Shown here: in pieces, positions 1 to 38,916 of the stretch
Layout: each line of letters begins with the position of its first letter
How positions within the stretch are numbered: the first letter of the stretch is position 1
Assembly: GCA_028707065.1 (NCBI GenBank)
Contig: JAQTUZ010000016.1
Coordinates: 1 to 38,916 of the forward strand
Source of the DNA: Patescibacteria group bacterium
GTDB lineage: Bacteria > Patescibacteriota > Patescibacteriia > Patescibacteriales > WJLG01
Reading direction: 5' to 3'
DNA length: 38,916 nucleotides
The notes under the pieces: generated by a model
Seen by the model: only the letters and a program-made list of their open reading frames with translations
Databases searched by the model: none
What the model was told of the DNA's origin: nothing
Program-made: the position numbers and the translations under genes

Positions 1-435
1 CGGGTGCTGGCTTCGCTTGTCGTCGTCACTTTGGTTTCCTGGTACGCTTTTTTGGTTCAGCGCCAAGATGAAAGCAAGGCGGAAAGCGGCGGCAGCTTTT
101 TGCTGATCTTTGCCTTTGTTTCTTTAGTGGTGGCGTTTCTGATGACTTCGGCCCACGAAAATCATTTTTATTTGGCTACCGTATTATTGATCATTCTGCT
201 GGCTAAATTCGGCGGCCGCGTCTTTAGTTTGGCCCTGCACGGCACATTGATCATCCAGTTTGTCAACATCTATTTATTGTATTTTAATGACTACGTCGCT
301 AATTATTTAAGAGGCGGTTATGGCCTGGGGACGAGAACGATACTGGCGGTGATTTCCGTGTTTTTTTTCATCTTGATCGCCAAAGAAATGCTCTCTGTTA
401 TTTTTACCAGCCAGAAGGTAGAACAAGAGTTATAG
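1..435 (+). CDS. C-terminal end of a multi-spanning membrane protein, probably a GT-C family glycosyltransferase (5' partial)
   Basis: The reading frame is open to the first base, so the true start lies upstream. The visible 145 residues are almost entirely hydrophobic and form about four membrane segments, ending in a short charged tail. A motif of the type H-E-N-H-F-Y followed by a membrane helix resembles the loop before the last helices of GT-C (GT39/GT87-like) polyprenol-dependent sugar transferases. That assignment is an inference from one motif and the polysaccharide context. The gene ends 15 bases before a bidirectional terminator and converges with the gtrA-like gene. Confidence 0.5.
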   Translation, partial: RVLASLVVVTLVSWYAFLVQRQDESKAESGGSFLLIFAFVSLVVAFLMTSAHENHFYLATVLLIILLAKFGGRVFSLALHGTLIIQFVNIYLLYFNDYVANYLRGGYGLGTRTILAVISVFFFILIAKEMLSVIFTSQKVEQEL

Positions 436-450
436 ATTAAAGAATAATAA

Positions 451-477
451 AAATCGAGGATGAGCCTCGATTTTTTT
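451..477. terminator. Bidirectional Rho-independent terminator
   Basis: Stem AAATCGAGG / CCTCGATTT with a 5-base loop, T run on the plus strand and an A run on the other side. It separates the convergent GT-C fragment and gtrA-like gene. Confidence 0.85.
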
Positions 478-498
478 AATTTTCCCAAATAAAGCGGC

Positions 499-942
499 TC
501 ATTCCTGGCCGGCCGTTTCCGGCAGAGCTTCCGGCTTACTGGCCGCGTAAACCCAGTATTTATACAAGAAAAAATTCCAGGAGACCGCCAGGATGATCGA
601 GCCGAGGCGCACCAGGCGGTAATCGAAAGCCAAAAGATGATTAAAGACATACATGGCGGAAACGGCAAAGGAGTAATTGTAAATGACTACGATGCCAAAA
701 CGAAAAAGCTGGCGGTGCGTCAGGGAGTGTTCCTTGAATGACCAGTACTTATTCAATAAAAAAACAAAAGCCAGAATGAAAACCTGGTTGGTCAGCACCG
801 CGACAAAAGGCGGGAAATGCAGAATTTCTTTTAAAAAAATCAGGCTGCTCATGTCCAGAATTACGGCGCTAACGCCCACGATGAAATACTTGGCGAATTG
901 CCGGCGCAAAGACCAGAAGAATTTTAAAGTTTTTTTAAGCAT
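499..942 (-). CDS. GtrA-like small membrane protein
   Basis: A 147-residue protein with four membrane helices, a basic N-terminus, the segment FAKYFIVGVSAVILDM and the late motif NFFLYKYWVY. This is the typical architecture of the GtrA/DPMS family, thought to help move polyprenyl-linked sugars across the membrane or to assist a glycosyltransferase. The start at 942 is preferred because the family begins near this point; an ATG at 966 lies inside palindromic element A1. No Shine-Dalgarno is visible for either. It follows fcl on the same strand, with only element A1 between them, so co-transcription with gmd-fcl is plausible. Confidence 0.8.
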   Translation of the reverse strand: MLKKTLKFFWSLRRQFAKYFIVGVSAVILDMSSLIFLKEILHFPPFVAVLTNQVFILAFVFLLNKYWSFKEHSLTHRQLFRFGIVVIYNYSFAVSAMYVFNHLLAFDYRLVRLGSIILAVSWNFFLYKYWVYAASKPEALPETAGQE

Positions 943-950
943 TTTTCGAT

Positions 951-1043
951 GTAATACTAATGCCATACGAATGCATACTAATATGACGAATGCGGGCTAA
1001 AAATTATTCGTTATATTAGTATGTATTCGTTGATTAGTATTAC
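951..1043. repeat. Palindromic intergenic element, family A (copy A1)
   Basis: Two arms of about 40 bases are nearly exact inverted copies (GTAATACTAAT ... ATTAGTATTAC at the ends, with ATACTAATAT and ACGAAT words inside) around a 12-base loop. It fills the whole gap between fcl and the gtrA-like gene. No T run follows, so it is not a classical terminator. Confidence 0.85.
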
Positions 1044-1045
1044 AA

Positions 1046-1975
1046 TTATAAGTTATCCAGATACCATTGATAATAAGATTTTAATCCGTCGGCTAAATTT
1101 ATTTTATGTTTCCAGCCCAAATTGTGCAATTTGGAAACGTCTAACCGCTTGCGCATCGTCCCGTCCGGTTTGGTTTTATCCCAATCGATTTTTCCCTTGA
1201 AGCCGGTAACTTCTTTGATCAGTTCGGCGATTTCTTTGATGGCGATATCTTCGCCCGTGCCGATATTGATGATTTCGCCGCTGTCATAATTATTCATCAA
1301 AAATACGCAAGCGTCGGCCAGATCGTCAACGTGCAAAAATTCGCGCCGGGCCGAGCCCGTGCCCCAAACCACCGTTTCGCGGTCGCCGCGGATCTTGGCT
1401 TCATGAAATTTCCGCAGCAGCGCCGGCAAGACATGGGAATTAGCGAGATCAAAATTATCATTCGGGCCGTAAAGATTAGTCGGCATCACGGAAATGAAAC
1501 TGGTCTTGTACTGACGGTTATAGGATTGGCACTCAATTATGCCGGCGATCTTGGCGACCGCATAAGGCTTATTGGTTTCTTCCAGAGGGCCGGATAATAA
1601 ATATTCTTCTTTGATCGGCTGACGCGCGTCGCGGGGATAAATGCAGGAACTCCCTAAAAATAATAATTTTTTTACGCCCGACAGATAAGCCTGATGAATG
1701 ACGTTATTCTGCACGGCCAGATTTTCGTAAATGAAATCGGCCGGATAAGTGTCGTTGGCGGCGATGCCGCCGACTTTGGCCGCGGCCAAGAAAACATATT
1801 CCGGCTTTTCTTGGGCGAAAAATTCGGCCGTTGATTTTTGATCGAGCAAGTCAAGCTCCTTGTGGCTCTTTAAAATAAGATTGGAAAAACCAGTTGCTTT
1901 CAATTTGCGGACGATCGCCGAGCCGACCAGTCCATTATGACCGGCCACGTAAATTTTTGATTCGGTATTCATCAT
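1046..1975 (-). CDS. fcl: GDP-L-fucose synthase
   Basis: A 309-residue short-chain dehydrogenase/reductase of the family's normal length. The cofactor motif G12-x2-G15-x2-G18 follows the first strand, the SSC motif is at 109-111 and the catalytic Y138-x3-K142 is present. The family converts GDP-4-keto-6-deoxymannose to GDP-L-fucose by epimerisation and NADPH reduction in the cytoplasm. It lies downstream of gmd, which makes its substrate, although 473 bases of repeats separate them. Two adjacent ATG codons (1975 and 1972) could start it; neither has a Shine-Dalgarno. Confidence 0.93.
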   Translation of the reverse strand: MMNTESKIYVAGHNGLVGSAIVRKLKATGFSNLILKSHKELDLLDQKSTAEFFAQEKPEYVFLAAAKVGGIAANDTYPADFIYENLAVQNNVIHQAYLSGVKKLLFLGSSCIYPRDARQPIKEEYLLSGPLEETNKPYAVAKIAGIIECQSYNRQYKTSFISVMPTNLYGPNDNFDLANSHVLPALLRKFHEAKIRGDRETVVWGTGSARREFLHVDDLADACVFLMNNYDSGEIINIGTGEDIAIKEIAELIKEVTGFKGKIDWDKTKPDGTMRKRLDVSKLHNLGWKHKINLADGLKSYYQWYLDNL

Positions 1976-2010
1976 TTGAATTGGTAGTAGAGAAAAAAAT
2001 TTGTTGTTTT

Positions 2011-2188
2011 GTCATCCTGAGCGCCGCGCGAAGGATCTATTAAGTAAAACCTTGTCGATTCCGAAAAATATTTTTTTGTTATCGTCGAAAAAATTAAAAT
2101 ATTCGTTCTAATTCGCGGTGATGTATTGATAAACGCCCCGGATAATAGATCCTTCATCGTCCGCCCGAGGCGGACTCTTCAGGATGAC
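2011..2188. repeat. Inverted element, family G (copy G1)
   Basis: The outer ends are GTCATCCTGA and TCAGGATGAC. Further in, GAAGGATCTATTA pairs with TAATAGATCCTTC. The middle is about 100 bases of AT-rich sequence. A second copy lies at 10361-10540. Confidence 0.85.
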
Positions 2189-2276
2189 AAAAGGGACGGT
2201 ATTTATTTTGCCCTGTCGCAGTCTCCGCCTCCCTCGGCAAGCTCGGGACAGGTCGGGACTGCGACGCAATCGTCGT

Positions 2277-2359
2277 TGGCAGCAGTCCCCTTCGGGAGAC
2301 TGTTGCATGGCAAAAAAATTCGTTGGCAGCAGTCCCCTTCGGGAGACTGCTGCATGGCA
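2277..2359. repeat. Tandem pair of family F hairpins
   Basis: Two nearly identical units, at 2277-2312 and 2325-2359. Each has the stem GCAGCAGTCCC / GGGAGACTGYTGC around a CTTC loop and ends in ATGGCA. They differ by one base in the stem. The same hairpin recurs at 11618-11665 and four times at 29971-30232. Confidence 0.9.
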
Positions 2360-2448
2360 AAAAGCATAGACCCTCCCTGGTTGCGAGGCGCAACCACCCC
2401 TCCCCCCGCACGCTATCGCTTTGCGGGACAAGCGAGGAGGGGACGATT

Positions 2449-3486
2449 TTATTTTTTATTTTTTTCAATTTCCAAGTCCGTTTCGCACATTTCTTTGATC
2501 AGTTCGGCAAAAGATATTTTCGGCTCCCAGCCTAATTTGGTTTTGGCCTTGGTCGGGTCGCCCAAAAGCTCATCCACTTCGGATGGGCGGAAATATTTCG
2601 GGTCGATCTCAATAATTGTTTTTCCGGTTTTCCGGTCAATCCCTTTTTCGCCCAGGCCTTTTCCTTTCCAGACAAGATCAAGGCCGAAATTATGGGCGGC
2701 CAGTTCGGCGAATTCCCTGACCGAATGATTTTCTCCCGTGGCCAGAATATAATCATCCGGCTCTTCGGTCTGCATCATCAGCCACATGCCATAGACATAA
2801 TCTTGGGCATGGCCCCAGTCGCGCTTGGCATCAAGATTGCCCAAGAATAATTTTTGATCCTTGCCTAATTTTATTCGGGCCAAACCGCGGGTGATCTTGC
2901 GCGTGACGAAAGTTTCGCCGCGGCGCGGGGATTCGTGGTTGAATAAAATTCCGTTGACCGCGAACATCTGATAAGCTTCGCGATAATTTTTGGTGATCCA
3001 GTAAGCAAAAACTTTGGCGCAGCCATAGGGGGAGCGGGGATAAAAAGGAGTTGTTTCTTTGAGCGGCAGTTCGATCGCTTTGCCGAACATTTCGCTGGAG
3101 GAGGCTTGGTAGAATTTGGTTTTGATTTTGGCTTCGCGGATCGCGTCCAAAAGCCGCAAAGCGCCCAGCCCGGTTACGTCGGCGGTATATTCCGGCATAT
3201 CAAAAGAGACGCGGACATGGCTTTGCGCGCCCAAATTATAGATTTCATCGGGTTGGATTTTTTCCAATAAGCGGCTTAAGTTGCTCGAATCGGAAAGGTC
3301 GCCGTAATGGAGAAATAGTTTGACGCCATTGATGTGCGGGTCGGTGTAAAGATGATCGATGCGCCCGGTGTTGAACGTGCTGGCGCGGCGGATTAAGCCG
3401 TGAACTTCATAGCCTTTAGCTAACAGCAATTCTGCCAGATAAGAACCGTCCTGGCCGGTGATGCCGGTGATCAAAGCCTTTTTCAT
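2449..3486 (-). CDS. gmd: GDP-mannose 4,6-dehydratase
   Basis: A 345-residue extended SDR enzyme of normal family length. It has the N-terminal NAD(P) motif GITGQDGS (8-15), the active-site run SSSE (129-132) and catalytic Y154-x3-K158. The motif [15 protein letters not shown] is the substrate-binding region typical of GMD. The enzyme removes water from GDP-mannose to give GDP-4-keto-6-deoxymannose, the substrate of the fcl product downstream. The ATG at 3486 has no Shine-Dalgarno but sits about 23 bases after the predicted transcription start of a good promoter. Confidence 0.95.
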
Positions 3487-3515
3487 ATGATGAAAGTTTA
3501 TTTATTGATATAAGA

Positions 3516-3544
3516 ATTTTATTACAATCCGCGGTCTTTGTCTA
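3516..3544 (-). promoter_or_regulatory. Promoter of gmd
   Basis: On the minus strand, -35 TAGACA (3539-3544), a 17-base spacer and -10 TAAAAT (3516-3521). The predicted start of transcription is near 3509. It is divergent from the promoter at 3573. Confidence 0.6.
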
Positions 3545-3572
3545 TCTTAAATTTTGAAAACTGGTTTTTTCA

Positions 3573-3601
3573 TTGACAAATAATTAAAGAAATGTTATTA
3601 T
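3573..3601 (+). promoter_or_regulatory. Promoter of the 2H-phosphoesterase-like gene
   Basis: -35 TTGACA (3573-3578), 17-base spacer, -10 TATTAT (3596-3601). The leader that follows carries GATCTTT twice (3606-3612 and 3614-3620), a word also found in the leaders at 25206, 26325 and 15316 (minus strand). Confidence 0.75.
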
Positions 3602-3670
3602 CAGGGATCTTTTGATCTTTAACAATCAAGTTAACCAGTGAATCTATTGCGCAGAAAGAGAGGGCCTTTT

Positions 3671-4345
3671 ATGAAAAAAGGTTTAGCCGCTAAATATAAA
3701 GGAATTGACAAGTCGGGCAAGGAAGCCGTTTTAGCCGGGAAGATCAAACCTTATGCTTTTCCGGTTTCTTTGCAGAATCGTTTTTCCGTTTTTGCCGTGA
3801 TCGAGCTTAATGATTTTTTCCAGATGTTTTTGGCAAGGGTCCAAAAGATCGAAACAATGTTCGGCCTGAAGCTGATCTTGGCCGGCCGCGATGTTTGGCC
3901 GCACTTTACCGTGCTGGAAGGCAACGTTGACGAAAGCAGGGAACGGTTGGATTATGCCTGCTTGATAAGAAATTTTTTATCAGGCACGGCCTTGGCTTCG
4001 CCGGAGAAAAGGATGCTCTTTCGCCGCATCTCTATCAATCAGCTCCTGTTGGACAATGGCAATCTGCTTTTGGTAACCGCCGGATCGCCGTTTCTTAGGA
4101 TCAGGGAAAAGCTGTCCGCCTTTTACCAGTCGATCAATTTGATTCCTTGCCCTCGGGATATCACCCATTCAACCATCAGCCGGATAGCGGAAATTCCCGA
4201 CGGCTTCGGTCTTAAAGGATGGAAACAGTATCACGATTATGTCAGCGGTCTCCAGCGGCTTATCAGGAGGAACGACCTTGTTTTAAGAATAAGAGGCGTT
4301 CATAGCGGAGAAGCTTATGAATTTCTCACCGCGAAAGTCGGGTAA
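3671..4345 (+). CDS. Probable 2H phosphoesterase-like protein
   Basis: The start at 3671 is chosen because GAGAGGG lies 6 bases upstream; a GTG at 3638 has no such site and would sit in the leader. The 224-residue product has two H-x-T motifs, PHFTVLEG (H78, T80 from this start) and THSTISRI (H166, T168), spaced 88 residues apart. Paired HxT/S motifs at about this spacing define the 2H phosphoesterase superfamily (LigT, ThpR, CPDase), which act on 2',3'-cyclic or 2'-5' phosphate bonds in RNA or nucleotides. The superfamily is an inference from motifs; the substrate is unknown. The gene is monocistronic, with its own promoter and terminator, and lies between minus-strand sugar genes. The N-terminal 25 residues are basic. 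Confidence 0.6.
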   Translation: MKKGLAAKYKGIDKSGKEAVLAGKIKPYAFPVSLQNRFSVFAVIELNDFFQMFLARVQKIETMFGLKLILAGRDVWPHFTVLEGNVDESRERLDYACLIRNFLSGTALASPEKRMLFRRISINQLLLDNGNLLLVTAGSPFLRIREKLSAFYQSINLIPCPRDITHSTISRIAEIPDGFGLKGWKQYHDYVSGLQRLIRRNDLVLRIRGVHSGEAYEFLTAKVG

Positions 4346-4386
4346 AGAAGCATTTAGCGATAGTTATGAAATTTGTTTTTTTAGAC

Positions 4387-4420
4387 AAAAAAGCCGCCAG
4401 GATCATTCCGGCGGTTTTTA
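4387..4420. terminator. Bidirectional terminator
   Basis: Left arm AAAAAGCCGCC (4387-4397) pairs with GGCGGTTTTTA (4410-4420). It ends both the plus-strand gene before it and the minus-strand sugar transferase after it. Confidence 0.85.
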
Positions 4421-4424
4421 TTTT

Positions 4425-5783
4425 TTATCGGCCGGCCCGCGATAACACCGTGGAAATCGTTTTTAAGATGATCGAGAGGTCCAGATAGAGCGAGCGGTTT
4501 TTGATGTAATAGAGATCATACTGCAATTTTTTCATCGTGTCCGCGAAGGAAGGGGAATGATATTCGCCGGCTATCTGATCGCAGCCGGTGATGCCCGGCT
4601 TGACCAGCATCCGCTCGCGGTAAAAAGGAATTTGTTTTTCCAATTCGGCGATCAGTTCCGGCCGTTCGGGGCGCGGGCCGACAAAACTCATCTCGCCTTT
4701 GATGATATTGAGTACTTGCGGAACTTCATCAAGGCGGGTTTTGCGCAACAGCGAACCGAAGCGGGTAACGCGATGATCGCTATCCAAAGTCGGCGATTGA
4801 TCGTTATTCTCGGTTTTCATGGTCCGGAATTTTATCATTAGGAAATTCTTGCCCCGTTCGCCGGCCCGGTTCTGCACAAAAAATACCGGCCCCTTGCTTT
4901 CCAGCTTGATGATCGCGCCGATGATCAGCCAGAAAGGGCAAGTGATAAGAAAAATAAATAATGACAGGACCAGATCGGCCGTCCGTTTGAACAGATCGAA
5001 ATCTCTCTTGTTGCCCTCGTTCAAATTTTCCAAAAACCACATTTTATTGATCTCCTCCAAAGGGATTTTGCCGGCGATATTTTCGTAAAAATCAACCAAG
5101 TTGATAAAAGTTATTTTTAAGGGCAAACATTCAAACAAGAGCGCGCGCAATTCCTGCGAGTCGGGCGTGGTGGCGAGTATCACGTTGTTGATCTTTCTTT
5201 TTTCAATTAGGGCCGGCAGATCGTTGATGTTGGTAAAAATCGGCGTGCCGTTAATTTCTTTGCTTGGCGATTTTTCGTCCAAGATGAAAGACAAAGAAAA
5301 TCCCAGCTGCGGTTTTTGCTTCAACTCGGCCGAAATTTCTTCGACCAGATGATTCGATCCGATGATCGCCAAATTGACGCGCGGCAAATACGATTTAAGC
5401 AGGGAATTCAAAGAGCGGCGCCAAGCGATAAACAAGGCGGCAAAAACAACGATGAATATCGCCAAGTTGGTCTTGGGAGTGAGCTCGTCGCGCGGGGCAA
5501 GATAAAAATAGACGATCGATAAAAGCGCGGCAATGATAAAACTTTGGCCGACTCTCTGAAAAAATAAGGTGTTATTGACCGCTTGGCGCAAGTCATAAAG
5601 ATTGGAAATATAAAAAGCGATCAGCCAAAAAATAAAAACCGCCAGGAATGATATCCAGAGCTTTTGATAAATTTCCGCGGACGGGGGAGTTAAATAGCGC
5701 AGCCAGAGCGTCAGAAACAAGGCCAGATGCATGATGGCCAGATCTCCCAGTAAAATTATAAAATTTTTAGATCGATTGCTCAT
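4425..5783 (-). CDS. Polyprenyl-phosphate sugar-1-phosphate transferase (exopolysaccharide initiating enzyme)
   Basis: A 452-residue protein with four N-terminal membrane segments (about 8-27, 44-65, 82-97, 107-121), a Rossmann-like central domain beginning near 136 (VNLAIIGSNH) and a C-terminal bacterial sugar transferase domain (about 265-452). The last has a membrane hairpin and the diagnostic KFRTM (318-322), RLDEVPQ (350-356) and SFVGPRPERPE motifs. This WbaP/WcaJ-like architecture transfers a sugar phosphate to undecaprenyl phosphate, the first step of glycan assembly. The sugar cannot be told from sequence; galU in the same window makes UDP-glucose, a plausible donor. Confidence 0.93.
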   Translation of the reverse strand: MSNRSKNFIILLGDLAIMHLALFLTLWLRYLTPPSAEIYQKLWISFLAVFIFWLIAFYISNLYDLRQAVNNTLFFQRVGQSFIIAALLSIVYFYLAPRDELTPKTNLAIFIVVFAALFIAWRRSLNSLLKSYLPRVNLAIIGSNHLVEEISAELKQKPQLGFSLSFILDEKSPSKEINGTPIFTNINDLPALIEKRKINNVILATTPDSQELRALLFECLPLKITFINLVDFYENIAGKIPLEEINKMWFLENLNEGNKRDFDLFKRTADLVLSLFIFLITCPFWLIIGAIIKLESKGPVFFVQNRAGERGKNFLMIKFRTMKTENNDQSPTLDSDHRVTRFGSLLRKTRLDEVPQVLNIIKGEMSFVGPRPERPELIAELEKQIPFYRERMLVKPGITGCDQIAGEYHSPSFADTMKKLQYDLYYIKNRSLYLDLSIILKTISTVLSRAGR

Positions 5784-5793
5784 AAAAAATATA

Positions 5794-5935
5794 ATACGAA
5801 TACTACGAATTATACGCGAATACTACAAACTCCGCGAACCATTTATAATTCCCCTCTTGGGAGGGGTGCCGAGCCCGGCGAGGCGGGGTGGGTTTTCGGT
5901 TCGCGGTATTCGCGAAGAATTCGTAGTATTCGTAT
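5794..5935. repeat. Palindromic intergenic element, family A (copy A2) carrying a nested family H element
   Basis: Arms 5794-5840 and 5898-5935 are near-perfect inverted copies, from ATACGAATACTACGAATT at the left end to AATTCGTAGTATTCGTAT at the right. The loop is occupied by a family H element (5849-5895). It lies in the divergent gap between the sugar transferase gene and holB. Confidence 0.9.
5849..5895. repeat. Family H element nested in the loop of A2
   Basis: CCCCTCTTGGGAGGGG followed by TGCCGAGCCCGGCGAGGCGG and GTGGG. It is the reverse complement of the element at 18454-18503 with only a few differences. Confidence 0.85.
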
Positions 5936-6018
5936 CATGTCATGCAATACTTAAATTAGCAGAAAAATGCGCAAAAATCAAGCTTGCCTAAACAAAACGG
6001 GAATGATAAGATTTGAGT

Positions 6019-7074
6019 ATGGAAAAGCATGATTTGGAGAATAAAAAAGGCTGGCCGCTCTCGGGCAATGGCCGGATCACTGATTTTTTGGAAAAAAGCA
6101 TTGCCAACGGCAAAATCGTCAATACCTATATTTTTTTAGGGTTAAAGGACCTGGGCAAGACCGCGGCGGCCGTGCATTTTGCCAAAAGTTTGCTTTGCCA
6201 GAAAAAAAAGCCGGGCGCGTTTTCTCCGCCCTGCGGCGTTTGTCCTTCGTGCCGGCAAATGCAAAACTCCGGCAAAGAAGAAAAGGGTTTTGAAACTCTG
6301 CACGGCGATTTTCACTTAGTGCGGAAAGAAGCGGACAAGAAAAATATTTCCATCGAGCAAGTGCGGGAATTTATCCGCATCCTGGAGATGAGCTCTTTTT
6401 TGAATTCTTATAAAGTCGGCATCATTAAAGATGCTGATGACTTGAGCGAAGGCGCGGCTAACGCCCTGCTGAAAACTCTGGAAGAGCCTCGGCAAAAAGT
6501 CGTCGTCATTTTGACAGCCTCAAGAATCGAAAAAATTCCGGCCACGATCGTTTCGCGCAGCCAAGTATTGCATTTCTTGCCGGTACCGGCGGCGACTATT
6601 TATGATTATCTCATCAAGGATCTGGGCTGCCCCAGAGCGCAGGCTAAAAATATTTCCCGCTTAAGTTTGGGCCGGCCGGCGCTGGCTGCCAAGTTTTTCG
6701 AAGACCGGGAATTTTATCAGAGTTATCTCCTTAAAACCGAAACCTTTTTGCAATTTTTTAAAGATAATTTGAATCAGCGCCTCCAGGCGGTGGGAAAGAT
6801 CAGCGCTGGCGCGGACGAGGAAAGCAAAGCCGAGACAGCCCTGGGAATTTTAAATGTTTGGCAAGGGTTGCTTAGAGATTTGATTTTGCTTAACGTCAAT
6901 AACGGCGATTTGATCCAGCATGAGCCCTGGCGGGAAAAATTGGAAAAAATTTCCAACGGATTGAACGGCGGGAGTTTGGGCAAGATCAGCGATTCGCTCA
7001 AGCTGGGCGAAAAATATGTCCGGGCCAACGTCAATCCCAAACTGGTTTTAGAGAATATCGCGATAAATATATAA
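6019..7074 (+). CDS. holB: DNA polymerase III delta-prime subunit (clamp loader)
   Basis: A 351-residue AAA+ clamp-loader subunit. It has a P-loop GLKDLGKT (41-48) and a zinc module with C60, C72, C75 and C78. It also has the segment GIIKDADDLSEGAANALLKTLEEP, typical of delta-prime/gamma, with a Walker B-like region. The SRC motif reads SRS (TIVSRSQ), which fits a delta-prime subunit that does not need the arginine finger chemistry of gamma. The ATG at 6019 is used; a TTG at 6013 is in frame. There is no clear Shine-Dalgarno. It is the first gene of the plus-strand run ending at 11507. Confidence 0.88.
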   Translation: MEKHDLENKKGWPLSGNGRITDFLEKSIANGKIVNTYIFLGLKDLGKTAAAVHFAKSLLCQKKKPGAFSPPCGVCPSCRQMQNSGKEEKGFETLHGDFHLVRKEADKKNISIEQVREFIRILEMSSFLNSYKVGIIKDADDLSEGAANALLKTLEEPRQKVVVILTASRIEKIPATIVSRSQVLHFLPVPAATIYDYLIKDLGCPRAQAKNISRLSLGRPALAAKFFEDREFYQSYLLKTETFLQFFKDNLNQRLQAVGKISAGADEESKAETALGILNVWQGLLRDLILLNVNNGDLIQHEPWREKLEKISNGLNGGSLGKISDSLKLGEKYVRANVNPKLVLENIAINI

Positions 7075-7140
7075 AAATAAATGACAAGCCAGGGATGTTA
7101 ATTTGTACCGGTATTAGCTACGGCAACATTAAAATTTATA

Positions 7141-7203
7141 GAAATTTGATATTGGAAATTTGAAATTGGGAAAACCAATTTCTAATATCCAATTTCCAAT
7201 TTC
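7141..7203. repeat. Palindromic intergenic element, family D
   Basis: Arms of about 29 bases made of AAATTTGAAATTGG-type words pair around an AAAA loop (CCAATTTCTAATATCC on the right). It is the main content of the 202-base gap between holB and the BNR lipoprotein gene; the rest is AT-rich with a TATAAT box at 7256-7261. Confidence 0.75.
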
Positions 7204-7276
7204 CTGTTCGATTTTATTTTGGCATCCATTTTAAGAGATTAAATCGGAATTAAATTATAATAATAAATTCAATTAT

Positions 7277-8368
7277 ATGTTCAACCAAAAAATTATCATC
7301 GCTTTGTCTCTTTGTTTGTTGGCGGTTCTCACCATGGGCGCCGGCTGTTCCATTTCTTTTAAATCCTCCGACACCTCGGCGGTTGACGGCGGATTTTGGG
7401 TCAGTCTGGATAAAGGTTTGTCCTGGTGGCAGGTTAATGCCGTGCCGACCGCTGCCGGAGTGGCGAATATCAACGCGCTCGACGATTCGAGTTTGGCCTT
7501 GGATCCGGAGGACACTAACGCGGTTTATTTTGGCAGCGCCGCTAACGGATTGTATTATACTTATGCTTTGAGCAATGGCTGGACGCAGGCGGCCAGTTTG
7601 AATGAAAAGAAGATCAACGCCGTGGCGGTCAGCCCGGACGATAAATGCATTATTTACGCGGCCGCCGGCAATAGAGTCTATCGTTCGAGCGATTGCAATC
7701 GCACCTGGACGCAAATTTATTTTGACAACGATCTGACCACGCAGATCAGCGCGCTGGCCGTGGATTTTTATGACGCCCACCGGGTTTATTTCGGCAACTC
7801 CCGCGGCGAGGTTGGCCGCAGCATTGACCGAGGCGATCATTGGGTAACGGTTTTGCCCTCGGGATCCAGCATTAATCAGATAATTTTGAGCCCGGCTGAT
7901 AGCCGAAAAGTTTATGTCACCACGGTCGGTGAAGGCCTTTACCGCACCACCGATGCGGGCGACAATTGGGTATCGCTCAAGAACAGGATGACAGAATTTA
8001 AAAATAGTTTTAATATAGTGTCGCTGGTGGCTACGCCCGGTTCGGACGGGCTGCTCTTCGCGGCCACGGCCTATGGCCTGTTAAAATCGGCCGATTCGGG
8101 CGATACTTGGACCAGAATTAAATTAATAACTCCGGAGCAGCAAGCATCGATCAATTCCTTGGCGGTCAGCCCCAAAGATCCGAAAGAAATTTATTATGTC
8201 ACTAACACTACTTTTTACAGTTCGGCCGACGGCGGAACCAGTTGGCGGACCAAAAAACTCCCTTCCACCCGCGCTGGTTGGCGTCTGCTTATCAAGCCGG
8301 ATGAACCCAGCGTGATTTTTATGGGAATGAAAAAGTACCAGCAAAGCAGCGGAGCATTCGGACTGTAA
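7277..8368 (+). CDS. Lipoprotein with BNR/Asp-box (sortilin-like) beta-propeller
   Basis: A 363-residue exported protein. A hydrophobic signal (3-20) ends in MGAGC, with C24 the likely lipidated residue although the lipobox is imperfect (G at -3). The rest contains at least six Asp-box turns of the form S-x-D-x-G-x-x-W (SLDKGLSW, SSDCNRTW, SIDRGDHW, TTDAGDNW, SADSGDTW, SADGGTSW). These recur every 40-60 residues, as in BNR/sortilin/Ycf48-like propellers. It probably forms one surface-attached propeller for binding or assembly; the partner is unknown. A TATAAT box lies 16 bases before the ATG and no Shine-Dalgarno is seen, so a very short leader is possible. Confidence 0.8.
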   Translation: MFNQKIIIALSLCLLAVLTMGAGCSISFKSSDTSAVDGGFWVSLDKGLSWWQVNAVPTAAGVANINALDDSSLALDPEDTNAVYFGSAANGLYYTYALSNGWTQAASLNEKKINAVAVSPDDKCIIYAAAGNRVYRSSDCNRTWTQIYFDNDLTTQISALAVDFYDAHRVYFGNSRGEVGRSIDRGDHWVTVLPSGSSINQIILSPADSRKVYVTTVGEGLYRTTDAGDNWVSLKNRMTEFKNSFNIVSLVATPGSDGLLFAATAYGLLKSADSGDTWTRIKLITPEQQASINSLAVSPKDPKEIYYVTNTTFYSSADGGTSWRTKKLPSTRAGWRLLIKPDEPSVIFMGMKKYQQSSGAFGL

Positions 8369-8400
8369 TTAATTACAAATTATTAATTATAAATTATAAA
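8369..8400. repeat. Short family C AT-rich repeat
   Basis: AATTACAAATTATTAATTATAAATTATAAAT between the BNR gene and frr. The same words recur at 28211-28282 and 30312-30355. Confidence 0.5.
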
Positions 8401-8403
8401 TAT

Positions 8404-8958
8404 ATGAATCAGTATCTGCAGGCAAAAAAACTGGAATTTCAGAAGGCGGTGGAATTTTTTAAAAAGGATATCGGTTCGATTCGCACCGGCCGGGCTAATA
8501 CCGCCGTACTGGAAGGAATTCAAATTGAAGCTTATGGCGCCAAAACTCCGCTGGTCGGTTTGGCTAATGTGGCGGTGGCGGACGCGCGCAGCCTGATCGT
8601 CTCACCCTGGGATCGAAACATCCTTAAAGACGTAGAAAAGGCGATCATCGAGGCTGGTTTGGGTTTGGGCGTGGTTAACGAAGGCGATAAGATCCGCTTG
8701 ACCATACCGGCGATGACTGAAGAAAACCGCAAAGAGCTGGTGAAAAAATTGAATGAAAAAACCGAGCAAGCCAAAATTTCGGTCAGGCAGAATCGGGAAG
8801 CGATCAAAACTTCGATCGAGAAAGCCGAAAAAGACAAAGCGATTTCCGAAGACGACCGCTTCCGGTTTATGGAAGAATTGGAAGAAGAAGTAAAGAAGAT
8901 CAATGAAGAACTTAAAGGGATCAGGGATAAGAAAGAGAAGGATATTATGACAATATAG
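8404..8958 (+). CDS. frr: Ribosome recycling factor
   Basis: 184 residues, the standard length of the family. It has the conserved N-terminal region (GSIRTGRANTAVLEGI), the hinge region SLIVSPWDRN, and the C-terminal helix motifs RLTIPAMTEENRKELVK and RQNREAIK. It splits post-termination ribosomes together with EF-G in the cytoplasm. It lies upstream of rseP, an arrangement related to the common frr-uppS-cdsA-rseP order but without the two middle genes. No Shine-Dalgarno is visible before the ATG. Confidence 0.97.
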   Translation: MNQYLQAKKLEFQKAVEFFKKDIGSIRTGRANTAVLEGIQIEAYGAKTPLVGLANVAVADARSLIVSPWDRNILKDVEKAIIEAGLGLGVVNEGDKIRLTIPAMTEENRKELVKKLNEKTEQAKISVRQNREAIKTSIEKAEKDKAISEDDRFRFMEELEEEVKKINEELKGIRDKKEKDIMTI

Positions 8959-8961
8959 TGA

Positions 8962-9050
8962 TAATTTGAAAATTAGAGAATTGGATAATTTGGAAATAAA
9001 AATGTCAAAATGACTAATTTTCAAATTTTCAAATTTTTTAATTCTCTTTT
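8962..9050. repeat. Palindromic intergenic element, family D
   Basis: The left part (AATTTGAAAATTAG, GAGAATTGGATAATTTGG) is roughly inverted on the right (CTAATTTTCAAATTTTC, TTTTTTAATTCTC). It fills the frr-rseP gap. Confidence 0.7.
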
Positions 9051-9072
9051 TTTAATTTAGTTAACATTAATT

Positions 9073-10353
9073 ATGCTTCTAACAATAATTGTTTTTATAG
9101 TCGTTTTATCTGTATTGGTTTTCGTCCACGAGGCCGGGCATTTTTGGGCGGCGAGAAAAATGGGCGTAAAAGTCGAGGAATTCGGTTTTGGTTTGCCGCC
9201 GCGGGCGATCGGCGCCTTGAAATTTACCGGCGACCGGGCAGTGCCGATCGCTACCGAAGAAACGGTCGAGGTGAGCGAGAATATGTTCGGCGAGAAAAAA
9301 ATTCACGATGAAGTCACGGAAGTGGGAGTTATTAGGAAAATAAAACGCTGGAAATTTTTTTGGGGCGAGCGATTGCCCGACGCGGAAGAAGGGCTCAAGG
9401 CTGATGACACGGTTTATTCGATCAATTGGCTCCTGTTGGGCGGATTTTGCAAGATCAAGGGCGAAAACGGCGAAGGAGAAAATGACCAAGACAGTTTTGT
9501 CGCCAAGGCGATCTGGAAAAGGATTGTCATAATTTCCGCCGGCGTGATCATGAACGTCGTTTTGGCCATGGCGCTTTTCGCGGTGGGCTATATGATCGGT
9601 TTGCCCCAGAGCGTTGAAGATGTCGGCCAACAAATGATCATCAAAGATCAAAAGATCCAAATCACCCAAATATTTCCGAATACGCCGGCGGCTAAAGCCG
9701 GGTTGAAACCGGGTGATGTCATCGTCGCGATCGACGGGCAAAAATTCACCCGCGACATTGAGGTACAGAATTACGTCAATGCGCATATTGGTTCAGAGCT
9801 TGATTACCAGATCCGGCGGGTTGATAAAATAACCGATTTTAAAATCACCCCCGTTGATCTTAACGGCCGGGGAGGGATAGGCGTGGGTATTATCAATACC
9901 GGGTTGGTCAGATATCCCTGGTATTTGGCGATCTGGAAAGGAATCACCACGGCGATCGTTTTGCTCTGGGTGATCATTGTCGCTTTCTATGAGCTGCTTA
10001 AAAATTTGATCCTCGGCCATGGCGTATCCGCGGAAATTGCCGGCCCGGTCGGCATTGCCACGATGACCGGGCAATACGCGCGCATGGGCTTTGTCTATCT
10101 CTTGCAATTTGTCGGCCTGCTCTCGCTTAATTTGGCAGTAGTAAATTTTCTGCCGATACCCGCCTTGGACGGCGGAAGAATTATTTTCTTACTGATTGAA
10201 AAGTTCAAGGGTTCGCCGATCAAGCGGGAAATCGAGGCAGTGATTCACAATATTGGTTTTTTTGCTTTGATTATCTTAATTTTATTTATTACTGGCAAAG
10301 AGATTCTCGGGCTTGCCGGCCCCTTAGCGATCTTGTGGCAGAAAATATTTTAA
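9073..10353 (+). CDS. rseP: Site-2 membrane metalloprotease (RIP family)
   Basis: A 426-residue zinc protease. The HEAGH motif (19-23) is in the first helix. A PDZ domain lies about 195-275 (IFPNTPAAKAGLKPGDVIVAIDG). The second metal motif NFLPIPALDGGR contains D366. Between the first helix and the PDZ there is a charged segment of about 90 residues that lengthens the N-terminal part. The family cleaves membrane-anchored proteins within the bilayer, such as anti-sigma factors or signal peptides; the substrate here is unknown. The neighbours are frr and envelope lipoproteins. Confidence 0.93.
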   Translation: MLLTIIVFIVVLSVLVFVHEAGHFWAARKMGVKVEEFGFGLPPRAIGALKFTGDRAVPIATEETVEVSENMFGEKKIHDEVTEVGVIRKIKRWKFFWGERLPDAEEGLKADDTVYSINWLLLGGFCKIKGENGEGENDQDSFVAKAIWKRIVIISAGVIMNVVLAMALFAVGYMIGLPQSVEDVGQQMIIKDQKIQITQIFPNTPAAKAGLKPGDVIVAIDGQKFTRDIEVQNYVNAHIGSELDYQIRRVDKITDFKITPVDLNGRGGIGVGIINTGLVRYPWYLAIWKGITTAIVLLWVIIVAFYELLKNLILGHGVSAEIAGPVGIATMTGQYARMGFVYLLQFVGLLSLNLAVVNFLPIPALDGGRIIFLLIEKFKGSPIKREIEAVIHNIGFFALIILILFITGKEILGLAGPLAILWQKIF

Positions 10354-10360
10354 CCCATTT

Positions 10361-10540
10361 GTCATCCTGAACGGAGCTCCGCCGGCTGGCGGAGTGGAGT
10401 GAAGGATCTATTATCTGGGAAGTTCGTATTATAACTTTAAAAATTTTTTTCGATAAAATCCGGAGATCCTTCGCCCGCCTCGCCGGCGCTTCAGCAAGGC
10501 GGGCCAGGGGCTCCCTCCCAAGGCGGGCAGGCAGGATGAC
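10361..10540. repeat. Inverted element, family G (copy G2) with a GC mini-palindrome insert
   Basis: Same ends as G1: GTCATCCTGA at the left, CAGGATGAC at the right, with GAAGGATCTATTAT inside. The left arm additionally carries CTCCGCCGGCTGGCGGAG at 10377-10394, which G1 lacks. The right arm is enlarged by GC-rich CGCCGGCG and CAAGGCGGG words. Confidence 0.85.
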
Positions 10541-10548
10541 AAAACAAT

Positions 10549-10791
10549 ATGTGGGATAATATTTCTCAAGCGGTGATATTCGTTTTCGGCGTACTGTCGA
10601 TTTTTCTGGTCGCCAAGAAAAACAAATGGGGTTTTGTCTGCGGTCTGCTCACCCAGCCCTTCTGGTTCATCACTACTTTTATCAATCACCAATGGCCGAT
10701 TTTTTTCCTGAATTTTTTGTACACCGCTACTTGGATTTTTGGCGTTTATGAATGGTTTTATAAAGATAAAAAAATAATCAACAAGCCATGA
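10549..10791 (+). CDS. Small membrane protein, PnuC-like
   Basis: 80 residues with about three membrane helices. The pattern is [17 protein letters not shown], then a W-rich helix, then a helix ending [10 protein letters not shown]. It resembles the core of small PnuC-like vitamin/nicotinamide transport proteins but is about one third of their length, so function is uncertain. The family resemblance is from memory of the W/G pattern only. The stop overlaps the next start by 4 bases (ATGA at 10788-10791), suggesting translational coupling. The start lies 8 bases after repeat G2, without a Shine-Dalgarno. Confidence 0.6.
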
Positions 10792-11507
10792 AGTTAAAAT
10801 TTTTTTTCATCATCATTGTCGGCGCGCTGGCCTTGACCGGTTGCGCTTCAAACAACACGATTAACGTCAAACTTCAGCCGCAATCGGCCAATCCGTCAGC
10901 CGAATCCTCCTCCGCCAGGGCTACGGAGGACAAGCCCGCTTCCGTTGAACAAAACGATAATCAAATTAATCAAAATCAAATGAGTATTGCTACTACGACC
11001 AAAGAAACTAATTTAGCCGCAATTTACAAGGGAGCGATTTTAAAAACAAATCTGGGTGATATTCAGGTTGAGTTTTACGGCGTTGAATCGCCGAACACGG
11101 TTACCAACTTTATTAAGCTTGCCCAGAAAGGATTCTATAATGGCACTAAATTCCATCGCGTCATTCCTGATTTTATGATCCAGGGCGGCGATCCCAACTC
11201 AAAAGATGATGATTGGTCCAATGACGGCACGGGCGGTCCGGGCTATCAATTTGATGATGAATTCAACGATCAGCCGTTAGTCCGCGGCTCATTGGCGATG
11301 GCCAATTCCGGTCCGGACACCAATGGTTCGCAATTCTTTATCGTTACTGCCGCGGCCACGCCTTGGCTCGACGGCAAACATACGAATTTCGGCCAGGTGA
11401 CTAAGGGCATGGATGTGGTAACGAAAATTGAAAATCTGCCCCGCAACGAAAATGATCATCCGACCACCGATGCAATCATTAAAAGTATTACTTTGGTGAA
11501 GAAGTAA
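10788..11507 (+). CDS. Lipoprotein peptidyl-prolyl cis-trans isomerase (cyclophilin)
   Basis: A 239-residue protein with a signal peptide and lipobox LTGC (C19), a low-complexity S/A/Q/N linker (about 20-78) and a cyclophilin domain (about 80-238). The domain has active-site motifs [23 protein letters not shown] and a [12 protein letters not shown] segment. It should catalyse proline isomerisation of exported proteins at the outer face of the membrane. It is coupled to the upstream small membrane gene by a 4-base overlap. The linker is encoded partly by a 23-base hairpin (10908-10930) that may be a captured repeat. Confidence 0.92.
10908..10930. repeat. Hairpin inside the cyclophilin linker
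   Basis: TCCTCCG (10908-10914) pairs with CGGAGGA (10924-10930) around a 9-base loop. It encodes part of the S/A-rich linker in frame, where an insertion would be harmless. Confidence 0.45.
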
Positions 11508-11561
11508 TTAGTTGATTAGTTAATTGGGTAATTAGTTGTAGGGTAAATATGTTTCGAAATA

Positions 11562-11593
11562 AAAAAATCGGGGTTAACTAGCCTTGATTTTTT
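11562..11593 (+). terminator. Terminator of the cyclophilin gene
   Basis: AAAATCGGGG pairs with CCTTGATTTT (two G-T pairs) and is followed by a T run. Confidence 0.65.
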
Positions 11594-11617
11594 TGTATAA
11601 AAAATCCCCCCCCTCTT

Positions 11618-11665
11618 GCCATGCAGCAGTCTCCCGTCCGCCGGCTGGCGGAAGGGGACTGCTGC
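11618..11665. repeat. Family F hairpin with a GC mini-palindrome in its loop
   Basis: GCAGCAGTCTCCCGT ... AGGGGACTGCTGC as in other F copies, but with CCGCCGGCTGGCGG inserted in the loop. The copy at 30129-30157 has CCCGTAAGGGG at the same place and represents the empty form. Confidence 0.85.
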
Positions 11666-11676
11666 CCACGGTTATT

Positions 11677-11698
11677 GCCTGCCTGCCGGCAGGCAGGC
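11677..11698. repeat. Perfect GC palindrome
   Basis: CCTGCCTGCCGGCAGGCAGG flanked by G and C, a perfect 22-base palindrome. The same 20-base core is at 26104-26123. Confidence 0.9.
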
Positions 11699-11910
11699 GT
11701 CGCAGTCCCGCGGCTGCCCGCCCTGAGCTTGCCGAAGGAAGATTGCGACGGAAACCAAAAATAAATGGTATCCAACCGCAGGGCAGAGCCCTGCATTCAT
11801 TTTTTCTAAAAGGCCTTCTCGCATGCCGCCGGACGAGGTATTTATCATCGCTTGCTCGGAAATAATCTCCGCCGTAGCGAGATTATTTCACTCGCTTCGC
11901 TTGATAATAA

Positions 11911-11944
11911 AAATCCTCTTAGCCCTTGGCGGTTAAGAGGATTT
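11911..11944 (-). terminator. Terminator of the 11947-12798 lipoprotein gene
   Basis: AAATCCTCTT (11911-11920) pairs with AAGAGGATTT (11935-11944); on the minus strand a T-rich tail follows. Confidence 0.8.
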
Positions 11945-11946
11945 AT

Positions 11947-12798
11947 TTACAGCGCGGCGATTTCGGCTTTGATGCCGAAAGTTTTGATTATGAAGAGCAA
12001 TTCGTCTTTGTGCAGGTTCCCCATCACGATTGCCGATTCTTTTATTCCGGTGGCCGACATTTTATCGACGGCCTTGGCAACGGCCAGAAAACGGCGGAAG
12101 CTGTCACAAAAATTTCCATACAGTTCGGCAAGTTCCGCCTTCCTGGGCGCGGTCAGATCGCCGCTTATAACGCAGCTTTTTAAAATTCCGCCGGCAAAAT
12201 TAATTTCCGTAATATCGAATCCGAAGATCATGACACCTTTCTGCCGGTAAAATTCTCCCCACCAGGATTTGCTGTTGGCCAGTTCCTTGTTTATTTGAGA
12301 ACTGTCTTTGCGGGGCCCGATGCCAATGGCGCTATAAAATTGGTTGTCCTTGGCAAAAGAAGAAATATTAGGATCAAAGGGCGATTCGTCGATAACCAAC
12401 TTGATCCTTTTTTTCCTGATGAAATTCGCCACTTTTTTTTGGCTTTCCAATCCTTCCTTGGTCCATTCACCGCTCCGGCTGTGCGTTTGAGGAACGACAT
12501 AGATTTTCATCAACCCATCTTTTTTGGCAATCGCCTCGGCGACATGAAGCGCGGTTTTAGTGATCACTTTTTGCTCGCTGAACCAAACCAGAAAGCTTTT
12601 CGCGCTTATTTTTCCAACTCGCGCGTTGGGCGGAATTTCGCGGGCCAAGTCGGCGAAATTTTTTTCCAGATAAATCGTTAGTTCGCCGAAGGTCGCCTGT
12701 GCCGGGCAAAAAACTTGCGCTTGGCAACCGGTCGAAAAAAAGGTGAAAAAAATCAGGAAGAAAAAGGCCGTGAACATGGAAGAATCGAGTCGAAACAT
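11947..12798 (-). CDS. Unknown lipoprotein, possibly TraB/ChaN-like
   Basis: A 283-residue exported lipoprotein with a long hydrophobic signal and lipobox STGC (C25). The mature part has VVPQTHSRSG (H106), KLVIDESP (E138) and, near the C-terminus, VMGNLHKDEL (H263). Widely spaced GxxH-like histidines plus a glutamate recall the TraB/TIKI and ChaN/EreA superfamilies of putative metal-dependent hydrolases, but similarity is weak and this is only a suggestion. AAGGAG lies 6-7 bases before the ATG, and a TTGACA promoter and its own terminator make it a separate transcription unit. Confidence 0.6.
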   Translation of the reverse strand: MFRLDSSMFTAFFFLIFFTFFSTGCQAQVFCPAQATFGELTIYLEKNFADLAREIPPNARVGKISAKSFLVWFSEQKVITKTALHVAEAIAKKDGLMKIYVVPQTHSRSGEWTKEGLESQKKVANFIRKKRIKLVIDESPFDPNISSFAKDNQFYSAIGIGPRKDSSQINKELANSKSWWGEFYRQKGVMIFGFDITEINFAGGILKSCVISGDLTAPRKAELAELYGNFCDSFRRFLAVAKAVDKMSATGIKESAIVMGNLHKDELLFIIKTFGIKAEIAAL

Positions 12799-12841
12799 AA
12801 TTATCTCCTTTTTAGAAGTGAAAAGGGCGCAGGAACACTTT

Positions 12842-12870
12842 AAAATATCATACTATCGAGTATTTGTCAA
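12842..12870 (-). promoter_or_regulatory. Promoter of the 11947-12798 lipoprotein gene
   Basis: On the minus strand, -35 TTGACA (12865-12870), 17-base spacer, -10 TATTTT (12842-12847). The leader is about 37 bases and ends in a strong AAGGAG site. Confidence 0.7.
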
Positions 12871-12933
12871 TATTGTCAATTTGCCAAGATTTGTTTTTTA
12901 AGGTATATTAGACATACTAATTTTAATTTTGAG

Positions 12934-13015
12934 TAATTGAAAATTGAAAATTATTTGCCTGCCCGCGGACGCGGGACGCGGCCAGGGAAAATTGTGAATT
13001 GAAAATTGGAAATTT
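12934..13015. repeat. Family D words flanking a GC-rich block
   Basis: AATTGAAAATTGAAAATT (from 12936) and AATTGAAAATTGGAAATT (from 12998) are direct copies. Between them lies a 30-base GC-rich block (12957-12986) with CCCGCGGACGCGGG, which looks like a separate insertion. Confidence 0.6.
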
Positions 13016-13020
13016 ATCAT

Positions 13021-14127
13021 ATGGATATAAAGAAAATACAAGAAATTTTGAAGGACGAGCCGAAGTTTAGGATCAAACAGGTCTATGAGGCGGTTTTCGC
13101 CAAATTTATCGAGAATTGGGACGAGGCGACTAATCTGCCCGCGGCTTTGCGCGAAAAATTAAAAGCTGAAGCTCCGCTCGAGATTAAGGCGGAAATTTTG
13201 GAATCGGCTGACAAAAATACTATCAAAGCGGCAATCGATTTTAGTGATGGGCGAGTGGAAACGGTTTTGATGCGCCACGGCGAAAATCGCAATACGGTTT
13301 GCGTATCGTCGCAGATCGGCTGTCTTTTGGGCTGTGAATTCTGTCTGACCGGCCAAGGCGGTTTTGAGCGAAGTTTGAATTTTTATGAAATCGTCGAACA
13401 GGTTTTGTTTTTCGCGCGCTATCTTCGCCGCAGTCCGCAGGGCGAGACTGGCGGCGGGACAACCACCCCCAGAACCACCCCTAACCCCTCCTTCGAAAGG
13501 AGGGGAAATCCGGTGGAGGGGAATATCTCCGAAAGAGTGTCGAATATAGTTTTCATGGGCATGGGCGAGCCGCTTTTGAATTATGACGAGGTGATGAAGG
13601 CAGTCAGATTTTTAAACGATGAAGAAACTTTCAATATCGGGGCGCGGAAAATTTCCATCTCCACGGTCGGCATTATCGATGGCATAAAAAAATTAGCCAA
13701 CGAGCCGCTGCAGATAAATTTAGCTTTGTCGCTGCACGCGCCGGATGATGAATTGCGCCAGCAAATTATGCCGGTGGCCAAAAATAATCCGCTCAAGAGT
13801 TTGCTCAAGGCGGTGAAAAGCTATATTGCCAAGACCAACCGCAAGGTGATGATCGAATATCTGATGCTCGATAAAGTCAACGATTCTTCGGCGCAAGCGC
13901 AAAAATTGGCTGACTTGCTCAAAGTTCATTTGGGCAAATTGTTTATGGTTAATTTGATCTCTTATAATGAAACGCAGAAATATCGCACTTCGCCTTCGGC
14001 GGTGATCAATAATTTCAAAAAAATCCTTGAGCGGGAAGGAGTGGAAGTCGTCCAGCGCTTCAAATTCGGCCGTGATGTGCAAGGAGCTTGCGGACAACTC
14101 GCTGGTCAACGGAGCACAAGAACATAA
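13021..14127 (+). CDS. rlmN: 23S rRNA/tRNA adenine C2-methyltransferase RlmN with an in-frame repeat insert
   Basis: A 368-residue radical SAM methyltransferase. The motif CVSSQIGCLLGCEFC gives C94 (thioether/methyl relay) and cluster cysteines C101, C105, C108. MGMGEP is at 180-185 and the C-terminal catalytic C357 is in QGACGQLAG. It methylates A2503 of 23S rRNA and tRNA A37 in the family. Residues about 138-170, between the cluster and MGMGEP, are encoded by palindromic repeats (13431-13450 and 13462-13521) and read in frame without damaging known catalytic residues. ATG 13021 is preferred over the in-frame TTG at 13006. The C-terminus after QLAG is short and ends in RSTRT. Confidence 0.93.
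   Translation: MDIKKIQEILKDEPKFRIKQVYEAVFAKFIENWDEATNLPAALREKLKAEAPLEIKAEILESADKNTIKAAIDFSDGRVETVLMRHGENRNTVCVSSQIGCLLGCEFCLTGQGGFERSLNFYEIVEQVLFFARYLRRSPQGETGGGTTTPRTTPNPSFERRGNPVEGNISERVSNIVFMGMGEPLLNYDEVMKAVRFLNDEETFNIGARKISISTVGIIDGIKKLANEPLQINLALSLHAPDDELRQQIMPVAKNNPLKSLLKAVKSYIAKTNRKVMIEYLMLDKVNDSSAQAQKLADLLKVHLGKLFMVNLISYNETQKYRTSPSAVINNFKKILEREGVEVVQRFKFGRDVQGACGQLAGQRSTRT
13431..13521. repeat. Composite F-type plus H-type palindromic insert inside rlmN
   Basis: First an F-type hairpin, CAGTCC...GACTG (13431-13450), then an H-type segment with the perfect hairpin CCCCTCC...GGAGGGG (13485-13505) and outer CCACC/GGTGG pairing. Translated it gives a G/T/P/R-rich loop (SPQGETGGGTTTPRTTPNP and on). 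Confidence 0.85.
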
Positions 14128-14218
14128 AAGCACAAGAGCATTGTCTTAATAATTCAGATTATTGATATTCGGATTATCTCAATTCGGATTCATTCGTAGT
14201 TCGGATTCATTCGTAGTA
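14128..14218. repeat. Degenerate repeat words after rlmN
   Basis: Repeats of ATTCGGATT and ATTCGTAGT (TTCGGATTCATTCGTAGT twice in a row at about 14182-14218), related to the words of families A and B. No gene is seen. Confidence 0.5.
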
Positions 14219-14256
14219 AAAAAAGCCGCGGTCGCTTGAAATAGGCCGCGGTTTTT
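14219..14256. terminator. Bidirectional terminator
   Basis: AAAAGCCGCGG pairs with CCGCGGTTTTT. It lies between convergent rlmN and the 14263-14928 gene. Confidence 0.75.
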
Positions 14257-14262
14257 GAGTTC

Positions 14263-14928
14263 TTAATCTTCGCCGGTTAGATTGGTGACGGTGATCTGAT
14301 TTGGTTCCAGAACCACGATTTTACCGACAATCGAATTTTTCTTGCCAGCAATGCTTGACGGCGGGATGGAGTTGCCATCCACGATTACCGACGTTTCCTG
14401 GCGGACCTTCTGTCTCTTGTCCGCTCTCTCTTCGACTATGCGGATGAAGTAAAATCCCTCATCGAAAAGTTTGGAAGTGGGATCGGAAGGAAGCCGGTTT
14501 TGTTTGGTAATGACCTTGGTAACCAGTCCCAGAATTTCGGTAAATTGCCGCAGAGCAAGGAACGTGCCCTTGAAAAGACGATGTCCCGGTTTTCCCGGAA
14601 CGCGGTTTTCCGATTTTTCGAAGACGATTAACCGGGACGATTCAATGAAGATATCTTGGCCGATAACGCTATTCTCCCCGGTTATACTGGTTTCAGGAAT
14701 GTCTCTGTTATCGACCAGCACCACGGTCACTAGGTCGCGGCACCGCTTTTTTTTGTTTTCGGGCTCGACAATTTTTAGCAGTGAGAAATTCTGGGGAAAG
14801 AGCAGAGGGAAGGAAGGGTCCTCGGGCATCCCTGTTTCTTGAGTGAAGACTTCATGTACCTCTCCGCAAATCTGAAGCACTGGTCGGAGCACGTTAATTA
14901 TCCCCGGGATAATTATCTGGTCAGGCAT
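14263..14928 (-). CDS. Unknown protein made of two tandem copies of one domain
   Basis: The 221-residue product is not recognised. Residues about 14-108 and 126-221 align with each other. Each begins with LR...I.G.V, continues with [ML]P.DP......F....IVE, then a K/R-rich stretch, then V.VD...IP..SI.G...I.G.I....  and I.V. There is no signal peptide or membrane segment, so it is probably cytoplasmic and beta-rich. AAGGAGG lies 7 bases before the ATG, and its start overlaps the end of the upstream gene by 16 bases, so the two are translationally coupled. A terminator follows directly. Confidence 0.7.
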   Translation of the reverse strand: MPDQIIIPGIINVLRPVLQICGEVHEVFTQETGMPEDPSFPLLFPQNFSLLKIVEPENKKKRCRDLVTVVLVDNRDIPETSITGENSVIGQDIFIESSRLIVFEKSENRVPGKPGHRLFKGTFLALRQFTEILGLVTKVITKQNRLPSDPTSKLFDEGFYFIRIVEERADKRQKVRQETSVIVDGNSIPPSSIAGKKNSIVGKIVVLEPNQITVTNLTGED

Positions 14929-15287
14929 AATCGCCTCCTTTTTAGATTACTGATCGGCATATCCATAATCCCGTTACTGTTGACGCGATACTTTCGGCCG
15001 CGAAATTCCCAGCGTAGCACGTAACGCGTGACCGATATTCTGGTGCCGCGGAATTCCTTGCTGCCGAAGCGGCCCAGGGCCGATTTTTCGCAGATGAACC
15101 GCTGACAAGACCCCGCATTATTCGGCTTTCCTGAAGATGATGTTGCCACAATATCGATTTCTTTCATCAATTGTCCGTTTGCTTTGCTGAAGCCCATTTC
15201 CAGTATCACTATGCCGGAGGCTCGCAAAAACGGCAAAGGATTTCGTCTGGTGTCGATCTTGGTAAAAAGAACATCTAATTTAGCCAT
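14913..15287 (-). CDS. Unknown small basic protein coupled to the tandem-domain gene
   Basis: 124 residues from ATG 15287 (MAKLDVLFTKIDTRRNP). An ATG at 15338 would add 17 residues. The shorter form is preferred because GGGGG lies 5 bases upstream and because the longer form would swallow the GATCTTT leader word shared with other genes. The protein is rich in R and K, with no signal or membrane helix. It is not recognised. It overlaps the downstream gene by 16 bases, so the pair probably forms one functional unit. Confidence 0.6.
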   Translation of the reverse strand: MAKLDVLFTKIDTRRNPLPFLRASGIVILEMGFSKANGQLMKEIDIVATSSSGKPNNAGSCQRFICEKSALGRFGSKEFRGTRISVTRYVLRWEFRGRKYRVNSNGIMDMPISNLKRRRLCLTR

Positions 15288-15362
15288 TTTGAACCCCCGT
15301 ATGGTTGGGAAAGATCGTTTTTGAAGGTTAAGAGACATTTTTCTATTTTAGCGCTTCCGTTT

Positions 15363-15391
15363 ATTTTGGCGTAAAAATGGGCGCTTGTCAA
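15363..15391 (-). promoter_or_regulatory. Probable promoter of the 15287-14263 gene pair
   Basis: On the minus strand, -35 TTGACA (15386-15391), 17-base spacer, weak -10 CAAAAT (15363-15368). GATCTTT follows in the leader (15310-15316). Confidence 0.5.
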
Positions 15392-15442
15392 GCATCTTGC
15401 GTCCGACTGATATATGATATAATCTAATTAAACGGATAAAAT

Positions 15443-15715
15443 ATGCCAGCTCAACAGCAAAAAATATTAACCGAAAAGCAGGAGCTCTATTTGCGGGTCA
15501 AGGCGATCCCCGGAGCCGCCCGGACGGAAATCAAAACTGTAATGGCCGACGGGACGATTAAGATCGCCGTGGCCGCGCCGCCGGAAAAAGGGAAAGCCAA
15601 CCGGGCCCTAGTCGAATTTTTGGCCGAAGAATTCGGCGTGCGCAAAAATGGCGTGGCAATCATCAGCGGAGCAACCAACCGAATTAAATTAATCAAAATA
15701 ACGCAAGGCAAATAA
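15443..15715 (+). CDS. DUF167/YggU family protein
   Basis: A 90-residue protein of normal family length. It has LRVKAIPGAARTEI, then APPEKGKANRALVEFLAEEFGV, and the final strand region with SGATNRIKLIKI; the K-G-K-A-N motif is diagnostic of the family. Its biochemical role is unknown. A TATAAT box ends 19 bases before the ATG and no convincing Shine-Dalgarno is seen. It starts the glycosyltransferase run, separated from the first one by a family E hairpin. Confidence 0.88.
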   Translation: MPAQQQKILTEKQELYLRVKAIPGAARTEIKTVMADGTIKIAVAAPPEKGKANRALVEFLAEEFGVRKNGVAIISGATNRIKLIKITQGK

Positions 15716-15716
15716 T

Positions 15717-15814
15717 ATTGTTAAATTGTTACATTGCTACATTGTTGCGCAACGAAATAAATAACAAAAATGATTAAAATCGTCGCGTAACAATGTAACA
15801 ATTTAGCAATGTAA
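15717..15814. repeat. Palindromic intergenic element, family E (copy E1)
   Basis: Arms made of TTGTTACATTGCTACATTG words pair with CAATGTAACAATTTAGCAATG on the right; GTTGCGCAACGA lies at the inner end of the left arm. Copy E2 is at 24040-24126. Confidence 0.85.
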
Positions 15815-15817
15815 GAT

Positions 15818-16708
15818 ATGGATCTCTCAGTCATTATTGTTTCTTGGAACGTCAAAGAAAAATTATCCCAGTGTCTGACTCATCTTTTTTTGAGCCAGAC
15901 GAATTTTTCTTTTGAGGTTCTGGCGGTCGATAACGGCTCGCATGACGGCTCGGCCGAGCTGGTGCGGGATGAATTTTCCCAAGTCAAATTGATCGCCAAT
16001 GACGGCAACCTGGGCTTTGCGCGCGCGGTCAATCAGGCTTTCCGCCGCTCAACCGGTGATTTTATTCTTTTGCTCAATCCGGATAATTTTGTTTTTCCTT
16101 CGACGATTGATGATTGGTTGCATTGGTTGAAGGCTAACCATAAAGCCGCTCTGTCCGGCTGCCGGCTCTTGGACGAAGAAAGCAAGGAGATTAAAGGCCA
16201 AGTAAGAAAATTTCCCGGTCTGTTCGATCAGTTGGCGATAATTTTGAAATGGCCTTATTTGTTTCCGGGGATCTTGGATCGTTATTTATGCGTTAAGTTT
16301 GATTATGACCGGCCGGCCATTGTCGATAGCGTGCGCGGCAGCGCTTTGGCCATTCGCCGTTCGGAGCTGGAGAATGCTTTGTCTTATGAGCGGTTGCAAC
16401 GGGGAGAATTGCTTGATGAAAGATTTTTTGTCTGGTTCGAGGACGTTGATCTCTGCCGGACTTTTAAGGCCGCGGAATTGGGAGTTTGGTATACGCCGGC
16501 GGCCCGCTGTTATGACGCGGTCGGCGCCAGCTTTTCGCAATTGCCCAGAATGAGCGCGCAAAAATATTTCCGCGATTCAATGTTAAAATATTTCCGGAAA
16601 TGGAAGCCGTTTTGGCAGTATTGCGTTTTGTGGCTGGCCTGGCCGATCGGTATCGCGCTGACCTGGGTTTTTACGGCGTTGGGATTTGAAAGGAAGAATA
16701 ATACATAG
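15818..16708 (+). CDS. Family 2 glycosyltransferase
   Basis: 296 residues. The N-terminal GT-A fold has LSVIIVSWNVKEKL, VDNGSHDGS, NLGFARAVNQ and LLNPDN (the D-x-N form of the metal-binding motif), followed by WFEDVDLC, the usual ED acceptor-side motif of rhamnosyl-type GT2 enzymes. A hydrophobic C-terminus (about 265-290) suggests membrane association. It should add a sugar from a nucleotide donor to the growing envelope glycan; donor and linkage cannot be read from sequence. It is the first of three GT2 genes on this strand. Confidence 0.9.
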   Translation: MDLSVIIVSWNVKEKLSQCLTHLFLSQTNFSFEVLAVDNGSHDGSAELVRDEFSQVKLIANDGNLGFARAVNQAFRRSTGDFILLLNPDNFVFPSTIDDWLHWLKANHKAALSGCRLLDEESKEIKGQVRKFPGLFDQLAIILKWPYLFPGILDRYLCVKFDYDRPAIVDSVRGSALAIRRSELENALSYERLQRGELLDERFFVWFEDVDLCRTFKAAELGVWYTPAARCYDAVGASFSQLPRMSAQKYFRDSMLKYFRKWKPFWQYCVLWLAWPIGIALTWVFTALGFERKNNT

Positions 16709-16716
16709 ATTAAGGT

Positions 16717-16826
16717 AATTAGTGAATTAGTTAATTAGGTACTTAGTTTTGCTGAAGTGAAGTGCGTGAATAATGTGAAACTTGTTTATTATTCAACTAA
16801 GTGACTAATTAACTAAGTAACTAATT
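16717..16826. repeat. Palindromic intergenic element, family B
   Basis: The arms 16717-16748 and 16795-16826 are 32 bases each and nearly exact inverted copies (AATTAGTGAATTAGTT..., AACTAAGTAACTAATT). Copies with related words lie at 25044, 26132 and 27199. Confidence 0.9.
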
Positions 16827-16835
16827 AATATTTTT

Positions 16836-18026
16836 ATGAAAAGAGTCGGTGTAATATTGGTTAACTATAAAGATTACGCGCAACGATTCTTAATGGATTG
16901 CCGCGATTCTTTGCGCGCCATGGATTATCCCCATGAGGCGCTGGCTTTTTATATCGTCGACAATGAAACCGGCGATGAAAGTTTTGCCTACTTGCAAGAT
17001 AATTTTTCCGAAGCGAAAATATTGCGTAATAAAAACAATGACGGTTTTGCCAAAGGTAATAATGACGGGATGAAAGTCGCGCTTGCCGATGGCTGCGAAT
17101 ATGTTTTTCTCTTGAATATGGATACGGTTATTGAGCCAAACGCGCTCGCGGAAATGGTTAAAACCGCCGAAGCTGACGCTAAGATTGGCGCCGTACAAGC
17201 GCGGCTGATGCTGGCCTCAGTTCCGCTGGCCCCGTCAGAGTCTCCCGCCGAGGGGACTCTGACGAAATCAGCGGCAGAGTCCGCTGACGCGAGACTCTGC
17301 CGGAGCCAAAAAATAAATTCGCTCGGCAACATCACTCATTTTCTTGGCTTCGGCTATTCGATTGGTTATGGCGAAGAATGGAAAGGTAGTTATGATGCCA
17401 CGGTCATGACCGTAACACACCCCGGCCTTCGGCCACCCCTCTCGAGAGGGGAATTAATAAATATTGCTTATCCTTCGGGCGCTGCCGTACTTTTTAAAAA
17501 AGAAGTTTTGCGGGCGGTCGGTTTGTTTGATGAAGATTACTGGATGTATAACGAAGATCAGGAATTGGGTTGGCGGATCTGGCTCTCCTGCTGGCGCTGC
17601 GTCTTGGCTCCGGCGGCAGTGGTTTATCATAAATATGAATTCAGCCGTTCGATTGCCAAGCATTATTGGATGGACCGCAACCGGCTGCTGGCGATCTTTG
17701 AATGCTATGAACCGCTGACTTTGATTTTGATCATGCCGGCCTTGCTCGTCATGGAATTAGGCCTGACGCTTTTTTCCATCCAATCCGGCTGGTTCAATGA
17801 AAAATTAAAAGTCTGGAATTATTTCCTCTCTTATGATAATTGGGAGCGGATTAAAAAATCCCGCGCCCGCAACCAGGGTTTGCGTAAAGTTCGCGACAAG
17901 GAACTCGCCCGCCTGATCACCGGGAAAATCTGGTATCAGGAAGTCGATGACTGGAAACTGCGCCTGATTAATCCAATCTTTAATGCCTATTGGCAGCTAG
18001 TAAAAGTAGTGTTGACGTTTTTTTAA
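16836..18026 (+). CDS. Family 2 glycosyltransferase with two in-frame repeat inserts
   Basis: 396 residues. GT-A features: GVILVNYKDY, IVDNETGDES, NNDGFAKGNNDG, LLNMDT (DXD-like), then SGAAVLFKKEVL and WMYNEDQELGWR. The C-terminal part (about 285-396) has a membrane helix and basic segments ending in KIWYQEVDDWKLR. Residues about 127-157 and 189-207 interrupt the expected sequence and are encoded by F-type hairpins (17234-17262, 17272-17302) and an H element (17415-17453). Both lie in probable surface loops between core motifs, so the enzyme may still work. No Shine-Dalgarno is seen. Confidence 0.9.
   Translation: MKRVGVILVNYKDYAQRFLMDCRDSLRAMDYPHEALAFYIVDNETGDESFAYLQDNFSEAKILRNKNNDGFAKGNNDGMKVALADGCEYVFLLNMDTVIEPNALAEMVKTAEADAKIGAVQARLMLASVPLAPSESPAEGTLTKSAAESADARLCRSQKINSLGNITHFLGFGYSIGYGEEWKGSYDATVMTVTHPGLRPPLSRGELINIAYPSGAAVLFKKEVLRAVGLFDEDYWMYNEDQELGWRIWLSCWRCVLAPAAVVYHKYEFSRSIAKHYWMDRNRLLAIFECYEPLTLILIMPALLVMELGLTLFSIQSGWFNEKLKVWNYFLSYDNWERIKKSRARNQGLRKVRDKELARLITGKIWYQEVDDWKLRLINPIFNAYWQLVKVVLTFF
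17234..17302. repeat. Two F-type hairpins inside a glycosyltransferase gene
   Basis: Hairpin 1 (17234-17262): GTCAGAGTCTCCC ... GGGGACTCTGAC. Hairpin 2 (17272-17302): CGGCAGAGTCC ... ACTCTGCCG. Their cores match, in the same order, the pair after groEL: GTCTCCCG...GGGGAC at 29976 and AGTCCGCT...CGCGAGACT at 30046. Confidence 0.9.
17401..17453. repeat. H element inside a glycosyltransferase gene
   Basis: CGGTCATGACCG (perfect palindrome, 17401-17412) followed by CACACCCCGGCC, TTCGGCC and CCCCTCTCGAGAGGGG (17436-17451). The last part is identical to the intergenic copy at 18484-18499. It encodes HPGLRPPLSRG in frame. Confidence 0.9.
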
Positions 18027-18040
18027 TTTTGTGATATTTT
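18012..18040 (+). promoter_or_regulatory. Promoter of the small zinc-ribbon gene
   Basis: -35 TTGACG (18012-18017), 17-base spacer, extended -10 TG-A-TATTTT (TATTTT at 18035-18040). It overlaps the last codons of the preceding glycosyltransferase. Confidence 0.65.
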
Positions 18041-18108
18041 GGGAAGCTATTTTGAAAATAATAAATATCGGTTAAAGACACTATAAAAAGAAACAAGAAG
18101 GAGGAATC

Positions 18109-18339
18109 ATGGCAAGACCCATTATTTTGGGGAATAAGCGCAATCCTTTCTCTGTTATAAAAAGGGATTTTAAATCAGGAGGAATATTACCGCTTCCTAA
18201 CAATGCTTATGCAGCGTCGACCTGTACGAAATGCGGAGCAGTAAGTGAGCCTTGCAGTTGTCGGGCTAAAAGAACATGGCACGACAGAATAACCGGCCGG
18301 AAAATAATCTTCAAATATGTCGAGCTCCTTGATAACTGA
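18109..18339 (+). CDS. Small protein with a possible zinc-binding Cys cluster
   Basis: 76 residues, very basic at the N-terminus (KRNPFSVIKRDF), with C39-x2-C42-x6-C49-x-C51 (CTKCGAVSEPCSC), which could hold one zinc ion. It is not recognised. A strong AAGGAGG lies 6-7 bases before the ATG, and the gene has its own extended promoter and a terminator. It sits among glycosyltransferase genes but is a separate transcription unit. The use of a strong Shine-Dalgarno sets it apart from those neighbours. Confidence 0.65.
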   Translation: MARPIILGNKRNPFSVIKRDFKSGGILPLPNNAYAASTCTKCGAVSEPCSCRAKRTWHDRITGRKIIFKYVELLDN

Positions 18340-18357
18340 TATTGATTCCTTTCCCTT

Positions 18358-18405
18358 CCCTTGGATTCTCGGAACGCCAGTTTTTGGAATCCAGGGGATT
18401 TTTTT
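18358..18405 (+). terminator. Terminator of the small zinc-ribbon gene
   Basis: CCCTTGGATTC pairs with GAATCCAGGGG around an 18-base loop, followed by seven T. Confidence 0.8.
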
Positions 18406-18453
18406 ATCCAAAAAAACCTTGAGCCCCGAGCCATGAGCCTAGCACCAAATTTT

Positions 18454-18503
18454 CACACACCCCGCCTCGCCGGGCTCGGCACCCCTCTCGAGAGGGGACT
18501 TTT
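18454..18503. repeat. Intergenic family H element
   Basis: CACACCCCGCCTCGCC, GGGCTCGGCA and then CCCCTCTCGAGAGGGG. It is the complete form of the element found in the glycosyltransferase 1 kb upstream, and the reverse complement of the one nested in A2. The final hairpin plus T run could also act as a terminator. Confidence 0.88.
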
Positions 18504-18562
18504 TTAATTTGACTTAAATAACCTAAGGAAGTATTCTAAAAATATATACCAAATACTAATCT

Positions 18563-19342
18563 ATGGATTTATCAGTAGTCATCGTCAATTATCAAAGCCA
18601 GGATAAAGTCTTGAAATGCCTCGACGCGCTTTTGGACGCGGATTGGGGCGATTTGGCGCACGAAATAATCGTCGTCGATAATAATTCCGGCGATGATTTG
18701 GCGCAAGTTAAAGCGATTTTTCCGGAAGTGAAAATAATCCAAAGCGAGAAGAATCTGGGCATGGGTGGCGGCAATAATTTGGGCGCCAGAAATTCGTCCG
18801 GAGAGTTTATCTTGATTTTAAATCCAGATACGACCGTACAAGACGACGCGATTTTAAAATTGCATCAATATCTGCGGGAAAATGATCAGGTCGGGATCGT
18901 CGGGCCGAAACTTTTGAATCCGGACGGCAGCTTGCAATATTCTTGTTTGCGCTTTCCGAAAATCCACACGCCGATCTTGCGCCGGACTTTCTTCGGCGAA
19001 TTGGCCCCGCGGCATCTCAATGATTTTTTGATGAAGGAATATGATCACGCGGTAACTAAGACCGTGGATTGGCTGACGGGCTCCTGCTTTTTGATCCGGC
19101 GGGAAATTTTGGAAAAAGACGGGCATATTTTCGATGAAAAATATTTTATGTATTTTGAAGATACTGACCTTTGCCGCCGCGTAAAAGCCAAATATAATTA
19201 CGATGTTGCCTATCATCCCGAAGCGGTGGTAATCCACGATCATACTCGCGCGAGCGCGGAAAAGCCCTGGTATATCGCGCCGTTTGCCGATAAGCTGGCC
19301 AGAGAACATATTAAATCGTGGTTCAGGTATTTTATCGGTTAA
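18563..19342 (+). CDS. Family 2 glycosyltransferase, rhamnosyltransferase-like
   Basis: 259 residues, a compact GT2 enzyme. It has LSVVIVNYQSQDKV, VDNNSGDD, NLGMGGGNNLGA, ILNPDTTV (DXD-like), WLTGSCFLIRRE and YFEDTDLCRR. This pattern is close to WbbL-like rhamnosyltransferases, but the sugar is not proven; no dTDP-rhamnose genes are in the window. There is no membrane helix at the C-terminus, unlike the other two GT2 proteins here. No Shine-Dalgarno is visible. Confidence 0.9.
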   Translation: MDLSVVIVNYQSQDKVLKCLDALLDADWGDLAHEIIVVDNNSGDDLAQVKAIFPEVKIIQSEKNLGMGGGNNLGARNSSGEFILILNPDTTVQDDAILKLHQYLRENDQVGIVGPKLLNPDGSLQYSCLRFPKIHTPILRRTFFGELAPRHLNDFLMKEYDHAVTKTVDWLTGSCFLIRREILEKDGHIFDEKYFMYFEDTDLCRRVKAKYNYDVAYHPEAVVIHDHTRASAEKPWYIAPFADKLAREHIKSWFRYFIG

Positions 19343-19372
19343 ATTTCTCAAAGCGATAAAATCTGCGTTTAT

Positions 19373-19480
19373 AATACGAATACTGCGAATTATACGCGAA
19401 TACTACAAAACCTACGAACCGAATTAAAACTTGTTAAATTATTCGTTGTATTCGCGAATAATTTGTAGCATTCGCATCAT
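19373..19480. repeat. Palindromic intergenic element, family A (copy A3)
   Basis: AATACGAATACTGCGAATTA and CGCGAATACTAC on the left are inverted on the right (GTTGTATTCGCGAATAATTT, GTAGCATTCGCAT). It has no GC insert, so it serves as an empty form compared with A2. Confidence 0.85.
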
Positions 19481-19489
19481 GTAATTTTT

Positions 19490-19792
19490 ATGAACAGAGA
19501 TAATTTTTTTGTCGAATTGCCAAAAGAACCGGTTTATAATTTTAAAGTCGATAAAGACGGTTATGTGCTTTTTTGGGAGGTAGCCAGCCGTTTTTTTAAA
19601 GAAAATATTCCGGACGCCTTTAGATTTTTAAAAGGTTACGGGGATAAATCCGACCTGGGAGAAGGCTTGAGAATTAAAATTGATTCCCTTAAAACGCTTC
19701 ATGATATAAGAATCCATCAAGACGATATTGGAGAATTTTTGGAGAGATATCGGAAAAATTTAATGACGCAGAAAAAGAATCCTGATAATTAA
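19490..19792 (+). CDS. Hypothetical protein
   Basis: 100 residues, soluble, with mixed charge. It begins MNRDNFFVELPKEPVYNF and has a K/D-rich tail ending QKKNPDN. No motif is recognised. The start follows family A element A3 by 9 bases and the stop is 22 bases before galU, so it may be carried on the same transcript as galU. Coding is supported by a full-length frame, normal composition and the tight fit between neighbours. Confidence 0.6.
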   Translation: MNRDNFFVELPKEPVYNFKVDKDGYVLFWEVASRFFKENIPDAFRFLKGYGDKSDLGEGLRIKIDSLKTLHDIRIHQDDIGEFLERYRKNLMTQKKNPDN

Positions 19793-19814
19793 AAAAATAG
19801 TTTAATTGTTTTTT

Positions 19815-20693
19815 ATGAACAAAATCACCAAAGCCATTTTGCCGATCGCCGGCGCGGGAACGCGTTTTTTGCCGGCAACCAAGGCCCAGCCCAAAGAAAT
19901 GCTGCCGGTGGTGGACAAGCCAGCCGTGCAATACTTGGTGGAAGACGCGGCAGCCGCCGGCATCAAGGAAATAATTTTCGTCACCGGCCGCGGCAAGCGG
20001 GCGATCGAAGACCATTTCGATTATTCCTTCGAATTGGAGCAGCTGCTGGTGAAAAAAAACAAGCCGGAACTTCTGGAAAAAGTCCGGCAGATGGAAAATC
20101 TGGCCAAATTTTCTTACGTGCGCCAGCCCATGCCGCTAGGCGACGGCCATGCCATCTCCTGCGCCGCCCATCTTTTAGGCAATGAGGCGGCGGTAGTGAT
20201 GTTCGGCGACACGCTCTATGACGCGCCGGTGCCGGTCAGCCGGCAAGTGATGGATGTTTATGAAAAATACGGCGCGCCGGTGATCGGCCTGACTGAGATC
20301 AGTGAAGAGGAATTCAATAAATTCGGCATGGTTGGCGGCGATGATCTCGGGGGCGGGGTTATCAAGATAAATAAGATAGTGGAAAAGCCGGCCCGGCCGG
20401 CTGATTCGCCTTCCAATCTGGCGGCTCCCGGCGTTTATGTCATCACGCCGGAGATCATGAAAATTTTATTGGAAATGAAAGAGGGAAAAAGCGGCGAGAT
20501 CCGCTTAGCCGACGCTTTTGCCATCATGCTGGAAAGGAAAATGCCGGTTTATGGGAAAAAGCTGGAGGGTGAATGGCTGGATACGGGCAACAAGCTGAAT
20601 TTTTTGAAAGCTTCGATCAAATTCGGCTTGAAGGATTTGGAAATAAAAGAGGAATTGAAAAAATTTCTCAAGGACTTGGATAAAACTTTGTAA
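19815..20693 (+). CDS. galU: UTP-glucose-1-phosphate uridylyltransferase
   Basis: 292 residues, normal for the family. The nucleotide-binding loop GAGTRFLPATKAQPKEMLP is followed by KPAVQYLVEDA, FVTGRGKRAIEDHFD, the QPMPLGDGHAI segment, and VEKPARPADSPSNLAAPGVYV. It makes UDP-glucose from UTP and glucose-1-phosphate in the cytoplasm, supplying glycan synthesis by the nearby transferases. ATG 19815 is chosen over a TTG three codons earlier. A strong terminator follows. Confidence 0.95.
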   Translation: MNKITKAILPIAGAGTRFLPATKAQPKEMLPVVDKPAVQYLVEDAAAAGIKEIIFVTGRGKRAIEDHFDYSFELEQLLVKKNKPELLEKVRQMENLAKFSYVRQPMPLGDGHAISCAAHLLGNEAAVVMFGDTLYDAPVPVSRQVMDVYEKYGAPVIGLTEISEEEFNKFGMVGGDDLGGGVIKINKIVEKPARPADSPSNLAAPGVYVITPEIMKILLEMKEGKSGEIRLADAFAIMLERKMPVYGKKLEGEWLDTGNKLNFLKASIKFGLKDLEIKEELKKFLKDLDKTL

Positions 20694-20705
20694 AATACGG
20701 TTAAA

Positions 20706-20762
20706 AAATCCGCCCCTTGCCATTTTTTGAATGTTTCAAGAAATGGCAAGGGGCGGATTTGT
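20706..20762. terminator. Strong bidirectional terminator
   Basis: A stem of about 20 pairs, AAATCCGCCCCTTGCC with its exact inverse GGCAAGGGGCGGATTT, between convergent galU and the PEGA gene. The CCTTGCCAT word also appears next to family F elements. Confidence 0.9.
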
Positions 20763-20770
20763 TTTAGTTT

Positions 20771-22138
20771 TCATTGGATATTCAAGCGGTATAACCCTTC
20801 GTCGCCGCCCGACTTGGCAGTGAAATAAAGATTTTTTTCAGCGTCATCAAACACCGGCGAGGTAATCGAATCGAAACTGGCCAGTTCCGTCACCTGGATC
20901 TCATCATTCGTCGTCCAGGTGATGACATTGATATTTTTTTCCGTCGCGTAGAGGATATAATTGGCCGCTTTCGTTTTGATGATGCTTTTGATCGGCTGCG
21001 ACCAGCGGGTAATCAATTTATTTTCGTTTTTTTCAAGATCAAGCACCCAGATCTCGTAATCATTGGCCCAGACCAGTTCTTTGTCGCTGACCCATTCGGT
21101 TTTTTTTACCGAATCGATCGTTTCCAAGAGCGGATTGGCGGCCGCGGGGTCGATCAAATAAAGAGTTTCGTATTTTTTATCATAGAGATTGAGCAATTTG
21201 GCGCCGGGATTGATCAGCTGGTAGCCGTCGGAAGCGGGCAAATCGATTTCCTTGGTTATTTTTTTATCGTTAAGCGAATAAAATTTAAGCTTGGCGTTAA
21301 GCCCGTTTTGCACCACGTAGTATAAATTTTTATTTTTAACTTCGTAATCCAGGATATTATTTTCTTTAATGATCGTTTGGTTGGCTTCGCTGGTCAGATC
21401 GAAAATGTCGATGGAATTCCGGAATTGATAGTAAATTTTATCCAGCTCGTCGTTCCATTTCAGATTGGCGATGGACGAGCCGATAATCTTGTCCAGCTGC
21501 CGGTTTTTATCGGGATTTTTCAGGTTGAGCAGATTTTTTTCCACGCTCAAACGGTTGCTGTCGGTCGACCAGGAAGCGAGCGTTGAAGTCGCGGCAAAGT
21601 TCGGCGAAATTTTTTCCAGATTTTGCGACTTGATGTCAAACAGCTGGCCGGTGGAAGACAGGAAGATCTTTTTGCTATTGGGCGAAAGGAAAATTTGCTG
21701 GCTGGCAACTTTGGCCAATTGTTGCGGCGAGGTTCTTCTGAACAAATTGATATCCAAGACGTGAGTGATTTTTCCGGGAAAGATAACAATGCGGCGCTGC
21801 CAGGGCCAATAGCCGTTGATTTCGACGCGCAAATCATAAGAGCCGGGCATTAAATCTTTGACGCGAGCCGGCGTTTTGATGGCGTTTTCTTTCGGGGGAA
21901 CGATCTGTTGCAGAAATAAATTGGAAAAATGCCGGGCGGGCAGATCGTTGAGATAAATATCCGCTCCGGCCGGTATGGAATAAATAATGGCCATCCCCGT
22001 TTTTTGCACGCCCAAAGGAGTTAACAGATGATGTAAATCGATCTGATAGCCGGAAGCGTAAAGGATGATCAATGGCGTGACGATTAAAAATACTAAACAG
22101 AAGGAATAATAAATTATTCGGCGCAAAGTCAGGGTCAT
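20771..22138 (-). CDS. PEGA-domain membrane protein with a beta-propeller-like C-terminus
   Basis: 455 residues. One N-terminal membrane anchor (about 7-29) is followed by a PEGA domain (about 50-135) with IYSIPAGADIYLNDL and PGSYDLRVEINGYWPWQR. A long beta-rich part (about 140-455) has short repeats such as IFLSPNSKKIFLSS, LKWNDELDKIYYQF and VFDDAEKNLYFTA, spaced like TolB/WD-type blades. It is probably anchored on the outside of the cell membrane and binds other surface material. It follows murA, with a very large hairpin between them. Confidence 0.85.
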   Translation of the reverse strand: MTLTLRRIIYYSFCLVFLIVTPLIILYASGYQIDLHHLLTPLGVQKTGMAIIYSIPAGADIYLNDLPARHFSNLFLQQIVPPKENAIKTPARVKDLMPGSYDLRVEINGYWPWQRRIVIFPGKITHVLDINLFRRTSPQQLAKVASQQIFLSPNSKKIFLSSTGQLFDIKSQNLEKISPNFAATSTLASWSTDSNRLSVEKNLLNLKNPDKNRQLDKIIGSSIANLKWNDELDKIYYQFRNSIDIFDLTSEANQTIIKENNILDYEVKNKNLYYVVQNGLNAKLKFYSLNDKKITKEIDLPASDGYQLINPGAKLLNLYDKKYETLYLIDPAAANPLLETIDSVKKTEWVSDKELVWANDYEIWVLDLEKNENKLITRWSQPIKSIIKTKAANYILYATEKNINVITWTTNDEIQVTELASFDSITSPVFDDAEKNLYFTAKSGGDEGLYRLNIQ

Positions 22139-22149
22139 ATTTTTGGGGG

Positions 22150-22305
22150 AATGCGGCTAAACGCTCTTTCGAGCATAAATTTAACAAATTTCGAGAAAAT
22201 TTTTTATAAAATTTTTGAGGCGATATAAGAATATCGTCGAAAAGATTTTAGAAAAAATTTGCCGAAATTTTAAATTTAGGCCGAAAATGGCGTTTAGCCG
22301 CATTT
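22150..22305. repeat. Very large hairpin between murA and the PEGA gene
   Basis: Two arms of about 75 bases (22150-22226 and 22231-22305) pair almost throughout around a 4-base loop. Outer ends are AATGCGGCTAAACGC and GCGTTTAGCCGCATT, the centre CGATAT/ATATCG. The right arm includes the last codons and the stop of murA. There is no T run, so it is not an ordinary terminator. Confidence 0.85.
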
Positions 22306-23565
22306 CCTTATGGAGGCGCCAAGGGCGGTGAGCCGCTCGGCGATATTTTCATAACCGCGTTCGATTTGATAGATATTGTCGATTTCGGTGCGCCCCTCCG
22401 CCACTAGCGCGGCGATCACCAAAGCGATGCCGGCGCGGAGATCCGAGCTGGTAAGCTGGCGGCCATAAAGCTTGGTCGGGCCGTTAACGACCATGCGGTG
22501 CGGATCGCACATAATGATATCGGCGCCCATTTGCGAGAGCAGATCGGCATACAACAGCCGGCGGTCAAAAATAGTTTCATGGATCAAAGCCGAGCCTTCC
22601 GCCTGAGTCATTAAGACGGCATAAGGCTGCTGCAGATCAGTCGGAAATCCCGGGTATTCATGGGTCTTGATGCCGAAAGAATTTATTTTTTTAGCCGGTT
22701 TTATTTTGATCCAATCCTCGCCTTCTTCAAAAGGAATTCCTAAGCGATGTTTAAAAATTTCCAACAGGACCCGAAGGTGTTCGGGGACGCATTTCTTGAT
22801 CAATATTTCTGAACGGGTAGCCGCGGCCATGATCGCGAAAGAACCGGCTTCAAGGCGATCCGGCATAACCGCAAAATTACCGGCGGAAATTTTTTCAACT
22901 CCTTCAATGGTTATGGTCGGAGTGCCGGCGTTGGAAATTTTCGCGCCGCAAGAATTAAGATAATCAGCCAGAGCTTTGATCTCCGGCTCCATGGCGCAAT
23001 TTTTAAGAATTGTTTTGCCTTTGGCCAAGGTTGCGGCCATAATCATCGATTCGGTGGCAGTGACCGCGATCAATTTATAAAAGAAGAATTCGCCGCCCTT
23101 AAGTCCGCCCTTGGCTTTTATGTGATAATAGTTATCTTTAATAATAACTTCCGCTCCCAGGGAAGAAAAGCCGTCCAAAAAAACATCGATCGGCCGCTCT
23201 CCGGCGCCAATGACGCAGCCGCCCGGATGGGGAAATTTAACTTCGCCGAAACGCGCCAAGAGCGGCGCGACGAACATTATTGAAGCGCGGAATTTATTGG
23301 CGATGGCCGGATTCAATTCTGTTTTTTTGATGCTGGCAGAATCAATTATCACCGTGCCTTTTACCGGATAGTCAATCTTGGCGCCCAAATCTTCCAGTAA
23401 GGCCAGCGATTGTTTGACATCTTCGATCTCCGGCAGATTGGTGATAGTGATTTTTTCCAATGACAAGATCGAGGCGGGAATGATCTTTAAGGCCGCGTTT
23501 TTCGCGCCTTTAACTTCGATTTCGCCCGATAATTTTGCCGGACCATTGATGATGAATTTGGACAT
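22294..23565 (-). CDS. murA: UDP-N-acetylglucosamine 1-carboxyvinyltransferase
   Basis: 423 residues from ATG 23565 (family N-terminus MSKFIINGPAKLSGEIEVKGAKN); an earlier in-frame start at 23595 lies in a repeat. The K22-N23 pair, R93 and the catalytic C117 (fosfomycin target) in GGCVIG are present. After GGCVIG the chain reads AGERPID, two residues longer than the usual xRPID loop. The enzyme transfers enolpyruvate to UDP-GlcNAc, the first committed step of peptidoglycan synthesis. The stop codon lies within a large hairpin. Confidence 0.94.
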   Translation of the reverse strand: MSKFIINGPAKLSGEIEVKGAKNAALKIIPASILSLEKITITNLPEIEDVKQSLALLEDLGAKIDYPVKGTVIIDSASIKKTELNPAIANKFRASIMFVAPLLARFGEVKFPHPGGCVIGAGERPIDVFLDGFSSLGAEVIIKDNYYHIKAKGGLKGGEFFFYKLIAVTATESMIMAATLAKGKTILKNCAMEPEIKALADYLNSCGAKISNAGTPTITIEGVEKISAGNFAVMPDRLEAGSFAIMAAATRSEILIKKCVPEHLRVLLEIFKHRLGIPFEEGEDWIKIKPAKKINSFGIKTHEYPGFPTDLQQPYAVLMTQAEGSALIHETIFDRRLLYADLLSQMGADIIMCDPHRMVVNGPTKLYGRQLTSSDLRAGIALVIAALVAEGRTEIDNIYQIERGYENIAERLTALGASIRKCG

Positions 23566-23577
23566 ATTTTTCAGAGA

Positions 23578-23639
23578 ACATAGAGCATAAATCAAAGAGC
23601 AATATTTATTTGCTCTTTGCTCTTTGTTCGTTGTTCATT
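23578..23639. repeat. Hairpin-forming repeat in the murA leader
   Basis: AAAGAGCAA (plus strand) is mirrored by TTGCTCTTT, with GAGCATAAAT and GCTCTTTGCTCTTTG words. It lies between the murA promoter and the ATG. Confidence 0.6.
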
Positions 23640-23645
23640 GTTATT

Positions 23646-23674
23646 AGCATAGCTTAAGCTTGGCATTATTTCAA
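23646..23674 (-). promoter_or_regulatory. Promoter of murA
   Basis: On the minus strand, -35 TTGAAA (23669-23674), 17-base spacer, -10 TATGCT (23646-23651). The leader is about 75 bases and holds the hairpin repeat. Confidence 0.6.
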
Positions 23675-23715
23675 CCCACTTAAAGCAAGGGTTGATTTTG
23701 AAGCTGTTGTCAAGA

Positions 23716-23744
23716 TTGCTTTTTACTTGGGGCGGTGGTATGAT
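23716..23744 (+). promoter_or_regulatory. Promoter of the 55-aa ORF
   Basis: -35 TTGCTT (23716-23721), 17-base spacer, extended -10 TG-G-TATGAT (TATGAT at 23739-23744). Confidence 0.6.
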
Positions 23745-23817
23745 GAACTTAAGCAAGCTAATAATAGCCAGTTAAAGAAGGGGTTATCAATTTTTTGATA
23801 AAAACTTCACTAAATTT

Positions 23818-23985
23818 ATGGAGTGGTTAAAGAAACTTTTCGGAGGAAAAAAACAAGAAGCGGCCAAAGAGGCGCCGCTGAACGCGCCTAAAGCTCCCGA
23901 GATGCCGATGGGTGGAATGCCGGAAAACAAGCCGATGAGCGGCACGGGAATGACCGATCAATCGGAAAGCGAAGATATGAAATAA
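23818..23985 (+). CDS. Very small Met/Pro-rich protein
   Basis: A 55-codon frame starting MEWLKKLFGGKKQEAAKEAP and ending in an acidic SESEDMK. The short amphipathic basic start (MEWLKKLFGGKK) could touch membranes; the middle is disordered with repeated PM/GM pairs. Similar WLKKLFGGKK-type openings are common in small proteins of this bacterial group, by recollection only. Support for expression comes from an extended -10 promoter about 75 bases upstream and a perfect terminator 10 bases after the stop. No Shine-Dalgarno is close to the ATG. Confidence 0.6.
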   Translation: MEWLKKLFGGKKQEAAKEAPLNAPKAPEMPMGGMPENKPMSGTGMTDQSESEDMK

Positions 23986-23995
23986 ATACGGTTTA

Positions 23996-24035
23996 AAAAT
24001 AATCAGCCTGAATCAATGAGCTGATTATTTTTTTT
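23996..24035 (+). terminator. Terminator of the 55-aa ORF
   Basis: AAAATAATCAGC pairs with GCTGATTATTTT around a 12-base loop; a T run follows. Confidence 0.88.
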
Positions 24036-24039
24036 ACCC

Positions 24040-24126
24040 AAATTGCTGCATTGCTAAATTGTTAAATTGTTGCGCAACGAATTTTAATGTTTAACAATGT
24101 AGCAATGTAACAATTTAACAATTTTT
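24040..24126. repeat. Palindromic intergenic element, family E (copy E2)
   Basis: AATTGCTGCATTGCTAAATT and GTTAAATTGTTGCGCAACGA on the left pair with AACAATGTAGCAATG and TAACAATTTAACAATT on the right. GTTGCGCAACGA is shared exactly with E1. Confidence 0.85.
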
Positions 24127-24195
24127 TCATCTGTAGCAAATTTTTATACACCATCCGCATTTTTCGATTTCCGAATTTTTTGCTATCATAATAGT

Positions 24196-25047
24196 ATGAA
24201 ATTAATCGATACTCACGCCCACGTCAATTTCAAGAAATTTTCCGCCGATGCCGATCAGGTTATTCTCAACGCTTTGAATAACGAGACCGGCATGATTATT
24301 GTCGGCGCGGATTATAAGACTTCCAAACGGGCGCTGGATCTGGCCAATAAATACGAAAAAGGCGTTTATGCCGCGGTCGGCTTGCATCCGGTGCATCTGG
24401 AGGATATCACCGAAGCCGGCGAGGACGGCCGTGAAGTTGTCCGCGTCCGGGCGGAAGAATTCAATTATGATAATTACGAAAAATTGGCCGAGTTCGAGAA
24501 AGCCGTCGCGATCGGCGAGATCGGCTTGGATTATTATCATCTGAAATTGTCGCCCGACCTGGAAAATTCCAAAAAGAAGCAGAAGGAAGTTTTGGTCAAA
24601 CAATTATTGCTGGCGCGGAGTTTTGATTTGCCGGCGATCGTCCATTGCCGCGTCGCGCACGACGACTTGCTCTCAACTCTAAAAAAATTCAAGGAAGACT
24701 ATAAAGAAAAAATTCCATTGGATAAGCCCTGGGGAGTGATCCATTGCTTTTCCGGCGACGAAAACCTGGCCTGGGAATATTTCAAGCTCGGCTTTTTCAT
24801 CTCTTTCACCGGCATCATCACTTTCAGCCAGCAATGGGACGACTTGATCCGCAAAATGCCGGCCGATAAATTCATGGTGGAAACCGATTGTCCGTTTATG
24901 ACGCCCGAACCGTTCCGCGGCCAGCGTAATGAACCGGCCTTAGTGACTTATGTGGCCGAGCGCATCGCGGCTATCCGCGGCGTCGAGCCTGACCGCATCG
25001 CCGAAATCTCCACGGAGAATGCGAGAAGATTTTTTGGAATTAATTAG
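24196..25047 (+). CDS. tatD: TatD family metal-dependent hydrolase (DNase)
   Basis: 283 residues. All metal and active-site positions of the TIM-barrel family are present: H7 and H9 (DTHAH), E108 (GEIGLDYY), H150 (IVHCR), H183 (IHCFSG) and D231 (ETDCPF). TatD enzymes act as 3'-5' exonucleases or D-aminoacyl-type hydrolases. A charged segment near 72-97 (ITEAGEDGREVVRVRAEEF) is longer than in the typical enzyme. There is no Shine-Dalgarno, and a -10-like TATCAT lies only 8 bases before the ATG, so the message could be leaderless. Confidence 0.93.
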   Translation: MKLIDTHAHVNFKKFSADADQVILNALNNETGMIIVGADYKTSKRALDLANKYEKGVYAAVGLHPVHLEDITEAGEDGREVVRVRAEEFNYDNYEKLAEFEKAVAIGEIGLDYYHLKLSPDLENSKKKQKEVLVKQLLLARSFDLPAIVHCRVAHDDLLSTLKKFKEDYKEKIPLDKPWGVIHCFSGDENLAWEYFKLGFFISFTGIITFSQQWDDLIRKMPADKFMVETDCPFMTPEPFRGQRNEPALVTYVAERIAAIRGVEPDRIAEISTENARRFFGIN

Positions 25048-25151
25048 TCGCTTAGTTGATTAGTTAATTAGTTGAATAACAAATCAGCTTCTTATGATTG
25101 ATAAACTTTGTTTAAATAACAACTAAGTACCTAATCGACTAATATACTAAT
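25044..25151. repeat. Palindromic intergenic element, family B
   Basis: TTAGTCGCTTAGTTGATTAG on the left is inverted on the right (CTAATCGACTAATATACTAA). It is a diverged relative of the copies at 26132-26253 and 27199-27320. Confidence 0.85.
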
Positions 25152-25161
25152 AATTTTTGCG

Positions 25162-25197
25162 GCGCCCTTGACAAAGGCGCTTTTTTTGTGGTAGAAA
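25162..25197 (+). promoter_or_regulatory. Terminator-like hairpin overlapping a promoter
   Basis: GCGCC (25162-25166) pairs with GGCGC (25176-25180) and is followed by TTTTTTT, a compact terminator for tatD. Its loop holds a -35 box TTGACA (25168-25173). With an 18-base spacer this reaches an extended -10, TG-G-TAGAAA (25192-25197), of the next gene. The same block recurs at 26263-26299. Confidence 0.65.
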
Positions 25198-25247
25198 CAT
25201 AAGTTGATCTTTGAAAAATAAATTCTCACAATATAGAGGAGGTTGAT

Positions 25248-26003
25248 ATGTCATTGAAAGCTTTTCTTCGAACAGTTTCGGTGTTGTTAGCGGCGGGATT
25301 GACTAGTTTTGTTTGGGTTTTCATCTTGATTAATGATTTCGAAACAAACAAGGCGTTTTTTATCGGTCATTCGATAGGGCCGAAGATTATGATCATTCTT
25401 TGCGGTCTTGGCGTATTTCTGCTGCTTTGGTTGGTTTTCGAAATGATAGGCCTGGCGATTTTCGAGCGGTTTAAACCTGTGTGTTTGATTAAGGATGATT
25501 GCACCATTCTCTATTATTATGATAATGATGGCAGACTCACTTTTCGCGGCACTTTTTCGCCGGAAGGCAATGCCTGGGTAAATAACCTCTTGAGGAAGTT
25601 TACCGTCGCCGATATTTTCCGCCGCAATTATCATACTTTGCCGGTGGTAATAAATATCGATTTGGAAAACATTTATCCTTTGGGGCGCGAGGAGTCGCTG
25701 ATTTTGCGAGTGGAAAATCTGTCGGTTATTTTCACCGACCTGAACAACAATAGCGTTAAGCCAGTAATGGATTTGTTTATTCGCTATAAGGACACTGACG
25801 TTGTTGAGGCGATGAAAAAGCGGATTATCGAGGCTTTTACGGCGACCGTCACCAAGGGAGTGCACGCGCAAGGAAGAATGGCAACTGTCAGCATTGACCT
25901 GAAAGATACTTTTATCGATGTTGTTAATCTTGTTCTGAAAAACGAACTGTACAAGCTCAACGGCCCCAGCTTTGATTTTACGGCGCTGATTGAGTATCAA
26001 TAA
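25248..26003 (+). CDS. Unknown two-helix membrane protein, paralogue 1
   Basis: 251 residues, not recognised. Two N-terminal membrane helices (about 8-29 and 45-70) are followed by a soluble domain. That domain has the signature FRGTF, then LPVVINIDLENIYPLG, LILRVENLSVIF and a helical region with VVEAMKKRIIEAF. The 26379 gene product shares this plan and several of these motifs, so they are diverged paralogues. Membrane anchor, beta part and amphipathic helix resemble SPFH/band-7 proteins only loosely. GAGGAGG lies 6 bases before the ATG; GATCTTT is in the leader (25206-25212). Confidence 0.7.
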   Translation: MSLKAFLRTVSVLLAAGLTSFVWVFILINDFETNKAFFIGHSIGPKIMIILCGLGVFLLLWLVFEMIGLAIFERFKPVCLIKDDCTILYYYDNDGRLTFRGTFSPEGNAWVNNLLRKFTVADIFRRNYHTLPVVINIDLENIYPLGREESLILRVENLSVIFTDLNNNSVKPVMDLFIRYKDTDVVEAMKKRIIEAFTATVTKGVHAQGRMATVSIDLKDTFIDVVNLVLKNELYKLNGPSFDFTALIEYQ

Positions 26004-26016
26004 TGTACTGAGCTCT

Positions 26017-26050
26017 GCCGGCAGGAAGCAATTTCCGCCGGCCTTTTTTT
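26017..26050 (+). terminator. Terminator of paralogue 1
   Basis: GCCGGCAGGAA (26017-26027) pairs with TTTCCGCCGGC (26032-26042), followed by T7. Confidence 0.8.
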
Positions 26051-26131
26051 ACTACGAATGCTACGAATTTAGATAATCCGAATTATATTTACTACAAATG
26101 CTACCTGCCTGCCGGCAGGCAGGCGAAAATA
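26051..26131. repeat. A/B-type words with a nested GC palindrome (filled site)
   Basis: ACTACAAATGCTAC is followed by a block containing CCTGCCTGCCGGCAGGCAGG (26104-26123) and then AAAATAGATTATCCG. The sites at 27138-27165 and 27180-27207 read ACTACAAATGCTAC or CTACAAATGCTAC plus AAAAATAGATTATCCG with nothing between. Confidence 0.9.
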
Positions 26132-26253
26132 GATTATCCGAACTATGTTTAGTTACTTAGTTAATTGGTCAATTGGTTGAATAGTAAACAAATTTTTTTA
26201 TTGATAAAGTTTGCTTCGCCACAACTAAGTACCTAATTTACTAAGATACTAAT
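26132..26253. repeat. Family B element, copy nearly identical to 27199-27320
   Basis: Starts GATTATCCGAACTATG and has TTAGTTAATTGGTCAATTGG on the left arm and CTAAGTACCTAATTTACTAA on the right arm. The 27199 copy is the same length and differs at only a few positions, a recent duplication. Confidence 0.9.
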
Positions 26254-26262
26254 AATATTTGC

Positions 26263-26299
26263 GGCGCCCTTGACAAAGACGCTTTTTTTGTGGTAAAAA
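26263..26299 (+). promoter_or_regulatory. Promoter of paralogue 2, duplicated block
   Basis: CGGCGCCCTTGACAAAGACG, then T7 and TGTGGTAAAAAT. -35 TTGACA (26270-26275), 18-base spacer, extended -10 TG-G-TAAAAA (26294-26299). The hairpin has one mismatch (GCGCC/GACGC) compared with the first copy, so the terminator function is weaker here. Confidence 0.65.
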
Positions 26300-26378
26300 T
26301 CAGGGTTGATGTCTTTTTAAACTCGATCTTTCATAATAAGTAATATTCCTCAACTTTCATAACCTGAAAGGGGTTAGC

Positions 26379-27044
26379 ATGTCTCTAAATATTTTTTCTT
26401 ACTGCTTTTCCTTGGTGATCACCGCCTTGATCATGTTTGGCACTCATAGTTTTTTTCTTATCCCCGGTACGCCACAGACGATTTACATGATCATTTTGGT
26501 CATTCTTTGGGTGACAATGTCCGAAACGATCAAAGGTTTGTTGTTCCATTCAAGGGTAGCGGCGCTGGTGGAAAAGACCGGTACCATGCTGTTTTTCAAG
26601 AAGAAAAACAGATTCGTTTTCCGCGGCTGCTTCGTTAAGAATTATGAACTGACGGGAAAATTGACCATCGTCGATTCACAGCGGGATTTTATCGATCTGC
26701 CGGTAGAGATGATATTCAATCTGGAGTTTAAATCAGTCCGCGGTTCCAGATTGCTCTTGAAATTGGAAAAATTCACGGTCGCCTTTGACTTTCCCTGGGA
26801 ACAAAGTGAGGGCATCAGGCTCTTGGATCGTTATCAGAACAAATATCTCGCGCGCAATGCGATTGAAGCTAAAATCAGGACAGCCGTAGGTGATGTTTTG
26901 GCCGAAGAGACGCAAATGACCGGAACGAAATTTTCGATCAATAACGATGAACTCCGGCTGATTATTTTGCAGAGGATCAGCGCGTCCTTAGAGGATGAAT
27001 TCTATCATTATAAAGGCGATTGTCTGATGTCAATGGTTCTATAA
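26379..27044 (+). CDS. Unknown two-helix membrane protein, paralogue 2
   Basis: 221 residues. Two hydrophobic helices (about 8-28 and 35-50) precede the same soluble domain as paralogue 1: FRGCF, LPVEMIFNLEFKSVRG, LLLKLEKFTVAF and RNAIEAKIRTAV line up with it, while overall identity is low. It is not recognised and is probably membrane-associated. AAAGGGG lies 6 bases before the ATG. The upstream control block copies that of paralogue 1, which points to duplication of gene and promoter together, followed by divergence of the coding part. Confidence 0.7.
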   Translation: MSLNIFSYCFSLVITALIMFGTHSFFLIPGTPQTIYMIILVILWVTMSETIKGLLFHSRVAALVEKTGTMLFFKKKNRFVFRGCFVKNYELTGKLTIVDSQRDFIDLPVEMIFNLEFKSVRGSRLLLKLEKFTVAFDFPWEQSEGIRLLDRYQNKYLARNAIEAKIRTAVGDVLAEETQMTGTKFSINNDELRLIILQRISASLEDEFYHYKGDCLMSMVL

Positions 27045-27059
27045 TGAGGTGAAGATGAT

Positions 27060-27093
27060 GCCGGCGGGAAAGGATTTCCGCCGGCCTTTTTTT
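27060..27093 (+). terminator. Terminator of paralogue 2
   Basis: GCCGGCGGGAA pairs with TTCCGCCGGC, followed by T7. It resembles the terminator of paralogue 1 (26017-26050). Confidence 0.85.
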
Positions 27094-27198
27094 ACTACGA
27101 ATGAATCCGAATTTAGATAATCCGAATTATATTTACTACAAATGCTACAAAAATAGATTATCCGAATTTTATCTATCTCTACAAATGCTACAAAAATA

Positions 27199-27320
27199 GA
27201 TTATCCGAACTATGTTTAGTTACTTAGTTAATTGGTCAATTGGTTGAATAGTAAACAAATTTTTTTATTGATAAAGTTTGCCTTTCCACAACCAAGTACC
27301 TAATTAACTAATATACTAAT
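27199..27320. repeat. Family B element, second near-identical copy
   Basis: 122 bases matching 26132-26253 except for a few changes in the loop (GCCTTTCCACAACC against GCTTCGCCACAACT) and right arm. Confidence 0.9.
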
Positions 27321-27325
27321 CCCTT

Positions 27326-27355
27326 TTGACATTTTTTCGGAAAAGATGATAGAAT
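27326..27355 (+). promoter_or_regulatory. Promoter of the 76-aa gene
   Basis: -35 TTGACA (27326-27331), 18-base spacer, extended -10 TG-A-TAGAAT (27350-27355), the same layout as the two paralogue promoters. Confidence 0.7.
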
Positions 27356-27410
27356 ACCTTGACATAAAAATATTTGTGCAAACTTTGTCAAAATCTCAGA
27401 AAGGTTCTTT

Positions 27411-27641
27411 ATGAAAAAAAAGCTTAAAGATTTGAACGCTGGCGATTATTTTATTTATGCGGCTCCCCATGACAAGTCGACAGAACATATACCTGTTTCC
27501 CTGTTGCAGCTTGTCATTATTGAGCCAAAATCTCTTGACGAGCCTTTGCCTTGGCCGAAAGGTATTAGGGAGCAGGGAATGGTTCGTAATCTCCGCGCGG
27601 AGCTTCTCGAAGAAGAGGTGATAATAATTTTACCGAGCTAA
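27411..27641 (+). CDS. Small hypothetical protein
   Basis: 76 residues, soluble, acidic C-terminal half (AELLEEEVIIILPS). It starts KKKLKDLNAGDYFIYAAP, a pattern seen in small beta-barrel-like proteins where a K-x-L-x-x-L-x-x-G-D-x-F opening is followed by short strands; function unknown. AAAGG lies 7 bases before the ATG. It has its own promoter and terminator and is the third gene in the array that shares family B control blocks. Confidence 0.65.
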   Translation: MKKKLKDLNAGDYFIYAAPHDKSTEHIPVSLLQLVIIEPKSLDEPLPWPKGIREQGMVRNLRAELLEEEVIIILPS

Positions 27642-27673
27642 GGAATATTGGTTATTTTTGAGCCAAATAGTTA

Positions 27674-27704
27674 GATCCGTGCGGACATTCCGGCGGATTT
27701 TTTT
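27674..27704 (+). terminator. Terminator of the 76-aa gene
   Basis: GATCCGTGCGG pairs imperfectly with CCGGCGGATT (one bulge), followed by T7. Confidence 0.7.
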
Positions 27705-27720
27705 GTAGAGAAATCCAATC

Positions 27721-27748
27721 TTGACAGCGCCGGAAGAAGTGATAAAAT
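27721..27748 (+). promoter_or_regulatory. Promoter of groES-groEL
   Basis: -35 TTGACA (27721-27726), 16-base spacer, extended -10 TG-A-TAAAAT (27743-27748), just upstream of the CIRCE operator. Confidence 0.8.
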
Positions 27749-27759
27749 GAAGTATGCTT

Positions 27760-27786
27760 TTAGCACTTGACTTATTCGAGTGCTAA
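27760..27786 (+). promoter_or_regulatory. CIRCE operator (HrcA binding site)
   Basis: TTAGCACTT-N9-GAGTGCTAA, matching the consensus TTAGCACTC-N9-GAGTGCTAA at 17 of 18 positions. Located right after the -10 box, so HrcA binding would block early transcription until heat or misfolding stress. No hrcA gene is in the window. Confidence 0.95.
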
Positions 27787-27809
27787 TGAAAATTAATTAA
27801 GACAACATG

Positions 27810-27909
27810 ATGCGAACCTACGAATTTTTCGCGAATACAACGAATAGATTTAACGAATTAATTCGATAAATAGTTCGCGGTATTCGCGTAAAATTTGTAG
27901 TATTCGCAT
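27810..27909. repeat. Palindromic element, family A (copy A4), inside the groES leader
   Basis: ATGCGAACCTACGAATTTTT and CGCGAATAC on the left are inverted on the right (GTATTCGCGTAAAATTT, GTAGTATTCGCAT). It lies between CIRCE and the groES start, so it is part of the message. Confidence 0.88.
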
Positions 27910-27919
27910 TACTAAAGTT

Positions 27920-28210
27920 ATGATAATGAAACCTCTCCATGACAATGTGGTCATCAAACCCGCTGTGGCGGAAAAAACCACCAAGGCCGGGATCGTTCTG
28001 CCGGACACGGTCGACAAAGGCAAGCCCGAACAGGGCACGGTGATGGCCGTCGGCGCCGGAAAAATTTTAGATAACGGAACAATCTCAAAAATGTCGGTCA
28101 AGGTCGGCGACAAAGTGATGTTCAAAAAATACGCCGCGGACGAGATCGAGATCGCGGGAGAAAAAGTCATCCTGATTTCCGAGGGAGATATTTTAGCTGT
28201 TTTAAATTAA
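27920..28210 (+). CDS. groES: Co-chaperonin GroES
   Basis: 96 residues. KPLHDNVVIKP at the start, the mobile loop region TTKAGIVLPDTVDKGKPEQGTV, GDKVMFKKYAADEI and the end EGDILAVL are all standard. It caps the GroEL chamber during protein folding. ATG 27920 is used; the ATG two codons later (27926, MKPLHD) is equally likely. No Shine-Dalgarno is visible. It is first in a CIRCE-controlled pair with groEL, after a long leader containing a hairpin repeat. Confidence 0.96.
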   Translation: MIMKPLHDNVVIKPAVAEKTTKAGIVLPDTVDKGKPEQGTVMAVGAGKILDNGTISKMSVKVGDKVMFKKYAADEIEIAGEKVILISEGDILAVLN

Positions 28211-29929
<1,719 letters not shown>

Positions 29930-29970
29930 ACGGGAAGTAAAAAGTAAAAAACAAAAAGTAAAAAATATTT

Positions 29971-30232
29971 GCCATGCGGCAGTCTCCCGACAGGGGACTG
30001 CCGCTTTTGGTTTGACAACAATGTTCTGATTTGCGCCGCAAGTTCGCAGCAGTCCGCTAATCGCGAGACTGCTGCACGGCAAAAGTCAGATATTTGCCAT
30101 GCTATTTGCCACGCGAAATATTTGTCATGCGGCAGTCTCCCGTAAGGGGACTGCCGCTTTGATTTGGCAGAACGTTTGAGGTCGCGCCGTAAATTTGCAG
30201 CAGTCCTCTTCGAGAGACTGCTGCATGGCAGA
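29971..30232. repeat. Duplicated pair of family F hairpins
   Basis: Unit 1: GCGGCAGTCTCCCG...GGGGACTGCCGC, then GCAGCAGTCCGCT...CGCGAGACTGCTGC. Unit 2: the same type of pair at 30129 and 30197, with GCGCCGYAA words between the hairpins in both. ATGGCA/TGCCAT words border most of the hairpins. Confidence 0.9.
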
Positions 30233-30311
30233 ATGAGCCGCTTTTCTTGTGAAGGGATTTTTATTTTTTTGTCAAACTGTACAAAAAATGTGCACACAAG
30301 TTATACACAAC

Positions 30312-30355
30312 TTGAATTACAAATTATAAATTATAAATTACAAATTGTTCATAAT
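30312..30355. repeat. Family C AT-rich repeat
   Basis: TTGAATTACAAATTATAAAT followed by TATAAATTACAAATTG; words shared with 8369-8400 and 28211-28282. Confidence 0.5.
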
Positions 30356-30455
30356 TTTAGCGTCTAACAGGAATCGTTTTCTAAATAGCTAATAATAAAT
30401 AAAAAAATTCTCTAAAATTTTCATTTTTTTCCCGCAAAAAAGGCTTCGGAAGTGA

Positions 30456-30480
30456 TATAATTATATTGTATATACAATAT
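30456..30480 (+). promoter_or_regulatory. Extended -10 promoter with adjoining palindrome
   Basis: TG-A-TATAAT (TATAAT at 30456-30461) without a good -35. It is directly followed by the perfect palindrome ATATTGTATATACAATAT (30463-30480), which touches the ATG at 30481. This could be an operator or an RNA hairpin at the start of the message. Confidence 0.6.
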
Positions 30481-33400
30481 ATGCGAAGGGGACTTTCAGC
30501 GCGACAAAAAGCGGGAAAAACAAGGCCTCGGTTTTTTGGTATTCGGGCAAAGAATGAACGGAGCAAAAAAATCCGTCCCGGCTTTGTTATTTCGGCGTAT
30601 TTTTCCAGGATCTTGATCATCGCCTTTTACTTGTTCGCGATCGGCGGTTTTATTGTTGTCTTGAACAAATCTTTGCAGGCGACCGGCAATGACAATGTCG
30701 CGACGGTAAATTTTTACGCTAATGCCTCGCGGGTCGAAGAAGCGGGAAATTCCTGGACGGGGATCGACCGGGTTTTGGGCGCGCCGCAAGTAACTGATTC
30801 GGGCGAGGCTGGCGATTTCAACTCTGACAATTCGGTGATTTATTCCGGCGGCCGGCAATCTTTGATCGGCGAAAATTTCACCACTCAGGATTTTATCAAG
30901 AATTCCGCGCCGACCATGGCGCAGTCGACCTCAACCCCGCAACCGGTTTTGGAAAATAATATTTCCACTACCACCGAGCAAAATATTTTTGCTTCCAGTT
31001 CTGAGCCGGCGATACCGGCGGCGATAATTTCTTCTTCAACCGCAGGAACGCAAGATTTCGCGTTCCTGCCAGCCACCAGCTCTTCGGCGAATAATTCAGG
31101 TGAACAAAATATTTCCCCGGTTCCGCCGGATAATTCTGCGCTAGCCGATCCGGCCTCAATCGTTCCGGATAATGGCGCAAGTTCTCCGGCTGTTTCCGCT
31201 GAATCCGAATCTGCCGCTCAAACTCCATCAGCGCCGCCAGCGGATGATTCGCCAGCTTCAGCGGCCGAGAGCGCCGCGCCGAGTTCCGCTGATAATCCAT
31301 CCGCCGCGCCGACCAACGAAACACCGCCAGCCGAGGCGCAAAATCATCTGCCTGATTCCGCGCCCGCCCCGGGCGAGCCGAGCCAAGCCGCGGAAAGCAG
31401 AGCGGAGAGTGATAATTCCGGCGGGCCAATATCCTGGTTAAAAGAATTAAAGAATATTCTGGCAATAAGCAAAAAACAGATCGGCGAAACCTTGCTCGGG
31501 CGATTGGCTTTGGCCGCTTCGCAATGGGGATCGAATGCCGATGACCGCAATATCCTTTTCGGGCCGTTTAAGAGCGCGCAGATCAAAGTTTCAATAGCCG
31601 CGATCGAGCGGGCGGTCGATGAAAACAGCGCGGCAACTTCATCCGGAGCGATCGTCCCGCCGGCAGCCGGTTCGACCTCAACTTCAGCGTCAATGGAAAA
31701 TAACGCGAATGATCAGCCCGCCGCCGCTGCCGATCAAGCGGCGGGCGGCGAAAATAGCGCGGCTTCTTCTTCGGTAAATTCGGATTCAAGCGCCGGCGTT
31801 ATCCAAAAGCTTTTGGATTTTTTCGCTCCGGATCCGGCCGGCGCGCAAGAAAATGATCCGGCCGCCCCCGGCGCGCCGATCACCATTTGGTATTCTTTTG
31901 CTGATGAAGGCGGCGGCAATGTTTGGCGGGAACTCGGCACGATCGACGCCAATAGCCTCGCTAATGCCGAGCGCGGCGGCTATCTCGTTTTTGACGCGCC
32001 GTTCTTGAATGACTGGCGCGACTTGGATAATTTGCGCTTGAAGTTTGCCGGAAGCGCGCCTGCCGGAGGAAACTTCCAGGCTTATCTGGATAGTGTTTGG
32101 GTGGAAATTGCTTACCAGAACGGAGCGGAAAAAGTTCCTGACCGACCGAAAAATACCGATAAGGATAAATTGAATATCGATGGCCGGGAAATAAATTTCA
32201 TCTGGACCGATAACAACAGCAACGAGAATCTGATCATCAAAAGCGATCAAAAAAAATATTTTGGCTTAACTAACGCCCAGATGTATTTCAGCGTGGAAAA
32301 TACCGGCGTCAGAAACGAAGACATTAAGTTCCAATTTTATTTTCCCGCCGCCAGTTCGTCGGTGATCAAGCTGAACGAGCTGGTGCCGCACAGCCCTTAT
32401 TTGACCGAGGTGCCGAAATACGAAGCGCAAATTTACGATTGCGCCAACGGCTGGGACAAGCGGGAAAATATTTGGACTTGTTATCCTTCGCTGGAGCAGC
32501 GCGCCTGCGATGAAGTCAGTCCGAACCGGCGCTATTGCCGGATTAACGGCGTGATGACCGGCACGGAGGAAAAGATCCAGTATGCTGATCGCTGGCAAGA
32601 AGTCGGTTTGGATGGCGAAGCGATCGCGCCGCAGGAAGGATTGCTGCAAAGGCTGCTGGGCTTGGGTCCGCAAGTAAAACAAATTCCGGATAATTTCAAA
32701 AATAGCCAAGCTACGGCGGCCAGCGTGACGATCGCGCCGGGCGAGGTAAAATATTTTAAAGCCAGCCTTGGCTTTCCGGCTAACTCGGAAGGGGAGTTTT
32801 ATATCGAAGCGATCGGCAATAATAGCGGTTACGGCCTGCTTGACCCTTGGTGGAATTCGGGCTGGAATTACCGCTTGCCGATCACCATCGATAATTCGGG
32901 CAATGACGGCACGCTTGCCGATTATCAGTTTTATCTGGAAATTTCTTCTTCCACCAGCCGCGATTTCTGGCGCAACATCAAATCGGACGGCAGCGATATC
33001 CGTTTCACCAATTCCGAGCAAACAACTGAATTGCCTTATTGGGTCCAGTCGTTTGATTACACGGCCTCATCGGCGGCCATTTGGATCAAGGTCGATTCGA
33101 TCCCGGCGGCCACCACCTCGAAGATCTATCTTTATTATGGCAATGGCGGCGCCAGCACCGCTTCCGACCAATTCACCCCGTTCACTTATTCGTCGCTCCA
33201 AAATATTTTTTATACGGCAAGCTCTTCGGCCGCCAAAACCATTAACGTCGTCAGCTTGATCGATAATAACCAGGTGCAATTGGATAACGGCACGGCGGTC
33301 AATTTGAGCCGCCAGCAGACTGCCGTGTTCACCGGTTTTGCTTCAACTTCGGTGATCAAAGCCAAGGGCCCGATCATGGCGAAATTATCCGGCAGCGCGG

Positions 33401-36279
33401 GTTTGGAATCGGCGATTCCGATTTCTTTCGCCGGCACTGATTTTGCCATTCCTTCCAATCGTAATTTGGAAAATTTTAATTTTTACGCGCCGTTCGCCGC
33501 GGCCAGCACTTCGCTCTATGACGGCGCAACTTTAAAGCAAACGCATTCGGTTAACCAAGACAGTGTCTGGGCAACGACGCAAGATATCGCTACTGACAGC
33601 ATCGCGGTCATATCCAGCGATCAGCCGGTCTTATTTTCTTTTGCCAATAGCGGCCCGGGCGACAGCCTGCTCGGCTATCCGGCCACCAGCCGCGATCTTT
33701 ACGGCGTGAAGTCGCGATACAATTTGATCGGCGCCAGCGTTGTTTCCTCTTTTTCCATTTTTTGCTCGAGTAATTCTTCGACGACGATTTCCGCTTTGGC
33801 CGTTGGCGCTTTGCAGCCCAACCAAATTTGTTTAGGCGGGGTGAAAGGCGCGGGCGACGCGGTTCGCCTCGGCGGAATCAGCGGCGCGATCAACGCCATC
33901 CAGCAAGATGAAGGCACTTCCAGCGAATCAGCGATCTTCTTGCCGTTCAAAGAATTTTCCAGCGAGTATATGCTGCCGACCAATGCGGCCCACATCGCCG
34001 TGGTTTGCGCGCCCGAAGAAGGTGTTGTCGCCTTGAGCGTTTATGATCAAAATAATAATTTCGTTTCCAGTTCGACTTGCGTTGGATCAGGCGATTATCC
34101 GGGCAAAGCTTATTTCGGCGCGGCCGATTCAGAAACTTATTTAGCCGGCTCAAGAATAGTTTCGACCGGCGGCCAGCCGTTTTATGCTTATTACAAAGAT
34201 ACGACTAGCGGAGGAGGGGAAACCAATTTATTCGGCGCGGTGCAAACAAGGAATTATTCCGCCCCGGATCCATCTTATGCTTTTGGCGCCCAGCAGATCG
34301 AAGGCCCGCCGACCGGCAGCATCAATTCGGCCGCGGAAAAATCTGATCGTTCCGGACGAGTCAATGTTTCGATCGCCGTTAATGATCTTTCGCGCGATGA
34401 TTGCCGCGCCAAGATCGAATATGTCGAACAAGCCGGCGGCCAGTGCGATTTTGATTCGCCGCTTAAGCCGCTTTTGGACGAGAGTTCGATCAGCGCTGAT
34501 TTTGGCGCGCCGATCATTACTAATGCCAACAGTTACCAGATCGGCACGACGAGCGGTTGGATCAGCACCGCCTCGGGGACGAATAATATTTTATTTGACT
34601 GGCTCTCGAAAAATGATCTGCCCGCAGCCGACGGAACTTATTGTTTGCGCTTGACCGCCAACGATAACATCAGCGACCAAACAACTCCGGCGACCACCAC
34701 GGTCGTGATCGATAACGCGGCGCCGGCTGTTCCGGGCGATTTGACTTTGGATTCCAAAACCGGGACAAGCGTGACTTTGAAATTTGCCGCCACTTCCACT
34801 GATTCTCATTTCAAGGAATATCGAATTTATTATAAGCAATACGACGGCACGCCGGTGAACACGGCGGGAACTTTGTTCGGTTCGTCCTCGGATATCAATC
34901 TGGCCGACGAGAATTTTAATCGCGCCACCACCACGACCATCACCGGCTTAATTACCGGATTAAAATATACTTTCAATCTTTTCGCTTACGATACTTTGGG
35001 CAACCTGGCCAGCTCGACGACCGGCGTGGACGCTACGGCTAACGACGCGCCGACCGCTTCGTTCAATTCAGCCGCGGAAAAAACCGACGGCTCCGGTACG
35101 GTGGATATTTCTTTCACCGCCGACGATGTTGATCATGACAACACGGTGCGCGCTAAGCTGGAATACCAGGCCGGCTCGCAATGCGATTTTTCCACTTCGA
35201 GTTTGGCGACTATCGACGGGAATAATTTGACGGCGACTTTCGGCACCGTGCACCGGGATAACGATGAAACTTATCGCCTGGGCACCACTTCGTATTATAT
35301 CTTAACTTCGCTCGGGGAAAATACGATTAATTTCGATTGGCTCTCGGCAACCGATGTGCCGACCGCCAGCGGAACGTATTGTTTGCTGCTTACCGCCAAC
35401 GACGGCGTTGATGATCAGCTTAGCTCGTCAACCATGGTCGTTGTTTTGGATAATATCAAGCCGACGACGGCGGGAAATTTATTAATCGGCAGTTCGACTG
35501 AAACTTCCCTCGAGCTTCTTTTGCCGACCGCGCATCTTGCCCAGGATAACAATGAGCCAGCCGCCGCGGCTTATAAAATTTTCTACAAAGCCGGCACTGC
35601 TGGCGTTTCGACCTCTGATACGCCATTCACGAGTTCGGCTTTGGACGCTTATGATTTCAACGGCTCAAGTTCGGTGATCGTCGCCGGTTTGAGCCCCGAT
35701 ACCCATTACGTTTTCAATCTCTGGGCTTACGATTCTTTCGGCAACAAGGCTTCTTCGACCGAAGTGACCGGGCGAACTGACGCGGATCTGACTAATAAAT
35801 CTTTGCTGTTTATTGATCCGGAAACGACCGGCACCACGACCAATATCGCCGTGGCGGATAATTCCAGCGCCTGGAATTTCCGCGCCAAAGTGAGCGACGT
35901 CGACGGTTACGCGGCGATCAGCGACGTAACTCTGCGCTTGGCCGACGAGCTGGATAATTCGCCGCCGTTTGATGATTTGAAATTCACCTGGACCCGCTCG
36001 ACCGGAGCTTTCGCCGAAACCGGCGCCGATGCCAATAGCGCTTCGAGCCTTTCCGGCTTAAGCACCTCCACTTGCGCGGCTAATTCCTGCACGGTTGATT
36101 TTAAAATTATTTTTGCCAATACCTTTGCCACTTCCTCGGTTGATTACTCCGGCGAACTTTATTCCACTGATGCTTCCTTGCGCACGGCCGAAGATGTTTT
36201 TGATAATCTTTTTCAAATCCGCAAGAGCTGGCTGGACCAGCGGCATTATCGCTGGCGGAATGACAACGGAAGCGGATAA
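30481..36279 (+). CDS. Giant surface protein with DUF2341 and fibronectin-type repeats
   Basis: 1932 residues from ATG 30481 (a TTG at 30466 is in frame). A basic N-terminus and one membrane anchor (about 35-62) come first. Two low-complexity S/A/P/E/D-rich linkers follow (about 145-315 and 385-455). A DUF2341 domain starts near 789 (WWNSGWNYRLPITID) and runs to about 920. Two tandem modules follow, each an approximately 135-residue cadherin-like domain (SAAEK...VDIS, at about 1276-1410 and 1522-1657) and an approximately 115-residue Fn3-like domain. It is probably an adhesin or cell-contact fibre. The C-terminus stops abruptly at HYRWRNDNGSG, which looks like the opening of another domain. 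Confidence 0.88.
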   Translation: MRRGLSARQKAGKTRPRFFGIRAKNERSKKIRPGFVISAYFSRILIIAFYLFAIGGFIVVLNKSLQATGNDNVATVNFYANASRVEEAGNSWTGIDRVLGAPQVTDSGEAGDFNSDNSVIYSGGRQSLIGENFTTQDFIKNSAPTMAQSTSTPQPVLENNISTTTEQNIFASSSEPAIPAAIISSSTAGTQDFAFLPATSSSANNSGEQNISPVPPDNSALADPASIVPDNGASSPAVSAESESAAQTPSAPPADDSPASAAESAAPSSADNPSAAPTNETPPAEAQNHLPDSAPAPGEPSQAAESRAESDNSGGPISWLKELKNILAISKKQIGETLLGRLALAASQWGSNADDRNILFGPFKSAQIKVSIAAIERAVDENSAATSSGAIVPPAAGSTSTSASMENNANDQPAAAADQAAGGENSAASSSVNSDSSAGVIQKLLDFFAPDPAGAQENDPAAPGAPITIWYSFADEGGGNVWRELGTIDANSLANAERGGYLVFDAPFLNDWRDLDNLRLKFAGSAPAGGNFQAYLDSVWVEIAYQNGAEKVPDRPKNTDKDKLNIDGREINFIWTDNNSNENLIIKSDQKKYFGLTNAQMYFSVENTGVRNEDIKFQFYFPAASSSVIKLNELVPHSPYLTEVPKYEAQIYDCANGWDKRENIWTCYPSLEQRACDEVSPNRRYCRINGVMTGTEEKIQYADRWQEVGLDGEAIAPQEGLLQRLLGLGPQVKQIPDNFKNSQATAASVTIAPGEVKYFKASLGFPANSEGEFYIEAIGNNSGYGLLDPWWNSGWNYRLPITIDNSGNDGTLADYQFYLEISSSTSRDFWRNIKSDGSDIRFTNSEQTTELPYWVQSFDYTASSAAIWIKVDSIPAATTSKIYLYYGNGGASTASDQFTPFTYSSLQNIFYTASSSAAKTINVVSLIDNNQVQLDNGTAVNLSRQQTAVFTGFASTSVIKAKGPIMAKLSGSAGLESAIPISFAGTDFAIPSNRNLENFNFYAPFAAASTSLYDGATLKQTHSVNQDSVWATTQDIATDSIAVISSDQPVLFSFANSGPGDSLLGYPATSRDLYGVKSRYNLIGASVVSSFSIFCSSNSSTTISALAVGALQPNQICLGGVKGAGDAVRLGGISGAINAIQQDEGTSSESAIFLPFKEFSSEYMLPTNAAHIAVVCAPEEGVVALSVYDQNNNFVSSSTCVGSGDYPGKAYFGAADSETYLAGSRIVSTGGQPFYAYYKDTTSGGGETNLFGAVQTRNYSAPDPSYAFGAQQIEGPPTGSINSAAEKSDRSGRVNVSIAVNDLSRDDCRAKIEYVEQAGGQCDFDSPLKPLLDESSISADFGAPIITNANSYQIGTTSGWISTASGTNNILFDWLSKNDLPAADGTYCLRLTANDNISDQTTPATTTVVIDNAAPAVPGDLTLDSKTGTSVTLKFAATSTDSHFKEYRIYYKQYDGTPVNTAGTLFGSSSDINLADENFNRATTTTITGLITGLKYTFNLFAYDTLGNLASSTTGVDATANDAPTASFNSAAEKTDGSGTVDISFTADDVDHDNTVRAKLEYQAGSQCDFSTSSLATIDGNNLTATFGTVHRDNDETYRLGTTSYYILTSLGENTINFDWLSATDVPTASGTYCLLLTANDGVDDQLSSSTMVVVLDNIKPTTAGNLLIGSSTETSLELLLPTAHLAQDNNEPAAAAYKIFYKAGTAGVSTSDTPFTSSALDAYDFNGSSSVIVAGLSPDTHYVFNLWAYDSFGNKASSTEVTGRTDADLTNKSLLFIDPETTGTTTNIAVADNSSAWNFRAKVSDVDGYAAISDVTLRLADELDNSPPFDDLKFTWTRSTGAFAETGADANSASSLSGLSTSTCAANSCTVDFKIIFANTFATSSVDYSGELYSTDASLRTAEDVFDNLFQIRKSWLDQRHYRWRNDNGSG

Positions 36280-36280
36280 A

Positions 36281-36400
36281 AATAATTTTTAAATTTTTGT
36301 AATTTTTAAATTTTTAAAAAGCGGTAAATTCGAGATTTAAAAATTAAAAATTTAGATTTATTTCAAAAATTATAAAAATTAAAAATTTAAGAGATAAGAG
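36281..36400. repeat. AT-rich inverted repeat between the two surface protein genes
   Basis: TTTTTAAATTTTTGTAATTT on the left and AAATTATAAAAATTAAAAAT on the right are roughly inverted. It begins directly after the stop of the first surface protein. Confidence 0.65.
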
Positions 36401-36420
36401 AGAAGCAGGGAGCAAAGTAA

Positions 36421-38916
36421 ATGTTTTCTAAAATAATAAAAAATAAATATACCAAATATGTTTTAGCGGGCGCGATTGCTGCCTTGCTTGTTTTTGTTTA
36501 TGCCAATTACGTGACCGAGGCGGCGCGGCCGAGCACGGCGACGGCGGGTAATTTATCTCAATACAACAACAGCACCTCTACCCCGGCCGGCAATGGAGCT
36601 TTTTACAATAACAGTACGATCAATTTCAAAGCCACTACCACTGATCCGGATAAAAATTCTTTAGCCATGTATTTTAATTTGGCTTCGACCTCCGGCACGC
36701 TGCTTTCGGCGACGACGACCCCGGCTAATCCCTGCCAGACTTATACGGCTTATGCCAGCTGCGCCAGCAAAGTTTGGATGAACTCGACCGCTTCCACTTC
36801 TACCTGGTATCGCCCCGACTTTCCTTATCGCGCTAAGTTCATTGTCCAAACCGCCGGGGTGGGCGGATCACTGACCAATTTTCCGATCTATCTGGATCTG
36901 GCCCGTTTTGGCGGCGCGAACGGTTTTTGGTCGCACACCAAAAGGAACAGCGACGGCGGCGACATCGTCATCACCAATTCCACCGGCACCAGATTGCCGG
37001 TCGAAGTCGTTTCGCTTTCCACTTCCACTCGGGCCGGCGAAGTCTGGTTCCGCGCCGATGCCATTTCTTCGACTTCTCCCATAACTTTTTACATGTATTA
37101 TGGTTCTTCCACCGCCTCCCAGCCCGCCTCTTCCACCACCTACGGCGCCCGCAGCGTCTGGTCCAATAGCTATCTGGCCGTCTATCACTTGGCCACTGAT
37201 AATTTCAAAGATTCGACCGGCAATTATAACGGTACTAACGTCGGCACTACCAACACCACCGGAAAATTGGGCGTTGCTAAAAATTTCAGCGGCACGGCCC
37301 AGGCGATCAGCTTGGCCGATATTGATGTGACGACTGGAGCGACTTATTCGGCTTGGGTGAATCATGGCACCTTGGTTAACTATGCTAAGATCATCGCCAA
37401 AACGCAAACTACTGCCGTCGCGCCTTACACGATCTTCAACTTAGGCGTTGACGCTTCGGCCAATAAATTGGGGCACGCGGAAATGGCCTCGGCCGGAACA
37501 GCCTATCATGCTTATACTACTACCGTCCTGCCTACGACTTTTTCTTACGTGGCCGGAACTTTTGATGGCCAGAATTTGCGCGCTTATTATAACGGCGCTG
37601 TTCAGGGAACCACCCCTCGCGTTGGCACGATCGATACCAATAACGACCCGACCCAGATCGGCCGCTCCTATTTCGGCGGCGCCACCACCGAATATTGGAC
37701 CGGCGTCATTGATGAAGCCCGCATCGCTTCGGTCGCCCGTTCCGGCAAATGGCTCTTGACGGAATATAATAACCAAAACTCTCCCGGCACTTTTTTTGGC
37801 ACCACCACTGAACAAACTTTCGCCTCGCCCCATAAGTTCGTCAAAATAACGGGCGTTCCCGACAATGGCTACAAGTGGCAAGTTTTGGGCTGTGATTGGG
37901 AAGGCTGTTCTACCAATTGGACCGCGTTCAACGGTACGACGCCGAACTTTACCGTGGATACGACTAAGCCGACCAACCCGGCCACTTTAACTTTGAGCAA
38001 AAAAAACGACAGCTCGATCACGCTTAATTTAGGAGCAACCTCGACCGATACCAATTTTTATCAGTATAAGATATATTACAAAGCCGGTTCCTCCGGTGTG
38101 GCGGAAACCGATACGGCCTTTGGCTCTTCCACCAGCCCCGGCGACGCGACTTTTACCAATTCAAATTTTTCCCGCCATACCACGACGACCATCACCGGCC
38201 TGGCCGCCAATACCGCTTATGTTTTTAGAATTTGGGCCTATGATAAAGCCGGCAATAAAGCTTCGAGCAGCGGCGAATACTCCACCGCGACGAAAAATTT
38301 TCCCGCCATTGCTTCCGGCTTGAATCAATATAAAGCCGACGGCACGACCGTGATCACCAATGATACCTGGGTGATGCAAGATGAAATTTATCTTACGGCC
38401 ACTTCCACCGACCCTGATTCCGATGCCATCACGCTTTATTATCAATTGGCCACGACGAGCGGAACTTACCTTACCGCCACCACGACGCCGGCCGGCGCCT
38501 GTTCGTCGGGAACGACTTACGCGGCTTGTCCTGCTCGGGTTTGGCAGACGCTGAGCCAGACCAAAAAAGTCGATTTAAAAACCGTCGCTGACGGCCAATA
38601 CAAATGGCAGGTACTCGCTTGCGATGCTGACGGTTGCGCGCGAAATTGGAAAACTTTCAATGACACTGTTCCGAATATCAAAATCGATACGCTCGCTCCT
38701 TCCGCTCCCAATCCTTTGACCCGCCTTGCTTCCACCACCGTTTCGATCAAGCTCGGCTTCCCCGCGGCGGTCACCGAAGGCAATTTCTATCAATACAAAA
38801 TATTTTATCGCCTCGGTTCCACTACGCCGATCCATGAAACCGATTCGCTCTGGGGTTCGAGTTCGGATGCCAATCTTTCTTCGCGAACTTTCAACGGCAA
38901 GTCTTCTACCACCGTC
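36421..38916 (+). CDS. Large surface protein with DUF2341, LamG-like and fibronectin modules (3' partial)
   Basis: The frame stays open from ATG 36421 to the end of the window (832 codons). GGGAG lies 10 bases before the ATG. Residues 13-31 form an anchor or signal helix. The first module (about 70-125, MYFNLASTSGTLLSA...) is interrupted by DUF2341 (about 130-240, FPYRAKFIVQTAGVGG) and a LamG/concanavalin-like domain (about 257-465, LAVYHLATDNFKDSTGN), then resumes at about 468-515 (GYKWQVLGCDWEGC). An Fn3 domain (516-623) and an uninterrupted copy of the module (about 635-745) follow. It is probably another adhesin, possibly co-transcribed with the 30481 gene. Confidence 0.85.
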   Translation, partial: MFSKIIKNKYTKYVLAGAIAALLVFVYANYVTEAARPSTATAGNLSQYNNSTSTPAGNGAFYNNSTINFKATTTDPDKNSLAMYFNLASTSGTLLSATTTPANPCQTYTAYASCASKVWMNSTASTSTWYRPDFPYRAKFIVQTAGVGGSLTNFPIYLDLARFGGANGFWSHTKRNSDGGDIVITNSTGTRLPVEVVSLSTSTRAGEVWFRADAISSTSPITFYMYYGSSTASQPASSTTYGARSVWSNSYLAVYHLATDNFKDSTGNYNGTNVGTTNTTGKLGVAKNFSGTAQAISLADIDVTTGATYSAWVNHGTLVNYAKIIAKTQTTAVAPYTIFNLGVDASANKLGHAEMASAGTAYHAYTTTVLPTTFSYVAGTFDGQNLRAYYNGAVQGTTPRVGTIDTNNDPTQIGRSYFGGATTEYWTGVIDEARIASVARSGKWLLTEYNNQNSPGTFFGTTTEQTFASPHKFVKITGVPDNGYKWQVLGCDWEGCSTNWTAFNGTTPNFTVDTTKPTNPATLTLSKKNDSSITLNLGATSTDTNFYQYKIYYKAGSSGVAETDTAFGSSTSPGDATFTNSNFSRHTTTTITGLAANTAYVFRIWAYDKAGNKASSSGEYSTATKNFPAIASGLNQYKADGTTVITNDTWVMQDEIYLTATSTDPDSDAITLYYQLATTSGTYLTATTTPAGACSSGTTYAACPARVWQTLSQTKKVDLKTVADGQYKWQVLACDADGCARNWKTFNDTVPNIKIDTLAPSAPNPLTRLASTTVSIKLGFPAAVTEGNFYQYKIFYRLGSTTPIHETDSLWGSSSDANLSSRTFNGKSSTTV

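Follow-up and report, generated by a model that had tools for sequence, protein, structure and literature searches.

REP-associated tyrosine transposases (RAYTs) are Y1 HUH single-strand DNA transposases. Among the hairpins associated with them, inverted doublets of REPs (REPINs) have been proposed as the replicative unit (PMC3116915), the activity of E. coli TnpAREP requires a bulge in the stem (PMC8266576), and the hairpins of RAYT subclass 2.6 lack the GT[AG]G tag (PMC6006769). CGTC REPs have been reported without a dedicated transposase, and REPs lying in frame within genes, including dimers of 20-30 codons and the Rickettsia elements RPE-4 and RPE-6, have also been described (PMC3733652).

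The palindromic element examined here, F, resembles the REPs and REPINs of these systems (REPtrons): it is a short, imperfect, many-copy palindrome that forms inverted doublets, flanks RAYT genes and carries a stem bulge. In contrast to REPtrons, F has no GTAG/GTGG tag and often lies in genes, and conservation is seen in its stem core, AGTCC..GAGACT, within outer arms that vary with compensation. Like intragenic GTAG and CGTC REPs, whose dimers encode 20-30 residues, F is found in frame in unrelated proteins (PMC3733652); unlike the intragenic CGTC REPs, it belongs to a different sequence family and has an associated RAYT. Its likeness to RPEs is one of behaviour, judged by their descriptions rather than by RPE sequences.

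An inverted F pair in a glycosyltransferase gene

The window, the whole 38,916-nucleotide stretch of DNA that we analysed, is contig C16 of a 1.51-Mb Patescibacteria genome in 42 contigs (a MAG, 95.4% complete with 4.8% contamination). It was compared with 60 relatives (the G-numbered genomes below). An Rfam search of the window gave zero matches. Its relevant features are the following.

16836-18026, plus strand: GT2 glycosyltransferase gene, host of the insert (ORF, 396 aa; PF00535, E 4.7e-12)
17228-17307, unstranded: inverted F pair (REPIN-like), in frame, 80 nt, residues ~131-158
17233-17264, minus strand: F element 1, arm CGTCAG, core AGTCCCCTCGGCGGGAGACT (17239-17258), bulged A
17272-17302, plus strand: F element 2, arm CGGCAG, core AGTCCGCTGACGCGAGACT (17278-17296), bulged A
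17303-17307: tail GAGCC of F element 2
17420-17455, unstranded: second in-frame palindromic repeat in the same GT2 gene, unrelated to F, with CCCCTCTCGAGAGGGG at 17436-17451
2284-2301, plus strand: intergenic F core
2331-2348, plus strand: intergenic F core, in tandem with that at 2284
13432-13449, plus strand: F core in frame in rlmN (ORF 13006-14127)
29981-29999, minus strand: intergenic F core downstream of groEL
30051-30070, plus strand: intergenic F core downstream of groEL, partner of that at 29981
30134-30152, minus strand: intergenic F core downstream of groEL
30202-30219, plus strand: intergenic F core downstream of groEL

The initial annotation had proposed that two palindromes lie in frame in the GT2 gene, and comparison with the relatives confirms that the pair is a true insertion in which the frame was kept. 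The reading frame is intact, with no stop in the insert. All 60 relatives have a match to the GT2 protein; in most of them the match covers only residues 2-126 and 157-393, with a gap between. In a 30-protein alignment, QARLML runs on through a short linker to KINSLG in most orthologues, and the majority of orthologues from the same order lack the F pair. The insert-free orthologues on which the annotation had made its proposal depend are therefore at hand. Counted in the alignment, the net gain over the GT2 of G002, a member of the same family, is 27 codons. The annotation had the site right, and its limits, residues 127-157, shift to ~131-158.

The DNA fold of the pair shows the bulged A and has an energy of -29.6 kcal/mol (z -6.5). 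The cores of the pair follow each other in minus/plus order at 17239/17278, an inverted doublet as in REPINs. The doublet downstream of groEL (29981 minus, 30051 plus) matches it in order, as had been noticed at the outset, and also in orientation. The two hairpin cores had further been taken as distinct; their match to the groEL pair stands and their distinctness does not, since GTCTCCC..GGGGAC is the reverse complement of AGTCCCC..GGGAGACT, and the two are one family in opposite orientations.

An AlphaFold model of the GT2 protein has a mean pLDDT of 86.8 and a pTM of 0.88. Values below 50 occur only at residues 133-152 and 186-204, which are the two repeat inserts, although the low pLDDT of the F insert is partly due to insert-free homologues in the model's alignment. 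Segment 133-152 sits between strands 117-128 and 155-162, and the insert is thus predicted to form a disordered beta-hairpin turn or surface loop of ~27 residues.

The same gene carries other repeats in other species. In the sister species G001, of the same genus, the same loop holds an insert with the DNA TGTCATTCCCGCGAAGGCGGGAATCCA; this agrees with the CGTC-1 REP (PMC3733652) and so belongs to a REP family other than F; the exact pattern has a single copy in that genome. CGTC-type hairpins are also present in the GT2 genes of G036, G041 and G013, whose genomes contain 11, 20 and 11 CGTC REPs, respectively, against zero in controls. Several GT2 orthologues contain CCCCC..GGGGG hairpins; these and the CGTC-type hairpins of G036, G041 and G013 lie in three GT2 loops besides the F loop. 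The fold of the second repeat of the host gene, at 17420-17455, which the initial annotation had left unmentioned, was also computed; this repeat overlaps the low-pLDDT segment 186-204, and its CCCCTCTCGAGAGGGG family has 65 matches per strand in the genome against 1 per strand for the control. Elsewhere in the window, a 128-nt stretch occurs twice with 95% identity behind two neighbouring ORFs (26126-26253 and 27193-27320), and intergenic repeats of the TTCGCGGTATTCGCG / TACGAATACTACGAAT type lie at 5790-5943, 19370-19485 and 27874-27917.

The F family and the reading frame

In plus sense, F is laid out as AGTCC-N-loop-N'-G-(bulged A)-GACT within covarying arms, followed by a GGC-type tail. 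The pattern AGTCCNNN{0,10}NNGAGACT has 50 copies in the genome against 2 for the reversed control, a copy number in line with a REP and the genome-wide recurrence that the initial annotation had anticipated. In the window, 5 and 3 exact matches to the two GT2 cores were counted, against none in 100 dinucleotide shuffles. Neither outcome that had been named as fatal to the proposal, conservation of the insert residues in orthologues from unrelated taxa or absence of the core elsewhere, occurred. Several additional base pairs lengthen the stem on its outer side in nearly all 50 copies, which end in a GGC-type tail. At most positions the arms and inner stem covary above all 500 shuffles (host genome and other loci), where the shuffles ignore kinship among copies. 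Many copies are single rather than paired. The flanks of all 50 copies were read, and the hairpin foot is GGC-type with no GTAG/GTGG tag 5' of it. CGTC REPs are recognized by a CGTC tag, an 8-9 bp stem starting with A-T pairs and a CCA tail; F differs from them in both core and tail.

Ten genes contain an in-frame F: GT2, recQ (close to the N-terminus), elp3-like, murD, GT4, cysS, a TPR-protein gene (as a pair), amrS-like, secA and rlmN. The names recQ, GT4, TPR and amrS-like (a radical SAM protein) come from reading the sequence, and rlmN, secA, murD, cysS and elp3 from profile or solved-structure comparisons. Against solved structures, RlmN, SecA and Elp3 are longer at the F site, and query residues 143-176 of RlmN face ~3 residues of the solved RlmN 6fz6. 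For MurD and CysS, the PDB alignments lacked resolution at the F site. A solved-structure search with the amrS-like protein gave zero matches, and orthologues were compared instead: eleven of them lack exactly 12 residues, and removing GCGTCAG..CGGAGCC (36 nt) gives the spacing of the orthologues, which makes this an exact 12-codon insertion. SecA and MurD are longer than their orthologues by a net gain other than 12, so neighbouring codons must also have changed.

The elp3-like (L018), cysS (L024) and murD (L019) genes hold additional repeats in frame, of families other than F (KSPLERGG, NSPLSRGVDAPRGR and TTPKPLLEKEGG), and the murD genes of G003 and G014 (L226, L228) have unrelated extra residues at the MurD position of the F insert.

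The core is 18 nt long in all eight single in-gene copies, so that the whole 36-nt unit adds 12 codons, whereas elsewhere its length is divisible by 3 in 16/38 copies (p=0.004, in a test chosen post hoc with the data already seen); within the same arm class the bias has p=0.018. Of the copies with an ATGGC tail, 0/23 lie in genes, versus 12/27 of the others (p=1.5e-4). Across the 50 copies of the host genome (G000), the type with GCRGC arms and an ATGGC tail is never genic, and the CG-arm type is often genic.

We considered whether hairpins within genes are retained because they are functional, for example as translation-slowing mRNA hairpins or as useful exposed loops. Their stems are intact, and four GT2 loops have been struck repeatedly by unrelated repeats, as such a role might lead one to expect. 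Young copies, however, would look intact without selection, most orthologues lack the inserts, and the F inserts encode unrelated peptides that differ by frame and gene. We regard a function as unlikely.

RAYT genes flanked by F

F directly adjoins RAYT genes in relatives from several genera, among them several genomes of the same order. In G005, G007, G027, G033 and G036, a gene for a RAYT of ~182 aa has inverted F directly on both sides; in G016 and G046, F lies on the readable sides of RAYT genes cut by a stop and by the contig end, respectively. The F-flanked RAYTs pass NCBIfam NF047646 (REP-associated tyrosine transposase) and keep the HxH motif. They score near the cut-off of PF01797, which has zero matches in the host genome; PF01797 by itself would have missed the link between F and RAYTs. 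Such flanking by a Y1 HUH transposase was seen in the relatives and not in the host genome, where Pfam and alignment searches of the MAG (95.4% complete, 42 contigs) found no RAYT.

A RAYT is present in 7/9 genomes with at least 8 F copies versus 2/51 of the others (p=3e-6, with the threshold picked post hoc on data already seen). F lies near 16/80 RAYTs, all within one supported clade of the tree, and none of 500 label shuffles was as clustered. The clade spans Patescibacteria and Bacteroidota and is mainly patescibacterial (Falkowbacteria and relatives); G007, of the same order as the host, shares its RAYT locus with a record of Candidatus Falkowbacteria (L094 and L129, identical in the tree), which places the host in a patescibacterial lineage close to Falkowbacteria. 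A RAYT of Bacteroidetes UBA9002 (L133) and its F copies branch with the patescibacterial members, through either transfer or a mis-binned contig. At two RAYT loci of G034 (L108, L120), the core has AATC/GATT in place of AGTC/GACT, with pairing retained. Two F copies 800 bp apart (C1:12235/13039) were considered as a RAYT unit and rejected, the intervening ORF being GT2-like by reading.

Subclass 2.6 is characterized by NH[LIV]H, YIH[QN]NP, ~179 aa and atypical hairpins. The F RAYTs partly resemble it, in length (~180 aa), NH[LIV]H, YIHxNP, tag-less hairpins and Bacteroidota relatives (PMC6006769); by motif reading, most agree with it in length, HUH and YIHNNP, and some have YIHKNP or YIHRNP. 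The F clade differs from subclass 2.6 in being mainly patescibacterial and in showing no evident WQ motif, which is listed for 2.6.

Because F borders RAYT genes in relatives and its copy number tracks RAYT presence, we consider it highly likely that F is a REP spread by a RAYT, and that the GT2 insert represents a REPIN-like doublet that kept the frame and whose loop is tolerated by selection. The RAYT would recognize and spread F as a short non-autonomous hairpin, and F units and doublets would move by single-strand transposition. With its REPIN layout, the GT2 doublet may be read as a RAYT unit minus its gene. It would have entered the codons of a beta-hairpin turn, keeping the frame and bringing no stop, so that GT2 would gain ~27 residues in a disordered surface loop that purifying selection tolerates; the loop would be translated and the protein would still work. 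Copies that break frame or fold would be lost, and frame-compatible ones in tolerant loops would remain. With no RAYT found in the host genome, mobility there is doubtful, and F is probably no longer mobile in it.

These 50 copies in a genome where a RAYT was not found, together with the 9 F matches of G026, which has no close RAYT, could also suggest a palindrome family unconnected with RAYTs and spread by gene conversion or replication slippage, the flanking being a coincidence of REP-rich gaps that collect hairpins. The direct adjacency on both sides in several families, the confinement to a single supported RAYT clade and the association of copy number with RAYT presence argue against this, and we think it improbable. 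That GT2 is instead a broken gene whose frame was kept by chance, as a species-specific insert and a second repeat might suggest, is very improbable given its open frame, its conservation to the C-terminus with 75% identity to the same-genus orthologue, the same in-frame pattern in secA, murD and cysS, the in-gene bias to 18-nt cores and a confident model outside the inserts.

A probable new REP family in Patescibacteria

In Patescibacteria, F constitutes a new family that is distinct from both GTAG and CGTC REPs. Literature searches covering Patescibacteria palindromes and in-frame insertion in the candidate phyla radiation turned up no earlier description. The initial annotation had known of no description of the family. 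As to the family itself this holds; the kind was known, F being a RAYT-linked REP, with genic REPs including RPE-4 and RPE-6 already described (PMC3733652) and tag-less RAYT hairpins already described for subclass 2.6 (PMC6006769).

More speculatively, and with a rather low probability in our estimate, RAYT-type hairpins and other palindromes may be recurrent, frame-compatible inserters into protein loops in reduced genomes; unrelated repeat families would strike the same few loops independently, and the usefulness of some inserts would keep them in place.

These findings give a tag-less REP family a likely transposase, in a lineage where no description of genic REPs was found. They also offer a natural experiment on insertion-tolerant protein loops: one genome with ten tagged genes and insert-free orthologues, and, between sister species, one GT2 loop struck by two REP families. 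Selection on the frame can be read simply from the core-length bias.
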